The notes under the pieces are model-generated. The model saw nothing but the letters and a program-made list of their open reading frames with translations, was not told where the DNA came from and did no database searches. The position numbers and the translations under genes are program-made. 64,000 nt of DNA. Source: Candidatus Poribacteria bacterium. Its GTDB lineage: Bacteria > Poribacteria > WGA-4E > WGA-3G. Shown here piece after piece: positions 1 through 64,000 of the stretch; positions within the stretch are counted from its first letter, which is position 1; each line of letters begins with the position of its first letter. The stretch lies in assembly GCA_009839745.1 (NCBI GenBank), contig VXPE01000045.1:1-64000 (forward strand), written 5' to 3'.

Positions 1-187
1 TCACGAAATGAGCTAAACGCGATTTTTGGGGTTTCGGGTGCTTGTGCCCAGCTGCAAGAAATGCTTGAACACACAAAGATCAGGACAAAAAGAACACATA
101 TTGCTGTAAATTTCACAATACATTCCTCCGACAGTGAGGTAATAGACACGTCTGTCTCTTCAGAAGGGAACGTGCCTGCTAACCAAC

Positions 188-219
188 AGAGGGAGGCGGC
201 AGAAGCCGCCATACCCTCT
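188..219. other. Stem-loop downstream of peptide gene copy 1
   Basis: The outer arms AGAGGG/CCCTCT and inner arms GGCGGC/GCCGCC enclose a 4-nt loop. The stem-loop lies about 20 nt past the stop of the peptide gene on the minus strand and has no T-run, so a classical rho-independent terminator is not shown. A comparable hairpin follows the second peptide gene at 3388-3419. The rest of 1-237 shows no gene I can support. Confidence 0.4.
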
Positions 220-237
220 GTAAGCAAGGAAATCGCT

Positions 238-471
238 TTAGACGCAAGTGCCGTGACTGCATACCATACCATCTGGACAATGGTTGTTAAACTGGCACAT
301 CCACGCATCAGCTTCTGGTGTTCCCACGATAGCCTGTGCGAGCAGAACACTCCCAACCGCCGCACCGAGCGTCAGTGGGGACTTAACTCCCACTTTGCCT
401 TCCTCGGATGGGACACCCATCTCCAGGGCGAATACTATCGCTACGGGAGTGAAGCTCTCCCCCTTGGACAT
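238..471 (-). CDS. Small leader peptide with four-Cys C-terminus, copy 1 (altered N-terminus)
   Basis: This 77-residue product has three parts. Residues 1-20 resemble the C-terminal tail of the glycosyltransferase at 3782 (FTPVAIVFALEMG versus FTSVANEFVLEMG). A leader follows, beginning SEEGKVGVKSPLTLG and running into the hydrophobic GAAVGSVLLAQAIVG and TPEADA. The last 20 residues carry four Cys in the pattern C-x5-C-x5-C-x4-C, with CPDG in the middle. Copy 2 (3502-3723) has an almost identical leader but a normal N-terminus, so this copy seems to have lost about 100 bp and been joined in frame to a glycosyltransferase remnant. TPEADA looks like a signal-peptidase AxA site. SEEG followed by a hydrophobic stretch also resembles a type IV or Flp prepilin processing site. 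The start is uncertain: residue 18 is also Met. Function is not known; a secreted or modified disulfide peptide is inferred. Confidence 0.55.
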   Translation of the reverse strand: MSKGESFTPVAIVFALEMGVPSEEGKVGVKSPLTLGAAVGSVLLAQAIVGTPEADAWMCQFNNHCPDGMVCSHGTCV

Positions 472-550
472 GCTTTCTAATGGCTTTTCAAAAGGTTCAT
501 CATTCTTGTTAGTTGTTTGAACGGTGTTTACTCAATCCATGCCTGTAAGA

Positions 551-1012
551 TTACTGGCACGGGGTTCCACTCGCTCGTAGGAGTTGGTGAGTTTGAAATT
601 GATGATTATCCACTAAAATCGTCGGTGAAGCGCGAATGCCTAACGCTGCAGCACGCTGAATGTTTTCCCGGAAAAGTTGCTCGGATTCCGGTGTATCAAA
701 CAATTTCTGAATCTTTGCCACATCAATGCCGAGTTTCTCCGCACAACTTTCCCAACTCTTGTCCAATTTCTTGCCGCGACATAAGATGTAGTCGAGATAC
801 TTCTCAGGATACTCTTGTGCTATCAGAAGTTGTCGGATATTTTCCGCCACTTCGGGGTAACCGTGTAGACTGGTAAACGGCGTTATGTCTTGTGCGGAAG
901 GTGCTTCTTTTTCCTTCGCAATAAATTGGAGTTTGAAGTCAATCTTGTTACCAAACTCCTTCACGATTGGGATAATCTTCTCTTCCGCCTGAACACCAAG
1001 ATAGCGGAAAGA
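551..1012 (-). pseudogene. DsbA/thioredoxin-fold oxidoreductase, 5'-truncated remnant
   Basis: The readable frame begins after a TAA at 1013-1015 and reads YLGVQAEEKIIPIVKEFG, then a helical insert with LHGYPEVAENIRQLLIAQEY, then IRASPTILVDNHQF. The last of these is the cis-proline strand of thioredoxin-fold DsbA-like proteins. Family members normally have a CPYC- or CPYG-type catalytic motif just before GVQ; here that position reads RYL, so the active site is lost. An in-frame GTG at 964 could start a shorter product. The upstream sequence is a truncated prepilin-peptidase frame (948-1289), so the two genes seem to have been joined by a deletion near 1000-1015. It lies just upstream of a Cys-rich peptide gene, which fits a former role in disulfide formation. 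That role is inference. Confidence 0.6.
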
Positions 1013-1289
1013 TTAAACAGAGTCCCCAAAAAAGTTTGGAATCCCCTGGGGAGAAAATACCAAACCAATAGAAAGCAAAGGCGATAAGTCCGCTTCCAAA
1101 GAAGAGTCCTAAGATATAGAGCGGCGTTGTTGTGCCGAGATACCATGCCATTAGTTGGCTGAGTGTTCCGACATACAGGAGTCCAAGGGAGCAGAAATTG
1201 CGAATCTTCTGTGTTTTCAGGTCAGTATAACTCGCATATCCACAGAAAACGAGTGCCAAAAAGATCAAGAGATATTCATAGTGCGACAT
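948..1289 (-). pseudogene. Type IV prepilin peptidase (A24, CpaA/TadV-like), 3'-truncated
   Basis: The 113-codon frame starts at ATG 1289 and encodes hydrophobic segments carrying both A24 aspartate motifs: YTDLKTQKIRNF near residue 21, matching the D-x-x-x-x-x-I-P-N type, and FSPGDSKLF near residue 79, matching GxGDxK. Small A24 peptidases usually have two more membrane helices after the GD motif. Here the frame instead runs out of phase into the DsbA-like sequence, ending with no recognisable homology. I read this as a truncated pseudogene. It begins 24 bp downstream of the methyltransferase stop. Its presence is notable because the neighbouring peptides carry a prepilin-like SEEG leader junction. 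Confidence 0.6.
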
Positions 1290-1313
1290 AATGTGAACAA
1301 AAAGAGCCTTTCT

Positions 1314-2210
1314 TTAGAGTTTTACGCTTAACGCGAATGTATCGATAAAGGGACCCGCTTGACGTTGGAATTCCTTCGTCTCAAAGTCAATAACCTTAAG
1401 TCCAACTTTCTCGTAGAGTGCTAAGACTTCATCGGAAGAATCAAAATCGTAGAGATGCATCAACAACGGCAACTGCACCGGTAGTGCCGTTATTGCATAT
1501 CCACCCGGTTTCAGCACACGTAGTGCTTCTAACAAGCCAGTTTCTGGATCGGGGATATGCTCAAGCACTTCAATCGCAACGACCGCATCGAAGGTATCGT
1601 CCGGATACGGTAAGAAGCGGATATCTCCGATTGATAACTCACTTCTTTCAAGCACCCCTTTTTTTCTCAAGAGCCTTTGGGTATGCTGAAGGCAATGCTG
1701 GCTAACATCAACACCGTTAACTTGCCATGAGGCGTTCTGCTGTAGAAGAAACGCTGTCAACACCCCGGGACCGAAGCCGAGATCGCAGAAATGCGATTTT
1801 TCTTTGAAACGATCCAAATGCTTACCGATAAACGCTTTCCGTTTCAAAGCAGGTGGAAAAGAGATGTAATTCAGGTGTTCACTGATTGGGTAATATTTCG
1901 TTTCATAGAGTTTCGTTTTTACCGCTTCAAAATCTCTATCTACTGTGAGTTGATTGGGAATCTCAAGCGCGAAAAGTTGTTCAACAGTTATTTCCCCACA
2001 GTAGAGGATGTCGCTGACAATTTCTTCAGTGTGTGCCCAACTCGTTTCCGGTTGTTGGATCAAGGTTTCCGTCTGCTCCAAAATGGAGGACAACAGATAC
2101 TGGATGGTCTGATTAAAACGAGCGCGATGGTATTCTGCGGCGTGTGGATATGCGTCTGTGTGTGTTTGAAATTGTGCCTCAAACGCGGTTTCAAATTCAG
2201 GATAGTTCAT
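1314..2210 (-). CDS. Class I SAM-dependent methyltransferase
   Basis: The 298-residue protein has an N-terminal helical region (1-135) followed by a Rossmann methyltransferase domain. Motif I is FCDLGFGPGV near 141-150, the acidic loop VNGVDVS follows, then GDIRFLPYPDDTFDAV near 195-210, IEVLEHIPDP near 213 and LKPGG near 233. This set is typical of UbiE/Methyltransf_11-like enzymes that transfer a methyl group from S-adenosylmethionine. The substrate cannot be told from sequence. The ATG at 2208-2210 is preceded by AAGG about 10 nt upstream. It is transcribed toward the prepilin-peptidase/DsbA remnants and the peptide gene, so a role in modifying the peptide is possible but unproven. Confidence 0.85.
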   Translation of the reverse strand: MNYPEFETAFEAQFQTHTDAYPHAAEYHRARFNQTIQYLLSSILEQTETLIQQPETSWAHTEEIVSDILYCGEITVEQLFALEIPNQLTVDRDFEAVKTKLYETKYYPISEHLNYISFPPALKRKAFIGKHLDRFKEKSHFCDLGFGPGVLTAFLLQQNASWQVNGVDVSQHCLQHTQRLLRKKGVLERSELSIGDIRFLPYPDDTFDAVVAIEVLEHIPDPETGLLEALRVLKPGGYAITALPVQLPLLMHLYDFDSSDEVLALYEKVGLKVIDFETKEFQRQAGPFIDTFALSVKL

Positions 2211-2309
2211 TCATCAATTACCTTTTTCCTATTAGGCTCGGAGTTGGTTGATATTACGTTCACAATAATTTATCGGCAAGGTGAAGAAAGACTCTGTTTC
2301 CGATAGATC

Positions 2310-3302
2310 CTACTCCCTTTTGAGTTCTCCCCATATTGTCGTAAGCAATTGAGGTTGTGGTGAGACCGGCAATGCATACGCAGGGTCAAACCAATCTCCT
2401 AAATAACTCCAAGACTCTCCATCCGTAAGTTGGACCGACGCCTCTGTGTCCAAACTAATTTTGTAGATTTGCATATCTATGTTGGCATCAATGGCATTGT
2501 AAAGGAGTTCGCTCCCATTCGGAGACCATACCGGGTTGACAGCTCTTCTCCCTTCTTCAATCACCTGCTGAAGACCGGTGCCATCACGATTCACAATATA
2601 GATCGTTACCAATTTGAAGTCTTCTCGCCGAACCTCAACGCGATTGTTCCAAGAAAAGGCGAGTTTATCGCCAAGCGGAGACCAAGCAGGATACCGAACC
2701 CACTTTGGTTCTTTAGGGAAAGGGAAGAATGTTTGTTTGTTCGTTCGCACTTTGAGCAAACTGAAACGTCTCGGTTTGTCCAATGCGCCGCTGCGAAAGA
2801 TGATTTCTGTGCCATCGGGAGACCATGCCGGTCTGTAACCAATCGCCACACGCTCTTCATCTTTTCCATCGATTGTGCCAATATAGAGCAAAGTGTTTCC
2901 AATTTCTCCATAACTATAGGCGATGCGTTTGCCATCGGGAGACCATGTTGGACTGCTTCGTCTCTTCCATTTGTCAAACACCTTTCGGACATTAGAACCA
3001 TCTGGGTCCATGAGATACAAATCCCAAGTTCCCCATGCCTTGTGCTCGCGATCGGAAGCGAAAAGGATGTATTCACCTGCTGGCGACCAAACTGGAGAAA
3101 TATCGTCTGCGCGATGCTTGGTGAGATTCACCTGCTCGCTACCATCAGGATTCATGAGATAGATGTCCCGATTCTCTCCTATACCGGCTGTGGCAAACAC
3201 AATTTTTGCCGTATCGGGTGCCTTTGCGAAAACAGCACATACTTTCAAACACAACACGGATACACCAAAAAAAGAAAATAAAAACTGGACCTTATATTTC
3301 AT
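2310..3302 (-). CDS. Secreted TolB-like beta-propeller protein, copy 1
   Basis: The 330-residue protein begins with a signal peptide (about residues 1-26, ending VCAVFAKA) and then carries at least six PD40/TolB-type blades with WSPDG or WSPxG cores: SPVWSP, SPTWSPDGKRIAY, RPAWSPDGTEI, YPAWSPLGDKLAF, NPVWSPNGSELLY. It ends with LPVSPQPQLLTTIWGELKRE, which is almost identical in the second copy at 5653-6612. GGAG lies 8 nt before the ATG. Such propellers bind proteins or ligands in the periplasm or outside the cell, but no specific role can be assigned. The two copies and further 3'-end repeats in the region point to local duplication. Confidence 0.85.
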   Translation of the reverse strand: MKYKVQFLFSFFGVSVLCLKVCAVFAKAPDTAKIVFATAGIGENRDIYLMNPDGSEQVNLTKHRADDISPVWSPAGEYILFASDREHKAWGTWDLYLMDPDGSNVRKVFDKWKRRSSPTWSPDGKRIAYSYGEIGNTLLYIGTIDGKDEERVAIGYRPAWSPDGTEIIFRSGALDKPRRFSLLKVRTNKQTFFPFPKEPKWVRYPAWSPLGDKLAFSWNNRVEVRREDFKLVTIYIVNRDGTGLQQVIEEGRRAVNPVWSPNGSELLYNAIDANIDMQIYKISLDTEASVQLTDGESWSYLGDWFDPAYALPVSPQPQLLTTIWGELKRE

Positions 3303-3387
3303 GAGAACATCTCCTTAACGAGAATGAATCGCGGAGAAGTATGGGCTCGGTTTTGATAGTGTATCCCTATACTGCTCTTCAGCGTCT

Positions 3388-3419
3388 GAGGCAGGCGCAC
3401 TTTCAAAGCGCGCCTCCTC
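3388..3419. other. Stem-loop downstream of peptide gene copy 2
   Basis: The arms GAGG/CCTC and GGCGC/GCGCC surround CTTT-C-AAAG. It lies about 80 nt past the stop of the minus-strand peptide gene, as the 188-219 hairpin does for copy 1. There is no T-run. It could be a weak terminator or a 3' stabilising structure. Confidence 0.35.
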
Positions 3420-3501
3420 ATTGGTTAGTTAATATTCCTCAAAAATAATCAGTGACGAAGAAGGCAAAATTCTCTCGTCCCAACCATTTCTAAGAGTAGT
3501 A

Positions 3502-3723
3502 TTACTCTGGATGACAACTGCCATGATCATGGCAGAAATATCCCATAGGACAATGTCCATCGTGGTCGCAAGATTGTGCATTAGCTTCTGGTGTTCCTAC
3601 AATAGCTTGTGCGAGCAGAACACTTCCCACCGCCGCACCGAGCGTCAGTGGGGATTTGACTCCCACTTTGCCTTCTTCGGACTGGACGAATTCGCGGATT
3701 TTACCGCGCAGATTCTTTTTCAT
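3502..3723 (-). CDS. Small leader peptide with four-Cys C-terminus, copy 2
   Basis: This 73-residue product starts at ATG 3721-3723, with AGGA about 10 nt upstream; a longer in-frame extension upstream has no such signal. The leader is basic (MKKNLRGKIREFVQ), then SEEGKVGVKSPLTLG, a hydrophobic stretch and TPEANA. The last 24 residues carry four Cys (C-x5-C-x5-C-x5-C, with CPMG) and several His and Asp. The pattern resembles the C-x5-CPxGxxC-x4-C disulfide repeats common in myxobacterial surface proteins. The leader is nearly identical to copy 1 while the Cys segment differs, as expected for a conserved leader with a variable core. It lies directly downstream of a PqqD-like/glycosyltransferase gene. 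A modified or disulfide-bonded exported peptide is the leading hypothesis. Confidence 0.65.
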   Translation of the reverse strand: MKKNLRGKIREFVQSEEGKVGVKSPLTLGAAVGSVLLAQAIVGTPEANAQSCDHDGHCPMGYFCHDHGSCHPE

Positions 3724-3781
3724 ATCGGTTTTTTCCTTTCTGCCGGGCTCTCGTCCGGCGAGATTGACTTCCCAACTCCGG

Positions 3782-5047
3782 TCAGGAACCCATTTCCAAG
3801 ACGAATTCATTCGCTACGGAAGTGAAGCCTTTCCCTTGGAAATGTCTGAAAACTGCCTCGATTTCAGCAGGTGTATGCTCTTCCGCTAACATTTCTATCA
3901 AAGCGGTTTTAAGACAGTCATATCTATTGCTCGCCGCTCGGTACACACTGGACTCGGTGGTTCCAGACCCCGGATCATACCGACGGCAGAAAACCAGCGG
4001 AGACACATTTCTTTCTCTTCTAAAGGCATTCGCGCTTTGCTGATGCCCCTCTTCAAAGCACTGAACGATTTCTTGTGCTACTTTTTCCCAAGTGAATTTT
4101 TGAGCCAAACCCTTGGCAACGTTTTCGCATTCGGTGCGTGTATGAGAGGGTTTTAACCATTGATTTATTGCCTGCGACAACTCCGACATTGAGACATGGA
4201 AATTGCCAAAACCACGCCACTCCGATTTCACAACAGCACCAGCACCTGCTACCTCCGGTGGAAGTCCATATTGCGTCATAGCAATACATGGCGTGCCATA
4301 TGCCATCGCCTCTAAAACCAACGAAAGCGGTGTTCCCGGAATCGCAGGGAAACAGACGAGATCGAGTGCTTGAAAGAAGATAGGTAATATGGAATGCGTC
4401 TCATCATCATCTACGCTGAACATTACCACGTTGCTTGGTGGATTCGTGTAATGTTCCGCCAAGAACGGATCGTAGACAAAAATCGAAAGATGTGGATTGG
4501 CACGAGCAAATGCCGAAATCAGTTTTGCAGCATAATTGGGTTCAAATCCAGAAATTAACCCTACGACGGGCTGTTGTGCAAATATCGGTTTTTCAAAGAG
4601 AGCGGCGGCATATTGCTTCGCCAAGTGCTGGCACATCGGTTTACCAACGTTGATACCATTCGGAATCACACGAACGTTTCTTCCCGACACACCACATTCC
4701 ATAAGCCACTCCTTTACCCACGAGGCTTTGACAACCAGCGTGTCGCCTACATTTTGAAAAGCACAAATGTTCAAAAGTGTTTCAAGTGTTGAACCTTGCA
4801 ATTATAGCAAGCCTTCCTTGTCGAGTTCCTCGAATCTTTCAAACGCCTCAAGAATGTCGTCCTCTATATAAGAGGTCTTCAGCGTCTGGACGATTTCTGC
4901 GTTTGTTTGTGTTTTCGCGAGTTTTAAGATGTCCGCTATTACGTCAGAAAGCTCAACGGCACGTGCTTTCTCGATGTCTGCTGCATAGAGAACACCCTCC
5001 GTCTCAAAGAGATGGAGTTGGCGCAAAGTTTTTGGAAAATCAAGCAA
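3782..5047 (-). pseudogene. PqqD-like recognition domain plus GT4 glycosyltransferase, interrupted by in-frame TAA
   Basis: One reading frame is split by a TAA at 4802-4804. The first part (81 residues from a TTG at 5047) looks like a PqqD-type winged helix, the RiPP recognition element fold: LHLFETEGVLYAADI, ADILKLAKTQTNAEIVQTL, then ERFEELDKEGLL. The second part (339 codons) is the C-terminal half of a GT-B family 4 glycosyltransferase: VIPNGIN, VVGLISGFEP, and the donor motif LVLEAMAYGTPCIA with GLPPEVAGAG. Most of the N-terminal Rossmann domain is missing, so an internal deletion probably accompanies the stop. The 3' end is about 60 bp from the start of peptide copy 2. An intact gene of this kind would bind a leader peptide and glycosylate its core. 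Pseudogene is the most likely state, although expression of either half is not excluded. Confidence 0.6.
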
Positions 5048-5090
5048 TATTTCTTTTTACCTTTCGACTGTAATTAAAACTTCTGAACTA

Positions 5091-5247
5091 TTAAAGACAC
5101 AATTTTTGTCCAAAAACGTGCATAATCCAAAAAAAATGAAAATTTTATCTAACAATTACCCAAAATTGCTTGTAACTGCCGAAAAAAATAAAAAAATCAA
5201 ATTTTTCTGTGGTTATGCACGTTTTCTCTCAGAAATTGTGTCTTTAA
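5091..5247. repeat. 157-bp inverted-repeat element (MITE-like)
   Basis: Arms 5091-5128 and 5211-5247 are near-perfect inverted repeats starting TTAAAGACACAATTT and containing AAAACGTGCATAA. The roughly 80-bp centre is very AT-rich and has no credible gene. No clear target-site duplication is seen. The right arm abuts a gene remnant at 5249, which suggests insertion into, or recombination at, that gene. It could also act as a long hairpin at RNA level. Confidence 0.65.
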
Positions 5248-5248
5248 G

Positions 5249-5605
5249 GGCACGTCAGCGGATAAAGTGTTTTTACTTTATTCAACCGAACAAAGATTAT
5301 GGCTATTGGGCGCAGGAATGTTTCTTGCAGATGAGGATGTTGTAAAGTATAGATTTTCAAGCATGAGAGAATATAGGATTCCTTACTTGACATTGTCACT
5401 AAAAGAAGTTGAGAAGTAAGGAGGTAGTCTATGCGAGATAGAAATAAGAGGGGGTCAATACAACAAGTCTCTGAATTTCGACAACAGAATTGAGAACATG
5501 CGTATACCCCGCACTTACATGCAGGTTAAGGAATTACGCGACGATCCTCAATGGAAACAGAAAATCCAAGCCGGTGAAGGGTTATTAACCATTTCAATTG
5601 AGTAA
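5249..5605 (+). pseudogene. Unrecognised gene remnant with an in-frame TAA
   Basis: The frame leaving the inverted-repeat element reads as protein-like sequence, including FLLYSTEQRLWLLGAGMFL and EYRIPYLTLSLKEVEK, to a TAA at 5417-5419. The same frame then continues with GGQYNKSLNFDNRIENMRI and ELRDDPQWKQKIQAGEGLL to a TAA at 5603-5605. The composition of both halves suggests a single old gene that lost its 5' end and gained a stop. Alternatively, the ATG at 5498 could start a separate 35-residue peptide. I do not recognise the family. Confidence 0.35.
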
Positions 5606-5665
5606 ACATCCATTTTTGTATCAAAGCGTTCCACTTCGGTTGTGTCTGAAACCTACTCCCGTTTC
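5602..5665. repeat. Direct repeat at the 3' end of the TolB-like gene (second copy at 6730-6793)
   Basis: The sequence GTAAACATCCA-TTTTGTATCAAA-CGTTC, then GTCTGAAA-CCTA, is found here and again at 6730-6793. Here it spans the stop codon of the TolB-like gene. The distant copy is therefore probably a leftover end of another duplicated TolB-like gene. Confidence 0.5.
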
Positions 5666-6612
5666 AGTTCGCCCCATACTGTTGTTAGCAATTGAGGTTG
5701 TGGTGAAACCGGCAAAGCGAACGCCGGATCAAACCAATCGGATGGGGCATTCCAATCAATATGCGTCAACTGCCTTGGCTCCCCTCCACCTAAAGCGATT
5801 TTAAAGATTTGTGCACGATTGTTTCCAGGACGCTGGTCATAAAGAAGTATATCCCCATTTGGAGACCAAACTGGCGTATTCGCTCTATTGCCAGTTTCAT
5901 CAACAACCTTCTTAACCCCCGTCCCATCACGATTTACAATATAGATTGTTTGTCTATGAACAAAACCTATAAATGGAAAGTGATTTAGCCAAGCAAAGGC
6001 AAGTTGCTCCCCAGAAGGCGACCATGCAGGCATCCACATCCAGGGTATAGCATCCTCAGGAAGCAGTAGCTTCTGTCTGCGTGTTTGAAGATTGAACAGC
6101 CAAATTCGGGTATGGCCCGCCTTGCCAGTAACAAACGCGATCTCTGTTCCATCCGGGGACCACGCCGGGGCATGACCAAACACTATTTTTTCTTCATTCG
6201 TCCCATCTATTTTAGCAGTGTAGATCCAACTTTCATCAGCTTCAACGCGTTGGTAAGCAATCCGTTTTCCATCCGGGGACCATGTTGGATGCTCTCTGTG
6301 TGCCACCTTCCTGAAGACCCGTCTGACGTTAGACCCATCCGGTTCCATCAAATATAAGTCGCGCTCCCGAACTCGATCTGAAACGAAAAGGATTTGTTCA
6401 CCTGTGGGGGACCAGACAGCATCAAAGTCAGCTGCGCGGTTGCGCGTCAAGTTCACCGGCTCCGTGCCATCAGGATTCATGATGTAGACTTCCATGTTGT
6501 CATCCCGGAAAGAACTAAACACTATTTTCGCAGTCGTCGGGACTTCCCCCCACACTGGACAGACCAGCGTTAGGTTGTATGCACAAAATAGCAACAAACT
6601 AAAACCTTTCAT
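5653..6612 (-). CDS. Secreted TolB-like beta-propeller protein, copy 2
   Basis: The 319-residue product begins at ATG 6610-6612 (a TTG seven codons upstream is less likely), with GGGGGA about 8 nt before it. A signal peptide (about 1-23, ending VCPVWGE) precedes WSP-type blades: FDAVWSPTGEQILF, HPTWSPDGKRIAYQ, APAWSPDGTEIAF, MPAWSPSGEQLAF, TPVWSPNGDILLY. The C-terminus, LPVSPQPQLLTTVWGELKRE, matches copy 1. Overall organisation is the same as the gene at 2310-3302, so the two are paralogues, but many blade residues differ. Extracytoplasmic binding or scaffolding is likely; no catalytic residues are evident. Confidence 0.85.
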   Translation of the reverse strand: MKGFSLLLFCAYNLTLVCPVWGEVPTTAKIVFSSFRDDNMEVYIMNPDGTEPVNLTRNRAADFDAVWSPTGEQILFVSDRVRERDLYLMEPDGSNVRRVFRKVAHREHPTWSPDGKRIAYQRVEADESWIYTAKIDGTNEEKIVFGHAPAWSPDGTEIAFVTGKAGHTRIWLFNLQTRRQKLLLPEDAIPWMWMPAWSPSGEQLAFAWLNHFPFIGFVHRQTIYIVNRDGTGVKKVVDETGNRANTPVWSPNGDILLYDQRPGNNRAQIFKIALGGGEPRQLTHIDWNAPSDWFDPAFALPVSPQPQLLTTVWGELKRE

Positions 6613-7092
6613 CGGATTTCCCCCGCAAGGCAACTCTAAATAATACTTACCTGCCTCAAATCTCCAGCGAGAAGTGGCTGTTTACAAAAGCCCGCCACTC
6701 TGGAAAAACTGGAAAACTGACGCAATTCGGTAAACATCCACTTTTGTATCAAAACGTTCAAGATGGCTGGTCTGAAAACCTATTTCCTTTCTAAGACTAT
6801 CTTGTGATTTGAATGAGAAGTTCCAAATCCGTTTCTATCGTAAATTTACATCCTCAGCCTTTCTGAACCTTTTCCAATATGAATTTGTACTATCCATTTT
6901 ATACCACATTAACCTTGTTTTTACTATCTTTTCTGTTCGCAGATAGGGATTAAAAACAGGACTTACGCATGCTATGCTTTTGTAGGATAAACTTTTGATT
7001 TGTGTCAGGAGTGTTATGCCTTACAAAGTTTCATGCCATACTGTGTTTATACGATGAATACTCTGAACCTTTGCTATGGCCGCTGTTTCTTG
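6613..7092. other. Non-coding stretch between TolB-like and WD40 genes
   Basis: No reading frame here is convincing. It contains the repeated TolB 3' sequence (6730-6793) and, near 6958-6973, ACAGGACTTACGCATG, which resembles the terminal sequence of some IS5-type elements. I saw no matching inverted end nearby. Confidence 0.4.
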
Positions 7093-7139
7093 CCTTAAAA
7101 ACTTGACGAACTACGGAATTTGTGATAGCATTTAAGGCA
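7091..7139 (+). promoter_or_regulatory. Candidate sigma-70 promoter enclosed by an inverted repeat
   Basis: TTGACG (7103-7108) and TAGCAT (7126-7131) are separated by 17 bp, about 60 bp upstream of the WD40 gene start. The pair is enclosed by perfect 9-bp inverted repeats TGCCTTAAA (7091-7099) and TTTAAGGCA (7131-7139). This could be an operator or a DNA hairpin. Confidence 0.4.
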
Positions 7140-7192
7140 ACCTCTAATTCTATTTGTCTAAAATTGATGCCCAAATAACAAAAGGAGCATTT

Positions 7193-9748
7193 ATGAAATT
7201 TAGGTTTTTTTTCGTATGGAGTATCCTCGGTATGGCGACGCTATTTTTCTCATATAACGGTTTCGCCCAAGATTCGCCGCAATGGCATTTACCCGAAGGT
7301 GCCACGGCGCGCCTCGGCAAAGGATGGCTCTCTGAAATTCGGTATTCACCGGACGGCACACGGCTCGCTGCTGGCGGTTCCCTCGGCGTTTGGATCTACG
7401 ATACCGCAACTGGTGAACCCATCTCGCTGTTTACTGCGGGTGGTTATAATATTGTGGCACTCACATATTCCCCTGATGGCAGCATGATTGCCGGTGGAAG
7501 TTGGGACGGCACTGTCCGCTTATGGGATCCTGAAACCGGTGACGTATTACATTCCCTTGAGGGACATGAAAGAAGCGTCAACACCCTCGTTTTCAGTTCC
7601 GATGGAACGATGCTTGCCAGTGGCAGTAGAGACGACACCATCGGACTATGGAATCTCGAAACAGGCGAACTCTTGAACACACTTGAAGGGCATACAGAAG
7701 GCGTTACCAGCCTCGTTTTCAGTTCCGACGGGAGCATGATCATCAGTGGAAGTCGGGACGATACGATTCGTATATGGGAGGTCGCCACGGGTGAACTCAA
7801 GCAAACACTTGAAGAGCATCGCGATGATGTCGGCAGCATTGCGCTCAGTCCTGATGGAAGCACACTCGCCAGTGGCGATTTGAACGCAATGATCCACCTC
7901 TGGGACGCTGCCACATGGACAGTTAAACAGACCCTTGTTGGACATACATCGCATATCTATGACCTGACCTATAGTCCTGACGGCAGCCTCCTCGCAAGTG
8001 CGGGTGAAGACGATACCGTCCGGTTGTGGGATGCAGACGCAGGGACACACCTCATAACCTTGACCGATCACACCGCTGATGTCTATGCGGTCACTTTTAC
8101 GCCGGATGGGAGTATGCTCACCAGTGGCGCATGGGACGCTTCCATCCGCTCATGGGATCCCGCTACAGGTACACATCTAAAAACGATTACAGGGCACACA
8201 GATGTTGTCGCGAGCGTTACTTTCAGCGCAGATGGCACGACCCTCGCCACACGGAGTTGGGACAAAACCATTCGCTTATGGGATGCTACCACCGGTCAAC
8301 TCCGCCATACACTCATCGGACACCGCGGGGATGTTGATGTTGTTGTGTTCAGCCCCGACGGCCTCACACTCGCCAGCGGCAGCCAAGACGATACCGTCCG
8401 GTTGTGGGATGCAACCACGGGTGAACATATCAGGACGCTCAGGGGGCATTATTCTTACCTCATAAGCCTCGCATTCAGTCCGGATGGCAGTATACTCGCC
8501 AGCGGCAGTGAGGACGATAGCATCCGATTATGGGATGCAACCACAGGCGCGCACATAAGAACCCTATGGGAACACGAAGCAGGCGTGGAAACCTTGTCCT
8601 TCAGTCCGGATGGCAGCAGGCTCGCCAGCGGCAGTCGAGACAATACCATCCGTCTCTGGGATGTCGAAACACATGAGGTCCTCCACACCATCACCGAACA
8701 CGAAGATGATGTCTGGACAGTCGCGTTCAGTCCGGATGGCAGGACCCTCGCCAGTGGCGGGGGCGACACGGTTTCTCTCTGGGATGTTGTCACGGCTGAA
8801 CGTCAGCAAACCTTCGTTAAGCCTATCGATCCTGAGACAATCGTTGAGGATCCGGAAGCATCGGAAGGAGACGCACCCGCAGAGAATCCCGCGAATGCTA
8901 CCAGCATTGTTTTCAGTCCAGATGGTGCCATACTTGTCAGCGGCAGCTATGACGCGACGATCCGTTTGTGGGACATTGGCACAGGGGAACAACTCGAAAC
9001 ACTTGAAGGGCATACATATTCGATCACAAGTGTTGCCGTCAGTCCTGATGGTAGCACAATCGCAAGTGGGAGTTTCGATGGAACGGTTCTCTTGTGGAAA
9101 TTCCCCATGCTGACAGGAGCAGCGGAAGCCCTTGCTGATGTAAACGGGGACGGTGTTGTCAATATTCAAGATGTCGTGTTGATAGCAGCGGAATTCGGAG
9201 CGGCTGGCGGGAAAAGGACTGACCTAAATGATGACGGTTTCGTCAACTTCCAAGATCTCGTTTTGGTGGCAAATGCTTTCGGGAATGTCGCCGGTGCACC
9301 TTCTGCGCACGCCTTGTCAGCTGCACAGGTCGAGCAATGGCTGCGGCTCGCCAAGCGAGAAACCTCACGGTCGCTTGAAACTTCCATGCCCGATCGCTTG
9401 GCATATCAGCGAGGGATTAGGGTACTGGAACAACTGTTGAGAACATTCGCCCCCCAAAGAACTGCGTTGTTTGCCAACTATCCGAATCCATTTAACCCGG
9501 AAACATGGATACCGTATCAGCTCGCAGTGCCTGGGGATGTTAGTATTTCCATCTATGCTGCGAATGGTCAGCTGGTTCGGACGCTGTCATTAGGGCATCA
9601 ACCTATCGGTATCTATGAATCACGGAGCCGTGCGGCGTATTGGGATGGTAGGAATACGTTGGGAGAGTCAGTGGCAAGTGGTGTATATTTCTATACGCTA
9701 ACAGCAGGAGATTTCACGGCTACACGAAGGATGCTAATTCTGAAGTAA
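7193..9748 (+). CDS. Secreted WD40 double propeller with dockerin repeats and C-terminal sorting-type domain
   Basis: The 851-residue protein starts at ATG 7193, with AAGGAG 8 nt upstream. A signal peptide ends at NGFAQD (about residue 26). Fourteen WD40 repeats follow, each with an SPDG..LASGS.DxTIRLWD core, enough for two seven-bladed propellers (residues about 45-640). Between the last two repeats lies a Glu/Pro-rich linker. Two calcium-binding dockerin-type repeats come next: DVNGDGVVNIQDVVLIA and DLNDDGFVNFQDLVLVA, about 642-690. The last 90 residues form a FlgD-like or type IX-like C-terminal domain: ANYPNPFNPETWIPYQL, YWDGRNTLGESVASGVYFYT, then TRRMLILK. It is probably an exported surface or secreted interaction protein. 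A dockerin would bind cohesin partners elsewhere; none is in the window. Confidence 0.92.
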   Translation: MKFRFFFVWSILGMATLFFSYNGFAQDSPQWHLPEGATARLGKGWLSEIRYSPDGTRLAAGGSLGVWIYDTATGEPISLFTAGGYNIVALTYSPDGSMIAGGSWDGTVRLWDPETGDVLHSLEGHERSVNTLVFSSDGTMLASGSRDDTIGLWNLETGELLNTLEGHTEGVTSLVFSSDGSMIISGSRDDTIRIWEVATGELKQTLEEHRDDVGSIALSPDGSTLASGDLNAMIHLWDAATWTVKQTLVGHTSHIYDLTYSPDGSLLASAGEDDTVRLWDADAGTHLITLTDHTADVYAVTFTPDGSMLTSGAWDASIRSWDPATGTHLKTITGHTDVVASVTFSADGTTLATRSWDKTIRLWDATTGQLRHTLIGHRGDVDVVVFSPDGLTLASGSQDDTVRLWDATTGEHIRTLRGHYSYLISLAFSPDGSILASGSEDDSIRLWDATTGAHIRTLWEHEAGVETLSFSPDGSRLASGSRDNTIRLWDVETHEVLHTITEHEDDVWTVAFSPDGRTLASGGGDTVSLWDVVTAERQQTFVKPIDPETIVEDPEASEGDAPAENPANATSIVFSPDGAILVSGSYDATIRLWDIGTGEQLETLEGHTYSITSVAVSPDGSTIASGSFDGTVLLWKFPMLTGAAEALADVNGDGVVNIQDVVLIAAEFGAAGGKRTDLNDDGFVNFQDLVLVANAFGNVAGAPSAHALSAAQVEQWLRLAKRETSRSLETSMPDRLAYQRGIRVLEQLLRTFAPQRTALFANYPNPFNPETWIPYQLAVPGDVSISIYAANGQLVRTLSLGHQPIGIYESRSRAAYWDGRNTLGESVASGVYFYTLTAGDFTATRRMLILK

Positions 9749-9800
9749 AGCTTAAGTGATTAAGTGGACAGATCAACAACAAATAAGGTATAATATTTAC

Positions 9801-9881
9801 ATGGCACAATATGACATTAGCACGAAGTACTTATTGCTTGAACATCCCAAAGCACTCTCTGAGTTTGGGACATTTTATTGA
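9801..9881 (+). pseudogene. Possible N-terminal fragment of an Rpn-like/PD-(D/E)XK nuclease gene
   Basis: This 26-codon frame starts MAQYDISTKYLLLEHPKALS and then stops. The beginning resembles the N-terminus of recombination-promoting-nuclease or DUF4351-type proteins, which are numerous in such genomes, but the match is from memory and short. Its 3' end coincides with the terminator-like hairpin at 9845-9870. It may be no more than chance. Confidence 0.2.
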
Positions 9882-9882
9882 C
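9845..9882 (+). terminator. Terminator-like hairpin after the WD40 gene
   Basis: TCCCAAA (9845-9851) and TTTGGGA (9864-9870) form a stem with a 12-nt loop, followed by CATTTTATT. It is about 100 nt past the WD40 stop and resembles the hairpin after the desaturase gene (11288-11335). Confidence 0.45.
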
Positions 9883-10044
9883 TTGGCGAAGAAAATAGAA
9901 GGGTTTAACTCCTCTGATAAAATAGAGTATTCTTAATTCTGTTCTAATAGCGCATTAACAACTATTGTACCCTGATAAATTCCTGTGTACGAAACAATTT
10001 GAATAGACACAACCTAACCGCTATGCGTAGCAAGGAGAATTATA

Positions 10045-11229
10045 TTGTCAACTGAAACATGCCCTAAAAGTCCTGCCCATACGGAGGACCTTATTCACCC
10101 CCGAGTTGTGCCTTTCATAATGGTTCACCTCACCTGTCTGGCAATTTTCTGGGTGGACGTTCAACCTATCGATTGGATTATATGTGGTGCATTGTATGTT
10201 ATCCGTATGTTCGGTATCACGGCTGGATATCATCGTTATTTTTCGCACCGCTCTTTCAAAACGAGCCGCGGATTCCAATTTTTTCTGGCATTTCTCGGTC
10301 AGAGCTCAGCGCAACGCGGCGCGCTCTGGTGGGCAGCGAAGCATCGCGAACACCATAAGTACTCCGATACAGAGCAAGATATACACTCCCCAGTCCAACA
10401 CGGGTTCTGGTATTCCCACGTGCTGTGGATTTTCTCTAAACCCTCGGAGACCGTAGATTACAATATAATTAAGGATTTTCAGAAATACCCAGAACTGGTT
10501 TGGCTGAATAAATGGGACAGACTGCCGCCCTTTCTATTAGGTGTTCTGGTTTGGGCGATTGCGGGTTGGTCGGGACTCATCGTAGGATTCTTCATAAGCA
10601 CGGTGATCCTTTTTCACGGGACATTTACGATTAATTCCCTTGCACACGTGATAGGTAAACAGCCGTATGTCACGGGGGACCATTCACGCAACAACCTATT
10701 CCTCGCTATCATCACGTTGGGGGAAGGCTGGCATAACAATCATCACCATTTTCCGAGTGCTACACCTCAAGGATTTCATTGGTGGCAAATTGATGTCACG
10801 TACTATATTCTGAAAACCTTGTCCCTCTTTAGAATCGTTTGGGGTCTACGTTTGCCACCCGCACATGTCGTTGAAGGTAAGCGTAGATTATCTCTAACCA
10901 CCATCGAAAATGCTGCGCACCAACTCGCTGCGAGCGTTTCGATTGAACACATCGGTAAAACGGTTTTGCAAGCGTGGGCACATACGCCAAAGTTAGAAGA
11001 ACTCCGTAAACGCGCTCGCATCAGCCAATCGGAGGTAGAAGCGTTCCTCAAAGAGATGAAAATCCTTGAGTTGCCGCCCATTGCAAACCTGAAACACCGA
11101 GCACAAAATATGTTTGCGCATATCCCATCGCTAAACCCGATTGTTGAACGAGCAAACCAGATTCTCGTTCAGGCAGTTTCGGTATGGTTAGTCCAGAACC
11201 ATCCTTACGACGCAGAGATTGCGGTGTAG
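10045..11229 (+). CDS. Acyl-CoA/fatty acid delta-9-type desaturase
   Basis: The 394-residue membrane enzyme introduces a double bond into acyl chains using a di-iron centre, O2 and electrons from a ferredoxin or cytochrome b5. All three histidine boxes are present: HRYFSH (about residue 65), HREHHKYSD (about 109) and GEGWHNNHHHFPSA (about 231). The TAGYHRYFSH and WWQIDVTYY contexts match bacterial stearoyl-CoA desaturases. Hydrophobic pairs flank the boxes. The start is TTG at 10045, with AAGGAG 8 nt upstream. The last 100 residues form a helical extension beyond the usual core of about 300 residues, rich in Ala, Glu and Lys. It has its own terminator and appears monocistronic. A role in adjusting membrane fluidity is inferred. 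Confidence 0.92.
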   Translation: MSTETCPKSPAHTEDLIHPRVVPFIMVHLTCLAIFWVDVQPIDWIICGALYVIRMFGITAGYHRYFSHRSFKTSRGFQFFLAFLGQSSAQRGALWWAAKHREHHKYSDTEQDIHSPVQHGFWYSHVLWIFSKPSETVDYNIIKDFQKYPELVWLNKWDRLPPFLLGVLVWAIAGWSGLIVGFFISTVILFHGTFTINSLAHVIGKQPYVTGDHSRNNLFLAIITLGEGWHNNHHHFPSATPQGFHWWQIDVTYYILKTLSLFRIVWGLRLPPAHVVEGKRRLSLTTIENAAHQLAASVSIEHIGKTVLQAWAHTPKLEELRKRARISQSEVEAFLKEMKILELPPIANLKHRAQNMFAHIPSLNPIVERANQILVQAVSVWLVQNHPYDAEIAV

Positions 11230-11287
11230 CAAACGTTGATATAGGTTGGGTTGAACGAAAAGTGAATCCAACGCTGCACTCTCTATT

Positions 11288-11335
11288 GCCCCAAATCCAA
11301 GGGTTCTACTTTGGGTTTGGGGCATTTTGTTATTA
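11288..11335 (+). terminator. Rho-independent terminator after the desaturase gene
   Basis: GCCCCAAATCCAA pairs with TTTGGGTTTGGGGC (stem about 13 bp, one or two mismatches, short loop) and is followed by ATTTTGTTATT. It lies about 60 nt past the desaturase stop. The remainder of 11230-11570 shows no gene. Confidence 0.7.
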
Positions 11336-11570
11336 GTGTTGACGCTTCTGGTAAATTATGATATTCTTAATTTGAACATGCATTGATCTTAAGCATTCAG
11401 GCAGCACTCGCAAAGGTTGATCGCATTTGACCCATTTCGTGCTATCCGAGATAAAATTTGCCCGATTTTGTGCAGTTACCTCTGAACATAGCACAAAGAA
11501 CCTAACCCGTGTGGTATTGCCCGCACTGGCATGGGATTTGCTACAAAACGATAACGAAAGGAGTTACCGA

Positions 11571-12482
11571 ATGGAAACCAAACAGAAATATCGTGTTGTA
11601 CCCCCTGGATTCACAGCAGAACAGTGGGAAACCTTTAACGAAGACGGTATCATTTTTATTGAGGACGCAATCTCCGATGGGGATATCCAAGCCTATATTG
11701 ACGCGATAGATCGCGTCGCCGCTACCAGCCCAAAATATACGCCAGGTGGCCATCTTCACATAGAGAACATCGTCGAACGTGATCCCGTGTTTACAGATCT
11801 GATTGATAATGAACGGCATGTCGGTTATGCGTACGACTTATTCGGGGAACTCCTCAAACTCCATCAGAGCCAATTTTTCTTGCGTCCGCCCGGCGGTAAA
11901 CAGTACAACCAGTGGCACCCGGACGGTGCCCGTGCCCTTCCCTACGGGGTGTTTTCACCGAAACTGCCGTTGCAAATCAAAATCGGGTACTGGTTGACCG
12001 ATCTGCCGAGAGAGAAGATGGGGAACCTCGTCGTGTTACCGGGGAGTCATCGTCAGCAATATATGGACGGCTACGATACCCACAAAAGTATACCGGGGGA
12101 AAAGGTCGTCTGTCCCCGTAAAGGCACAATGACGGTGATGCATTCCAGCATCTGGCATCGGGTTGAACCGAATGAGAGCGAGGTCGTGCGCTACAATATC
12201 TTTGTTGCTTATTGCCCGTCTTGGCTTACCCCAGCGGATCGCTTCCATTCCTCGCCCGAATGGTTGGAGACGCTGAACCGTGAACAACGTATCATCATGC
12301 GAAGTTATAGCCATGCGTATCATAACGCTAAACCGCCTGCGTCTGAATTCCCGCTTTTCCTTGAACGTGAAACTGGGACCGAGGCGGATGTAGGTGCATA
12401 TCAGAATCACGTCCAATTACACCGTCGCAAACGCCAGACCATGCCCGAGCGGTTTTTTAATTATTCGCAAGGCGTTAAATAA
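11571..12482 (+). CDS. Phytanoyl-CoA dioxygenase (PhyH) family oxygenase
   Basis: The 303-residue protein starts at ATG 11571, with AAGGAG 9 nt upstream; a longer frame upstream lacks support. PhyH enzymes are Fe(II)/2-oxoglutarate-dependent oxygenases with a double-stranded beta-helix. The facial triad is visible as HPDG (WHPDGARALPYG, about residue 118) and the distal His in SIWHRVEPNE (about 199), followed by the Arg that binds 2-oxoglutarate (EVVRYNIFVAY). The N-terminal FTAEQWETFNEDGIIFIEDA is the usual substrate-lid start. Substrate is unknown, as for most of this large bacterial family. A second, divergent member is at 41865-42581. Confidence 0.9.
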   Translation: METKQKYRVVPPGFTAEQWETFNEDGIIFIEDAISDGDIQAYIDAIDRVAATSPKYTPGGHLHIENIVERDPVFTDLIDNERHVGYAYDLFGELLKLHQSQFFLRPPGGKQYNQWHPDGARALPYGVFSPKLPLQIKIGYWLTDLPREKMGNLVVLPGSHRQQYMDGYDTHKSIPGEKVVCPRKGTMTVMHSSIWHRVEPNESEVVRYNIFVAYCPSWLTPADRFHSSPEWLETLNREQRIIMRSYSHAYHNAKPPASEFPLFLERETGTEADVGAYQNHVQLHRRKRQTMPERFFNYSQGVK

Positions 12483-12637
12483 GTTTATTCGTTTGTTGCG
12501 TGTTTTTCCACATATCCGCCTGCGCCGTTGTTGCAGGCTACTGTCTGTAGCTAACTCTCTTAGGACGCAGACATGAGCCCGTAATGAAATGGAGGGCGGA
12601 TCTACGGAAGGGAATGTGAAAGTTCCAAACCTACTCG

Positions 12638-12651
12638 ACCGAACCGCAAGG
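12638..12651 (+). repeat. Ribosome-binding repeat ACCGAACCGCAAGG before the permease gene
   Basis: The 14-mer, whose AAGG end serves as the Shine-Dalgarno, is found 12 nt before the ATG at 12664. The same sequence precedes ATG 14026 (14000-14013). It precedes the minus-strand ATG 16412 twice (16425-16462) and recurs near 16555-16570. A longer shared upstream segment (CTACGG-AAGG...CCAA-CCTA) is common to the first two sites. Confidence 0.6.
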
Positions 12652-12663
12652 TAAAATAAAAAG

Positions 12664-13794
12664 ATGAAGACACTCTTTCTCAAGGACATGCGGTATCGCC
12701 AAGCGAGAGTTATCCTCACAACACTCGGTATCACTGTCCTCATTTCATTGATACTGCTGTTAGGCGGCATTATGAACGGTATGCGCATTCAAGCGCGACA
12801 ATACGTCGAATCCACTGGGGCGGATGTCTGGATCTCCGCTGAAGGCTCCGGCGGCGCATTTATTGGGTTTTCTATGGTCGTTGAGGAATACATGGCATTT
12901 CTGAACTCAGGTCCCGGCTTAGTGCCAGATTCTGCCTCTCCGTTGGTTTTCGCGCAAGCGCGTCCGAGCGTCCGCGGCAAATCCACCAAGGCGATCGTCG
13001 TCGGCTATAAGTTGGGACAACTCGGGGGTCCTAAAAGTGCTATTGAAGGGAGAATGTTCACCCGGAGCAATTTTGAAGACTATAGACCTGAAGACCCAAT
13101 CCCCTACGAAGTAGTCGTTGACGAGAAAATGGGACTGGAAATCGGAGAACAGATCACCCTCAGCAACGAAAAAGTCCGTGTTGTCGGAAAGGCGAAAAGC
13201 CTCATGTTTGTTTTAGATACGCCGCTACTCTTTATGGATGTCCGCATTGCTCAGAAACTTCTCCTCGGCAATACACCGCATGTCAACATGATGATCGCGA
13301 AAACAAACAAGAGTGAACACCCCGCACAGATCGCCGCCGATTTAGATGCCTTAGAAACCATTGAAGTACGCACCTTAAAACAGACGCTTAGGGATATTAT
13401 CGCATACTACGTTGATGAACCGATGAAGGCTGTGCAATTCCTACGGGTGATGTTATGGTTAGCGGCAGGTATCCTCGTCGGGATGATTACTTACGTGACG
13501 ATGCTCGAAAAGACCCAAGAGATCGGGGTACTAAAGGCGATCGGCGGCTCAAACGGTTATGTGATGGGTCTGCTACTCAAACAGGTTGTCCTAATCTCGA
13601 CTGTCGGCGTGCTACTTGGACTTACTTTGTCGTATGTGTTCGCGGCAGCAGCACCGATTTTCGTCGCGATTCACTTCGTGGAATCCATCATCGTTGCGTG
13701 CATCAGTTTCATCGTGTGTTGCGGTAGCGGGTATCTGGCAGCACGGAAAGCGATCGCAGTCGATCCGATGATTGCATTCCGCGGTGAGATTTAA
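12664..13794 (+). CDS. ABC transporter permease, FtsX/MacB type
   Basis: The 376-residue protein has an N-terminal helix (about 15-38: VILTTLGITVLISLILLLGG), a periplasmic MacB-PCD-like domain (about 45-255, including ESTGADVWI and VVDEKMGLEIGEQITL) and three C-terminal helices of the FtsX domain. TQEIGVLKAIGGSNGYV is the cytoplasmic coupling motif between helices 2 and 3. This topology is that of MacB/LolC-type permeases, which move lipoproteins, peptides or drugs across or out of the membrane by mechanotransmission. It pairs with the ATPase at 14026, 231 bp downstream, and an outer-membrane-type protein follows. The cargo is unknown. A repeat-borne ribosome-binding site precedes the ATG. 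Confidence 0.88.
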   Translation: MKTLFLKDMRYRQARVILTTLGITVLISLILLLGGIMNGMRIQARQYVESTGADVWISAEGSGGAFIGFSMVVEEYMAFLNSGPGLVPDSASPLVFAQARPSVRGKSTKAIVVGYKLGQLGGPKSAIEGRMFTRSNFEDYRPEDPIPYEVVVDEKMGLEIGEQITLSNEKVRVVGKAKSLMFVLDTPLLFMDVRIAQKLLLGNTPHVNMMIAKTNKSEHPAQIAADLDALETIEVRTLKQTLRDIIAYYVDEPMKAVQFLRVMLWLAAGILVGMITYVTMLEKTQEIGVLKAIGGSNGYVMGLLLKQVVLISTVGVLLGLTLSYVFAAAAPIFVAIHFVESIIVACISFIVCCGSGYLAARKAIAVDPMIAFRGEI

Positions 13795-13843
13795 CCCATT
13801 AGTACTCATCAAATCGTCTTATCCCAAAAAACAAAGCCTGCAA

Positions 13844-13927
13844 CAATACGCAGAAATACGCAGAAATGCCCAAGCAAAGACTCCAAGCAATACGCAGAAA
13901 TACGCAGAAACGCCCAAGCAAAAACCC
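13844..13927. repeat. Two tandem 40-bp repeat units between permease and ATPase genes
   Basis: Units 13844-13883 and 13888-13927 read CAATACGCAGAAATACGCAG, then AAA-GCCCAAGCAAA. A related sequence (CGCAGAAACACCCAAGCAAA) is found at 25723-25742 upstream of the phosphate-transport locus. No gene is seen in 13795-14025 apart from these and the ribosome-binding repeat at 14000-14013. Confidence 0.6.
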
Positions 13928-14025
13928 CAAGAAAAAACACCCCAAGCCAAACAAGCAGGCGAATCTACGGGAAGGCATTTGAAACTACCAACCTATCTGA
14001 CCGAACCGCAAGGAAAATTAGAAAA

Positions 14026-14700
14026 ATGGCAGCAATCATAGAAGGAACAGGCTTAACGAAACGCTTTGGCACAGGCGACGCAACTGTTGTTGCAGTCGAC
14101 GCCGTCGATATCCGAATTGAAGCGGGTGAACTGCTGATGCTGATGGGAGATAGCGGTTGCGGAAAGACAACGCTCATCAGTCTCCTCGGCTGTATTTTAA
14201 CGCCGGATGCCGGGGAACTTCACATCGATGGCGAACCGATTCACTCTGACGTGCAAGACTTGAGCGTCATTCGCCGTGAAAAGATCGGATTCGTCTTCCA
14301 GCTGTTCCATCTGCTGCCCTATCTCACCGCACTGGAAAACGTAATGGTCGCGATGGATCTCGCCCGAACAAAGACGGGTGAGGCGGAAAGCCGTGCGATA
14401 GAGTTACTGACACACGTCGGATTGAGCGATCGATTTCATCATCGTCCCGCCCAGCTCTCCGGTGGCGAAAAACAACGCGTCTCTTTTGCGCGTGCCCTCG
14501 CCAACCGTCCGAAAATTATCTTCGCCGATGAACCTACTGCCAACCTCGACAGTCGCCAGAGCGATAATCTGATGAACCTTATTCAAGAACTGCGTCAAGA
14601 ACACCAAACCACTATCGCCATTGTGACGCATCACGAAGGACTCAAAGAGAACGCCGATCGTGTTATCCAGATGAAAGATGGAAGGATTCTCACCACGTGA
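14026..14700 (+). CDS. ABC transporter ATP-binding protein, LolD/MacB type
   Basis: The 224-residue ATPase has all consensus motifs: Walker [10 protein letters not shown] (about 42-50), Q-loop [12 protein letters not shown], signature LSGGEKQR (about 144), Walker [15 protein letters not shown] and switch His in VTHHEGL. Length and the [12 protein letters not shown] segment after the Q-loop are typical of LolD/FtsE/MacB ATPases. It would power the FtsX-type permease at 12664. Its stop overlaps the GTG start of the next gene (GTGA), so the two are translationally coupled. Confidence 0.92.
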
Positions 14701-16106
14701 ACATCAATAACGTTTTTTTTCCTTTCAGAATAGGCATTATCGCCTGGATATTCGGAATTTTAACTTTCCTGCTCATCCTACCGACTTCTCCTCTCGCCGA
14801 AGAAGATCAAGCCTTAACCCAACTGGAGCACCCTGACTTCCTAACGAGTGGATTATACGGTGGAGGACTCACCTTCATTAACGGCGATGCTTACGTCCGC
14901 CTCCAACTTCAGCCGGATATACCGCTCGGAAAAATAGGTATCGGATTAGACTTAATCCTGCTTTACAACCCTTACGCAGAAGGAGATGATCCCCAAATCC
15001 TGGCTGAAGACGGTGAAGCGTGGGACAGTCCAAGCACTTGGTTAAGACTCGTCCGTTATGTGCGTTACGGTCGGCCTTACGATCCTTTCTATGTCCGATT
15101 CGGGGAGTTGGATTACCTAACCATCGGACACGGTTCAATCATGTCGGGTTATTCTAATTACGATCGGCGCGGGTTACGTCTGAACCTCAGAAATTCCGAA
15201 AACCGTTATGGCATCGAAACGATGATGAATGACATCGGTAATCCTACCATTTTCGGAGGACGCGGATTTTACCGTCCGTTTCAACGGGAAGAAAATAACA
15301 ACTTACTCACCCGGTTTGAACTCGGTGCGACCTATCTCACAGACATTAACCCGAATTTACAAGAAGTAGGGGAAGATCCGTTGAGTGCGGTCGGGGTTGA
15401 TGTCGGATTTCCAATTTTTGAGACGAGCGCGTTTCGGCTCGATCTCTATGACGATCTCGCTTTTCTGAATACACTCCCCGAAGAAAACACACCAACAGAA
15501 ATCACGCTTACAACAGAAAATCAAGTAACAACGAATCTCGCCTGGGGAAACGCCGTCGGTGTTGGATTTTCTTTTACCCAAACCCTTTTCAAAATAGAGT
15601 ATCGCACGTTTGGAGATGGTTATATCCCTTCTGTGTTCGATTATACGTATGAATCCGCGAAATCGTTATCCCCGGAACCCGACATGCCCCAGTTTTTGGG
15701 ATTAGCGGTAAACACAGAACCGAGACGCGGTTTTTTCTCACAACTTATCTGGCATCCACTGCCACAAATTCATTTCATGGGGACCTTCGAGGATTATACG
15801 AACAGCGAACCTAAACTCTATATGGCGGTGTCAGAGTCGGGGTTAGTGCCCCGTTTTTCGCTGCGGGCCTTCTACACTAAACGGGATATTGGCGAGGGTG
15901 GGGAGACGCACTTCTTTGGGGATCTGTTCGATTTAGATGAAAAATCGGCGTTCAGTGTGGAGGTCCGTTATGAAGTCTTTCCGCCGGTTATGACGATTGT
16001 CACCCGTGAATACACGTTCCGGCGCGTTGAAACGGCAGCAGGGGACTCCCAATTCGAGCCGATTCACAAAACGTCGTTCATGGTAGGCGTTAGTACGGAC
16101 TTTTAA
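14697..16106 (+). CDS. Putative outer-membrane beta-barrel protein
   Basis: The 469-residue product starts at a GTG overlapping the ATPase stop. A signal peptide of about 36 residues ends near TSPLAEED. The remainder lacks long hydrophobic helices and alternates aromatic/hydrophobic and polar residues with many Tyr, Phe and Gly. Examples are YGGGLTFINGDAYVRLQLQP, IPLGKIGIGLDLILLY and NLAWGNAVGVGFSFTQTLFK. It ends in alternating strands (KTSFMVGVSTDF) with terminal Phe, as in barrel proteins. I recognise no named family. Coupling to an ABC exporter pair suggests they act together in export to, or maintenance of, the outer membrane. That is inferred from position only. Confidence 0.7.
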   Translation: MNINNVFFPFRIGIIAWIFGILTFLLILPTSPLAEEDQALTQLEHPDFLTSGLYGGGLTFINGDAYVRLQLQPDIPLGKIGIGLDLILLYNPYAEGDDPQILAEDGEAWDSPSTWLRLVRYVRYGRPYDPFYVRFGELDYLTIGHGSIMSGYSNYDRRGLRLNLRNSENRYGIETMMNDIGNPTIFGGRGFYRPFQREENNNLLTRFELGATYLTDINPNLQEVGEDPLSAVGVDVGFPIFETSAFRLDLYDDLAFLNTLPEENTPTEITLTTENQVTTNLAWGNAVGVGFSFTQTLFKIEYRTFGDGYIPSVFDYTYESAKSLSPEPDMPQFLGLAVNTEPRRGFFSQLIWHPLPQIHFMGTFEDYTNSEPKLYMAVSESGLVPRFSLRAFYTKRDIGEGGETHFFGDLFDLDEKSAFSVEVRYEVFPPVMTIVTREYTFRRVETAAGDSQFEPIHKTSFMVGVSTDF

Positions 16107-16412
16107 CTATACCTCGACTTTGATCTCTTCGTCTTCGACAACTACCGGATAGGTCCTGATGCGGAGGCGTGGGTCGGTTTGGCATTCGCCGGTTTTGGTA
16201 TCATAGGCATAACCGTGGACCGGACACACAGCGATACCGTTTCGGATTCTACCTCTGCCGAGGGAACCCATGGCATGCGGGCAGGTGTTGTCCACAGCAC
16301 AGAATTCGCCACCTTCGTTGAAAATGGCGACCCGTCTGCCGTTGACGGTGAACGCTTTGCCGCGTCCTTCTCGGATCGCTGACGTTTTTGTAACCGTTAT
16401 ATAATCTGACAT
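16107..16412 (-). CDS. Rieske-type [2Fe-2S] ferredoxin
   Basis: This 101-residue protein carries the Rieske cluster motif: NTCPHAMGSLGRG (first Cys and His) and AVCPVHGYAYD (second Cys and His). It also has the N-terminal GKAFTVNGRRVAIFNEGGEF strand region. It resembles the small soluble subunits of nitrite reductase or aromatic dioxygenase systems and probably passes electrons to an oxygenase or reductase. The ATG is preceded by the AAGG-ended repeat, tandemly doubled. It is convergent with the barrel gene, end to end. It is the last gene of a minus-strand run that includes MoxR and MocA genes, so a link to a molybdoenzyme is possible. Confidence 0.92.
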   Translation of the reverse strand: MSDYITVTKTSAIREGRGKAFTVNGRRVAIFNEGGEFCAVDNTCPHAMGSLGRGRIRNGIAVCPVHGYAYDTKTGECQTDPRLRIRTYPVVVEDEEIKVEV

Positions 16413-16570
16413 TTTTTAATTTTTCCTTGCGGTTCGGTTTTTAATTTTTCCTTGCGGTTCGGTTAGGGCGGTTTGGAAGTTGAAGTCCCTTTCCGTATAC
16501 CCGCTCTCCATTTCATTTCGAACTACGCGCTGAGTCCTACAGCACTTTCATTATTCCTTGCGGTTCGGTT
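16413..16570 (-). repeat. Tandem and nearby copies of the AAGG-ended ribosome-binding repeat
   Basis: On the minus strand, two adjacent units reading AACCGAACCGCAAGGAAAAA lie just before the Rieske ATG (about 16413-16462). A third, partial copy is at about 16553-16570, just past the stop of the permease gene. Only the unit nearest the ATG can act as Shine-Dalgarno for the Rieske gene. Confidence 0.6.
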
Positions 16571-16583
16571 AGGGCGAGGTGTA

Positions 16584-18308
16584 TCACTCCTTAACGCTTC
16601 CTAAAGTGATTCCTTGCACGAATTCACGTTGCATCGCTAAAAATAGGATAACGATTGGCATGAGCGACAACAACGTTCCTGCCATTAACATCCCGTAATC
16701 TTGACGATAGGTGCCCACGAGATTCGCTAAACCGATCGGTAGCGTATATTTCACTTCATCCCGTAAAATGATGAGGGGCCAGAGATACCCGTTCCATGAA
16801 CCCAAAAACGAATAGATCGTCAACGCCCCAAGCGCGGGCTTGATGATAGGCAGCACAACCCGGTAATAGATACCGAACTCGGAACAGCCATCAATCCGTG
16901 CCGCATCCAGCAGTTCAGACGGAATCGTGACGATGAATTGACGCATCAAGAAGACACCGAACGCACCGACCGAAAACGGGATGATAATCGCTTTGTAACT
17001 ATTGAGCCAGCCAATATCATACATCAACCCAAACAACGGAACAAGCAATACTTGAAACGGGACCATCATGGAAGCGAGGAGGATGCCGAACAGGATCTTC
17101 TGACCGCGGAATTGATACTTGGCAAACGCGTATCCACCGAGTGAACAGAAAAACAGCGTGAGTAACGTTGACGCGGTCGCAATGAAAACGCTATTGACGA
17201 AATACCGATTATACGGCACCGTCTTCCATAGATTCCGGTAGTTTGATGTGAATTTATCCCATACAATTGAGAGATAAGCGGGTTGATGAATCGTTAATTG
17301 CAGGAACAACTGACGCCCATTTCCTGTTACCCCTGTGGCTTGGGGGGCGAGGTTCGTTTCTGTTTTCTGCATCGTGATGTGTGACGACTCTAACTCACCG
17401 GGGATGCCGTTCAATCGCCAGACCGAATCTGTCCACAACGCGCTCCCTAAAACGAAAGAACGCGTCGGTTGATATGTAACGCCATTGTGAGTGCTGCTAT
17501 CATCCGTTCCAGAGTTCGGGACAGACACGGTTAAAGAGAGGCGGTGATACGAGGCATCTCCACGCACAGGCAGCGTGATGCGTCGTATCCGTTCAACAGG
17601 AATAGGCGAAGAAATCGTTGCCGTCATACGGGCAGTGTCGTTGTCTTGGAAATTGTAGGATAGACTGGCATCTGTCTGGGCATCGTCTGATGTGCGTATA
17701 CGCGTGCCTGTCTCTGCTACCCAGCTCACCACTTCAATCGGTGTGCGATTGAAGTCAAGGTCCTCTATCTGGAGCGCCCCAACCGCAACTTCGCGATACA
17801 CCGATCCCCAGATCGTATCAACCGTCTCAGGAATAATAGCCTCTCGCACCGCTGCAGCCATCGCATCTGTTGTGCCGTTCCAGACCTCGTCCGGCAGTCC
17901 TGCAATCAGTTGTTCCCATAACCCCTCTATGACTTCGGTTTGCAATTCTTCGGACGGAACATAATTGGCGAACTTCGGATTTGCCGCGATGTGCGCCTGT
18001 GTCTCAGACCAAATTACTTGGGTGAGTTGGGGTTGCAGGGGCCTCCACGATGTTTCATCCACACCCACGGGTTTTTCAATGTTAGGATAGACATCTTCGA
18101 CAATATAAGGCGATGCTGCGACGCGCGGAGGTAGATGCGGGAACCACTGAATAGGGACAGCGAAAATTTCGTTGGCAGTCTTAAAAGAGGAGGTCAACAA
18201 CCACAGCATCGGTATCATCGTACAAAACGCTGCGGCTACCAAAAGGAGATAACCGACCCCTCTGAAAATTCTTATTTTAACCTGTTGCGTTTTTTTTCTT
18301 TGGTTCAT
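16584..18308 (-). CDS. MalG-type carbohydrate ABC permease with a ~270-residue insertion
   Basis: The 574-residue protein starts at ATG 18306-18308, 1 nt after the MoxR stop; a longer frame overlapping MoxR is unlikely. The first helix (about 22-45, ending FCTMIPMLWLLTSSFK) and the last five helices match MalG. The cytoplasmic EAA loop is ELLDAARIDGCSEFGIYYRV and the end has SWNGYLWPLIIL. Between helices 1 and 2 is an extra extracytoplasmic region (about 60-330), where ordinary MalG proteins of about 280 residues have only a short loop. It looks largely beta-rich (PVRGDASYHRLSLTVSV). No partner MalF, solute-binding protein or ATPase is in the window. Sugar uptake is the likely role; the insert may add binding or gating. 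Confidence 0.88.
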   Translation of the reverse strand: MNQRKKTQQVKIRIFRGVGYLLLVAAAFCTMIPMLWLLTSSFKTANEIFAVPIQWFPHLPPRVAASPYIVEDVYPNIEKPVGVDETSWRPLQPQLTQVIWSETQAHIAANPKFANYVPSEELQTEVIEGLWEQLIAGLPDEVWNGTTDAMAAAVREAIIPETVDTIWGSVYREVAVGALQIEDLDFNRTPIEVVSWVAETGTRIRTSDDAQTDASLSYNFQDNDTARMTATISSPIPVERIRRITLPVRGDASYHRLSLTVSVPNSGTDDSSTHNGVTYQPTRSFVLGSALWTDSVWRLNGIPGELESSHITMQKTETNLAPQATGVTGNGRQLFLQLTIHQPAYLSIVWDKFTSNYRNLWKTVPYNRYFVNSVFIATASTLLTLFFCSLGGYAFAKYQFRGQKILFGILLASMMVPFQVLLVPLFGLMYDIGWLNSYKAIIIPFSVGAFGVFLMRQFIVTIPSELLDAARIDGCSEFGIYYRVVLPIIKPALGALTIYSFLGSWNGYLWPLIILRDEVKYTLPIGLANLVGTYRQDYGMLMAGTLLSLMPIVILFLAMQREFVQGITLGSVKE

Positions 18309-18309
18309 T

Positions 18310-19182
18310 CTAAAATCCCAATTCGGATAATTCCACTGAACGTGCGCGCTGGATATCGTCCTGGTACTTGAAGACACAGCCGAGCGTCTCGGCAACGACA
18401 TCCGCATCGAGTTGTGCTTTACCCAGTGCCACGAGTGCCAACGCCCAATCCAAGGTCTCCGCAACACCCGGTTTCTTATAGTAATCGCCTTGTCGCCAGA
18501 GTTGCATCATCCCACACAACTGCTGTGCAAGGTGTTCATCAACCTGTGGTAACTTCGTCTGCACGATCGCTAACTCCTTCTCCACAGTGGGATAATCGAT
18601 CCACTGGTAGAGACAGCGGCGTTTGAGTGCTTCATGGACCTCTCGCGTCCGGTTTGAAGTCAGCACTACGTAAGGGATATATTTCGCTTGAATCGTCCCA
18701 ATTTCGGGGATGGTAATCTGGAAGTCGGACAAGATCTCCAATAGAAACGCCTCAAATTCACTGTCGCTCCGGTCTACCTCGTCGATGAGTAACACAGGTG
18801 GGACATCACCATCGCTCTGGATAGCCTCCAACAACGGACGTTTCAATAGAAACCCTTCACTAAACAGGTCGGTGCCGATGTATTCTTTCTCTCGTCCGCG
18901 GGCTTCATCAATGCGAAGTTGCAAAATCTGGCGTGTGTAGTTCCATTCATACAAGGCACTGTTGGCATCCAAGCCTTCATAACATTGCAATCGGATGAGT
19001 TTCGCGCCCGTTGAATCCGCGAGGACCTTCGCGACTTCAGTCTTGCCCACACCGGGTTCGCCTTCAAGAAAGATGGGTTTCTTGAGATGATGCGCGAGAT
19101 AGAGCGTTGTCGCTAAACCTCTGTCGGCGATATACGCATGTTTTTCACAGGCAACTTGAACGTTTTCAATAGACGTGAACAT
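18310..19182 (-). CDS. MoxR/CoxD-type AAA+ ATPase
   Basis: The 290-residue AAA+ protein has Walker A GEPGVGKTE (about 41), LIRLQCYEGLD, Walker B VLLIDEVDR (about 130), sensor 1 VLTSNRTRE and an Arg finger (HEALKRRC). The YEGLDANSALYEWNY segment is typical of the CoxD-like branch that helps mature molybdenum hydroxylases such as CO dehydrogenase. The following gene is a MocA-like nucleotidyltransferase 22 bp upstream, which strengthens that reading. The ATG is preceded by AAGGAATAATTAAAAAT. The molybdoenzyme subunits themselves are not in the window, so the target is unknown. Confidence 0.9.
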   Translation of the reverse strand: MFTSIENVQVACEKHAYIADRGLATTLYLAHHLKKPIFLEGEPGVGKTEVAKVLADSTGAKLIRLQCYEGLDANSALYEWNYTRQILQLRIDEARGREKEYIGTDLFSEGFLLKRPLLEAIQSDGDVPPVLLIDEVDRSDSEFEAFLLEILSDFQITIPEIGTIQAKYIPYVVLTSNRTREVHEALKRRCLYQWIDYPTVEKELAIVQTKLPQVDEHLAQQLCGMMQLWRQGDYYKKPGVAETLDWALALVALGKAQLDADVVAETLGCVFKYQDDIQRARSVELSELGF

Positions 19183-19204
19183 ATTTTTAATTATTCCTTA
19201 CGAG

Positions 19205-19834
19205 CTACGCACTGGATTCTATGGACTTTTTATCTTCCTGTAGGGCGCGTTCATAATCTTCGCGATAATCTATATCGCGGAGGACTCGATCGGTATCGAC
19301 TGGAACGTAGTGAATATCGTCGCCATACCTTTTGAAGAGCCTTCGCACGCCGCCGCTCTCCGCGCCTAAGGCAAGAATATCGTCGGCATATCGCCGGTGG
19401 AAAATCACTGGATGCCCGCGTTTGTAATTATAACTCGGTAAGGCAATTCCCTTGCGCGTTTGGACGTAGGCGTCAATGACTCCATCGATTAACGCAGAAG
19501 TGATAAACGGTTGGTCAACCAGCATGAGCGCAAACGCATCACTTCCTTTCAGTGCCTGTATACCCGCCTGCGCGGAGGTCAGCATACCCTCGTGATAGTC
19601 AGAATTAAAAACGATCTTGACGGGACGCTCTCCCAATTGTTCTTGCATCTGCGCTGCACAATGTCCGACAACAACGATAACCTCATCAAATTTGGCACCA
19701 AGCATACTGTCCACCACGGTCTCAACAATAGTGCTTTCGCCAAATGGGAGTAGCTGCTTCGGTTCCCCCATCCGAGTAGAGAGTCCTGCTGCGAGAAGGA
19801 TTCCTGATATAGCAGTAGATGTCGTCTGCGTCAT
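19205..19834 (-). CDS. MocA-like molybdenum cofactor cytidylyltransferase
   Basis: The 209-residue NTP transferase carries the nucleotide-binding signature GILLAAGLSTRMGEPKQLLP (about 11-30). It also carries LMLVDQPFITSALID (about 105), the metal-binding region of MobA/MocA proteins, and GHPVIFHRRY. Such enzymes transfer CMP (or GMP) to molybdopterin. The GEPKQLLPFG form favours MocA-type cytidylyltransferases acting for xanthine or CO dehydrogenase families. It starts 3 nt after the acylphosphatase-fusion stop and lies next to the MoxR gene, consistent with an operon for molybdoenzyme maturation. Confidence 0.85.
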   Translation of the reverse strand: MTQTTSTAISGILLAAGLSTRMGEPKQLLPFGESTIVETVVDSMLGAKFDEVIVVVGHCAAQMQEQLGERPVKIVFNSDYHEGMLTSAQAGIQALKGSDAFALMLVDQPFITSALIDGVIDAYVQTRKGIALPSYNYKRGHPVIFHRRYADDILALGAESGGVRRLFKRYGDDIHYVPVDTDRVLRDIDYREDYERALQEDKKSIESSA

Positions 19835-19837
19835 GAT

Positions 19838-20806
19838 TCAATACCGAATGCCGAAAGTTTGATATTCCCCAGTGAAGGGACGTTCATCAATCTCAAGCGA
19901 ATCAACCCTGGCGTAGCGCGGTCCCTTCTTTAGCAAAGCGATTAACGCATCGAGCTGTGCCTTATCCCCCTCGGCGACGACTTCGACAGTGCCGTTGGGT
20001 AGATTCTTGGCATAGCCGTTGATACCGAGCTGCTTGGCGTTAAGTTGTGTGAAATTGCGGAATCCGACCCCTTGGACCCTTCCCGTAATTATCACAAACA
20101 GTTGCATTTTCCGATTCACCTCAATCGTGAGTGTGACAGGTGTCCCAAGTTTTGGCAGTAACGCATCGTTCTTTTTATAGATATTCTCCTCCGAGGATTC
20201 AGGGAGTGGATTCTGAAAGAGGGCACTCGCATCAAAGAGTCTCAAGGCAACAAGGTCGTTGCTCATAAACGCCTGTGGGATCATCGCGTCCTCATCATCG
20301 CTATCCAAATCTGGCACGATCCGTGATCCTGAATAGACCCAAGCGACATGTTGCATCGGCTTTTGCGTCTTCACATTGAAAATGAGTTCTTCGGCACGCA
20401 CCTTTTTCGTCCTATCGCCATCTTCCCACTCAACATAAAAGAGAAACTCGGTTCCCTTTGGGGCTGTCGGTGCATCTTTTTCTTCGTCGTAGCCGGGAGG
20501 CGTCCCTACCGCAATACCGAGGTTTTCAAGTGCGTCATGAACTTCCTTTGCTGTCGCCTCAACGACAACGATGCTCTCATACTCCTTGCCGTTGTGCCCA
20601 CAAACGAGGTATTCAACGGCTCCCTTTAAATGTGAATCGTATTCACCAAGTGCCTCAGAAATTTTACCCTTTAAGACGAGTTTCTTCTCCTTTTCCATGA
20701 TCTGGAGATGTCCATCTGCCCACGCAACATTCGACAGTCCGACAAGACACACACCCATACAGACGATTACTCCGACCTGCCAAGCACAGGTTTTCACTTC
20801 CTTCAT
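19838..20806 (-). CDS. YdjY-domain protein fused to acylphosphatase
   Basis: The 322-residue exported protein has a signal peptide (about 1-30, ending NVAWADG). It is followed by a YdjY-like domain (about 40-228), recognised by VEYLVCGHNGKEYESIVVVE, ALENLGIAVGTPP, FYVEWEDGDRTKKVRAEE and VWVYSG-like strands. The C-terminal 90 residues are an acylphosphatase: VQGVGFRNFTQ supplies the catalytic Arg and the phosphate loop, and GYAKNLPNGTVEVVAEG supplies the catalytic Asn. Acylphosphatases hydrolyse acyl phosphates such as carbamoyl phosphate. Most are small cytosolic proteins of about 90 residues, so an exported fusion is unusual. The junction (residues about 228-234, TIEVNRKMQLF) looks direct. 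A downstream in-frame Met before the acylphosphatase could also start a stand-alone enzyme. Confidence 0.85.
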   Translation of the reverse strand: MKEVKTCAWQVGVIVCMGVCLVGLSNVAWADGHLQIMEKEKKLVLKGKISEALGEYDSHLKGAVEYLVCGHNGKEYESIVVVEATAKEVHDALENLGIAVGTPPGYDEEKDAPTAPKGTEFLFYVEWEDGDRTKKVRAEELIFNVKTQKPMQHVAWVYSGSRIVPDLDSDDEDAMIPQAFMSNDLVALRLFDASALFQNPLPESSEENIYKKNDALLPKLGTPVTLTIEVNRKMQLFVIITGRVQGVGFRNFTQLNAKQLGINGYAKNLPNGTVEVVAEGDKAQLDALIALLKKGPRYARVDSLEIDERPFTGEYQTFGIRY

Positions 20807-20947
20807 CAGATGACTCCTTTTTGTAGTTGTCAGTTGTCAGTCCTCAGTTTTCGGTTAAGAGCCCTCTAAATTTGGGTAGATTGTTACAAAAACGTCTTTT
20901 AACCGATAACTGAAAGGTTTTTCGCAGAAAAACCGAACCGATAACCC

Positions 20948-21164
20948 TTAAAAAGTATACCGCAATCCGTTAAATATTTCCACATCATGTTTTCGGATAC
21001 CGGTAGGAGGTTCACTGTCGTATCGGAAATTCACTCGAAGCGGAAAGGATAGCTTTGTTGTGAGTCGGAATTTCATGTATGATGTCAAGCCGATTATATT
21101 GTTCTAACGCCTCATAGTAATCTCGTATCGGCTTATGTGTGGGTTTGAGACTTAGTTCTTTCAT
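20948..21164 (-). pseudogene. Two fused gene remnants: start of a type ISP-like methylase and end of a DUF481 protein
   Basis: An ATG at 21164 opens a frame reading MKELSLKPTHKPIRDYYEAL then EQYNRLDIIHE, which matches my recollection of the N-terminus of type ISP restriction-modification proteins. The frame decays and stops at 21012. In another frame, from about 21076 to the TAA at 20948, the sequence reads LTTKLSFPLRVNFRYDSEPP then DVEIFNGLRYTF-stop. That is the typical C-terminal end of DUF481 outer-membrane proteins. The two fragments overlap near 21070, so an illegitimate junction has joined them. The rest of 20807-21278 has no gene, only inverted CAGTTATCGGTTAA-like words. Confidence 0.5.
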
Positions 21165-21278
21165 AGGGTTTTCCATTTCGTGTTAACTTTTTGATCACTG
21201 AAGATGAATCTGCTGGTTCTCTGAACTGGGATTTATCGAATTCGGGAATTTTCAGGATGGAAATGGAAGGAGGGCTAC

Positions 21279-21587
21279 CTAAGTTTCCTTCTCACGTTCT
21301 CTAAGTGCTTTTTGGGCGTTTTCTCGGTTGGTGCGAGCTAACGTATATTCGGGGTTTATACGGATCGCCTCGTCATAATCAGAGATAGCAGATTCAAGGT
21401 GTCCCAGTTCGCCTTTTGCAGCACCCCTATTGTTGTAGGCTTTCGCATATTCAGGGTTGAGCCGGATCGCCTCGTCATAATCGGAAATGGCAACCTGATA
21501 ATCGCCTTGATTGTAGAACTTATTACCCCTATTGACGTAGGCTTCTGCGGACGTAGGGTTTTCAATTGGATTTTTAGTGTTATCCAT
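21279..21587 (-). CDS. Small tetratricopeptide-repeat protein
   Basis: The 102-residue protein has two clear and one partial TPR units: AEAYVNRGNKFYNQGDYQVA, ISDYDEAIRLNPEYAKAYNN, RGAAKGELGHLESAISDYDE, AIRINPEYTLARTNREN. TPR helices mediate protein-protein contacts. There is no signal peptide or membrane helix, so it should be cytoplasmic. The repeated DNA (TCGTCATAATC in both units) shows recent internal duplication. The ATG is at 21587. Partners are unknown. Confidence 0.7.
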   Translation of the reverse strand: MDNTKNPIENPTSAEAYVNRGNKFYNQGDYQVAISDYDEAIRLNPEYAKAYNNRGAAKGELGHLESAISDYDEAIRINPEYTLARTNRENAQKALREREKET

Positions 21588-21748
21588 CAGACTGTTCCTA
21601 TTGCATCATCGGGTGTAGACCGTCTGTCGCCTGCTAACTCATCTACCCCCTCCATTCTCGGTGCTTTGGGGTCTCCGGAAACGCCTCTCGCTGCTGAATT
21701 TTCTGCTTGTGCTGAGATGAGTCTGGCGATTTGTGCTGAAATTTCTAC

Positions 21749-22177
21749 CTATGCTGAGGTTAGGTTGGTGATTTGCTCAGCTAAGCGGTCTACCAACTCC
21801 ACATTGTCAGCTTTACCTCGACCTTCCCGCCATGACTTAAAAAAATAACCCACTATAGAAAGTATCAGAGTTCCCAAGACCCCTAATATGCCGTACCAAA
21901 TCCGATCCACCGCCCCTTTCAAATCGCGCATGTCCTCTTGCATGTTCGTTATATTCGTCTTATTTATTGCTACATCTGTCCTAAGAGTTCCAACCGTTGT
22001 AATAAGGTTGTCAACTTTTGTCTCAATGCCTTCGGTTTTCTTATCCACATGTTCGCGGACTTTCCCTTCTGATTCATATATCTTCTCAACAATTGCCGAC
22101 TGTGATTGCGCCAGCACCGTAGAGGGAATAAAAAAGACACAAAGAACCCCGAGACATATCGCCCGCCCATTTAACAT
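21749..22177 (-). CDS. Membrane-anchored coiled-coil protein
   Basis: The 142-residue product starts at ATG 22175-22177, with GGGAG 8 nt upstream; a longer frame has less support. A signal sequence (about 1-24, FIPSTVLAQ) is followed by a coiled coil (about 28-90, IYESEGKVREHVDKKTEG, TKVDNLITTVGTLR). A transmembrane helix (about 95-115, YGILGVLGTLILSIVGYFF) and a short basic/acidic tail come last. The arrangement resembles small hemolysin-XhlA-like or phage-type membrane coiled-coil proteins, but I do not assign a family. Confidence 0.6.
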   Translation of the reverse strand: MLNGRAICLGVLCVFFIPSTVLAQSQSAIVEKIYESEGKVREHVDKKTEGIETKVDNLITTVGTLRTDVAINKTNITNMQEDMRDLKGAVDRIWYGILGVLGTLILSIVGYFFKSWREGRGKADNVELVDRLAEQITNLTSA

Positions 22178-22386
22178 TATGAATCTCCCAAGCTCCAGTT
22201 TGACTCCATCAAAATGACGCATATACCGCATTTCGGCTAACAGGTTAATTTATTTTAGCATATCATTGAAGAAAAAAAAGGAAAAGTTAGAGGGGTCAGG
22301 GCTATTTAGTTAAACCTTATTGCGTTTGTGCTTGTGTGCTGCAAACGAACAGTTTGCGCCACAAATCGGAAAAAAACATTCTATAA

Positions 22387-22416
22387 TTGGACAAAATCGC
22401 TTCGTAGTGGTAAAAT
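22387..22416 (+). promoter_or_regulatory. Candidate sigma-70 promoter of the nucleoside hydrolase gene
   Basis: TTGGAC (22387-22392) and TAAAAT (22411-22416) have an 18-bp spacer and lie about 32 bp before the ATG at 22448. The direction and position fit; the -35 box is imperfect. Confidence 0.4.
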
Positions 22417-22447
22417 CAATCAAACACAATATAGTAGGAAGATAAAT

Positions 22448-23416
22448 ATGCAACGCATCCTTATAGACACGGATCCGGGGGTAGACGATGCCCTCGCGAT
22501 TCTTCTGGCACTGCTTTCGCCTGAATTGCACGTAGAGGCACTCACAACCGTCTGCGGGAACGTCCTTGTGAGACAAGGGACAGAGAATCTGCTGAAAATT
22601 CTTGAGGTGCTGGATTTGGCGGAATCCCCACTGATCGCTCAAGGCGAAGCACAACCGCTGGTCAAGTCTCTCGTGACAGCGGCGCATGTGCACGGTGATG
22701 ACGGTTTAGGGAATATTAGTCAACTCCGAAATGCCGATGGGCATCCGCTGTACCCACCCGCTGAGACACGTATCTCACCCACTTCAGGGGTTGATCTCAT
22801 CCTTGAGATGGTAACACGCTATCCAGATGAACTCACGCTCGCCGCCCTCGGTCCGCTGACAAACATCGCCCAAGCAATTCGCAAAGATACAGCGAAGATG
22901 CAACGCCTGCAAAAAATTGTTGTGATGGGGGGTGTCTTTGAGGAATATGGGAACGTTACAACGACTGCTGAATTTAATATCTTTGTCGATCCGCATGCAG
23001 CTCAGGAAGTTTTCCAGTCCAATATTCCTATTGATATTGCGCCGCTCGATGCGACGCATCAAGTCGTTTTAACGGGTGAACGCTTGCACGCTGAACTCGA
23101 TGAACGCTCTGACAGAATTGCCCGATTTCTCAAGGATGCGACACACGCCTGTATGGAATTTTACCGTCAACACGTTGGGTTCTGGGGGTTTCATATCCAC
23201 GATGCGCTCCCGATCGGTATGCTGACGCATCCAGAATATTTTGAAAGCGTTGCGGCTCACGTACAGGTTGAAACCGAGGGTGTTTTAACAAACGGCGTGA
23301 CAGTGTCTGATCTGCGTCCTGAACGTCAATCTCCGCATCCAAATGCACAGGTCTGCATTAAGGTGGCAGCCGAGGCGTTTCTGGATCATTTTTTCAAACG
23401 ACTTCGGAAGGCTTAA
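22448..23416 (+). CDS. Inosine-uridine-preferring nucleoside hydrolase
   Basis: The 322-residue enzyme hydrolyses ribonucleosides to base and ribose. The calcium-binding N-terminal signature is complete (RILIDTDPGVDDALAILLAL). Other family regions are TTVCGNV, HVHGDDGLGN, LAALGPLTNIAQAI, VVMGGVFEEYGNVTTTAEFN (catalytic loop Asn) and FHIHDALPIGMLTHPE with the C-terminal His-Asp. AGGAA is 9 nt before ATG 22448; the preceding in-frame sequence is non-coding in character. It probably works in nucleoside salvage. The 3' end overlaps the convergent lipoprotein gene by 4 bp. Confidence 0.93.
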   Translation: MQRILIDTDPGVDDALAILLALLSPELHVEALTTVCGNVLVRQGTENLLKILEVLDLAESPLIAQGEAQPLVKSLVTAAHVHGDDGLGNISQLRNADGHPLYPPAETRISPTSGVDLILEMVTRYPDELTLAALGPLTNIAQAIRKDTAKMQRLQKIVVMGGVFEEYGNVTTTAEFNIFVDPHAAQEVFQSNIPIDIAPLDATHQVVLTGERLHAELDERSDRIARFLKDATHACMEFYRQHVGFWGFHIHDALPIGMLTHPEYFESVAAHVQVETEGVLTNGVTVSDLRPERQSPHPNAQVCIKVAAEAFLDHFFKRLRKA

Positions 23417-23964
23417 AATATGTTCACACCGCCAAGGGGGTGACTCGGAATGTAGCGGAGGTCGTTATATGCGTCGCGCTGGAGCATCGTTGGGACCTCC
23501 AACTTCGGAAGTTTCAGTTCAGCGAATTTCAGACGTTGATCGGGGGTCAATTCTGCTGCGATTTCCTCGACGAGGTCTTTAATCTCGTCGAGATAAATCT
23601 CGCGCTGCTTCAGAAACTTCCGTGCTTCGTCTCTGAATGCGTTTAGCTCGCGCCGAGAACGCGTATTCATGAACCCACTTTCGTAACGATCGTAATATCG
23701 TTGCGTCATACCCGCCCGAAATATCTGATAATCCACCTCTAACTGTTTCTTCTCAAAATCGTAATCGTCAACAATATCACGGATAAGTTTCAGTTTCGGG
23801 TGAATTGTCTGCTGCTGTGACGTTGTGAGTTGCAATGCGGCTGAACTCTTGGGAACATCAATCAGTTTGAGTCCGCCACACGCTTGCAAAAAGCAACAGA
23901 GCAGTAAAATTTTAATCATACCTTGCGGATAAATAGCAGCATTTAGGGATTTGAGGGTTTGCAT
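23413..23964 (-). CDS. Putative lipoprotein of unknown function
   Basis: The product is 183 residues from ATG 23964, which has GGAGG 11 nt upstream. A hydrophobic stretch IKILLLCCFLQAC has a lipobox (LQAC), so the mature protein should be lipid-anchored at about residue 26. The rest is helical and highly charged: QLEVDYQIFRAGMTQRYYDR and ARKFLKQREIYLDEIKDLVE, then AAELTPDQRLKFAELKLP. The TPDQRxKF motif recalls the periplasmic Spy/CpxP-type helical proteins, but this is a weak resemblance. It converges on the nucleoside hydrolase gene. Confidence 0.6.
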   Translation of the reverse strand: MQTLKSLNAAIYPQGMIKILLLCCFLQACGGLKLIDVPKSSAALQLTTSQQQTIHPKLKLIRDIVDDYDFEKKQLEVDYQIFRAGMTQRYYDRYESGFMNTRSRRELNAFRDEARKFLKQREIYLDEIKDLVEEIAAELTPDQRLKFAELKLPKLEVPTMLQRDAYNDLRYIPSHPLGGVNIF

Positions 23965-24099
23965 GTTCGAGTCGCCCTCCACTTCGTTACGGGCTTAGGT
24001 TTCAATGCCACGCCGTCCATATCCTTATTAAGGTTCGGATTGCTCCAAAACCCGCAAGGACAACGGATGTAGCGGCGCAAGCGGACAGAAATTAAAAAC

Positions 24100-25611
24100 C
24101 TAATTCCCTAAGTCGTATAATTCACCGTATTTCGTTCGGAGGTAGGCTATATAAGGTTTAATGGAGAGCGGACCGCCGGTTGCGCCTTGGATAATTTCCG
24201 GTGCCGTGTATTTCGATCCGTGCTGGTAAAGATTCTCCTTCAACCAATCGTGGAGTGTGGTGAACTGACCCTTCTCGATTTCAGAAGGAATATCAGGGTG
24301 CGCTTGGCGTGCCGCCGAGAAGAATTGCGCTCCCAAAATATTGCCCAACGTATAGCCTTGAAATGAACCTCCAATCAACCCATAATACCAGTGGACATCC
24401 TGCAAAACACCGTCTTTATCATCAGGCGGGACGATACCGAAATCGGCTTCAAACCGTTCACGCCATGCCGCCGGCAAATCTCGAATCTCCAAATTGCCTT
24501 CCAAGAGTGCCAGCTCGAAATCGAAACGCAACATGACATGGAGGTTATAGGTAACTTCGTCTGCATTCGTGCGAATGAGGGAACGTTCCACTTTGTTAAT
24601 CGCACGATGAAACGTATCTAAGGGGACAGCACCCAATTGTTCGGGAAAAACGCTTTGAAGTCGGGGATAGAAGTGTTGCCAAAACCCTCGGCTCCGTCCC
24701 ACAATATTTTCCCAGAGCCTCGACTGACTCTCATGCACGCCCGATGAAGTGCCACCTGCGAGCGGTGTGCCTTCCAAGTCCATGCGAATCCCCTGTTCAT
24801 AGAGGGCATGCCCGGTTTCGTGTAGGGTGCTGAAGAGGGCATCGCCAAGGAAATTCTCTTTTGAACGGGTCGTGATCCTTACATCACCGAGTGAGAACTT
24901 CGTCATAAATGGGTGGTGCGTCTTATCTTGCCTGCCACGATTTAAATCGTAACCGAACCTCTGGGAGACCTCTAAGCCAAACGCGAGTTGTTTCTCCTCG
25001 GGAAAATGTTGGTGCAAACACGAATCGTCGGCGAGTGCTTGCGATGTAATCGCAGCGGCAATCGGCACGAGTTCTTGACGTAACTCCGCAAAGACACGAC
25101 TGACATCGGTCGCCTTCATCCCGTAATCGCTGGATTCAATGGATGGATCGGCGATGTGTTCATACCCTGGAAAGAAATCAGCCGCCTGTCGGCTATAGTC
25201 GAGTGTTTTCTCCAGATAGGGACGGACCCGTTCAAAGTCATTCGCGGGACGTGCTTCCGTCCAGACCTGATAAGATTCGGATGTATGGCTGGTCACCTCT
25301 GCCATGAATTCAGCGGGTATTTTCGTCGCACGTTCGTAGTTTCTCCGCGTAACACGGAGCAGACTGGCTTCATCGGAATCGTAAGCGAGGCTTTTTTCAT
25401 ACGGTTCGAGGGTGTCGAGTAACCGTCCTATTTCAGGGTCGGTCAACTTTTCGTGTGCCAATCGGCGAAGTGTCGCACTTTGTCGTCCCCGAGCCGGGGC
25501 ACCCCCGGGGGGCATATACGTGGTTTGATCCCAGTAGAGGAGTCCGGCAGCGGAGGCGATATCATTCGCCTCAAGCAGATGGGTTTTGAGTTGTTGGAAT
25601 TTGGACTGCAT
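24100..25611 (-). CDS. M32 family metallocarboxypeptidase (Taq carboxypeptidase type)
   Basis: The 503-residue protein matches M32 carboxypeptidases throughout. These zinc enzymes remove C-terminal amino acids and belong to the cytosolic family with broad specificity. The zinc motif is HETGHALYEQG (HExxH, about residue 258). The downstream metal ligand lies in SSGVHESQSRLWENIVGRS, and the conserved IRTNADEVTYNLHV and GNILGAQF regions follow. The start ATG at 25611 opens with a helical M32 N-terminus (AAGLLYWDQTTYMPPGG). Length is normal for the family. It is monocistronic, with a divergent promoter region toward pstS. Confidence 0.95.
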   Translation of the reverse strand: MQSKFQQLKTHLLEANDIASAAGLLYWDQTTYMPPGGAPARGRQSATLRRLAHEKLTDPEIGRLLDTLEPYEKSLAYDSDEASLLRVTRRNYERATKIPAEFMAEVTSHTSESYQVWTEARPANDFERVRPYLEKTLDYSRQAADFFPGYEHIADPSIESSDYGMKATDVSRVFAELRQELVPIAAAITSQALADDSCLHQHFPEEKQLAFGLEVSQRFGYDLNRGRQDKTHHPFMTKFSLGDVRITTRSKENFLGDALFSTLHETGHALYEQGIRMDLEGTPLAGGTSSGVHESQSRLWENIVGRSRGFWQHFYPRLQSVFPEQLGAVPLDTFHRAINKVERSLIRTNADEVTYNLHVMLRFDFELALLEGNLEIRDLPAAWRERFEADFGIVPPDDKDGVLQDVHWYYGLIGGSFQGYTLGNILGAQFFSAARQAHPDIPSEIEKGQFTTLHDWLKENLYQHGSKYTAPEIIQGATGGPLSIKPYIAYLRTKYGELYDLGN

Positions 25612-25798
25612 TATATTTCTCCCAGCAAATTTATTATCCTATTCTATCACAGGCGGGTTCTGAAATCAATCAATTTCGGAAAAATAAAAGTTGATAGCGG
25701 ACGCGGAAACCTTGGGGAAATCCGCAGAAACACCCAAGCAAAAACCCCCTACGGGTTCGAGATCTTGTTAAGCAATTCATTATTGCTTAGGCAATTAA

Positions 25799-25849
25799 TA
25801 ACAATTGCGAATTTTGTCTTACTTTCGTAACAATTGTATGTTACAATTT
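25799..25849 (+). promoter_or_regulatory. Promoter and repeated operator-like sequence upstream of pstS
   Basis: TTACTT (25819-25824) and TACAAT (25842-25847) have a 17-bp spacer. TAACAATTG is found at 25799-25807 and again at 25828-25836, with a related TTACAATTT at 25841-25849. One copy is in the spacer and one is just upstream of the -35. This layout would suit a PhoB-like regulator, though the words are not the Escherichia coli Pho box. The segment 25612-25798 upstream has a small hairpin (AAGCAAT/ATTGCTT) and no gene. Confidence 0.4.
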
Positions 25850-25879
25850 AGGTTAGAATTTTGTGAGAGAGGGAGATTG

Positions 25880-26806
25880 ATGCGAATAAAGGGTCGGATC
25901 TGCTTCACGACTCCATATCTGCTCATCGCTTTGGTATGTTGCTTCGTCATGAACGGATGTTCACCGAAAGACGATACAAGCGTTGCGAAGACAGAGGACA
26001 CACAATTCACCATCAAAAATAAAGGTTCAGACACGATGGTGAATCTGGCACAAGCATGGGCTGAAAAGTATACGGAGATCACCACGACTGCCTCGGTGGA
26101 GGTATCGGGTGGCGGTTCTGGAACGGGTGTCGCTGCACTTATTAATGGCACGGTAGATATTGCGAATTGCAGTCGACAGATTAAGCCAAAAGAGCTGGAA
26201 CTTGCGACGCAAAATACGGGTAAAGTCCCGCAGGAATTCATCGTCGGCTACGATGCCCTCGCCGTCTATGTGCACCGAGACACACCCATTGATAGAATTA
26301 CCATTATTCAACTTGCAGAAATTTATGGTGAGAACGGCACAATAAGCAAATGGAGCGAGCTCGGTATATCGCATAGCGATTGTCCGAGTGACAAAATTAT
26401 CCGCATCAGCCGTCAATCTAATTCCGGCACTTATTTCTATTTTCGCGAAGCCCTTCTCGGTAAAAGTCGTGATTTTCGCATCGGTTCGTTGGATTTACAC
26501 GGTTCCAAAGACGTCGTAGAAGTTGTCGGAAGGACCCCGTGTGCTATCGGTTACAGCGGCATGGGATATGCCACCTCACATGTGAAAATGTTAGAGGTCG
26601 CTGCTGACTCCAATTCGCTTTACTATCCCCCAAATCTTGAAAATGTCCTTGCCAAAACCTACCCTATCGCGCGTCCCTTATACATGTATTCCCTCGGTGA
26701 ACCTGCGGGAGAAGTAAAAATATATCTCGATTGGATCTTGTCAGCAGCCGGGCAAGAAATCGTTAAGAAACTCGGCTTCGTCCCTTTAGAAAATAATCAA
26801 AAATAA
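25880..26806 (+). CDS. pstS: Phosphate-binding lipoprotein PstS
   Basis: The 308-residue protein starts at ATG 25880, with GGGAG 5 nt upstream. A lipoprotein signal ends FVMNGC. The binding domain has KGSDTMVNLAQAWAEKY, the glycine-rich phosphate loop VSGGGSGTGVAALINGT, DIANCSRQIKP, VGYDALAVYVH and ISRQSNSGTYFYFRE. All of these are features of periplasmic phosphate-binding PstS proteins. It delivers phosphate to the PstC/PstA channel encoded immediately downstream (2-bp gap). It is the first gene of an unusually large Pst locus. Confidence 0.93.
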   Translation: MRIKGRICFTTPYLLIALVCCFVMNGCSPKDDTSVAKTEDTQFTIKNKGSDTMVNLAQAWAEKYTEITTTASVEVSGGGSGTGVAALINGTVDIANCSRQIKPKELELATQNTGKVPQEFIVGYDALAVYVHRDTPIDRITIIQLAEIYGENGTISKWSELGISHSDCPSDKIIRISRQSNSGTYFYFREALLGKSRDFRIGSLDLHGSKDVVEVVGRTPCAIGYSGMGYATSHVKMLEVAADSNSLYYPPNLENVLAKTYPIARPLYMYSLGEPAGEVKIYLDWILSAAGQEIVKKLGFVPLENNQK

Positions 26807-26808
26807 AT

Positions 26809-27717
26809 ATGAACATCCTACGCAAAAAAAGCGCGGCAAATCTACCATTTTCCGAGACAGCGATTGAATTATTTATCCGTCTGTGTGGTATCAGTTCCAT
26901 TCTCTTTGTATTCGGTATCTTCTTTTTTGTCTTTCGGGAGGGTGCCGGTTTCCTTTTCGGGGGTTTAGATTTAGGGCAATTTCTGACGAGTGTAGAGTGG
27001 CAACCGACCTCATTGAACAATAAAAGATATGGGGCATTTGCGCTGATCGTTGGCACTTTCAGCGTCACCCTTTTAGCCATGTGTATCGCTGTTCCGTTTG
27101 GGCTTGGGGCGGCAATCTTTGTATCGGAGTTCTGTAGTCCAAAACTGAGAGAAACATTTAAGATCATCATCGAACTGCTCGCGGCTATCCCGTCCGTTGT
27201 GTGGGGGTTCATCGGATTGACCCTGATGAATCAATTGATTATCACAGTGTTCAAAGCCCCTATTGGGTTAACAATGCTCAACGGCAGTATCATGCTGGCA
27301 TTGATGAGTGTGCCGATTATCGTTTCTATCGCGGAAGATGCCTTAAAAGCTGTCCCGGATTCCTATCGTGAAGCGGCGGAGGCACTCGGTGCGACTCGAT
27401 GGCAAGTGGTGTATCGTGTGCTTTTACCCGCTGCCAAAAACGGACTCCTCGCAGCCGTGCTCCTCGGTGCCGCACGCTCTATCGGTGAAACGATGGCTGT
27501 GCTTATGGCGACGGGACACTCTGTTAACATTCCATCGGGGCCTCTCTCTTGGATTCGCACGCTCACGGCGACAATCGCGGCTGAGTTGGGTGAAGTCGCA
27601 AGAGGCGATGAACACTATCAAGTCCTCTTTATCATCGGTATCTTGTTGTTTACGATTACCTTTGTGGTGAACCTCATCGCCGATTTAGTAATTAAAGGCA
27701 TCCGTCAGGATTTTTAA
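26809..27717 (+). CDS. pstC: Phosphate ABC permease PstC
   Basis: The 302-residue inner-membrane protein has six hydrophobic segments and the periplasmic loop after helix 1 typical of PstC. The EAA coupling loop reads DSYREAAEALGATRWQVVYR (about 184-203). The ending ALVLG-like SIGETMAVLMATGHSVNIP and the cytoplasmic N-terminus also match. It follows pstS by 2 bp. With PstA it forms the phosphate channel. The next gene, pstA, is 188 bp away, an unusually long gap for a pst operon; the gap has no gene. Confidence 0.93.
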   Translation: MNILRKKSAANLPFSETAIELFIRLCGISSILFVFGIFFFVFREGAGFLFGGLDLGQFLTSVEWQPTSLNNKRYGAFALIVGTFSVTLLAMCIAVPFGLGAAIFVSEFCSPKLRETFKIIIELLAAIPSVVWGFIGLTLMNQLIITVFKAPIGLTMLNGSIMLALMSVPIIVSIAEDALKAVPDSYREAAEALGATRWQVVYRVLLPAAKNGLLAAVLLGAARSIGETMAVLMATGHSVNIPSGPLSWIRTLTATIAAELGEVARGDEHYQVLFIIGILLFTITFVVNLIADLVIKGIRQDF

Positions 27718-27905
27718 ACTATTAACTCTGGGCATCGTTCCAAATGTAAAGCAAAGACAAATTATGCCATTTAAGGAAACCTAATTTCATTCCACGATGG
27801 TGTCTGGTGAATTCAGAAACCTCTACACACCTATAGCAGGTTGGAATTAACTGGAAACCGTTGTGAAACGAAGTGGCGCAACGTCCAGATTTCCATAATT
27901 AAAAA

Positions 27906-28790
27906 ATGTTTATAGAAACAGAAATCAGCAAACACAAGCGGTGGACAGAGAATGTGATGCGAATCTTCTTTCTTGTGATGACAAGTCTGATGATTCTTCC
28001 ATTACTTCTCATCGTCGGTTATCTTATTTACAAAGCATTACCGGTCCTCTCACCGGAGTTCCTATTCACGAATCCGAAGGACAACATGCGTGCGGGGGGG
28101 CTCTGGGCTCCCTTCTTAGGGACGATCTATTTGGTGGTCGTCTCCTTATTGGTATCGGCACCGATTGGCGTATTCGCTGCAGTATACCTCAATGAGTATG
28201 CCCGTGAGAGTTGGTTCACACGTATCACGAATTTAGCGGTTGTGAACCTTGCGGGTGTCCCGAGTATCGTCCATGCGTTGTTCGGGGTTGGTGCCTTCGT
28301 GCTTTTCGCGGGTTTAGGAGAATCCATTTTAGCAGCGTCCCTCACGTTAGCCATCATGACGCTCCCGGTCATCATCGCCAGCACGACGGAAGCCCTCAAA
28401 GCCGTCCCGATGTCGTTTCGAGAGGCGTGCTGGAACCTTGGGGCGACGCGCTGGCAAACGATTCGCCGTATCGTTATCCCTAACTCCATCAGCGGCATTT
28501 TGACGGGTGTTATCTTACAGGTATCGCGAGCAGCAGGTGAAACTGCACCCATTATGTTCACGGGTGCAGTTTTTTATAAAGCTATTGCGGAAGGAAACCT
28601 TTTCGCCTATAATATAATGGAACAGTGTATGGCACTCTCGCTACACCTCTTTACGATTTCCACACAGGTGCCGGACGTTACGGAGGGCATTCCGTATGGG
28701 ACTGCGGTTGTCCTTGTTGGCAGTGTCTTACTCGTCAATGCAGCAGCGATTGTGCTAAGGGTGTATCTCCGAACTCGGAAAAAGTGGTAG
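27906..28790 (+). CDS. pstA: Phosphate ABC permease PstA
   Basis: The 294-residue protein has six membrane segments and the PstA hallmarks GGLWAPFLGTIYLVVVSLLV, NLAGVPSIVHALFG, the coupling loop MSFREACWNLGATRWQTIRR and SRAAGETAPIMFTGAVFY. It forms the second half of the phosphate channel. The start ATG follows TAATTAAAAA without a clear Shine-Dalgarno. After it come a 175-bp gap, a K+ channel gene and then the ATPase genes, so the usual pstA-pstB adjacency is broken. Confidence 0.93.
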   Translation: MFIETEISKHKRWTENVMRIFFLVMTSLMILPLLLIVGYLIYKALPVLSPEFLFTNPKDNMRAGGLWAPFLGTIYLVVVSLLVSAPIGVFAAVYLNEYARESWFTRITNLAVVNLAGVPSIVHALFGVGAFVLFAGLGESILAASLTLAIMTLPVIIASTTEALKAVPMSFREACWNLGATRWQTIRRIVIPNSISGILTGVILQVSRAAGETAPIMFTGAVFYKAIAEGNLFAYNIMEQCMALSLHLFTISTQVPDVTEGIPYGTAVVLVGSVLLVNAAAIVLRVYLRTRKKW

Positions 28791-28877
28791 GATGGCTGTC
28801 AGCGGTCAGAAGAATAGTCGGCTGTCGGTAAGAGGGTTTTGGATCACCAGACGCTTCTTAAGTATTCCGCAAAGATC

Positions 28878-28892
28878 GCGAGTACAACTCGC
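28878..28892. repeat. Short hairpin repeat of the 'CTCCTAC' family
   Basis: GCGAGT-ACA-ACTCGC is a perfect 6-bp stem followed by TCCTACAAGA. The same design (G/C-rich palindrome followed by CTCTACGA or CCCTACGA) is seen at 30502-30518 and 50508-50526. Confidence 0.5.
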
Positions 28893-28965
28893 TCCTACAA
28901 GAAAACATTGCCGCCGAATTACCCAATTAAGTTAAGCTTCATACGGTTTTCGACAACTATAAAGA

Positions 28966-29724
28966 ATGAACAAAGAGAAATTACGAGCGATCATTGAAGG
29001 AAACATTGTCAGCGGAATAATCCAGTTCCTGATTCTCGCTTCCGCTGTCGTCTTTGTGCTTGAATCTGATAGTGAGGACCCCCATGCCCCTCACTTCATT
29101 TTGTTGGACTCGGTATTTTTTGGTCTATTTTCGATCGAATATATCCTACGCGTCTATATGGAACCCAGAAAGCGGGATTTCATTTTCAGTTTCTATGGCA
29201 TCATAGACCTACTCGCGATTCTACCATCTCTGTTCCTTTTGCCGGGCTTCCGTGTACTTAGAATACTACGGTTTCTACGAATTTTCAGGATCTTCAAAGC
29301 GACCCGATTTATTTTAGCGGTAGACCGACTCACCGAGGCATTGAATGAAATCCGACGGGAACTTTTGGCACTGGTCATCCTGTCATTAATGTTAGTCTAT
29401 CTCGCTGCGTGTGGTATCCATTATTTTGAAAGAGAAAAGCAACCCGAAGAATTCGGAACCATTCTTGATTCCATGTGGTGGGCTATTGTAACACTCACAA
29501 CAGTCGGTTACGGAGATGTCTATCCGATAACACCGGGTGGCAAAATTTTCACTGCCCTTGTCACTCTTGTTGGCGTGGGATTAATCGCCATCCCGTCTGG
29601 ACTCTTAGCCTCAGTTTTAACGGAAGCACGGGTGGAACGGAAAATAGAGGAAGAAAGTGAAGAAAACGTGAAAAACGCATCCACGGAAGGCAGTGACGCA
29701 ACACATGCAAACAAATACCCCTAA
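28966..29724 (+). CDS. Voltage-gated-type potassium channel
   Basis: The 252-residue six-helix channel has an S1-S4 voltage-sensor region whose S4 is RVLRILRFLRIFRIFKATR (about 97-115, positive residues every third position). It has a pore helix (GTILDSMWWAIVTL) and the selectivity filter TTVGYGDVYP (about 182). A cytoplasmic, highly charged C-terminal tail follows (EARVERKIEEESEENVK). This is the KvAP/Kch-like layout. It lies between pstA and the first pstB-like gene and overlaps the start of the latter, so it is probably co-transcribed with phosphate transport genes. Functional linkage through charge balance during phosphate uptake is speculation. Confidence 0.92.
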   Translation: MNKEKLRAIIEGNIVSGIIQFLILASAVVFVLESDSEDPHAPHFILLDSVFFGLFSIEYILRVYMEPRKRDFIFSFYGIIDLLAILPSLFLLPGFRVLRILRFLRIFRIFKATRFILAVDRLTEALNEIRRELLALVILSLMLVYLAACGIHYFEREKQPEEFGTILDSMWWAIVTLTTVGYGDVYPITPGGKIFTALVTLVGVGLIAIPSGLLASVLTEARVERKIEEESEENVKNASTEGSDATHANKYP

Positions 29725-30490
29725 CGGTTCACAAAGCGCGCCTCTAATTGAGATTACCGATCTGAAGGTGCATTATGGAAACACCTCCGCCCTGAACGGT
29801 GTCTCCTTCGATGTATATCAGAACGAGATCCTCGGTATCATTGGTCCTGCGCAATCCGGTAAAACAACGCTCCTGAAAGTTATCAACAGAACATTGGAAT
29901 TTACGCCGGACACAACCGTAGCAGGATCGGTGAAACTCGATGGCGAAGATATTAGCACAATTAGCGATGTCTACGGCTTACGCCGCCGGATCGGTATGGT
30001 GCAGCCCTTACCGGTGGGGCTGCCGCTTTCCATCTATGATAACGTGGCTTTTGCACCACGCACAGCCGGTATCCGCGCAAGATCGGAATTAGACGAAATC
30101 GTTGAACGGTGTTTACAGCAAGCAGCACTCTGGGAAGAGGTGAAGGACCGGTTGAACACGCTCGGCACTAAATTATCGGGTGGACAACAACAACGCTTGA
30201 CGATCGCGCGTGCGCTTTCGCATCAACCAGACATCCTCTGCCTCGACGAATTCTCAATCGCTGTTGATCCTGTTACAACGATGCGTATTGAAGAGGTGCT
30301 CAAAACTTTACGAACAGAAATGACGATTCTGCTCGTCACGAATTTGGTGCAACAGGCAAAACGGTTGGCGAACCGCACTGCCTTTTTTCTCAACGGGGAC
30401 CTCATCGAAATTGATACAACAGATATAATTTTCTCTGAAAATCCATCAGAGCAAGCGACTTACGACTACGTGAACGGGACCTTTGGATAA
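29705..30490 (+). CDS. pstB: PstB-like ATPase 1, switch histidine replaced
   Basis: The 261-residue ATPase begins at ATG 29705, inside the K+ channel 3' end; an in-frame GTG at 29693 is an alternative. Walker A is GPAQSGKTT, Q-loop IGMVQPLPVGLP, signature intact LSGGQQQR, Walker B ILCLDEFSIAVDP (Phe in place of the usual Pro). The H-loop reads VTNLVQQAK, where PstB normally has VTHNMQQA, so the switch His is Asn. Overall similarity to PstB is clear (DISTISDVYGLRRRIGMV). With an intact signature but defective catalytic H-loop, it looks like one half of an asymmetric heterodimer with PstB-like 2. It precedes that gene closely. Confidence 0.88.
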   Translation: MQTNTPNGSQSAPLIEITDLKVHYGNTSALNGVSFDVYQNEILGIIGPAQSGKTTLLKVINRTLEFTPDTTVAGSVKLDGEDISTISDVYGLRRRIGMVQPLPVGLPLSIYDNVAFAPRTAGIRARSELDEIVERCLQQAALWEEVKDRLNTLGTKLSGGQQQRLTIARALSHQPDILCLDEFSIAVDPVTTMRIEEVLKTLRTEMTILLVTNLVQQAKRLANRTAFFLNGDLIEIDTTDIIFSENPSEQATYDYVNGTFG

Positions 30491-30501
30491 GAAAAAAAAC
30501 G

Positions 30502-30518
30502 GGCTGGGTAACCCAGCC
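30502..30518. repeat. Perfect short palindrome between the first two pstB-like genes
   Basis: GGCTGGGT-A-ACCCAGCC forms an 8-bp stem with a 1-nt centre, followed by TCTACGAAAAAG, only 12 nt before the next ATG. It belongs to the hairpin family also seen at 28878 and 50508. It could block ribosome access or stabilise the RNA between the two genes. Confidence 0.65.
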
Positions 30519-30530
30519 TCTACGAAAAAG

Positions 30531-31295
30531 ATGAATTATAGCATTGAAACTGAAAATCTCAACCTCTGGTATGGTGACTTCCAAGCCCTCATTGATGTGA
30601 GCGTCAGGATACGCGACGGCCAAATAACTTCGCTTATCGGTCCTTCTGGATGTGGGAAATCAACACTATTGCGCTGCTTCAACCGCGTCAATGAACGCTA
30701 CGGTAACGTTACGACGAAAGGGACAATCGAGATTCTGGGAAAAAATATCTATGATGCGGATGTCTCTTTGCCGGAACTCCGAAAAGCCGTGGGTATGGTG
30801 TTCCAAAGACCAAATCCATTGCCGATTTCAGTCTACGAAAATATACTGTTCGGTTTGCGTATCCACTCTCCAATACGGAGTATGACCCGAACAGAATCAG
30901 ATCAGATTGTTGAAGAGGCACTTACATCCGTCTTCCTCTGGGAGGATCTGAAGGACAAATTGAAGGTGCGGGCGACATCACTCCAACTTGAACAGCAGCA
31001 AAAACTCTGTATCGCGCGTTTGCTACCGCTGAAACCCAAAGTCATTCTGATGGATGAACCCTGCTCCGCGTTAGACGCGAAAGGCACGCTCGCTGTTGAA
31101 GAACTCATGGAAGCCCTTGCGGGGACATATACATTCCTTATCGTAACGCACAACATGGCACAGGCACGGCGAGTCAGTACGGAGTGTATCTATATGTTCC
31201 TCGGCGAACTTATTGAACACAGAGAAACACAAGCCCTCTTTGAAACACCTCAACACCCTAAAACCGCGGATTACGTCCAAATGCGATACGGATAA
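30531..31295 (+). CDS. pstB: PstB-like ATPase 2, ABC signature lost
   Basis: The product is 254 residues from ATG 30531, preceded by a palindrome; a TTG at 30483 overlapping the previous gene is less likely. Walker A GPSGCGKST, Q-loop MVFQRPNPLPIS, Walker B VILMDEPCSALD and the switch His VTHNMAQAR are consensus PstB. The signature is not: where LSGGQQQR is expected the sequence is LQLEQQQKL. PstB-like 1 has the opposite defect, so a heterodimer would have one consensus site (this Walker A/B/His with the partner's LSGGQ) and one degenerate site. It otherwise matches PstB in length and in the RCFNRVNERY segment. Confidence 0.88.
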   Translation: MNYSIETENLNLWYGDFQALIDVSVRIRDGQITSLIGPSGCGKSTLLRCFNRVNERYGNVTTKGTIEILGKNIYDADVSLPELRKAVGMVFQRPNPLPISVYENILFGLRIHSPIRSMTRTESDQIVEEALTSVFLWEDLKDKLKVRATSLQLEQQQKLCIARLLPLKPKVILMDEPCSALDAKGTLAVEELMEALAGTYTFLIVTHNMAQARRVSTECIYMFLGELIEHRETQALFETPQHPKTADYVQMRYG

Positions 31296-31339
31296 GAATA
31301 ACTGTCAGCCATCAGTTTCCGTCATTAGGATACCCAATC

Positions 31340-32167
31340 ATGAATTCCTCAATGATCCGTTCAGAACTCAGAAAAAAAATCGCTTTGCAGGGGGGGGCTG
31401 TCATTATAGTGGGAGCCGTGTTTGTTTTTTTCTGGAACAACCTTAGAAAAACAGCGGAGGCTCACATTCAAACGTCATCAACCTCTCGTATCTCCGGTAT
31501 ATTGCCCAGTCTCATCAGCGATCTCAATCTGATTCTACCCATCAGCCTTTTGGCGGTTTTATTCGGGGTAGCTTGCGCTTTTTACTTAGAAGAATGGTGT
31601 CCAGTAACAAGTTGGATTCGAGGTTTTATCGGAAGCCAAGTCAACTTTTTGACTGAAATTCCTTCACTCTTATACGGACTTTTAGCAATCATGGTTATTT
31701 TCAGCGACACCGGCGTTCTCAAAGAGATCGGCGCCCTTCCGCCTGCCGAGAACGTGAATGAATCTGGATCAGAAGTCGCTCTCTTTCAACGGAACACGTT
31801 GGTGTTTTACGCAGAGACTTTAATTTTCATTCTGATGGCAATGCCAATAGCAATCAAAACAACCCAAGAGGCACTTCGATCTGTTGCGACACCCATCCGT
31901 GAATCTGCCTACGTCTTAGGTGCCACTCAATGGCAAGTCTTAACGAAACAGGTCGTGCCGCTTGCCTTTCCAAAAATGCTTGCAGGCGGATGTCGATCGA
32001 TGTCTCGGGCACTCGCGGGAGCTGCCTTACTTATCGGTATCCATATACCGAGCCATACAACAGGTCCCAGAGGCATACCCGATAGATTCGTGTTATTCTT
32101 AGGCGGAGCACTGCTATTGAGCACTATTTCCAGCTTTTTAACGATTGAATCCGGAACCCATAAGTAA
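31340..32167 (+). CDS. Divergent PstA/PstC-like ABC permease
   Basis: The 275-residue inner-membrane protein has about six hydrophobic segments and a PstA-like coupling loop, PIRESAYVLGATQWQVLTKQ (about 183-202). SLLYGLLAIMVIF is in the position of the PstA/PstC VPSVVYG helix. It lacks the PstC periplasmic loop and the conserved phosphate-channel wording seen in the two upstream permeases. AGGA lies 10 nt before the ATG. It is flanked by two pstB-like genes, suggesting a second, modified transporter assembled with PstB-like 3, or an accessory subunit. Confidence 0.82.
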   Translation: MNSSMIRSELRKKIALQGGAVIIVGAVFVFFWNNLRKTAEAHIQTSSTSRISGILPSLISDLNLILPISLLAVLFGVACAFYLEEWCPVTSWIRGFIGSQVNFLTEIPSLLYGLLAIMVIFSDTGVLKEIGALPPAENVNESGSEVALFQRNTLVFYAETLIFILMAMPIAIKTTQEALRSVATPIRESAYVLGATQWQVLTKQVVPLAFPKMLAGGCRSMSRALAGAALLIGIHIPSHTTGPRGIPDRFVLFLGGALLLSTISSFLTIESGTHK

Positions 32168-32175
32168 AAAAAACG

Positions 32176-32949
32176 ATGCAGACGAAAACAGAAGACCCCA
32201 TTCTGAGCACCCATAACTTAAATGTGTGGTATGGCGATCATCAGATTCTGAACACCCTCTCGTTTGAGGTCCAACCGAGACAGGTAACAGCACTCATGGG
32301 TCCTGCCAATTGCGGTAAAAGCACACTTGTCCGGTGCTTCAATCGTTTAAATGACTTTACGCCGAATTTCAGGTTCAGCGGCGAAATACTTTTTAAAGGC
32401 AGTAACATGTATGCCAAAAAGGCAGATGTCACCGCCATTCGGAAAAAGATTGGAATGGTGTTCCGAAAACCTGAATTATTTCGTTGCTCTATCTATGGGA
32501 ATGTGGCATACGGGGCTCGGATAGCAGGCATACAGCAATCTTCACACCTTGATAGCATCGTTCAGAAAAGCCTGCTAAGAGCCGGACTTTGGAATGAAGT
32601 GGAACCTATTTTGCACGGAGATCCAAAACATCTCTCAATCGGACAGCAACAACTTCTCTGTACGGCGCGGGCATTAGCGGTTGACCCCGAAATCCTGATA
32701 TTTGATGAGCCGTGTGGGGAACTGGACCCGATCGCAACCGTTAAAATCGAGACGCTCATACGAGATCTCGCAAACGATTACACCCTTATCTTCGTCACGA
32801 ATAAAAGGCGGCAAGCGGCGCGTGTTTCTGATGTCGCGGGGTTTCTCTACTGCGGGGAATTGATCGAATTCGGAACAACGGAAAAGATTTTCACAAATCC
32901 ACAAGATACAAGAACAGAGCAATATGTGACAGGTGCTTTAAGCTATTAA
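32176..32949 (+). CDS. PstB-like ATPase 3, degenerate Q-loop, signature and switch
   Basis: The 257-residue protein is plainly PstB-related (GPANCGKSTLVRCFNRLND, ILIFDEPCGELDP). It departs from consensus in three ATPase motifs: the Q-loop Gln is Arg (GMVFRKPEL), the signature is LSIGQQQLL in place of LSGGQQQR, and the switch His is Asn (FVTNKRRQAAR). Walker A and B are intact, so it may bind ATP but is unlikely to hydrolyse it efficiently as a homodimer. It starts 8 bp after the third permease and precedes phoU. A regulatory or structural role, or heterodimer formation with another PstB, is inferred. Confidence 0.85.
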   Translation: MQTKTEDPILSTHNLNVWYGDHQILNTLSFEVQPRQVTALMGPANCGKSTLVRCFNRLNDFTPNFRFSGEILFKGSNMYAKKADVTAIRKKIGMVFRKPELFRCSIYGNVAYGARIAGIQQSSHLDSIVQKSLLRAGLWNEVEPILHGDPKHLSIGQQQLLCTARALAVDPEILIFDEPCGELDPIATVKIETLIRDLANDYTLIFVTNKRRQAARVSDVAGFLYCGELIEFGTTEKIFTNPQDTRTEQYVTGALSY

Positions 32950-33016
32950 ATCTGGGCACGACTCCTTGTGCAAGCCTATAGAGGAGACCTGCGGGACAAT
33001 ATTACGCGGTGGTTTT

Positions 33017-33658
33017 ATGTTAGAACACGAGATCAAGGGACTTCAGCACAAAATATTAGAAATGGCGGGGCTTGCGGAACAGATGCTGCGGCAATCCATT
33101 GAATCCGTTTTAACGCGAGATAGCGCGTTAGCGGCACTCGTCATTGCTACAGACGATAGGATTGATCTGCTTGAAAACGAGATCGAGTCATTGTGTATCC
33201 AACTCATCGCACTCCATCAACCCGTAGCCATAGAACTCCGGTTTCTAACAACAGCGATGAAGGTTAACTATAACGTCGAAAGGATAGCGGACAAAAGCGT
33301 TTCTATCGCCAAACGGAGCATTGAGTTATCGGAGCATCCACCGGTCAAACCCTTCGTAGACCTCCCATACGTCGCACAGGTGATTCAAGCCATGGTTAAG
33401 GACGCAATAGATGCCTTCGTCAATCGGAACGCCGAACATGCCTTAGAAATTCGAGCACGCGACACTGAAGTTGACGAAATTTATGAAAAGATGCTCCACG
33501 AACTTCTGACAATTTTGAGCGAACATCCGAGACTTATCCAACCCGGTATCAGTCTGCTCCTCCTTTTTCGGCATTTGGAACGGATAGGCGACCTGGCGGC
33601 AAATATCAGTGAAGAGGTCTATTATCTCGTCAGGGGTGATGTCATTCGGCACACCTAA
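33017..33658 (+). CDS. phoU: PhoU-like phosphate signalling protein
   Basis: The product is 213 residues from ATG 33017 (GGTGG 6 nt upstream). It folds as two three-helix repeats with the metal-binding motifs ATDDRIDLLENEIESLCIQL (about 48) and ARDTEVDEIYEKMLHELL (about 150), and RHLERIGDLAANISEEVYYL near the end. PhoU links the Pst transporter to the PhoR/PhoB phosphate response and limits phosphate uptake. It closes the Pst locus. No phoR or phoB is in the window. Its stop overlaps the convergent MscS gene by 4 bp. Confidence 0.93.
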   Translation: MLEHEIKGLQHKILEMAGLAEQMLRQSIESVLTRDSALAALVIATDDRIDLLENEIESLCIQLIALHQPVAIELRFLTTAMKVNYNVERIADKSVSIAKRSIELSEHPPVKPFVDLPYVAQVIQAMVKDAIDAFVNRNAEHALEIRARDTEVDEIYEKMLHELLTILSEHPRLIQPGISLLLLFRHLERIGDLAANISEEVYYLVRGDVIRHT

Positions 33659-34860
33659 GGGGTCGGCAGTTTTTGCGGCTCGGTGTCCGTTGGATACAAA
33701 TGGACATCCCGTTGTGGGAAGGGGATCCTAATGTCGTGCTCCTTAAATTTTTCCCAAATCATAAAATGCAGATCGCTCGCAATATCAAAACGTTGAAAAC
33801 AATCGGAAACCCATGCCAACAATTCAAAATTCAAGGACGATTCCCCGAAGTCAGTGAAGCGGACAAACGGTGCGGTGACGTTTTCCATAGCAGGATTGGG
33901 TTCTTTAATTATCTCCGGATGGGCGTGAGCGACTTCAAGTAGGAGCTTTTTGACAAGCGTCACATCTGAACTATACGATACACCCACCGGAATCTGAAGT
34001 CGATAGCGGTTATTATAGTGCGTGAGGTTATGAACAGATTCTGTAATCAGCTGAGAATTCGGGACGATAACTTCCTTTTCATCAAGGGCGACGATGATCG
34101 TTGACCGAAGATTGATGCTACCGACCCTCCCAAATATGTTAACGTCCATAATCTCCACGAGATCCCCAATTTTGATAGGGCGTTCAAAAATCAGAATAAA
34201 TCCCGATATTAGGTTCGAGGCGATATTCTGTAAACCAAAACCGATCCCAATACTTAGCCCACCGAAAATTAAGGCTACACTTGTGAAACTCACACCGATC
34301 GTGTTGAGACTGATAATGACCCCGATAATGATAAGGCTGAAGTGAAGGAAGCGGAGTAAAATAAACTGGGTATGATCCGCAATTTGAAAAGCCTGTAATA
34401 CCTGTCGCCGTAGCACCCATTGAACATATTTTGAGAGAATAAACATCCCGAAGACAATTACAAACCCATAAAAAAGCCGCGCCAACGTTAATTTCGCGAC
34501 TTCTGCAGTCGCATCGGGCTCTCCGGGTTTCTGAGAAGGTTGAAAAAGGTCGGTAAGCGGATAATCAAAAAGTTTACCAAAGAACCCAGTGCTAATCCCT
34601 GCAAGCCGGAATGCCAAACCGATCCCAAAAATTAAGACGACCAGGAATAGCAGTGCCAGTAATCGATTTATGAGGGTTTGTGGGATCCCGAGCCTATTGA
34701 AAAGCCGCCGGAACCATCGGCGTAAAAAACCTGCGATTGTCAATGTGGCTGTCAAAGTGACAATTAACCCAACAATTTGGATGACTCTCACAGGTTCCTC
34801 ACCTAAAGTGATGACCCGTGTTTGAAATAAATCAAGAGCTTGTGGGATCAACTCATTCAT
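33655..34860 (-). CDS. MscS-family mechanosensitive channel
   Basis: The product is 401 residues from ATG 34860 (a TTG one codon upstream is possible). Several N-terminal hydrophobic helices precede the MscS core. The pore helix region is SVALIFGGLSIGIGFGLQNI then ASNLISGFILIFERPIKIGD (about 210-250). The beta domain follows with VGSINLRSTIIVALDEKEVI and VPNSQLITESVHN. The longer N-terminus makes it a larger MscS subtype than the Escherichia coli form of about 286 residues. It would release solutes under hypo-osmotic stress. It converges with phoU. Confidence 0.93.
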   Translation of the reverse strand: MNELIPQALDLFQTRVITLGEEPVRVIQIVGLIVTLTATLTIAGFLRRWFRRLFNRLGIPQTLINRLLALLFLVVLIFGIGLAFRLAGISTGFFGKLFDYPLTDLFQPSQKPGEPDATAEVAKLTLARLFYGFVIVFGMFILSKYVQWVLRRQVLQAFQIADHTQFILLRFLHFSLIIIGVIISLNTIGVSFTSVALIFGGLSIGIGFGLQNIASNLISGFILIFERPIKIGDLVEIMDVNIFGRVGSINLRSTIIVALDEKEVIVPNSQLITESVHNLTHYNNRYRLQIPVGVSYSSDVTLVKKLLLEVAHAHPEIIKEPNPAMENVTAPFVRFTDFGESSLNFELLAWVSDCFQRFDIASDLHFMIWEKFKEHDIRIPFPQRDVHLYPTDTEPQKLPTP

Positions 34861-34875
34861 CAAACCCTGCCTCTA

Positions 34876-37149
34876 TTAATCGATTGAAATCTGTTCAATT
34901 GCATGAACGAACAACACGTCATTGGCTGCCTCGTAGGACTGTAGCGTTTTCGCCAATTTTTCAGAGTAGATATCTTCCCCTGTTAAACCTGCGATCACCA
35001 AATCGGTCTGAGAGGATCGATGCTCTATCTCTTGCTCTAAAGCCGTCTGACTGCTGTAAGAGACGGACGTCACGTTATGCATTGAAATCGGAAGTCGCCC
35101 TTCCTTCATGAGCGTCGAAAGTCTGTTCGCTTCCCGCTTAGCATCCGTGGCTTCGGAACAAGCGAAAAGCCGGATTTCGGCACGTCTCCAATCTGGATGC
35201 CCTACAATGATAAAGGCAAGCAAGAGCATCATTGGTGCGTTTTTCAAGTTGTCTTCCGTTACCCATACATCGATCGAGGAACGATACCCAAATCGGTATC
35301 CCGTGGATCGCAGGACCAGGACATTGAACAACGAATTCGCAACAAGGGGTATTCCTTCTTTAACTTCTTCGACCTCGTCAGGCCTGTCACGATCGAATTC
35401 AAGGAGAACACAATTATTTGGCAACCCCGAAATCCCGGGCATCTGCAATATTTGTGTCAGGGCGAGTTGAAACGTCGGGCAAATTATGGAATCCACGAAG
35501 ATACCGGCTCTGCTGACCTCCGTCTTTTTAATCAAATCATCCACATGGATACGTGCTTGGAGTTCACTGGAAAACGAGTAGTCTCCAGGGAACAGACGGA
35601 TGAAGTGTCCGAACCCATGCCTGTGGCAAATCCAGCGTAGTAGATCGAAATGTCCGAGCCGTCCCTCTCCGAATCGGGTCATTGCGACAATCGAGGGGCG
35701 CCATCCGCCTTCAGACGAATTGACCCGACTTTTTTGTAAAGTAATCTGAAGCCATCGGGTTAACTGAAACATGGTGCCTTGAAAGATCGCCGTCAAGTCG
35801 CGTTGTCCCTTATGACTTCTGCGGAGTCCGAGGTAGGCCACCGCCATGAGTCCTATAGAAATGAAAGCATAGAGTGCGCTGATTTGGAACATCATCAAAC
35901 CGCACATGACAGTCCCTAAGAGAGATAAGTACCAGCGAGAATGGAAGGTAGGGCGATACGAGGGATTACTCGCAAAGTGCTCCAGGAACGACACTGCACA
36001 GAGCGCGCCATAAGTTACCATGAAGAACATCGTCAAGATCTGTGCGATGAAGTCCAATTCGCCGATCGCCACGAAAATGATCGCGATGATGCCTGACACA
36101 GATGTCGCATATACAGGTTCCTGCGACTCACCGACACCTTTTTCCATGAGACGGTTTAATTTCGGGATCGGTAGCACACTGTCTCGGGCAAGCATTTGCA
36201 ATGTTCTCGGAGCCACCATAATCGATCCGAGCGCAGAGGAAAGCGCAGCTGCCCCCAATCCGACGTAGATAGCGGGTCCCCACAGCGAAACCTTTGCCAT
36301 GATAAACTCATCGGCATCGAGTGCTTCAGGCGTGGCACTCTGACCGAGCTTAATCGCAACAAGCACATATATGACCATGCCTGCGAATGTTGCCCCGATC
36401 GTCCCGACGGGTATACTTCTTTGCGGATTTTTCAGATCACCAGATAACCCCAAACCTGCAATCATACCGGTAAATGCGGGAAAGCATGTGGCGAAAACGA
36501 TGCCAAAACTGTCGGGATTCTCAATACGTGCCGTAAGGTTCAATCCCTCGGGCCGAATTGATTCAGGTCCCTGTCCCAAAAGGAACGTAATTATGGACAC
36601 TGCGAGGATTGCACACACGCCCCATAGCACTCGAACCCCGCTCCCTGCGCCCTTCGTCAGCATCAGGACAAGAAGAAAGACGGTGAAGGGCAGACTTACC
36701 CACCGTGGGTCGGGAATCAATCCATACGTCGTCGCGACCCAGTCATAAATAGGTTGAAAAGCCTGGGCAAACGCCACGATATAGAAGGCAACCGAGATGG
36801 CTTGGGAGATATACAGGGCAATTCCGATGGAGCCTCCGATACTCTCTCCGAACGAGCGACTAACAATATAGTATGCACCGCCACCCGCTACGCGACGATT
36901 CGTCGCAATCTCAGACACCGCCAGAACCGTCGGAACCGTCACAAGATGCCCAAGTGCGATAACCATGAGGCTCCCCCAGAGCCCGGCGTGTGCAACGGCG
37001 TAACCGAACCGTAAAAAGAGAATAGCACCGAGAATCGTACTCACTGAAGCTAGGAACACGGGCGCGGTACCGAAACCGTGTCCTTGTTGGGAGCCTGGAG
37101 CATTACCGCCGAGTTGAGATTCAGACTGCTGTCCTTGATTTGAAAACAT
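34876..37149 (-). CDS. SLC12-like APC-superfamily transporter (cation-chloride cotransporter type)
   Basis: The product is 757 residues from ATG 37149 (AGGA 9 nt upstream). Twelve-helix APC core in residues about 25-440: FGTAPVFLASVSTILGAILF, ATNRRVAGGGAYYIVSRSFG and CFPAFTGMIAGLGLSGDLKN. These match the SLC12 pattern of Na-K-Cl/K-Cl cotransporters. The C-terminal 300 residues form a soluble domain like the SLC12 cytosolic tail, including PDWRRAEIRLFACSEATDAK. Bacterial members are poorly characterised. It ends 16 bp from the MscS start, so the two minus-strand genes are likely an operon for ion and volume control. Confidence 0.85.
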   Translation of the reverse strand: MFSNQGQQSESQLGGNAPGSQQGHGFGTAPVFLASVSTILGAILFLRFGYAVAHAGLWGSLMVIALGHLVTVPTVLAVSEIATNRRVAGGGAYYIVSRSFGESIGGSIGIALYISQAISVAFYIVAFAQAFQPIYDWVATTYGLIPDPRWVSLPFTVFLLVLMLTKGAGSGVRVLWGVCAILAVSIITFLLGQGPESIRPEGLNLTARIENPDSFGIVFATCFPAFTGMIAGLGLSGDLKNPQRSIPVGTIGATFAGMVIYVLVAIKLGQSATPEALDADEFIMAKVSLWGPAIYVGLGAAALSSALGSIMVAPRTLQMLARDSVLPIPKLNRLMEKGVGESQEPVYATSVSGIIAIIFVAIGELDFIAQILTMFFMVTYGALCAVSFLEHFASNPSYRPTFHSRWYLSLLGTVMCGLMMFQISALYAFISIGLMAVAYLGLRRSHKGQRDLTAIFQGTMFQLTRWLQITLQKSRVNSSEGGWRPSIVAMTRFGEGRLGHFDLLRWICHRHGFGHFIRLFPGDYSFSSELQARIHVDDLIKKTEVSRAGIFVDSIICPTFQLALTQILQMPGISGLPNNCVLLEFDRDRPDEVEEVKEGIPLVANSLFNVLVLRSTGYRFGYRSSIDVWVTEDNLKNAPMMLLLAFIIVGHPDWRRAEIRLFACSEATDAKREANRLSTLMKEGRLPISMHNVTSVSYSSQTALEQEIEHRSSQTDLVIAGLTGEDIYSEKLAKTLQSYEAANDVLFVHAIEQISID

Positions 37150-37442
37150 CGTCAATTTTCCTTTCGTTCAGGGCACTGCACGCCTACAATGTAAGACGCA
37201 ACACTCATAAATATATATAGTGCCATGTTTCTGTTAACGGTTCACCCTTAATTAAATCATGTATTAATCATACCTATTAAGAGCGTATTTGTCAAACGAA
37301 ACTGAGAAGCATTCAATACATCACAAAAAAACAGTGATTTAAGGGTCGTTCTTACCCAGAAATGAAGGTTTTCAATTTGCCTCAAAAACGTATCCGTGAT
37401 ACGATAACGCATCAGACATTTTTACGAAAAAAGGGGAAAATC

Positions 37443-38630
37443 ATGGCGGTCCAAATTGCAATTATCGGATGCGGTGGGATGGCAACCGGGCATCTCAACG
37501 CTTACCTCACAATACACCAAACAGAGCCGGGTAAAGTAGAACTCGTCGCGATGTGCGATGAAGTCAAAGAACGCGCAGACAACTTCGCCGATCAAGTCAA
37601 AGCGGTGACGGGTAAAAAACCTACCGTGTTTGATGACACCGACACCATGCTCGCAACGGCGGATTTAGACGGCGCAGATATTTGCACGTCGCATGCACAT
37701 CACCATATCAATGCCATAAAGTGCCTCAATAGTGGGGTCAACGTCATGGTGGAGAAACCGATGGGCGTAACCGTCAAAGCGAGTCATGCGATTATTGCGG
37801 CGGCGAAAGCGAATAACAAAATCGCGGCAACCGCTGAGAACATCCGTCGCATGCCGAGCCGACGCACTGCGGAATGGTTAATGAACGAAAAACAGATGCT
37901 CGGCGATCTGCGGATGTTTTCCGCACAACACGCCTCTTATCGGGAACCGGATCCGCAAAGTGATTGGCACTGGCGACTCGACTTAACCCTCGGGGGGGGT
38001 GGCATGGTGATGGATTCCGGGGCACACTATTGCGATACCATACGCTATCTCTTCGGGGACCCAGACACCGTGTATGGACGCGTTTGTCAATTTGAGGATC
38101 TGCAAGTTACCAAAGCCGGGCAACTCGTCAAGAACGAACAGGAGGACACCTGGGTTGCAACCCTTAACTTCAAAAATGGAGTCATCGGACTCTGGACGTG
38201 TACATGGGCAGCAGTCGGACACGGCTTCCATCATGTTGTCTACTACGGGAGCGAAGGCTGTCTCCTCGATGATGGTGACATCTTCCACGGCCCCTTCGAT
38301 GGCGCGGAAGTGATTCTTAAAGACGGCACTCGTCATAGCATGGAAAGCCTTATCGCCGAATATCAGTCAAGCCTTTCCGATGAAGAAGCAGCGCGGCTCT
38401 TTCCACACAACTTCACCGATGGTGTCGTCCTTGAATGCTACGATTTCGCGGATGCAATAGCAAACAACCGTCCCCCAGAACTGGATGCTGAGGTAGGGCT
38501 ACGGGCTAAATCCATTTGTGAAGCGATTTACGAGTCTAATGCCTGTGGACAGGCAGTTGACTATGAAGAGGTAGTCGCGGGCAATATTGAAGTCTACCAG
38601 AAACCGATTAACGAACGGTGGAATCTCTAA
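37443..38630 (+). CDS. Gfo/Idh/MocA family oxidoreductase
   Basis: The product is 395 residues from ATG 37443 (AAGGGGA 8 nt upstream). The NAD(P)-binding Rossmann start is IAIIGCGGMATGHLNAYL. VMVEKPMGVTVK (about 103) supplies the catalytic Lys of the EKP motif. GGGGMVMDSGAHYCDTIRYL is the C-terminal domain's His-containing substrate region. These enzymes oxidise or reduce sugars, inositols or related compounds. A TTG-started MFS transporter follows with no gap, suggesting co-expression. The specific substrate cannot be told. Confidence 0.92.
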   Translation: MAVQIAIIGCGGMATGHLNAYLTIHQTEPGKVELVAMCDEVKERADNFADQVKAVTGKKPTVFDDTDTMLATADLDGADICTSHAHHHINAIKCLNSGVNVMVEKPMGVTVKASHAIIAAAKANNKIAATAENIRRMPSRRTAEWLMNEKQMLGDLRMFSAQHASYREPDPQSDWHWRLDLTLGGGGMVMDSGAHYCDTIRYLFGDPDTVYGRVCQFEDLQVTKAGQLVKNEQEDTWVATLNFKNGVIGLWTCTWAAVGHGFHHVVYYGSEGCLLDDGDIFHGPFDGAEVILKDGTRHSMESLIAEYQSSLSDEEAARLFPHNFTDGVVLECYDFADAIANNRPPELDAEVGLRAKSICEAIYESNACGQAVDYEEVVAGNIEVYQKPINERWNL

Positions 38631-39926
38631 TTGTCTAAACAAGAACGTTCCCCAACACAGCCCACGGACACACAACGGGACATCGGAAAACCGGTCGGCT
38701 ATTTTGAACTGATTCTACAGAATGCAAACTTCCGCTGGCTCTGGGGTGGGCAGGTCGTCAGTCTGCTCGGGGATTGGTTTAACCTCATCGCCTCTGCCAT
38801 CCTCATTGCTGAGTTAACGGACTCCGGTCTCGCGTTAGGCATTCTGTTTACAATCCGAATGCTGGCACCCTTCGCAGTTGCTCCGATTGCGGGGATATTC
38901 GCGGACAGGTATAATCGGAAGCATCTGTTAATCATCACAGATATCGTGCGCGCCGTCGTTGTTCTCGGATTTCTTTTCGTCCGAGATGCAAATGATATTT
39001 GGTTGCTTTATGCCCTCACGACCGTTCTGTTCGGTGTCAGCGGTTTCTTCAGTCCGGCACGGAGTGCTATCCTCCCAGACGTTACCTCTCCACAAGAGCT
39101 GGGGACTGCTAACACGCTCGGCGCAGCCACCTGGTCGGTGATGCTCGCCGTCGGTGCTGCCATCGGGGGTTTAACAACAGGACTCTTTGGCAGCCAGACG
39201 GCTTTCATTATTGACGGATGCACCTTTGCTGTCTCAGCAGGCCTCTTGCTGAAGATTAGACTCCCCGGGACATCATCTACTGCCGGAGAAACGCCAGGAC
39301 GTGCAAAGTTAACGGCACTGCGTTATATGTTTCAGCGGCCCGACATCCTAATCATCGCAATCCATAAGGCAGCGATATCCCTTTTAATGTCTACGGGTGT
39401 TCAGGTGGTGTTAGTGGAGATCTCCAATAGTTATTTCGTTATTGGAGTCGGTGGGGCATTGAGTTTAGGAATGATATACTGCGTAAATGGGATCGGAAGT
39501 GGTATCGGACCGATTCTGGCGCGGCGGTGGACCGGCGACCGAGACAAACCGCTCCGAGTCAGTATCACCCTCGGTTACTTAATCGCAGTGATCGGAATAG
39601 CCATCATGGCTCCCCTATCTAATTTTGAGACCGTGCTTTTCGGGGGGCTTGTGAGGAGCATCGGGGGTGGAATCGTATGGGTATTTTCGACACAATTGCT
39701 GCTGCAACGCGCCCCGAACCAAATTCGAGGACGTATTTTCGGCACTGAGTTCGCCCTTTTCACACTTATGGGCGGTGCCAGCTCAATGATGATTGGGATG
39801 CTGTTAGATCGGTTTCAGATACCGATGATCTTGTGGGGAATCGCGGCACTCAACCTTATTCCGGCACTCCTATGGGGATTATGGTGTAGACATCACAATC
39901 GGGTGGGACAGAAAAGGGAAAATTAA
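38631..39926 (+). CDS. MFS transporter (EntS-like)
   Basis: The 431-residue protein with twelve predicted helices starts at a TTG immediately after the oxidoreductase stop (TAA-TTG). The opening NFRWLWGGQVVSLLGDWF (about 33) and the loop 2-3 motif GIFADRYNRKHLL are those of the MFS_3/EntS-like efflux group. RGRIFGTEFALFTLMGGASS is in the second half. It is likely an exporter. The gene end overlaps the convergent ubiX end by 4 bp. The weak translation start right at the stop suggests translational coupling. Confidence 0.9.
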   Translation: MSKQERSPTQPTDTQRDIGKPVGYFELILQNANFRWLWGGQVVSLLGDWFNLIASAILIAELTDSGLALGILFTIRMLAPFAVAPIAGIFADRYNRKHLLIITDIVRAVVVLGFLFVRDANDIWLLYALTTVLFGVSGFFSPARSAILPDVTSPQELGTANTLGAATWSVMLAVGAAIGGLTTGLFGSQTAFIIDGCTFAVSAGLLLKIRLPGTSSTAGETPGRAKLTALRYMFQRPDILIIAIHKAAISLLMSTGVQVVLVEISNSYFVIGVGGALSLGMIYCVNGIGSGIGPILARRWTGDRDKPLRVSITLGYLIAVIGIAIMAPLSNFETVLFGGLVRSIGGGIVWVFSTQLLLQRAPNQIRGRIFGTEFALFTLMGGASSMMIGMLLDRFQIPMILWGIAALNLIPALLWGLWCRHHNRVGQKREN

Positions 39927-40516
39927 AATTCTTTCCACCTTTGAATCAATCCCGTATCTATGCCAAACTGATCCAATATTTTCGTAACAACGAAGTTGAG
40001 CAGATCGTCCACATCTTTTGGGTAGTGATAAAACCCTGGCATTGCGGGTAACACACAAACCCCCAGGCGCGACAATTTCAGCATGTTTTCCAAATGGATC
40101 GGACTTAAGGGTGTCTCGCGCGGGACAATTACAAGCTTGCGATTCTCCTTGATACATACATCCGCGGCGCGTTGGATAAGATTGCGCGACATGCCTCCCG
40201 CGATAGACGCAACGCTCCCCATACTGCACGGCACAACGACCATCCCCTCGGTCCGGAAGGAGCCGCTGGCAATCGGTGCCGCGATGTCCGATTCGTGATG
40301 GTAAATAACCCGCGGCGAAGACACACCGATGAGGGATTCCAATTTGAAATTGTTGAGGTCAACTTCAAGCTGAAGTTCTTCTGACAAGGCACGCGCCCCA
40401 GACGAAGAAATCGTCAGATGTATCTCTATATCCTGCTGTTCTGTGAGCACTTGCAGCAGACGGACCCCATAGACTCCTGCGCTCGCGCCGGTAATTCCTA
40501 CAATTAATCGTTTCAA
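39923..40516 (-). CDS. ubiX: UbiX-type flavin prenyltransferase
   Basis: The product is 197 residues if started at TTG 40516, which has GGGAG about 10 nt upstream and gives the usual MKRLIVGITGASAGVYG N-terminus. An upstream TTG at 40558 would add 14 residues. UbiX joins dimethylallyl phosphate to FMN to make the prenyl-FMN cofactor of UbiD decarboxylases. Motifs: GASAGVYGVRLLQVL, IASGSFRTEGMVVVPCSMGS, VPRETPLSPIHLENMLKL, PAMPGFYH. No ubiD is in the window. A UbiA-type prenyltransferase is at 49548. Confidence 0.92.
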   Translation of the reverse strand: MKRLIVGITGASAGVYGVRLLQVLTEQQDIEIHLTISSSGARALSEELQLEVDLNNFKLESLIGVSSPRVIYHHESDIAAPIASGSFRTEGMVVVPCSMGSVASIAGGMSRNLIQRAADVCIKENRKLVIVPRETPLSPIHLENMLKLSRLGVCVLPAMPGFYHYPKDVDDLLNFVVTKILDQFGIDTGLIQRWKEF

Positions 40517-40722
40517 TTTCCTAAAATCTCCCGTGAGAAAATCATGCTCAAGCTTCAAATGGTGTGCGCTTGCCAGCCGAAGAAAGCACTATGTGCTGCC
40601 CTAAAACCGCACCTGCCACGCGTGGTGTGTCAAGGGGTGTTTGAAGGGATTTCTTGTATGAACAGTATAGCACCCATCTGACAAAAAATCAAGAGGCTTT
40701 TCACGCATCATCGCCCAATCGC

Positions 40723-40751
40723 TTGACAGAAAAATGCACAAGAGGTAAATT
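40723..40751 (+). promoter_or_regulatory. Sigma-70 promoter of the D-threonine-aldolase-like gene
   Basis: TTGACA (40723-40728, consensus) and TAAATT (40746-40751) are separated by exactly 17 bp and lie 38 bp before the ATG at 40789. This is the best promoter match in the window. Confidence 0.6.
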
Positions 40752-40788
40752 AAACGTAGAAATCCATAGTCTACATTACGAGGAAACT

Positions 40789-41832
40789 ATGAACATCGCT
40801 GCCTTAGACACACCCGCACTTGCCGCAGATCTGGATGTGCTTGAACGGAACATCGAGGGTATGGCAACACATTGCGATCAACTCGGTATTCCCCTGCGTG
40901 TGCATACCAAAACGCATAAGGTGCCAGAGATCGCTAAATTGCAGATTGCCGCCGGTTCCCAAGGCATTACCTGCCAGAAATTAGGCGAAGCAGAGGTGAT
41001 GGTAGATGCTGACATCGACAATATCCTTGTCCCTTACAATATCGTCGGAACACCGAAATTGAAACGGTTGACAGCACTCGTCCAACGTGCCAAGGTTATC
41101 GTCGCACTCGATTCAAAAGAAACAGCAACCGGTATCTCTGAACAAGCAAGTGCTGACGGTTGTGTTGTACCTGTTATCGTGGAACTCGATACCGGAAGTG
41201 GACGCTGCGGTGTGCAGTCCCCCCAAGACGCACAACGCCTCGCACAACAGATTATGAAAATGTCAGGCATCGATTTCCAAGGTGTGATGACGTATCCGAG
41301 CAACGTCCGAGCGAAGCCGTTTATCGAAGAAACGCTTGACTTACTCTCAAGCGACGGAATTCCTGTGAACATCATCAGTGGTGGCGGCACAGGTTCGGAA
41401 GCGGCATCGAAAGAACTCGGCTGCACGGAAACCCGAAGCGGTTCTTACGTTTACGAAGGGATGACCCGGGTCGGGAGTTCCGAGATGCTCGCGCCTGACA
41501 AGTGTGTGTTGCGTGTTATCACAACCGTCGTCAGCACACCAACGCCTGAGCGGATTATTATTGATGGTGGGATGAAGACTTTTGCGAGTTATCCCCCAAC
41601 GCCTTACGGTCACATCATTGAACATCCCGAGGCGAAGATTTACGGAATGTCGGTCGAACACGGGCATGTCGATGTCAGTGAATGCTCCCACCGATTTAAG
41701 GTCGGTGAACAGCTCTCCGTTATCCCGCTGCATCAAGGGATGACGAGCAACCTGCACGATGAACTCATAGGTCTCAGAGACAATAACGTTGAAACAGTCT
41801 GGCAAATCGCAGGCAGGGGCCGCGTTTCTTAA
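40789..41832 (+). CDS. D-threonine aldolase / D-serine dehydratase-like PLP enzyme
   Basis: The product is 347 residues from ATG 40789 (GAGGAA 5 nt upstream). The fold-type III barrel begins TPALAADLDVLERNI, with the PLP lysine in LRVHTKTHKVPEIAKLQ (about 42). ELDTGSGRCGV, NIISGGGTGSEAASKE and IIDGGMKTF follow. The C-terminal domain has HGHVDVSE, then IPLHQGMTSNLHDE. There the family's metal pair (His-x-Cys or His-x-Asp) is reduced to His-Gln-Gly. D-threonine aldolases cleave D-beta-hydroxy-amino acids to glycine and an aldehyde. The reaction here is uncertain because of the missing second metal ligand. PhyH and amidohydrolase genes follow closely, so a short catabolic operon is likely. Confidence 0.88.
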   Translation: MNIAALDTPALAADLDVLERNIEGMATHCDQLGIPLRVHTKTHKVPEIAKLQIAAGSQGITCQKLGEAEVMVDADIDNILVPYNIVGTPKLKRLTALVQRAKVIVALDSKETATGISEQASADGCVVPVIVELDTGSGRCGVQSPQDAQRLAQQIMKMSGIDFQGVMTYPSNVRAKPFIEETLDLLSSDGIPVNIISGGGTGSEAASKELGCTETRSGSYVYEGMTRVGSSEMLAPDKCVLRVITTVVSTPTPERIIIDGGMKTFASYPPTPYGHIIEHPEAKIYGMSVEHGHVDVSECSHRFKVGEQLSVIPLHQGMTSNLHDELIGLRDNNVETVWQIAGRGRVS

Positions 41833-41864
41833 TTCGGCGCAAAGCGTGTAAAGAGAGGAAAATC

Positions 41865-42581
41865 ATGATTCTACCAACACCTGAACAGAAAGCACAGTGG
41901 GAAGAGGAAGGGTATCTCGTCTTTGAAAACGCAATTCAAGGGGAGGACCTCAAGCGACTCCAAACCGCTTTCGATTACTGGGCAGACGCGTGCAAAGAAG
42001 AGTGGCTGGATAGAGTTGAAGCGGGGGAATCCGTCGCGACCTTCTATGACATCCCAAATCCGCTTGAAAAGGATCCGGTTTTCATCGACATTATCGACTA
42101 TCCAAGCTACTACGGTGCCTTGATGGCATTTACCGACCACGACCTCATCCTCTTAGGACCTCAGGTGCGGACGGTAGCACCGTGGCCCGTGAGCTACACC
42201 GGATGGCATCCCGATGTGGGACATGACAATCCACTCCACATCAAGGTCCAAATTTACGTCAACGATGTCGAACAGGGAGGTGGGGAATTCGGCTTTGTGC
42301 CGGGCAGCCATAAACCCGATGCTGGTCCCTACACGCGCCCGATGCGGCAAGAAAGCATGCCGGGACACAAAGCTTTCCCCGGTAAAGCAGGCACAGCGAT
42401 CATGTTCAATTCGTGTGGATGGCACGTTTCCATGGACAATCACTCCGATGTGCCGCGTAAATCCATTATCCTGATCTACGAAAAACGAACACCAGGACGT
42501 GTCGGACCGGAACAGTATGCCTCTATCTCGGAGCACTGCCAGACCCCGGAACGTCGTAAATTGTTCAGTTTGGACGGGTAA
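41865..42581 (+). CDS. Phytanoyl-CoA dioxygenase (PhyH) family oxygenase
   Basis: The product is 238 residues, with GAGGAAAATC before the ATG. The Fe(II)/2-oxoglutarate fold is marked by TGWHPDVGHDNP (His and Asp ligands, about 112), GGGEFGFVPGSHKPDAGPY, and the distal His in NSCGWHVSMDNHS with Arg in VPRKSIILIY. It is shorter than, and only distantly like, the member at 11571. It lies 32 bp after the D-threonine-aldolase-like gene and 16 bp before the amidohydrolase gene, so the three are probably one transcription unit acting on a shared small-molecule substrate. Confidence 0.9.
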   Translation: MILPTPEQKAQWEEEGYLVFENAIQGEDLKRLQTAFDYWADACKEEWLDRVEAGESVATFYDIPNPLEKDPVFIDIIDYPSYYGALMAFTDHDLILLGPQVRTVAPWPVSYTGWHPDVGHDNPLHIKVQIYVNDVEQGGGEFGFVPGSHKPDAGPYTRPMRQESMPGHKAFPGKAGTAIMFNSCGWHVSMDNHSDVPRKSIILIYEKRTPGRVGPEQYASISEHCQTPERRKLFSLDG

Positions 42582-42597
42582 TCAAAGGGGGATACCT

Positions 42598-43491
42598 ATG
42601 CCACGCATTGACGCGCATCTGCACGTATTCACAAAAGCCTCCGCCGAGTTTCCACGGGAGATATCAGACGTTTGGCCCGCAGAACGGGAAGAGCCTGTCG
42701 AAAAACTGTTAGATGAAATGGAGAAACACCGGATCGATCAGGCAGTTCTTGTCCAGATGGCGGGCGCGAGCACAGCGAACCATCGTTACTTACTGCACTG
42801 TCTCAAAGCGTATCCAAACCGATTTTTAGGGATTGGATTGGTTCCAGACGGACATCCAAATCCTGCCGACCACATGGCGGAACTCACAGATAACACTGGG
42901 ATTATCGGATTCCGATTTTCCACATTCGGGGGACCGCGTGATATTTTTGCGAAGATGGATGTCCGCGAGTTCGCGGCGTATCCTATCTGGAAGTGCGCTG
43001 CCGAACGCGATTATGTCTTGTGGCTCTATCCGAACGCGATTAATGCACACCTCCTGCCATACCTGATACAAGAATTTCCACAGGTCCGGGTTGTGCTCAA
43101 TCATCTTGCCGTGTGCCCAGGAAAAGGCAAATTCAGTTGGGATGAATATGGAAGACCTCAGATACAGGTGACGGGTTACAACCTGACCATGCACACCACC
43201 TATCGACTTGCACGCTATGAAAATGTGAATGTGCATCTCTCCGGTCAATACGCCTTTAGCACGGAAGAATTCCCTTATAAAGATTTGGCGGGATGGCACC
43301 GAGGGCTTTTGACTGGCTTTGGGGCAAAACGGTTGATGTGGGCAACCGATTTTCCATGGATATTGGAAGAACCGGGGTATGGGAAACTTACCACCGTGAT
43401 AGAAGAATTACTACCGGATCTATCTGAAGCGGAACTGGCAGACATTATGGGAGGGAACGCGAAACGGATTCTAAGGTTTCCCGATCTGTAG
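42598..43491 (+). CDS. Amidohydrolase-2 family metal-dependent hydrolase
   Basis: The product is 297 residues from ATG 42598 (AAAGGGGGA upstream). A longer frame overlapping the PhyH gene is rejected. The TIM-barrel hydrolase has the N-terminal HxH motif (RIDAHLHVF), a barrel His in VVLNHLAV and the catalytic Asp in WATDFPWILE, ending GGNAKRILRF. This is the pattern of amidohydrolase_2 proteins such as 2-pyrone-4,6-dicarboxylate lactonase and acroyldimethyl-type enzymes. The substrate is not evident. It is the last gene of the unit starting at 40789. Confidence 0.9.
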   Translation: MPRIDAHLHVFTKASAEFPREISDVWPAEREEPVEKLLDEMEKHRIDQAVLVQMAGASTANHRYLLHCLKAYPNRFLGIGLVPDGHPNPADHMAELTDNTGIIGFRFSTFGGPRDIFAKMDVREFAAYPIWKCAAERDYVLWLYPNAINAHLLPYLIQEFPQVRVVLNHLAVCPGKGKFSWDEYGRPQIQVTGYNLTMHTTYRLARYENVNVHLSGQYAFSTEEFPYKDLAGWHRGLLTGFGAKRLMWATDFPWILEEPGYGKLTTVIEELLPDLSEAELADIMGGNAKRILRFPDL

Positions 43492-43527
43492 GCATTGAAC
43501 TTCATAAGACATCGTTGCGAATTCGGT

Positions 43528-43902
43528 TCAGGCTTGAAATTCAAACGCGCTCTCAATTTGCTCGAGATTTAACACCTTAAGCTGCGGGGATAAGTGAATT
43601 GCGATAACATCGAAACGGCACGGTGCGTCCAAGAGGTTTCGGGATTGTAGGTATGCCAAAGCGACCTTAGAAATTTGTTTCTGTTTTTGCCAAGTTACGG
43701 CCGCTTGAGGCACCCCAAATTTGAGGCTCCGCCGCGTTTTCACTTCCACGAAAACGGTGAATTCACCATCCCGCACGATGATATCTATTTCACCGCGGCG
43801 TGCGCGATAATTCTGTGCCAGGATTTTACACCCACGCGCTTTGAGATGCTTCACTGCCAACGCCTCACCCATTTTTGCGATGTCCACGCGCGAACGATCC
43901 AT
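43528..43902 (-). CDS. yraN: UPF0102/YraN family nuclease-fold protein
   Basis: The 124-residue protein is a restriction-endonuclease-fold protein of unknown in vivo role. The core motif is RGEIDIIVRDGEFTVFVEVK (Glu-Asp...Glu-x-Lys) followed by TRRSLKFGVPQAAV. The N-terminus GEALAVKHLKARGCKILAQN is characteristic. AAGGTAAAATTAAAAA precedes the ATG. It is the last gene of the ffh-rpsP-trmD-rplS-rnhB cluster, its usual location in many bacteria. Confidence 0.93.
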   Translation of the reverse strand: MDRSRVDIAKMGEALAVKHLKARGCKILAQNYRARRGEIDIIVRDGEFTVFVEVKTRRSLKFGVPQAAVTWQKQKQISKVALAYLQSRNLLDAPCRFDVIAIHLSPQLKVLNLEQIESAFEFQA

Positions 43903-44018
43903 TTTTTAATTTTACCTTATTTATCGTAGATTATAGAATTACTTAGACATTACGGATGAGAACTTACCCCTTATCGGGGGTGAATTAGAGGGTTCTATCT
44001 TGGGGTTCGGTAAACGGT

Positions 44019-44618
44019 TCAAGCGTCTGGAAGGAGTTTAAAGGTGCGACGATGAATTTCGGACGTGCCAAACTGGGCAATCGCTTGTCGATGTTGGGAG
44101 GTGGGATACCCTTTATGCCGCGAGAATCCGTAGTTGGGGTAGATCGGATCCAATTCAGCCATCAGTCGGTCTCGAGTGACTTTGGCGATAATAGAGGCTG
44201 CCGCAATAGAATAACTTTTGCTATCACCTTTGGGAATTGCTTCACCGACAATTCCTGCTTCAGGTAAATTCGAGCCGTCAACGAGCACGTAATCCGGGGC
44301 AGGTGTCAGTTTTTCAACGGCTTCTCGCATCGCTAACAGCGTCGCCTGAAGAATATTCAAACGATCAATAACCCGATGATCGGCGGCACCGATACCTACG
44401 GATACAGCAACGTCGTGGATTTCGTCAAATAGGTAGTCACGTTGCTTCGGAGACAACTGTTTTGAATCTCGCAAACCTCTAATGCCGCAATTGATCGGTA
44501 AAATGACTGCAGCGGCAATGACGGGACCTGCCAAAGCTCCTCGACCTGCCTCGTCAATGCCAGCAATCTGTTTGTAGCCGTTTTGTTGGCACGCAAACTC
44601 AAAAACGTTCATCTCCAT
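44019..44618 (-). CDS. rnhB: Ribonuclease HII
   Basis: The product is 199 residues if started at ATG 44618, just after the rplS stop; ATG 44612 is also possible. RNase HII removes RNA from RNA-DNA hybrids and single ribonucleotides from DNA. The catalytic Asp-Glu pair is in IAGIDEAGRGALAGPVIAAA, further Asp in VLVDGSNLP, and YSIAAASIIAKVTRDRLM and HKGYPTSQH complete the family pattern. It sits in the conserved rplS-rnhB-yraN order. Confidence 0.95.
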   Translation of the reverse strand: MEMNVFEFACQQNGYKQIAGIDEAGRGALAGPVIAAAVILPINCGIRGLRDSKQLSPKQRDYLFDEIHDVAVSVGIGAADHRVIDRLNILQATLLAMREAVEKLTPAPDYVLVDGSNLPEAGIVGEAIPKGDSKSYSIAAASIIAKVTRDRLMAELDPIYPNYGFSRHKGYPTSQHRQAIAQFGTSEIHRRTFKLLPDA

Positions 44619-44622
44619 CAGG

Positions 44623-44967
44623 TTATCTTCTACGCTCTTTGACACGGGCAGCTCTTCCGGTCCGATCGCGTAAGTAATACAACTTCGCGCGGCGAACAGC
44701 GCCGTATCGAACTACTTGAATGCTTTCAATATTAGGAGAATGGAGCGGAAAGGTTCTTTCACTTCCAGCACCAAATGCGACACGCCTAACCGTAAAGGTC
44801 TCCTTCAATCCACCATGGTTGCGACGGATGACAGTGCCTTCGTATGCCTGAATGCGTTCCTTCTGTCCTTCACGGATACGTGTATTCACCTTGACAACAT
44901 CCCCAGGACCAAAATTAGGGATATCGCTCTTCATATATTGATTTTCAACAGATTCAATTAAATTCAT
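44623..44967 (-). CDS. rplS: 50S ribosomal protein L19
   Basis: The 114-residue protein matches L19 over its length: [81 protein letters not shown] strong AGGAGG lies 9 nt upstream. L19 sits at the 30S-50S interface. It is downstream of trmD (93-bp gap) as in most bacteria. Confidence 0.97.
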
Positions 44968-45060
44968 CTCTTATGCCTCCTTATGTAATAGATATAAGTG
45001 CTGATATATATTTATGCAGATATACAAGGCACTGAAAGACCCAATACGCAATTCCTCGGT

Positions 45061-45789
45061 TTATTCCATCAATCCCGCCGCTCTGAGAATCGCGATATCC
45101 TCTTCGCTCAGTTCCAACCGCTGCAGTAGGTCGGGTCGGCACGCTGCGGTCCGTTTGAGTGCCTCCGCATACCGCCATTTCTCAATATTCTTATGATGTC
45201 CACTCAAAAGCACGTCAGGCACAGTGAGATCCGCGAACGTAGCGGGACGCGTATAGTGCGGATGGTCGAGTAAGTCATGGCTGAACGAATCGACATGTGC
45301 GGATTCATAATCGCCCAAGGCTCCCGGAAGGACCCGCCCGATCGCATCAATCAAAACGAGCGCAGCAATTTCTCCACCGCTCAACACATAGTCGCCAATA
45401 GAAATCTCAGTCGTTACCAATCGGTGTCGCACGCGTTCATCAACGCCCTTGTAGCGCCCACACAAAAGAATGAGATGTTTTTCCAAGGAAAGCGATTCCA
45501 CAACGGCTTGGGTCAAGGGGGTCCCTTGCGGTGTCAAATAGACAACGTTCGCATTCATTTCCGGGTTCAACGTCGTGAGTGCTGCGAAAATAGGTTCCGG
45601 TTTAAGAATCATTCCCGCGCCGCCGCCATAAGGATAATCATCAACCGACTTATGTTTATCGGTTGCCCACTCTCGTAGGTTATGGAGATTGACAGCGAGT
45701 TTATCGGCGTCCTGAACACGCGTGAGGATACCCGTGTTCAACGCTGGCGCGAGTATCTCTGGAAACAGGGCAAGAACATCAATTCGCAT
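45061..45789 (-). CDS. trmD: tRNA (guanine37-N1)-methyltransferase TrmD
   Basis: The 242-residue protein has the SPOUT trefoil-knot signature: MRIDVLALFPEILAPALNTG, DYPYGGGAGMILKPEPIF, LLCGRYKGVDERVRHRLVTT and EISIGDYVLSGGEIAALVLI. These are TrmD motifs for methylating G37 next to the anticodon. The C-terminal helical domain has YTRPATF and VLLSGHHKNIEKWR. It is normally preceded by rimM. Here a 171-bp repeat-containing spacer lies between it and khpA. Confidence 0.97.
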   Translation of the reverse strand: MRIDVLALFPEILAPALNTGILTRVQDADKLAVNLHNLREWATDKHKSVDDYPYGGGAGMILKPEPIFAALTTLNPEMNANVVYLTPQGTPLTQAVVESLSLEKHLILLCGRYKGVDERVRHRLVTTEISIGDYVLSGGEIAALVLIDAIGRVLPGALGDYESAHVDSFSHDLLDHPHYTRPATFADLTVPDVLLSGHHKNIEKWRYAEALKRTAACRPDLLQRLELSEEDIAILRAAGLME

Positions 45790-45960
45790 TTCTATTGGTT
45801 TTCGGTTATCGGTTTTCAGTTATCGGTTAAGACTTAGTGGACGTTACAGTAGACTTTCCTGCCACACGTCCCTCTTTAACTGAAAACTGAAAGGATTTTT
45901 TATGGCGTAAAAAATCCGACTGACAGCCGACCACCCTTCTGCTGACTGCTATTCTTCAAT
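45790..45960. repeat. Repeat-rich spacer where rimM would be expected
   Basis: The segment has repeated GGTTATCGGTTTTCAGTTAT words, CTGAAAACTGAAAGGATTTT and GACTGACAGCCGAC, and no reading frame. The same words recur at 20827-20950 (TCAGTTTTCGGTTAA, CGATAACTGAAAGG) and 46230-46262 (TTTTCAGTTATCAGTTAACT), so this is a dispersed repeat family. Confidence 0.55.
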
Positions 45961-46212
45961 CTACTCATCTGATTTCGGATATTCAATCAGTTCAAGAATA
46001 ACCTTTTTGTTGGCTTGCAACCCCGCGGTATAGAGCACACTTCTGATGGCTTTAAGCGTTCGCCCATATCTACCGATAATCTTCCCCAGATCTTCCTCTG
46101 TGACAGTCAACTCAACGATAACGACCGTTTCGCCAGTTACTTCACGAACCACTACCTGGTCGGGATAATCGACGAGAGATTTTACGATGTATTCAATCAA
46201 ATCTTTGAACAT
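45961..46212 (-). CDS. khpA: KH-domain RNA-binding protein KhpA
   Basis: The 83-residue protein is essentially one KH domain: VVREVTGETVVIVELTVTEE, then DLGKIIGRYGRTLKAIRSVL with the GxxG loop (GRYG), then VILELIEY. It corresponds to YlqC/KhpA, which with KhpB binds RNA and affects cell division or translation in Gram-positives. Position between rpsP and trmD is conserved. Confidence 0.94.
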   Translation of the reverse strand: MFKDLIEYIVKSLVDYPDQVVVREVTGETVVIVELTVTEEDLGKIIGRYGRTLKAIRSVLYTAGLQANKKVILELIEYPKSDE

Positions 46213-46262
46213 AGTTGACTTTCGGATTTCAGAGGAGTTTTCAGTTATCAGTTAACTGAAAA

Positions 46263-46679
46263 CTATTCTTCTTCGGACGCCGGTGTTTCTGCGTCGGGTG
46301 TTGCTTCATCGGACGAGGTGTCGGTTTCAGATGTTGCGTCCTGCGTTTCGGTAGGTTCGACGTCCTCCGTTTCTGTGCTTTCTTCGACGCCTTCACTCCC
46401 TGGCATCGGTTTCCCCAATTTCTCGTACTCGAATTTCATCAAAATCCCGTTTTGAGTGAGGAGTCGCTTTGCGGTATCAGAAGGTTGTGCGCCCCGTCGT
46501 AACCACTTTAAGGCTTTCTCTTCATCAATGAAAACATCTGCGGGGTCGGTCATAGGATTGTAATGACCGAGGCGTTCCAAAAACACACCGTCCCTTTGGG
46601 CGCGTGCGTCTGCCGCCACCAGCCGATAAAAAGGACGTTTTTTTCTACCGTGTCGTTGTAATCTAATTCTAACTGCCAA
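46263..46679 (-). CDS. rpsP: 30S ribosomal protein S16 with acidic C-terminal extension
   Basis: The 138-residue product starts with TTG 46679, preceded by AAGGAGGTATTTT. Residues 1-88 are S16 ([54 protein letters not shown]). The last 45 residues are an acidic tail rich in Glu, Thr, Asp and Ser ([19 protein letters not shown]), absent from typical S16 of about 80-90 residues. S16 helps 30S assembly. It lies between ffh and khpA as usual. Confidence 0.96.
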
Positions 46680-46737
46680 AAAATACCTCCTTGGTATTTA
46701 TGCTGCTTACATAGCAGGCGCCCCTTCTGGAGTCGCC

Positions 46738-48135
46738 CTATCGTGATTTGCGGCGTCTCCGTTTTCGAGGTTTCCTGGATGTCTTCCGTTTCAACCCCGG
46801 TAGCGCTCCCACCTTCCGTCCCATCTGTGGCATCGCCATCGCCGCCTGCTGGTTCAGCATACGATTCATCATCTGCAACTGCGAAACCAGCATGTTTATT
46901 TGATTTACTGTTGTTCCACTGCCTTTGGAAATGCGAAGTTTTCGACTTCTATCCAAGAGTCGAGGATTCTTACGCTCCTCAAGCGTCATTGAATGGATGA
47001 TCGCTTTCGCCGTTCGCAAATGGCTTTCATCGGGTGTAAGGTTTTGAACAGGCAACTGATTCTTAAAGGGCATCAGATCCATCAATTGATCCAAGGGTCC
47101 CATATTTTTAAGTTGCTCCAGTTGCGTGAGAAAATCGTCAAAATCTAAACCTTTGTTCTCTGTAAGTTTACGTTCAAGTTCCTTTGCCTGGTCTTCGCTG
47201 AAAACATCTTCTGCTCTCTCAAGCAAAGTTTGGAAATCGCCTTCTCCGAGGATCCGAGAAGACATCCGTTCGGGATGGAATTCCTCTAACGCTGTGGCTT
47301 CAATTTTTTCACCGACACTGATGAGCTTAATCGGTTTCTGCGTGACATGCCGAATAGAGAGTGCAGCCCCGCCACGTGCATCGCCATCCATTTTCGTAAG
47401 GATAACGCCATCAATCTCCAAATCAGTGTTGAAATTCTCGGCGACATTCACGGCATCCTGACCCGTCATTGCATCAACGATCAGCAGGATCTCTGTCGGT
47501 TCCACGCGTTCTTTAATCTGCTGAAGTTCACCCATTAACGTCTCATCAACGTGCAGCCGTCCAGCAGTATCAATAATAACGCAGTTATGCCCATGTGCTA
47601 AGGCTTCCTTGACAGATGCCTCAGCGATGTCAACAGGAGAGACCTCTGTTCCCATTGAGAACACGGGTGTCTCTGTCTGTTCACCGAGAATTTGCAACTG
47701 CTTAATAGCAGCCGGTCGATATACATCTGCGGCAACAAGTAAGGGTTTACGTCCCTCTTTGCGAAACCTGAGTGCTAACTTCGCAGCGACAGTCGTCTTC
47801 CCCGCGCCTTGCAATCCGGCAAGCATCACCACGGTGGGTCCCCCCGGTGCGATGCGAATTTTCTCCGCCTTTTCACCCATCAATTGGGTGAGTTCTTCGC
47901 CAATAATTCGAGCGATTTGCAGTTCCGGTGTCAGACTCCCGAGTACTTCTTGACCGAGGGCACGCACCTTAATCCGCTCTATGAACTCACGTGTGACCTT
48001 ATAGTTGACATCGGCCTCAAGAAACGCCCGACGCACTTCACGCAGCGTATCAGAGATATTGTTCTCTGTTAACTTTCCCTGTCCCTTGAGTCTTTTGAAA
48101 GTGCTTTGTAACCTATCACTCAAACTTTCAAACAT
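46738..48135 (-). CDS. ffh: Signal recognition particle protein Ffh
   Basis: The 465-residue GTPase has the N-terminal helical bundle (LSDRLQSTFKRLKGQGKLTE) and the NG domain: G1 GLQGAGKTTVAAKLAL (about 106), G3 DTAGRLHVDE, G4 TKMDGDARGGAALSI. It is followed by the Met-rich M domain that binds SRP RNA and signal peptides (RSRKLRISKGSGTTVNQIN, QLQMMNRMLNQQAAMAMPQM). The C-terminus is very basic. It targets nascent inner-membrane proteins. No SRP RNA gene was recognised nearby. Confidence 0.97.
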   Translation of the reverse strand: MFESLSDRLQSTFKRLKGQGKLTENNISDTLREVRRAFLEADVNYKVTREFIERIKVRALGQEVLGSLTPELQIARIIGEELTQLMGEKAEKIRIAPGGPTVVMLAGLQGAGKTTVAAKLALRFRKEGRKPLLVAADVYRPAAIKQLQILGEQTETPVFSMGTEVSPVDIAEASVKEALAHGHNCVIIDTAGRLHVDETLMGELQQIKERVEPTEILLIVDAMTGQDAVNVAENFNTDLEIDGVILTKMDGDARGGAALSIRHVTQKPIKLISVGEKIEATALEEFHPERMSSRILGEGDFQTLLERAEDVFSEDQAKELERKLTENKGLDFDDFLTQLEQLKNMGPLDQLMDLMPFKNQLPVQNLTPDESHLRTAKAIIHSMTLEERKNPRLLDRSRKLRISKGSGTTVNQINMLVSQLQMMNRMLNQQAAMAMPQMGRKVGALPGLKRKTSRKPRKRRRRKSR

Positions 48136-48405
48136 TGTCCATACGTCCTTTTTTGTAGGCGTGAGATGTGCTTTTGGGTTCCGTGCTCGGTACTAAAATG
48201 CATAATTATAGATGCCATTCCCTAAAACGCCCCAAATATTCTATGGCATCCATATAAGTTCTGAGGTCTCAATCCGTGTAACGACAATATAATATCTAAT
48301 TATACAATTATAGCAAATTTTACGCCCGATGTCAAACTTTTTTTTCCCAGAGCCATTCAATTCTCCTATAGGAAGGATCTCCGATTTCCGATACTTGTTT
48401 CATCC

Positions 48406-48434
48406 TTGATCTAAACACATGTCTATGCTAAAAT
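48406..48434 (+). promoter_or_regulatory. Promoter positioned for a leaderless transcript
   Basis: TTGATC (48406-48411) and TAAAAT (48429-48434) have a 17-bp spacer. The expected transcription start, about 7 nt past the -10, falls at the ATG of the beta-helix lipoprotein gene (48442), which has no Shine-Dalgarno. The remainder of 48136-48405 holds no gene I can see. Confidence 0.45.
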
Positions 48435-48441
48435 TATAGTC

Positions 48442-49533
48442 ATGAAAATAGCAACTCTCACACAGCAACATCAGAAATTCTCGTGCTGCACCCTCCTCAT
48501 CCCCCTTATCTGTGCTTTAACTGCGCTCTATTGCGGATGCCAAGGTGAAACCTTCAATCTCGATGTAGGTGGCACTTCAGAGATCATAGAGAAATCGGGT
48601 GAACTGACAGAAAATGAGGTTTGGGACGGACGCATCTATATTACCGACACCCTCATTGTCCCCGAAGGTATCACGTTGACGATCCGATCAGGCACTATTG
48701 TCGGTTTTGAACCGATAGATACACCAAGCCACATCGTCGTGCGCGGTGAACTCTATGCCGAAGGATCACCAGAGCGGATGGTTGTCTTCGGTTCCTTGGG
48801 AAGGATGCGCGAAGATCAGCACGCCCCATCCGAAATAGACGCACACGTGTCACCACTGACATCAGACTTCGGGACAATGGGCATGGAAGAGAATATCAGC
48901 ACCGACACTCAGGTAACTTTAACTGCCGATCCGCCAAAGGCAGGAGATTGGGGCGGAATTCAGATCGAAGCCGAAAGCCCGAATAGCCGACTCACATATT
49001 GCCGTATCCAACATGCAACCGCTGGCATCACAGCCCGGACGGATGCCGTTCAAATCGAGAGATGCTTGTTCAGTGAAAACAAAACAGGGGTCCTCTCCGA
49101 AAATACCAGCCCGACTATTACCAGCAACGAATTTAATAGGAACGGCACAGGCACACAATTCCGAGGCGGCGCGTCCCCGGATGTAGAATACAACGAGTTC
49201 ACGGCTAACAATTACGGAATTATATGCGAAGATGACGCTCGACCGCGTATCCAGTATAATATTCTCCGTGCGAATTATGAGAACGCCATCGTCTGCTATT
49301 CCACTGCATCCCCAGAGATCGTCTCCAATAACATCACGTTGAATGTCGGTTGGGCAGTCTACGACGGGGGTCGGCTCCGGGACAACTTCATCCAAGGTAA
49401 TAAACAGATTGGCCCGAATATCACCGAGCTCGGCACGGGAACCCAAAGCGATCAGTTTTACGGTGTAGACGAAGCCTACGAACCCAGAAATTCTCCGGTA
49501 ACAGAAGCAGGCGTGCCACGCGAAAATTTCTAA
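48442..49533 (+). CDS. Right-handed beta-helix lipoprotein
   Basis: The 363-residue protein has a lipoprotein signal (LIPLICALTALYCGC, Cys at about 34). After a short strand region typical of surface beta-helix proteins (TLIVPEGITLTIRSGTIVGF, HIVVRGELYAEGSPERMVVF), a PbH1/NosD-type repeat region spans about 165-325. Its units read NSRLTYCRIQHATAGITART, IERCLFSENKTGVLSENTSP and YNEFTANNYGIICEDDARP. Such folds bind or cleave polysaccharides. No catalytic residues can be assigned. It is followed 14 bp later by a ubiA-type gene. Confidence 0.82.
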   Translation: MKIATLTQQHQKFSCCTLLIPLICALTALYCGCQGETFNLDVGGTSEIIEKSGELTENEVWDGRIYITDTLIVPEGITLTIRSGTIVGFEPIDTPSHIVVRGELYAEGSPERMVVFGSLGRMREDQHAPSEIDAHVSPLTSDFGTMGMEENISTDTQVTLTADPPKAGDWGGIQIEAESPNSRLTYCRIQHATAGITARTDAVQIERCLFSENKTGVLSENTSPTITSNEFNRNGTGTQFRGGASPDVEYNEFTANNYGIICEDDARPRIQYNILRANYENAIVCYSTASPEIVSNNITLNVGWAVYDGGRLRDNFIQGNKQIGPNITELGTGTQSDQFYGVDEAYEPRNSPVTEAGVPRENF

Positions 49534-49547
49534 TCGAAAGTCGATAG

Positions 49548-50471
49548 ATGAACCGTTTCAAAGCCTATCTCGACCTCATCCGCTATCCGCTTTTCGCGAT
49601 TCCGATTGTCGCAACACTGCCCGGCGCGCTTATCGCCAGTGACGGGCACTTCACACGACGCGTCGCGGCAGCACTCTTGGTTGCGCTCTGCGGCTACTTC
49701 GCCGGAATGATAAAAAATGACTACTTCCACCATGAAACAGATAAACACACGAATCCAGAACGTCCCCTTCCATCACAGCGGCTGACCCCGCGTCAGGCGA
49801 TTGTCCCGGCGAGTATTATCTACGGGTTATGTGTGATTGGCGGTTTCTGGCTCAATATCAAAGCCGGTCTGCTGGTGATGGGTTTGGTCGCAATCTCGCA
49901 TCTCTACAACGCCATTTTTAAAGGGAAAGGTATCTTAGGAAGTCTCACACTGCCGCTCGGAATTGGACTCCTGAGCGTCTTCGGCGCATTAGCAGTGAAC
50001 GGCACTGTGCCGCGGTTGGTATGGTATGCCTTCGCGGCAACAACGCTTTACGATTTAGGCACGCATATTACCACCACCTTCAAAGACATCTCGCGCGATA
50101 AAGAACTCGGCATCGTAACGACTCCGATCCAACTTGGCATCCGTCCAGCACTCCTACTCTCGGCGGTTGCCACGGTTCTCGCTTTTACCATCGCCTTTTT
50201 GCCGTATTGGTTGGAACCCGATCTCCACAAATCCTATATTGTTTGGGTAATCTTAGGTGTCATCGCCACGGTTGGCACGCGTATTTCACTGTATCTCCAA
50301 CCGAACGAGGAAAATGGCTACTTCGCGCTGAAAGGCTCCATGATCGGCTCAATCCTTTTCTTTCCGTGTCTCATCGGTGCACTCGTCCCTATCGCGGTTT
50401 CTGCTGCGGTTATTGTGCCGTTGCTGTTGGTGACGCTATTTTTGCTAAGAACAACGCGCCAAGAGGTTTAA
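49548..50471 (+). CDS. UbiA-family prenyltransferase
   Basis: The 307-residue membrane enzyme has about eight helices. The first Asp-rich motif is NDYFHHETDKHTNPERPLPS (N-D-x-x-x-x-x-x-D form, about 62-81) and the second is THITTTFKDISRDKELGIVT (about 172-191). Both coordinate Mg-prenyl-diphosphate. These enzymes attach prenyl chains to aromatic or sugar acceptors (quinone, heme, chlorophyll or archaeal-type lipid pathways). No other pathway gene lies beside it, so the acceptor is unknown. Confidence 0.9.
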   Translation: MNRFKAYLDLIRYPLFAIPIVATLPGALIASDGHFTRRVAAALLVALCGYFAGMIKNDYFHHETDKHTNPERPLPSQRLTPRQAIVPASIIYGLCVIGGFWLNIKAGLLVMGLVAISHLYNAIFKGKGILGSLTLPLGIGLLSVFGALAVNGTVPRLVWYAFAATTLYDLGTHITTTFKDISRDKELGIVTTPIQLGIRPALLLSAVATVLAFTIAFLPYWLEPDLHKSYIVWVILGVIATVGTRISLYLQPNEENGYFALKGSMIGSILFFPCLIGALVPIAVSAAVIVPLLLVTLFLLRTTRQEV

Positions 50472-50507
50472 ATCATAGATTATATCTGTAAAGTTCACTT
50501 TGATAAC

Positions 50508-50526
50508 GGGCGAGGAGACCTCGCCC
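50508..50526. repeat. Short hairpin repeat of the 'CCCTACGA' family
   Basis: GGGCGAGG-AGA-CCTCGCCC is an 8-bp perfect stem with a 3-nt loop followed by CTACGATACG. It matches the design at 28878 and 30502. The gap 50472-50688 otherwise contains no gene. Confidence 0.6.
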
Positions 50527-50688
50527 CTACGATACGTCCTATTGAAATTATGAGATGGCTTGTGAATAATATGCGTTATGCGGATTATTCAAATAGAAAT
50601 GGTACAACTTTATTACCAAAAGGTTAGACCAAATCACAAACCGATGATTGCGTAATGGGCAATCATAGCGAGGTTAATAGTTAAAAAT

Positions 50689-52137
50689 ATGAAAAATATT
50701 GTTTTACTGATTACCGATACCTTTCGGTATGACAATCTCGGTGAACGGGCGCGTCGTCCGATTCGCACGCCACTGCTCGATAAATTTGAGGCAGAACGCG
50801 CAACGGCTATCGACAAATTCTATATGAGCAGCTTCCCGACAGTGCCACACCGCACAGATATTATGACGGGAACAGTCGGGTGGCCCCACTACCCGTGGCA
50901 GCCCATCGATCTGAGCGGACGGAACATTACATCACAACTCCTGAGCGATCAGGGATACGCAACGCAGCTCATCTGTGATACGCCGCACCTGTTCAACGTC
51001 CGGTTCCAACACTGTTTCGATGCGGCTTTTCAGCACCGTGGACAGGAAGGAGACAAACCGCTTCTACATCATAACGACGAGATAAAAATCGTTATGCCGA
51101 ATGAGAAGACACGCCCCCACCCGTCATATAGAGGACACACGCTCCCGAACACCCACCGCTGGACGAACCGCTATTACCAATACGAATCGGAGACGTTTTC
51201 CGGGAGGACCTCTGAAACCACAATTCGATGGCTGGAAGAGAACCACCGCTCAGGTCCCTTCTTCCTCTGGGTAGACTTCTTTGATCCGCACGAACCGTGG
51301 GATCCTCCCGAATATCTCGTCAAACGATACGATCCTGATTACACCGGTCCACCGATGCTACATCCGAATTACGGTCTGTCGTCGCTCTTTACGGATGCCG
51401 AACTGCACAACCTCTGGGCACACTACGCAGGTGAAGCAGAACTCATTGATCGACACATCGGACGGGTGCTGCAGAAAGTGGAAGACTTGGAGTTATGGGA
51501 CGATACCCTGGTCGTTGTCATGTCGGACCACGGTATGTCTATCGGCGAACACAGTAGAACGGGCAAATCCAATATTGATCCAGAGGATGAACGCTATTGG
51601 CCGACGTATCCGGAAATTAATCATGAGATGTTCCTGATTGCGGGTGGCGATGTCCCGAGCGGACAACGCCTCGACCTCATCGCACAGCCGATGGATATTA
51701 TGCCGACACTCTGTGAATTGGCTGGGGTTACCTTGGATCCACCGACACCGTTTGAGGGCCGCTCTTTTGCACAGGCGCTCCGTAACGGCGATACACAGCA
51801 TAGAGAATATGCCGTGACGGGTTGCCATATCGCGGCGCGTGACGAGACTGTGCCACGTCGAGCGACAGTGCCATTCCTCGTTACTGATCGCTGGGGATAC
51901 GCACCCGTTGGTGAATACGGTAGACCGGAACTGTTCGACCTACCCGCTGATCCGATAGCCGAGAACAATATCGCTGCGGATAATATGGAACTCGTCCAAG
52001 AGTTGCATGACATGTTTATGGCGCATCTCACGGAGCATAACGCCCCTGAAAAGTTCCTTGATCTCTGGAAAGAAGAACCCTCTGGGGATGGACGCGGCAA
52101 ATGGTCGATCGACTATCCGGACGATTCAGATGAATAA
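50689..52137 (+). CDS. Sulfatase/alkaline-phosphatase-fold hydrolase with Thr at the nucleophile position
   Basis: The 482-residue cytosolic protein (no signal peptide) has the sulfatase metal motif LLITDTFRYDNLG (two Asp), SDHGMSIGEHS (Asp-His) and DPHEPWDPP. In true sulfatases the catalytic Cys or Ser converts to formylglycine in C/S-x-P-x-R. Here the aligned motif is PTVPHRTDIMTG, so Thr stands at that position and formylglycine cannot be formed by the usual route. Thr is used as nucleophile by related phosphodiesterases and phosphonoacetate hydrolases. The enzyme may therefore hydrolyse phosphoryl rather than sulfuryl esters. It is monocistronic. Confidence 0.88.
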   Translation: MKNIVLLITDTFRYDNLGERARRPIRTPLLDKFEAERATAIDKFYMSSFPTVPHRTDIMTGTVGWPHYPWQPIDLSGRNITSQLLSDQGYATQLICDTPHLFNVRFQHCFDAAFQHRGQEGDKPLLHHNDEIKIVMPNEKTRPHPSYRGHTLPNTHRWTNRYYQYESETFSGRTSETTIRWLEENHRSGPFFLWVDFFDPHEPWDPPEYLVKRYDPDYTGPPMLHPNYGLSSLFTDAELHNLWAHYAGEAELIDRHIGRVLQKVEDLELWDDTLVVVMSDHGMSIGEHSRTGKSNIDPEDERYWPTYPEINHEMFLIAGGDVPSGQRLDLIAQPMDIMPTLCELAGVTLDPPTPFEGRSFAQALRNGDTQHREYAVTGCHIAARDETVPRRATVPFLVTDRWGYAPVGEYGRPELFDLPADPIAENNIAADNMELVQELHDMFMAHLTEHNAPEKFLDLWKEEPSGDGRGKWSIDYPDDSDE

Positions 52138-52162
52138 GAAATTCACAAGTCAGAATTGAAAA

Positions 52163-52195
52163 AGAGGCTTTAGGTTACGCTTACCTAAAGCCTCT
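52163..52195 (-). terminator. Rho-independent terminator between convergent genes
   Basis: AGAGGCTTTAGGT pairs with ACCTAAAGCCTCT (13 bp, perfect) around a 7-nt loop. On the minus strand it is followed by TTTTTC, so it terminates the LivK-type gene. The plus strand has no strong T-run after the stem. Confidence 0.85.
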
Positions 52196-52215
52196 CTGCA
52201 TATTGAAACACATAC

Positions 52216-53388
52216 CTACTCAAACACCTCAAACTCACCATCTTTGACAATCAAGACAATAGGATCGTAGACCGCGTCTCCAACAGCATTAAAAGAGAAC
52301 GGACCGAGAATCGTGTCAAAATCACGAATTTCCGCGAGTGCTGCCGCAATCGCCTCTGGATCTGTTGATTGGGCATCCTCTATCGCTTTTGCAAGGACAT
52401 AAACAGCAGTGTAATATTGCGCTGCCCAAATACTCGGTTCTATTCCATATTTTGCGATGTAGTTTTGAACAAAGGCTTGATTGCCGGGTGTGTCTTCAGT
52501 GCTATCCCAACTCGTAAAAGTGATCGTTCCCTCGGCAGCATCTTGCGCGGCTTTCACCGAATTACTGGATAGAGTGAGATTGACAATGAACGGAATATCA
52601 AAAGGTATCCCAAGTTCGCGACCTTGAATCAGAATGTTGGAAATGTCTGCGACTGTAGACGAGATAAAGATGGCATCCGGATCCGATGTCTTGATACGCG
52701 TGAATTGCGCAGAAAAGTCAGTCTCTTCGGTTTGGAAACTTTCTGTTGTTAGAATCTCAACACCGTTATCAGTGAGCGCGTTTCTCAACGCCTCATCGCT
52801 AACCTGAGAAAAAAGATCAACCTCATCAAATAGCGTAGCCACCCGTTGGTATCCGAGTTTCTCTTGCGTCACTCGAACACCGTTAGGAATAAGCACATCT
52901 GTGGTGAGATTGGTACGGAAAACAAAATCGCTAATTGCACTCAAGCCAGAGGCGGCTGAGGAAGGACTCATCGCTACAATTTGATTCTGGTGCGCGATTG
53001 GAAAAGCCTCCTGTACCTGACTTGAGGATCCCGGACCGAGGATGACAGGAACCTTGTCTTGATGAATCAGTTTGTTGAAGGCTTCAACAGCACCCTCCAC
53101 GCTACTCCGATCGTCCTCTGTAATGAGTCTGATCTTCACACTGCTGTGTTGTGAGGTGTTAATCTCTCCGACAGCAAGCTCAGTGCCATATCTTGACGAT
53201 GGATGCGCCGAACTGAATCGTCCTGTAAGCGGATAGACAGCACCAATTAAAATCTCCTCACTAACGCTCTCCATCTGAGGCGTGGTAGGATGAACGATCT
53301 GCTGAATCCGTTCGCAACCGATAAAACTCGCAATTAGGACAATAAAAGCTAACACAAACGCGAATGCTATAATTTTTTTAATGTTCAA
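52216..53388 (-). CDS. Branched-chain amino-acid-type ABC substrate-binding lipoprotein (LivK-like)
   Basis: The 390-residue protein has an N-terminal hydrophobic segment with a lipobox (LIASFIGC, Cys at about 25) and a periplasmic-binding type I fold. EEILIGAVYPLTGRFSSAHP, VILGPGSSSQVQEAFPIAHQ, VAMSPSSAASGLS and TRIKTSDPDAIFISSTVADI are the family landmarks. It would capture an amino acid, amide or related ligand for a LivHMGF-type transporter, none of which is in the window. It has its own terminator and is transcribed away from the Res gene. Confidence 0.88.
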   Translation of the reverse strand: MNIKKIIAFAFVLAFIVLIASFIGCERIQQIVHPTTPQMESVSEEILIGAVYPLTGRFSSAHPSSRYGTELAVGEINTSQHSSVKIRLITEDDRSSVEGAVEAFNKLIHQDKVPVILGPGSSSQVQEAFPIAHQNQIVAMSPSSAASGLSAISDFVFRTNLTTDVLIPNGVRVTQEKLGYQRVATLFDEVDLFSQVSDEALRNALTDNGVEILTTESFQTEETDFSAQFTRIKTSDPDAIFISSTVADISNILIQGRELGIPFDIPFIVNLTLSSNSVKAAQDAAEGTITFTSWDSTEDTPGNQAFVQNYIAKYGIEPSIWAAQYYTAVYVLAKAIEDAQSTDPEAIAAALAEIRDFDTILGPFSFNAVGDAVYDPIVLIVKDGEFEVFE

Positions 53389-53425
53389 GTTGAGTTCCTC
53401 CGTTTTTCATGTAATTGGTTTCGCT

Positions 53426-55828
53426 TTAATCAAGATTTTGGGAGAGTTTGGTTTGGATGGCATTAAAATCAGGTCCTTTGGGCATAATGAACAAACACTG
53501 TCCGCCCCCACGTGCCTCCCACAACTCACCGATCTCACGTTTTTCTTTCGCATCGTCGGCGGACCAGAGATGAACGCCTTTGTACTCAACAACCAGATAG
53601 CGTCCATCGGTCAAGAAACATACAAAATCGGGATAAAACCTGTCGGTTGAAGTTTGGAGCCAGAAGGAACGCAGGGGTTTGCGTTCAAGATTCCGTACCC
53701 AAAATTTAACTTCACGTAACCTGTCAATGAACTGCGCACATTGGAATTCCTCACCATCTGACTTTAGATCGCCAACATGTTGATAGTAGTGCTTCTGGAA
53801 TTGATAATGACCGGTATAACGGGTGTTATAGGGATAACTGTGCGGCTCAAAGGAGAAACAGTGGTCAGGTGAAACAACAACCGGAGTGGCACATTCGGGC
53901 AGAAGAAAGTTTTCATAGGTAGCCTGGTGCACGTTTTGGCGATGGTTATCAATTTTCTTCTCAGCGGCATCCTTCAGAGCATATTTATTGCGGATGAGGA
54001 CCTCTATTGGAATGTTGCGCTCGTCAATAAGATACTTGACTAACCGTTGTAAAAATGGCAGAGATTCACGTTGTAAAATATCCAGATGTTTAATGGTCCT
54101 GTCAAGCCAGTTTGCGAGTTGTGCAGCATCCCAATTGTCATCGGGTGCGAGAAAAGACATCTGCTGATGAAGTTGACCCAAAAACCGTATTTCCACTCTT
54201 CCTTCTTGAGAGAGCCCAACTTCACCACGCTCACCTGTGTTAAATTCCGAAGGAAATTCTTCCTCAGAGAGTTCAGCATCGCATTCGGACAATTGCCACA
54301 CGGTTTCTAAAAATCGTGATGCCTCAAAGTCAAGATACGTCTGGTCCCGCTTGACCATCAACTTTGGAATTTTAAAGACTTCACCGCGCGCAGCGGCGGT
54401 AGGTTCAGTATCAGGCTGTGTCGTGTCCTCAACAAACGGTAACTCACCTTGCTGCTCATTCGTAGGACGAATGAGTTCAGCGGCTGCCTGTTTCTCAAAT
54501 CCGTTCTGAACGAGTCCATCGGTTAAGGCAGCTGCAGCGTCATAGAAGTTCTGGGACGCAACAAAGGCATAAGCACTGTTCAGCGATTCCCGTTTCTTTC
54601 GCTGTGCTTTCGGAAGACGCATAACCCTTCCTAATATCTGTTCAACAGCAGTAGCGGACCTCATTTCGGCAACAGAGCAGAGAACGTAGGCAAACGGACA
54701 ATCCCATCCTTCCCGTAACGCTTGCACGGTGATGACATAGCGAATCTGACACTCTGGATCGTTGATGTCCACATCGTCAAGTCCTCTGTCCTCGCCTGTT
54801 GCACGCGCGATCTGGTCTTCAGGAATTGTGTGTTCCTCAAGTAGGCATTTCTCAACGACTTCAACCGTTAAAGTTTCTTGGTCTCTACGTCTTGGCTGCG
54901 CCTGAATCAGCATCACAGGACGGATGTATTCGCCTGTTTCTCGTCGTTCTTTTTCGGCATCTACTTCAAGGGCGTTACGTTGTGCAATAGCAGTCGCGAG
55001 CAGCCGTTTCCACTCAGGATCGGTTTCCAACTGAATCGGCATCTTAATCATATCTTCCGCTTGGAGTTCAGCGGCAGAAACGGTATAAAGGACATTGGAA
55101 GGGTTTTGTTCCGTATCAGGGGTCGCAGTGAATTCAATGATTGCAGAGGGGTTAAACCGAGCAAGTGTTTCAAAAGAGAGCTCGGTTCGGGCGTTGTGTG
55201 CCTCGTCAACGATAACGAGCGGACGTTTGACGCATAAAAGATTCGCGAGCGAATAAACAGGTTTACTATTTTCTCGCTCAATCCCTGAGAGTACCTCATC
55301 TGAAAGATGTGTGAAATGCCCCATTAACGCGCCGGAGGGTTCGTAAACCTTGCGACCATCGGTATCCTCAACACGGAACGCTTGCATCGTGGAAACGATA
55401 ATCGTGGTCTTTGTATTGAGAATATGCGGGGATAGGTAGAGTGCCTCGCCGATGGTGAGAATCTCGACGTTATGCCTTGCGGACCTAAACGCGTCCCTAT
55501 AGGGATGATCCGGATTTTTAAGGGCGTTGAGTGTCTGATCGCGGATGGCGTTTGAAGGAACAAGCCAAAGAACAATAGGACTCTCTGTCTTTAAGAGCTC
55601 AGATGCGGTGATACTGACAGCGTGGCATGCAACGAAAGTTTTGCCACCTCCTGTAGGGAGTCTGAGGCAGACATACGGCATACCGGGTAAACCATCAACG
55701 GAGGCGTAAGGTCGTTGGGTTAGGTCATAAAAAGCAGTGTTGGCGTTTTGTAGACGTAAGCAGTTTTGGTAATATTCTGTTAGGGTTTCAAGGGTGCGTT
55801 CTTGGTATTCTTTGAGAGGTAGGTGCAT
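53426..55828 (-). CDS. res: Type III restriction-like helicase-nuclease (Res subunit)
   Basis: The 800-residue SF2 helicase with C-terminal nuclease has Walker A RLPTGGGKTFVACHA (about 55-70), motif II IVDEAH (about 207), motif III EFTATP, helicase C LREGWDCPFAYVLCS and motif VI QILGRVMRLPKAQ. The final 110 residues carry a PD-(D/E)xK nuclease: FYPDFVCFLT then YLVVEYKG. This matches Res/type III helicases that translocate on DNA and cleave when paired with Mod. The Mod homologue is at 59805, about 4 kb upstream on the same strand, separated by four other genes. The start ATG at 55828 is the natural N-terminus (LKEYQERTLETLTEYY). Confidence 0.9.
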   Translation of the reverse strand: MHLPLKEYQERTLETLTEYYQNCLRLQNANTAFYDLTQRPYASVDGLPGMPYVCLRLPTGGGKTFVACHAVSITASELLKTESPIVLWLVPSNAIRDQTLNALKNPDHPYRDAFRSARHNVEILTIGEALYLSPHILNTKTTIIVSTMQAFRVEDTDGRKVYEPSGALMGHFTHLSDEVLSGIERENSKPVYSLANLLCVKRPLVIVDEAHNARTELSFETLARFNPSAIIEFTATPDTEQNPSNVLYTVSAAELQAEDMIKMPIQLETDPEWKRLLATAIAQRNALEVDAEKERRETGEYIRPVMLIQAQPRRRDQETLTVEVVEKCLLEEHTIPEDQIARATGEDRGLDDVDINDPECQIRYVITVQALREGWDCPFAYVLCSVAEMRSATAVEQILGRVMRLPKAQRKKRESLNSAYAFVASQNFYDAAAALTDGLVQNGFEKQAAAELIRPTNEQQGELPFVEDTTQPDTEPTAAARGEVFKIPKLMVKRDQTYLDFEASRFLETVWQLSECDAELSEEEFPSEFNTGERGEVGLSQEGRVEIRFLGQLHQQMSFLAPDDNWDAAQLANWLDRTIKHLDILQRESLPFLQRLVKYLIDERNIPIEVLIRNKYALKDAAEKKIDNHRQNVHQATYENFLLPECATPVVVSPDHCFSFEPHSYPYNTRYTGHYQFQKHYYQHVGDLKSDGEEFQCAQFIDRLREVKFWVRNLERKPLRSFWLQTSTDRFYPDFVCFLTDGRYLVVEYKGVHLWSADDAKEKREIGELWEARGGGQCLFIMPKGPDFNAIQTKLSQNLD

Positions 55829-55866
55829 CTTTTCTGCTTTCCAATGTTAGAAAGATATTTACTTTT

Positions 55867-56121
55867 TTAATATACAGATGAACGATGCCGAATTCGGGAG
55901 ACTTCAACTGTCAGCGTTCGTTTATCGTGAGTGTAGATCGCTCGATAGTCTCCGGAAGGCAACTTAAACTGTCCACTATATTTTCCTTTCAGTGCCTTAT
56001 GAGGATAGTCATCACAATTTTCACAAAGGTGTCTAAGTTTTCTAAGAATTTGCCTCTGAATTTTGGCATCCAAACGCCGCAAATCCCGCCTGGCATTTGA
56101 GGTCAATATCAATTCATACAT
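55867..56121 (-). CDS. RelE/ParE-family toxin
   Basis: The 84-residue protein has the RelE fold pattern: YELILTSNARRDLRRLDAKI, KLRHLCENCDDYPHKALKGK, then GQFKLPSGDYRAIYTHD and VSRIRHRSSVY. Toxins of this family cleave mRNA at the ribosome or inhibit gyrase. The C-terminal Arg/His/Tyr (RIRHRSSVY) and Lys/Arg surface residues support activity. The start overlaps the end of the upstream gene by 13 bp, the usual arrangement for a toxin behind its antitoxin. Confidence 0.88.
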   Translation of the reverse strand: MYELILTSNARRDLRRLDAKIQRQILRKLRHLCENCDDYPHKALKGKYSGQFKLPSGDYRAIYTHDKRTLTVEVSRIRHRSSVY

Positions 56122-56810
56122 TTCAAGTCGATTCCTAATTCTTCGGCGACCTCCTCAAGTGTATACATTTTACCACCGGACCGGATATACTCCTCCTCGC
56201 GTTCTAACTCTTCAATGAATTCTGGACGCAACTCCAATCCATCGTCTGGGTCGTAATCATAATTTTCAAGAAACAGTTCCAATTCCAAGTAGCAAACGAA
56301 AAATTCGTAGAATTCAGTACGTAGACGATACGATATCTCAATACGGTCATCCGTTTCCATTAACTTAACGAGACGTTCCCGCGATACAAAAAATCGCCAA
56401 TTTGCAAGTGTATGAACGAACCCCCGGAATTCATCAGGAGATAAAGCGGTAACTTTTATTTCTGGAACAGGATCACCGTGTACGGAGAGACCCATTCGCC
56501 GCGCTTCGCGTCCCAAAGGTGAACTTTTCCGCTGTGCCTCAACTGCTGAGATACGGTGATTCAGGTGTGCAAATGCATCGTTCTGCTCTATAATTCCAAG
56601 TATAACTTCTTCGTACTCCTCCAACTCCAAAGCAAGCACGTAGTAACCGTTAAAGAACTCCCGAAACTCTTCTTCAAGTTCGTCGTGAGGAGCATTCTTT
56701 GCAAGCAGTGCGATGAGTCGTTCACGGGATGTGAATATATCTTCGTTAACAATAGGCACGAGCCAATCTTTGAATTGTTCGAGGGGCATATCTGTAATAT
56801 TAAGTGTCAT
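56109..56810 (-). CDS. Putative antitoxin with an internal duplication, partner of RelE
   Basis: The 233-residue acidic, helical protein contains the same unit twice. Residues about 7-70 read MPLEQFKDWLVPIVNEDIFT-SRERLIALL...EEEFREFFNGYYVLALELE. Residues about 122-200 read LSPDEFRGFVHTLANWRFFV-SRERLVKLM...RTEFYEFFVCYLELELFLE. The end, KMYTLEEVAEELGIDL, looks like the antitoxin segment that meets the toxin. It overlaps the relE-like gene by 13 bp. Usual RelB-type antitoxins are 70-100 residues, so the length and duplication are unusual. I do not recognise the family; antitoxin status is inferred from position. Confidence 0.6.
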   Translation of the reverse strand: MTLNITDMPLEQFKDWLVPIVNEDIFTSRERLIALLAKNAPHDELEEEFREFFNGYYVLALELEEYEEVILGIIEQNDAFAHLNHRISAVEAQRKSSPLGREARRMGLSVHGDPVPEIKVTALSPDEFRGFVHTLANWRFFVSRERLVKLMETDDRIEISYRLRTEFYEFFVCYLELELFLENYDYDPDDGLELRPEFIEELEREEEYIRSGGKMYTLEEVAEELGIDLKCMN

Positions 56811-56910
56811 TTTATTACTTCCAACGATTGTACATGTATAGTTTTTGCGAATTTTTATACATATCAGGAGTAATATGCATAATTTCTATACATATTGCCA
56901 GGATGTGCTA

Positions 56911-57882
56911 TCAAAGGACTACGTTCCGTAAATCACGACATTCTTTCAAATGAGAACTTTCCGCCATATTCAGCGTAAAGAAGTTTCGCAAAAATTCATT
57001 GTCTTGATCAAAAAAATCAAACCCTCGTTCGATTCGGATAATAGCGTGTTGTGTCTCTAAATATCTTGCATGGAAGATTCGTCTGGGATCATTTTTTATC
57101 AAGAAATTTACCGGCCAAGGGAACCGTTGCTGTAACGGTGTTATGAGTTCTTGAACGATTCTACGGTGCTGTTCCTGAACCCGAATATATTGATCACTGC
57201 ACGTAAATATCTCCACACTTCCGGCCCCCTGCTGAGATACAAAAAAACCGTGATCATACCAAAGAGATAGAATATATTCAATGCCCTCTCGGAAATCGTT
57301 CGTATTGTTTCCTCGCCCAATATATGGATCATAAAACCGAAGCCATTTGGTGAAACGGACCGAACGAATGATGATGTTTTCCACTTCTGATTCGGGAAGT
57401 GTGTCTATCGGCCCAATTTGGCTTTCGTAACGCTGGCGGTCTTTCTCAAAATCACTATCGCGATACTCGGATAACGGAACAATATCTTCGCTATATCTTT
57501 GATCAGACTCTAGTCTTTCTAGACTCTCGTTTCCAACAATTAAAGCATCGGCTTCAGTATCTGCTTTCAAGTTATATGCCAGATCTAAAAGGTTCATTGA
57601 TGGAATATTACCTAACGAAAGATGACACGCAATAATCCGTCTTGTTCCCTTTTTCAGTAAGAGTTCCTCAACTAAAATACGCAACCTTCCCCGAGGTTTG
57701 CTTGGGAGAGCTTCGTACTGTCTGACAAGGGCATCTCGCAGTCTATTTCCCGAGTCAACAATCAGTAGTCCGTTTTTTTGGATACCCTTTAAGAAATCAA
57801 CCGCCTGAATCATATAGAGTTCATTTTCGTCAAAGTACTCCACATCAAATGCAGAAGGATCAAGCACTGCACTGACAAGCAT
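56911..57882 (-). CDS. Putative nuclease effector next to a DUF3696 ATPase (PIN-like N-terminus, MIT_C/PLD-like C-terminus)
   Basis: The product is 323 residues, with AAGGAG 10 nt upstream. The N-terminal 145 residues (VSAVLDPSAFDVEYFD, NGLLIVDSGNRLRDALV, ADALIVGNESLERLE) have a PIN-like or Rossmann-like feel with scattered Asp. The C-terminus (about 170-323) contains WLRFYDPYIGRGNNTNDFRE, then HARYLETQHAIIRIERGFDFF and HLKECRDLRNVVL. This pattern recalls the phospholipase-D-like MIT C-terminal domain (H-x-R...GRGxDxF). Both assignments are from memory and weak. The gene starts 16 bp after the ATPase stop, so the two form a unit, as in two-gene ATPase-effector defence systems. Confidence 0.5.
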   Translation of the reverse strand: MLVSAVLDPSAFDVEYFDENELYMIQAVDFLKGIQKNGLLIVDSGNRLRDALVRQYEALPSKPRGRLRILVEELLLKKGTRRIIACHLSLGNIPSMNLLDLAYNLKADTEADALIVGNESLERLESDQRYSEDIVPLSEYRDSDFEKDRQRYESQIGPIDTLPESEVENIIIRSVRFTKWLRFYDPYIGRGNNTNDFREGIEYILSLWYDHGFFVSQQGAGSVEIFTCSDQYIRVQEQHRRIVQELITPLQQRFPWPVNFLIKNDPRRIFHARYLETQHAIIRIERGFDFFDQDNEFLRNFFTLNMAESSHLKECRDLRNVVL

Positions 57883-57898
57883 CTAAACACTCCTTCCA

Positions 57899-59485
57899 CT
57901 ATCTAAGTTCCCTGAGGCGTTCCGGGAAAAAACCGTCGGGCCATTCATCAATGAAATCACCTTCCTCATCAAGACGCAAACGTTCTGCTTTTGCCCCTTC
58001 AGGCCCACGGCTGACGTAGATAACCGAAACATCTTCTGGTTGGATGCGTTTTTCATAGACTAAGCGTTGCAGCCGTAAGATCAAATGCTCGCTGTGGGTT
58101 TCTACAATAAACTGATTGTGACGTGGTTCTTTAATAGCTTCAGCTAAGAGGTCTCCCAGGTCCGCCTGCAACCTCGGATGTACGTGAACTTCAGGCTGTT
58201 CAATAGAGATAATCTGTTTCTCTGAAACCAAGCTCTGGACAACAAAGGGAAGAAGTTGACTAATACCAAAACCTACATCTGGTAACGCTACATCTATGCC
58301 TTCTTTTCCTTTTCGACGCGTATCTACGAGCCTAACTTCAAAAAGGTCGCCTGAATCAGTTCCGACAGGCTTCACCTTGAGTTTATAGCCTATATCAAGT
58401 TGTTCTAACCATTGATTTGCTTCTTTAACAAGCTCAGGGCGTCGTAAGAGTAAATCAGGAAGCAAGTCTCCTCGGTAACCTACATCCTGTGGACTGGTTC
58501 CTGTAAAGATGTACCATCTTTCTGGAGGTCTCCGAAAAGGTCCCATTGGGAAAAGAGCTTCCAAAGTTTGTTCTAATGCACGACCTGCGACCATAGTCCA
58601 CTGAGCAACATCAAATACTCTGTGGTCAAACCTCCCACGTAATACAGAACGGGGGTCTGCTGCCCTTCTAGGCTTCCTTTCACTAGAAATGGCTTCAAAA
58701 GGCAGGAAACCTTGCATACCTAAACCAGTGTCCATCTCGTGCTTGTGCATCTCGGAAATGTAAGTCTTCAAATCAAAGTTAGATGAGAAAAATTTGATGT
58801 ATTCATCCAAGGAATCCACTGCTTCCTGAAGTCTGTCAGCATCTTCTCGAAGTGCTTCTTTAGAATATTGTTGATTTAAATCTGATTTTTCTTCCTCAAA
58901 CCGGCTGAGTATCTCTTTCCTATTCTTTTTAACCCACTCAAACTCCGGTCTCCAGTATCTTGCAGCTTTTGTTAACCAAACACACTTTACTGCAGCTAAT
59001 TTTGATGGCCGAGGACCACGCAAATTAATGTAAAACGAATGAAACAAAAAACCCAAGAATTCATCAGGTTCTACAGTGGCACCTGATGGTTGAAACTTAG
59101 CAATACATCTAGCAGGATTTCCGTAGTAAATTTTGATTTGATCTAAAAGGACTTCTTCTTCAAGTGAGGGTCTTTTAAAACTGAATTCAACAGATACTTG
59201 ACGATCTATCTTGGTTTCCACACGAATTGAGAGTGTCCGCTTTAGCTCGTGATCGAAAAGTAACTCCTGGAAACTACCAAGATCGACGATACCATTTTCG
59301 GTCCGGGGAAGCAACAAAGCTCCTGTCTCGCGGCTTTCCCGCGTCTGCTTGAGCAGATTGAGTGCTTGCAGGATTGTGCTTTTTCCCGCACTGTTTTCGC
59401 CAAAGATGAGCGTTATCGGTGCAAAGGGGATGCGTGCACGCTCCCCGAATGCTTTGAAATTTTCTAATTCCAGTGCATGAAGCAT
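57899..59485 (-). CDS. DUF3696/AAA ATPase (SMC-like ABC ATPase)
   Basis: The product is 528 residues from ATG 59485 (AGGA 9 nt upstream; the in-frame sequence further upstream is rejected). Walker A ITLIFGENSAGKSTILQALN (about 26-45), then a helical insertion (about 120-260), then QLLPFVVQSL and Walker B IISIEQPEVHVHPRLQADLG (about 433), the switch His VETHSEHLIL, and the DUF3696 tail EWPDGFFPERLREL. Similar ATPases act in OLD, PARIS-like and other phage-defence systems. It is coupled to a putative nuclease and lies downstream of mod and a MITE. A defence role is inferred. Confidence 0.88.
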   Translation of the reverse strand: MLHALELENFKAFGERARIPFAPITLIFGENSAGKSTILQALNLLKQTRESRETGALLLPRTENGIVDLGSFQELLFDHELKRTLSIRVETKIDRQVSVEFSFKRPSLEEEVLLDQIKIYYGNPARCIAKFQPSGATVEPDEFLGFLFHSFYINLRGPRPSKLAAVKCVWLTKAARYWRPEFEWVKKNRKEILSRFEEEKSDLNQQYSKEALREDADRLQEAVDSLDEYIKFFSSNFDLKTYISEMHKHEMDTGLGMQGFLPFEAISSERKPRRAADPRSVLRGRFDHRVFDVAQWTMVAGRALEQTLEALFPMGPFRRPPERWYIFTGTSPQDVGYRGDLLPDLLLRRPELVKEANQWLEQLDIGYKLKVKPVGTDSGDLFEVRLVDTRRKGKEGIDVALPDVGFGISQLLPFVVQSLVSEKQIISIEQPEVHVHPRLQADLGDLLAEAIKEPRHNQFIVETHSEHLILRLQRLVYEKRIQPEDVSVIYVSRGPEGAKAERLRLDEEGDFIDEWPDGFFPERLRELR

Positions 59486-59625
59486 AAGATTTGTCCTAAT
59501 TGGAAACCTTTGTTTTTCAATATTTCTTGCGTAGGGCACAGACTAACAGTCTATGCTACAAAGTGGCAACTGAGATTAGTATACGAGATTTGAGCGGATT
59601 TGTCAACACCATTAACCACTCCCGA

Positions 59626-59792
59626 CAGGGTCATTCAATTTTAAGGAATTACATGGTTTTATCTTTTAGCGAAATCTAGCGAAATGGTGCGAATATTTCC
59701 GCTTTGACCGGATTTATAACATAACATAACATACATTAATTATTAACAAATATAAAAATACTACATAAAAATACTACAATTGAATGACTCTG
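59626..59792. mobile_element. MITE-like element with matching direct-repeat flanks
   Basis: The 15-bp terminal inverted repeats CAGGGTCATTCAATT (59626-59640) and AATTGAATGACTCTG (59778-59792) differ at one position. They are flanked by direct repeats CCACTCCCGA (59616-59625) and CCACTCCCAG (59793-59802), identical at 8 of 10 positions. This is the structure of a transposed element with target-site duplication, and CAGGG ends recall ISAs1-type elements. The interior has no gene but several short tandem words: AGCGAAAT twice, TAACA repeats, AAAAATACTAC twice. It lies between the mod stop and the ATPase gene and may supply promoter sequence. Confidence 0.7.
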
Positions 59793-59804
59793 CCACTCCC
59801 AGTC

Positions 59805-61493
59805 CTACACAAGATTATACGGCATTTGGCGGAAGGTGATGCCCAACTGCTTTAGGGTGGCTTCGGTGAGTTGGGTGCCTCCGCAATGGATAATCTTGCT
59901 GCCCTCGTGCCGCGGTAAGCGATCTATGAGATCCTCAGTCAGAATGTCGTCACTGTTGAGTAGGTAGACCCCGACACCATCCGCGTTACCTAAAAAGGCG
60001 CGTTGGTGTCTTTCATCAGTATTACAAGCACCATACGACGGGCTATCCCCCTCTAAAAGGGACTGCGCAATGTCTACTGCCATTGGCATTCCTGTTTCCT
60101 TGAAAAAGAGGTACTGTGCCATCTCACTAAACAGAATGTCCTGTTTTTCCAAGAAGGTTTCGCCGACATGATAATAAGAAAAAGTTCCACCAATGCCGTA
60201 CACATGTTGCAGCCTACCCCTCCTCTCAAAGGTGTACCCTTCGCTGACGCGTTCAAGGCGGACAGATGTAACCTCACGGGCTATTTTCGACTTCATCTCA
60301 ACTAAAATGAAACGTCGATTACCTCGATCCTCACGGTTTTGTTCCAGAACAGCATGAGCTGTTGTACCACTACCTGCGAAGGAGTCAAGGATAACGTCAT
60401 CTCCTTCTGTAGAAAGACTAACAAAGTCCTTCAAGAGTTGAATAGGTTTAGGATTGTCAAATACTTTCTCGCCAAATATTTCCTTTAATACAGTCGTCCC
60501 GTTTCCACTGCTATATTCAGGTTTGTAAAGCAGAGATTTTGGTTTTCTGGTTGGTAAATTGCCGAGGGCAGGTCTCTGTTTCTTGAATAGACTAATCCCA
60601 GAGTCTGTCCTCTCTACCATAAGGTTGTGAGACTCTGTAGTCACCTTCTGTTTTCCCCATCTCCAACTCATTTCCTGACCATCTGTCATCGGTAGAACTT
60701 CTTCATAATTTCTGGTTTCACAACCCTCTATGACTGTTAACTCATCTTCGGGACTAACAAATATTGGATAATATAAATTGGGTCTTTTAGCTCTTGGAGC
60801 ATTTTGCCCAGTGGCTTTTAGACCGGCTCCTTTTTTATAATATCCATAATCATCTTCTAGCCACGAATCCAGTATTTCCTCTTCGTCCAATTCAAACTCA
60901 CCAATTTGGGAATATTCTTTATTTTTTGCCCAACAGAGTGTATATTCATGGGTTCCAGCAAATCCGAATTCATCGTTGTTGCCTTTAAGATTCATTACAG
61001 TTGGCAAGCAGGCAATAAGGTTAACTTCACCAAAAATCTCGTTCATTAGCAATTGCAAGTGATGTAACTCATTATCATCAATTGAGATGAAGATAATCCC
61101 GTCCTCTCGAAGGAGTTGATGGAGGAGACAGAGGCGTGGATACATCATGCAGAGCCACTTATCATGTCGCGAGAGATCTGTGGCGAGTGCCCCTACCGTC
61201 TTTCCAAGCCACTTCTGAATGGTTGGGTCGTTAACGTTATCATTATAGACCCAACTTTCGTTACCTGTATTATAAGGCGGATCAATATAGATGCATTTGA
61301 CTTTACCCGCGTAATAAGGGAGGAGTGCTTTGAGGGCGAGGAGGTTATCGCCTTCAATGAGGAGATTCCCAGTGCCGAGCGGTTCGTTTTCAGTCCCAAG
61401 GGAGCGATCAGGGTCGTGTGTCAAGGTGTGTATCGGGACTTCGTCATGGTGGTTGATGACGGCTTCTTTTCCGATCCAGTTGAGGGTTGGCAT
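59805..61493 (-). CDS. mod: Type III-like site-specific DNA methyltransferase (Mod)
   Basis: The 562-residue beta-class amino-methyltransferase has the catalytic motif IYIDPPYNTGNESWVYND (DPPY, about 68-85) before the SAM-binding motif DVILDSFAGSGTTAHAVLEQ (about 370-390). LCMMYPRLCLLHQLLREDG and NNDEFGFAGTHEYTLCWAKN are also Mod-like. It methylates adenine N6 (or cytosine N4) in the recognition site. The region between the motifs (about 150-350) would hold target recognition. It should work with the Res homologue at 53426 as a type III restriction-modification system, though other genes separate them. Confidence 0.93.
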   Translation of the reverse strand: MPTLNWIGKEAVINHHDEVPIHTLTHDPDRSLGTENEPLGTGNLLIEGDNLLALKALLPYYAGKVKCIYIDPPYNTGNESWVYNDNVNDPTIQKWLGKTVGALATDLSRHDKWLCMMYPRLCLLHQLLREDGIIFISIDDNELHHLQLLMNEIFGEVNLIACLPTVMNLKGNNDEFGFAGTHEYTLCWAKNKEYSQIGEFELDEEEILDSWLEDDYGYYKKGAGLKATGQNAPRAKRPNLYYPIFVSPEDELTVIEGCETRNYEEVLPMTDGQEMSWRWGKQKVTTESHNLMVERTDSGISLFKKQRPALGNLPTRKPKSLLYKPEYSSGNGTTVLKEIFGEKVFDNPKPIQLLKDFVSLSTEGDDVILDSFAGSGTTAHAVLEQNREDRGNRRFILVEMKSKIAREVTSVRLERVSEGYTFERRGRLQHVYGIGGTFSYYHVGETFLEKQDILFSEMAQYLFFKETGMPMAVDIAQSLLEGDSPSYGACNTDERHQRAFLGNADGVGVYLLNSDDILTEDLIDRLPRHEGSKIIHCGGTQLTEATLKQLGITFRQMPYNLV

Positions 61494-61547
61494 GTACGTT
61501 CTTTCTCCGAGTCTATGTTTTCACAAGACAGACGCAAATTGAGCATA

Positions 61548-61823
61548 TCAAATTATTTTATCACGTTTTGCCACGTTACAGGGTTTACATCGCAAGGTCA
61601 GATTTTCCCATACAGTGAGGCCACCCCGTGCGTATGGAGTTATGTGATCGGCATCGAGTTGTCTAAAGCCTGCGGGACCACAGAAAACTTTTTGGCAGTC
61701 GGGACACACATAGCCGCCACGACTTTTGTCAAAGTTCCGAAGGAAATATGATTGTTTCCATTCAGCGGGAAAAAATCGAGCCTGTGGATTACATGGAGGG
61801 AGATTAGGGGGGAGTGAGCTCAA
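61548..61823 (-). CDS. HNH endonuclease
   Basis: The product is 91 residues from a TTG that overlaps the stop of the DUF262 gene (TTGA). Two CxxC pairs for zinc (VCPDCQ and LRCKPCN) frame the HNH core DADHITPYARGGLTVWENLT (first His, central Asn), with the last Cys-Asn of the motif. The protein is minimal for an HNH nuclease and starts with a Pro-rich stretch (MSSLPPNLPPCNP). Translational coupling to the DUF262 protein suggests the two act together, as the DUF262 and HNH-type domains do in GmrSD restriction enzymes. Confidence 0.88.
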   Translation of the reverse strand: MSSLPPNLPPCNPQARFFPAEWKQSYFLRNFDKSRGGYVCPDCQKVFCGPAGFRQLDADHITPYARGGLTVWENLTLRCKPCNVAKRDKII

Positions 61824-63061
61824 GGATATGTGTCCACAATTTTCGCTAAAAGAAGTTTCGCCATATCACACTGCGCCTTTTGACCTCGATCCCCTTTCCA
61901 GCGGCCCCTTGACTCTGGATATCCTCCTTTTCGCTTAAGCCATCTTTCCCCTGCTCTACGCGGGGTTTGTATAAATCCCGCAATCGCGTCCCACGCGTCA
62001 AAACTCAGCTTATCTGCATCAATACCTAACTCAACCGCAGCTCCGATCAAGAGTGCCATTTGCTTGTACTTATCAACACTTACACCCGGAAGTCCACGTC
62101 CAAGGATCGCCCCTATCCACTGAGCGAAACTACGGAAGTCGTCTTCAAGTCCATTTCCATACGTAGGAAAAACAGGGGTTCCCCCTTGTGTATCTGTATA
62201 TTGTAATTGTGCACAATAGATGTCTAATGCCCCTTCTGTGGATCCATGAAATGCAAGCGGGAGATGTTTCATTAAATTCGGAGATGAAAGGAGCACATCC
62301 AACTTCTCTCTATGCATAAAGACAAGGTACCAGAGAACCATTGCTGATGGGGTTTGTCCTTTGGCGCGGTCTTTGCCTTCCCACCAATCTTTCCAAAGTT
62401 CCCATATCTCAGGATACTGCTTCCAAGGATTGTCTACACCCTTTTGACGTGCCGCTTCTATCATCCGCTTTGCCGAGGAAGAATCGGCATGAATTCCGGC
62501 AAGGCGCACGAAGTACACGCACTTCGACTCACTATAATAGGAAAGACGAATATCTTGGGCAGTTAAAGGGGTTCCACCTTCATTGATACGCCGAAAGATT
62601 TCAAGTTTCGTGCGGAGATCCAATCGGGGTGGAAGGTAAATGATTGTAAGTGGGTATCGTCGAAAGACAGTTTTGAATTTCTGAGGAAGTTCCGAAAACT
62701 TCTTTCCACTATAGTGGATACTTTGTGGCGAAAGATAGTTAATATCGTCGTCCGCGTTTAAACGGAGCTTGTCGCGCTCATATTTCAGGATTGTATTCAA
62801 GCGTTGTTGCCCATCAATCACTTCAGAAATGCTTGTATCCAGATCATCTAAGAAAAAAAGCGCAGGGGTCGTCAGATTGTTCAACAACGATTCTATGAAA
62901 AGTGATTCTTTTCGATCACCCCATTGTTCAGCATCTCGCTGATAATCTGGAATGATAATGTCGCCTCTATTAAAGTTGTTAATAATAGTTTCAACACTCT
63001 CACTCTGTGTTCGGGTGGGTTCACTCACGATTGGCGCGATTTCTACACTTTCTTCGGTCAT
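61820..63061 (-). CDS. DUF262 (GmrSD N-terminal, ParB/Srx-fold) protein
   Basis: The product is 413 residues from ATG 63061; a longer start inside the previous gene is less likely. The DUF262 motifs are TIINNFNRGDIIIPDYQRDA (about 25) and the active-site loop EVIDGQQRLNTIL (about 80). FRRINEGGTPLTAQDIRLSY follows. DUF262 proteins sense or cleave modified DNA with NTP hydrolysis in GmrSD, or act in BREX-like settings. The C-terminal half is helical and lacks the DUF1524 HNH domain; a separate HNH gene follows with overlapping stop and start. It lies just upstream of mod. Confidence 0.88.
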   Translation of the reverse strand: MTEESVEIAPIVSEPTRTQSESVETIINNFNRGDIIIPDYQRDAEQWGDRKESLFIESLLNNLTTPALFFLDDLDTSISEVIDGQQRLNTILKYERDKLRLNADDDINYLSPQSIHYSGKKFSELPQKFKTVFRRYPLTIIYLPPRLDLRTKLEIFRRINEGGTPLTAQDIRLSYYSESKCVYFVRLAGIHADSSSAKRMIEAARQKGVDNPWKQYPEIWELWKDWWEGKDRAKGQTPSAMVLWYLVFMHREKLDVLLSSPNLMKHLPLAFHGSTEGALDIYCAQLQYTDTQGGTPVFPTYGNGLEDDFRSFAQWIGAILGRGLPGVSVDKYKQMALLIGAAVELGIDADKLSFDAWDAIAGFIQTPRRAGERWLKRKGGYPESRGRWKGDRGQKAQCDMAKLLLAKIVDTYP

Positions 63062-63062
63062 A

Positions 63063-63272
63063 TCATTTTCCTCTTCCTTTTTCCTTGCGCTTCTCGGGTG
63101 GCACGTAATACGAAACAACTTTCATGCCTTTCCGTCTGCACTCTTCTTGAACTTTTCGCATATACGCCGAGAGTTCTTCAACAGAGTTGAATTGAGCAGA
63201 AAGTTCCTCTTTTATTCGATAGCACTCTTCAAGGATGGGATCTGTGTAGTTTTCAAAATCTTCTTCTTTCAT
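63063..63272 (-). CDS. Small antitoxin-like protein downstream of a VapC remnant
   Basis: The product is 69 residues: EDFENYTDPILEECYRIKEE then LSAQFNSVEELSAYMRKVQE and a basic end VVSYYVPPEKRKEKGRGK. It resembles the small partners (DPIxEExxxIREE...) found beside PIN-domain toxins in cyanobacteria and related bacteria. The ATG lies in the 3' end of the PIN remnant frame and has no strong Shine-Dalgarno, consistent with translational coupling. Its stop abuts the DUF262 start. The function is likely an antitoxin left without an intact toxin. Confidence 0.6.
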   Translation of the reverse strand: MKEEDFENYTDPILEECYRIKEELSAQFNSVEELSAYMRKVQEECRRKGMKVVSYYVPPEKRKEKGRGK

Positions 63273-63458
63273 CTGAAATTCCTCTATTAAGTTTGCTGGT
63301 GTGCAGATGGTTGTTGGGTCAAAACCTGCCTCTCGGCAAACTTGATTGATAAGTTCCCGTTTGTTTTCATTGACAATATGTTTCTGGTTCCACGATACAA
63401 GGTATTCAACACCATGTGTTGTTGCAATAGCGATATGTTGTGCATCTAAACTATAATT
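63273..63458 (-). pseudogene. PIN-domain (VapC-like) toxin, C-terminal remnant
   Basis: The in-frame sequence after a TAA at 63459-63461 reads YSLDAQHIAIATTHGVEYLV then SWNQKHIVNENKRELI, CREAGFDPTTICTPANLIEE. This matches the second half of PIN toxins (DALHIA.AT..G.DYLLTWN.KH). The N-terminal half with the first catalytic Asp is missing and no start codon is available. The region 63462-63663 upstream has no gene I can support. Confidence 0.65.
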
Positions 63459-63663
63459 TTAATGTAGACTCTCGGTTTCACTTCTCCGTAGTATATCATG
63501 AAATGTCGCCAGTTTCAAGAAAATCATTTAGGACTTCCGCAAGAAGGCGATAAATCGCCTTACTACGAACATAGCACTCTTGTAAATACAAGCATTTCTC
63601 CAAAGAGTAGCGGCTTGTAGACGAAAAGACTGCGCTTTGCGTAAACCCTGCCATTAATACAAT

Positions 63664-64000
63664 TTAGGCGGTCTCTGGTGCATCAAGCACGGCGTCAAGC
63701 TGATCCATTACCTTGTGGAAGGCTTCAACGTAACAGGACATCAACTCGATATCGTTGGGGGGGTTGACATCAAAGATATAACAGTGCGAATCTATGAATT
63801 CAACGGCTCTCGGATAGTCCTCTGTTTTATATTCAACCGTCGATTGATTACATCGCCACGGACAGCCTGTGCCGTAACCGATTCGGTTCTGGAAAATCTC
63901 TTGAGATGGTACAGGTAGCCGTTGCCACTGTCCGGTTGGCACGCCTTCCGCACGGAGTGCGGCTTGCACCTTCTCACGTAGGGTTTTTGCGGGAATATCT
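63664..64000 (-). CDS. DegT/DnrJ/EryC1-type aminotransferase, C-terminal part (cut by window edge)
   Basis: The frame is open to the window edge and reads DIPAKTLREKVQAALRAEGV, then PTGQWQRLPVPSQEIFQNRI, YGTGCPWRCN, then AVEFIDSHCYIFDVNPPNDI. It ends in helices with a stop at 63664. The combination of an ALRAEGVPTG-type strand and a following PVPxQ loop is that of the C-terminal domain of DegT/AHBA-type sugar aminotransferases, which use PLP. The catalytic lysine would lie outside the window. The call is from memory of the family's end region. Confidence 0.55.
   Translation of the reverse strand, partial: DIPAKTLREKVQAALRAEGVPTGQWQRLPVPSQEIFQNRIGYGTGCPWRCNQSTVEYKTEDYPRAVEFIDSHCYIFDVNPPNDIELMSCYVEAFHKVMDQLDAVLDAPETA

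Follow-up and report, generated by a model that had tools for sequence, protein, structure and literature searches.

An ISAs1-related MITE in Poribacteria, and a constant insertion offset of its lineage upstream of sigma70-type promoters

In a genome of Candidatus Poribacteria, a short element separates the methylase gene mod from the ATPase gene downstream of it, which raises the question of whether the element brought a promoter to the ATPase gene or was aimed at one already present. The locus lies in a 64,000-nucleotide stretch of DNA, here called the window. Our results favor the second answer. With a probability of roughly 0.88, the element is a MITE related to ISAs1 insertion sequences, its lineage inserts at a fixed offset upstream of sigma70-type promoters, and docking on RNA polymerase is the likeliest way in which this is achieved. 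The features of the locus are as follows:

57899..59485, minus strand: ATPase gene (AAA_15/AAA_21 type, by Pfam), predicted to be driven by the promoter at 59578..59606
59578..59606, minus strand: predicted target promoter, reading toward the ATPase gene (TTGACA 59606-59601, spacer 17, TATACT 59583-59578)
59616..59625, no strand: left copy of the target duplication, CCACTCCCGA
59626..59792, no strand: MITE with ISAs1-type ends, 167 bp
59626..59640, plus strand: left terminal inverted repeat, CAGGGTCATTCAATT
59778..59792, minus strand: right terminal inverted repeat, CAGAGTCATTCAATT on the minus strand, one mismatch against the left
59793..59802, no strand: right copy of the target duplication, CCACTCCCAG, equal to CCACTCCCGA at 8 of 10 positions
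59805..61493, minus strand: mod, N6/N4 DNA methylase gene, whose 3' end faces the MITE

The terminal inverted repeats are 15 bp each with one mismatch and the 10-bp flanks agree at 8 of 10 positions, in line with the original prediction of a MITE with terminal repeats and a target duplication. The interval given there, 59616-59802, spans the element together with both duplications, and the MITE itself is confined to 59626-59792. It is short and AT-rich and has no transposase gene. The short tandem words described earlier are present in it, but they are internal sequence common to other copies and thus do not serve as evidence for a promoter. In one such copy (G014:C89:176579-176651) the GCGAAAT words of the MITE (window 59669-59701) are repeated at 20-bp steps; they are a small tandem repeat expanding within the MITE family. 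An unusual DNA structure of the element was also considered and rejected, its folding being no better than that of shuffled sequences (z -0.89; 39 of 200 shuffles as good).

Other copies in the genome and an ISAs1-like transposase with the same ends had been named as things to look for, and both were found. When up to two mismatches were allowed, the 14-base MITE end matched the genome 54 times (27 per strand), compared with 7 matches for a reversed control motif; the ends are commoner in the genome than chance. Six further copies had two ends, namely C34 (210 bp, duplication 10/10), C3 (124 bp, 9/10), C11 (123 bp, 9/10), C9 (134 bp, 9/9), and C6 and C31, at whose flanks a duplication was sought and none was clear. 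A search with the whole element gave matches in 28 of 145 genomes, of which 26 belong to the genus of 38 genomes (own genome counted), and copies were thereby found in 25 of its 37 other genomes. The 20-base MITE end, with one mismatch allowed, was found in 34 of the 38. The exact 20-base end occurred in 50 stretches of the genome_contigs collection, from which records of the own genome are possibly omitted, and all 50 are titled Poribacteria. At about 420-765 of locus L003, a truncated frame resembling an IS982-type transposase by eye (putative) precedes a lone MITE-type end.

Members of the ISAs1 family are about 1.2-1.5 kb long, with ends starting CAG and duplications of 8-10 bp. The Poribacteria elements resemble them in size, CAG ends, duplications, and a PF13808 transposase, and the full copies have MITE-like ends. 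PF13808 matches were found in 17 of the 38 genus genomes, and in some of these genomes there are ISAs1 elements that are intact and about 1.34 kb long, with both MITE end types, CAGGGTCATTCAATTGTAGG and CAGGGTCATTCAATTTTAAG, at their termini (L135, L145). The 20-base MITE ends are the two ends of these intact copies, with small differences at the right end; the left end of the MITE is of the IS right-end type (TTTTAAG), and its right end of the IS left-end type (TTGTAG). Duplications of 10/10 together with CAG ends were observed in L131-L133, L135, L139, L145-L147, L151-L153, L075, and L076, and the transposases of L133 and L132 matched PF13808 and PF01609 above the cut-off. The element is therefore a non-autonomous relative (MITE) of a Poribacteria ISAs1-family insertion sequence, and the shared ends, duplication length, and target rule described below suggest that it was moved by the ISAs1 transposase. 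In the own genome PF13808 was matched twice, both times with an internal stop; each match sits in an element of 1341 bp that has the ends CAGAGCCATTTAGTT and is flanked by an exact 10-bp duplication (L075, 104-1444; L076, 580-1920; the stop lies in the PF13808 part of both). As this genome is 96% complete and both of its PF13808 matches are interrupted by a stop, the MITE in the window may now be immobile. L076 adjoins a promoter with perfect spacing, and L075 does not.

Relatives of the locus were gathered via the mod gene, and 18 loci, window included, align at the mod 3' end. One of them (L156 in G015; mod 100% identical over the query) ends at a contig edge inside an element end identical to that of the window. 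Among the 17 readable mod spacers, 3 are occupied (the window, G024, and G014) and 14 have no element end; these supply the empty sites in relatives that the original prediction had proposed to compare. Since L158 and L168 look identical in the spacer, at most 13 of the unoccupied spacers are independent. Between the promoter and the insertion point, the unoccupied spacer of G033 (L171) is nearly identical to the flank in the window. All 14 unoccupied spacers have a -35/-10 pair, with an exact TTGACA in 13; over the 17 readable spacers, the best pair has an exact TTGACA in 16, and L157 has TTGTCA with TATTAT. The distance from the element end to the -35 is 19 bp in all three occupied spacers.

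The same spacer and the same distance might be taken to mean that one old insertion was inherited by all three species. This is highly improbable, for the three duplications (CCACTCCCGA; TGATAAAAAT; TACGCTGCAT) differ and each is matched only in its own species (8, 8, and 10 of 10), the G014 element is reversed, and G011 is unoccupied though close to G024 in the mod spacer. The differing duplications and the reversed element indicate that the insertions in the three species are three separate events. The shared 19-bp distance led to a wider test of the promoter offset.

A first look at 51 insertions found 27 near-perfect -35 hexamers at offset 9, that is, 9 bp outside the 10-bp duplication and 19 bp from the element end. 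For the main set, insertions had to have ends with no more than 3 mismatches each, a suitable length, and a duplication of at least 8/10, promoters being disregarded. Thinning by flank similarity reduced 114 raw insertions to 73 (25 IS and 48 MITE), whose duplications were 10/10 in 50, 9/10 in 14, and 8/10 in 9. Other offsets in the same flanks and ISAs1 copies without the signal served as controls; elements of the IS256 type (PF00872) had 0 matches in the 38 genus genomes. A -35/-10 pair with at most 4 mismatches of 12 stood exactly at offset 9 in 58/73 insertions (22/25 IS and 36/48 MITE), and pairs with at most 3 and 2 mismatches did so in 49/73 and 36/73. At other offsets (0-109 without 8-10), the mean numbers of pairs at up to 2, 3, and 4 mismatches were 0.11, 0.41, and 2.35, and the maxima were 2, 3, and 6. 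A binomial estimate for the offset-9 peak, which treats the insertions as independent, is about 5e-72. Offsets 8 and 10 had 12 and 14 pairs (at most 4 mismatches), with 2 to 3 farther away; for offsets 8 to 10 together, a pair was present in 62/73 insertions, and 3 insertions had a pair on both sides of the element. Of the 6 insertions kept from the own genome, 4 had the pair at offset 9, the exceptions being L014 and the IS copy L075.

A forecast of at least 60% was fixed before further copies from G014, G020, G025, and G032 were tested. The 75 loci scanned, 29 of them previously seen, yielded 31 raw elements; 19 were already counted and one was a repeat, which left 11. These insertions were not in the first set, yet at least G014, G020, and G032 had loci there. 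In keeping with the forecast, an offset-9 pair was found in 8/11 (at most 3 mismatches in 6, at most 2 in 5), with a mean of 0.29 elsewhere. No pair stood at offset 9 in 15/73 insertions of the main set and 3/11 of the new copies. Statistically, these counts show that the target of ISAs1 insertion sequences and MITEs in Poribacteria begins 9 bp upstream of a sigma70-type -35, a rule that the original prediction did not contain.

One could suppose that there is no targeting, and that insertion is random with survival only at harmless sites upstream of promoters. Promoter-proximal intergenic sites are plausibly mild ones, but survival cannot set a distance to one base, and the counts of 12, 58, and 14 at offsets 8, 9, and 10 make this explanation scarcely credible.

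Judged by their sequence, the sites at offset 9 appear to have the features of real promoters. The spacer of the 58 offset-9 pairs was 17 in 47, 18 in 8, and 16 in 3, and TG preceded the -10 in 33/58. In elements with enough flank for this count, outward ORFs (100 aa or longer, starting no more than 300 bp away) were present on the promoter side in 27/30 and on the other side in 15/30. TTGACA (at most 1 mismatch) was present at the offset in 37 flanks, and a -10 (at most 2 mismatches) accompanied 35/37, compared with 1454/10470 TTGACA sites (13.9%) in a background of all loci L001-L313, offset sites included. Both orientations to the promoter occur; among full IS copies, 15 had the promoter at the 5' end of the transposase and 7 had it at the 3' end.

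Beyond the genus the signal is weaker or absent. In 32 ISAs1 insertions from the same family, other phyla, plasmids, and viral contigs, pairs (at most 4 mismatches) peaked at 17 bp (7/32) and 19 bp (5/32) from the element end, while every other distance between 8 and 59 bp had 0 to 2 pairs. For plasmids, 10 regions were taken from 40 listed of 834 records; clear ends with a duplication were found only in L333, L335, and L337, which are counted among the 32. None of these three has a pair at 17-19 bp, and L333 has one at 14. A further 38 insertions were kept from another order. In 7/38 of these a near-perfect TTGACA lay at 18 bp (mean 0.55), and a -10 (at most 2 mismatches) accompanied only 2/7; pairs were less clean, with 7 at 18 bp, 5 at 49, and 4 at 23. 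The TTGACA sites at 18 bp are in L474, L477, L478, L479, and L487 (G662), L442, and L491. The kept ISAs1 copies of G618 (0/7) and the first type of G474 (0/9) had no promoter signal, and the second type of G474 had weak pairs in 2/6. The generic end finder used here missed many elements (35/109 loci gave an element, 32 kept; 39/90 in the other order, 38 kept), and some chosen end pairs are possibly wrong, L349, L369, and L403 being doubtful. An over-representation of ISAs1 elements between convergent genes is reported in PMC9208149 and counts against a family-wide rule of promoter targeting. Together with the weaker or absent signal in other lineages, this places the promoter rule in particular ISAs1 lineages and not in the whole family.

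Given the rule, the transposase would probably dock on RNA polymerase, either as a transposase complex binding the holoenzyme at a promoter or on promoter DNA as held by the polymerase. Full insertion sequences and MITEs alike are aimed at a fixed place, with the duplicated target beginning 9 bp upstream of the -35. The promoter stays whole, so that the element settles next to a gene and leaves it unbroken; that it lies upstream of an intact promoter is evident from the insertions themselves, and the benefit of this position seems plausible. It is also possible, though on balance doubtful, that the transposase itself reads promoter DNA, chiefly the -35 hexamer, with RNA polymerase uninvolved. 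This would suit the G662 copies, where TTGACA (at most 1 mismatch) lies 18 bp from the end in 5/8 kept insertions, and the few good -10 elements at the 7 such sites of that order; copies with TTGACA at 18 bp perhaps represent a lineage reading the -35 alone. It would also suit the Poribacteria spacers, since the -35 offset is constant and the -10 offset moves with the spacer (6 spacer-18 cases with the -35 at 9). However, the -10 accompanies nearly every such -35 in Poribacteria, far above background as noted, and in 22/73 insertions the -35 at the offset departs from the consensus by 3 to 5 mismatches, mostly in company with a good -10.

Similar behavior is known from other elements. According to the accessible text of PMC3942029, TnGBS, ISLre2, and ISKra4 target sigmaA promoters and insert 13-17 bp upstream of the -35, TnGBS/ISLre2 (p-MULT 3 transposases) do so at 15-17 bp with the promoter whole, and the proposal made there is that the elements contact the polymerase initiation complex. 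As presented there, TnGBS/ISLre2 share with the Poribacteria elements the fixed distance and the intact promoter, but have Mutator-like transposases and mostly one orientation, whereas the Poribacteria elements occur in both orientations, lie at 19 bp, and include MITEs that obey the rule too. The ISKra4 group (p-MULT 4), in the same text, has nearly symmetrical ends and, like the Poribacteria elements, targets promoters from both sides and in some lineages only. Its transposases are unrelated by Pfam to those of Poribacteria (PF13808 with PF01609), and no Mutator-type model was among the Pfam matches of the three Poribacteria transposases scanned. Because their transposase is of another kind, the Poribacteria elements act like TnGBS, ISLre2, and ISKra4 but are not members of these groups. 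In yeast, the Ty1/Ty3 retrotransposons integrate beside promoters via the transcription machinery; they differ in being eukaryotic retroelements that use RNA polymerase III. They are cited as an analogy in the accessible part of PMC3942029.

ISAs1 is not named in the accessible text of PMC3942029 (0 occurrences), promoter targeting by ISAs1 was not found in the accessible parts of PMC3281130 and PMC9208149, and no report of it appeared in the literature searched, most subscription journals lying outside that search. From PMC3942029 the targeting rule is known for TnGBS/ISLre2 and ISKra4. Tentatively, and at somewhat less than even odds, we propose that ISAs1 transposases, unrelated to the Mutator-like ones, independently gained docking on sigma70 RNA polymerase, precise in Poribacteria and graded in the family (17, 18, or 19 bp, or absent), with MITEs riding along genus-wide. 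If so, base-exact promoter targeting in bacteria would extend to a second kind of transposase, and MITEs would be shown to profit from it. Targeting and non-targeting lineages within one family would make promoter finding testable by exchange of parts, and in uncultured bacteria without transcript data such insertions would flag probable promoters.

In the window, the target was the predicted promoter of the ATPase gene that follows mod, and relatives have this promoter without the element. The original prediction had suggested that the MITE adds a promoter, freeing the downstream module from mod, and this did not hold up: the TTGACA-17-TATACT promoter lies outside the MITE, and a promoter is kept in the 14 MITE-free spacers. 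A promoter supplied by the MITE was accordingly rejected. A scan of the whole 501-bp region gave 3 promoter matches (1.8, sd 1.2, in shuffles) and none inside the MITE directed toward the ATPase gene; two weaker matches (9/12) inside it are both on the plus strand, away from that gene. An AT-rich element with short tandem words could in principle supply the ATPase module with a promoter or some other control, but this is very unlikely with the promoter outside the element, present where the element is absent, and with no internal match in the right direction. The fixed offset rule and the promoter in element-free relatives indicate that the promoter was the target of the MITE and was not brought by it. 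The insertion shifts the mod 3' end 177 bp away and leaves the ATPase promoter intact. By the estimated transcription start, it would replace the sequence upstream of about -55, and a strong effect of the MITE on ATPase gene expression is not expected. The surrounding minus-strand region (window 53426-61493) contains a type III restriction-modification pair (mod and res), between which lie the ATPase gene, two genes without a Pfam match, and a ParE-like toxin gene; a GmrSD-like gene is located upstream of mod at 61820-63118.
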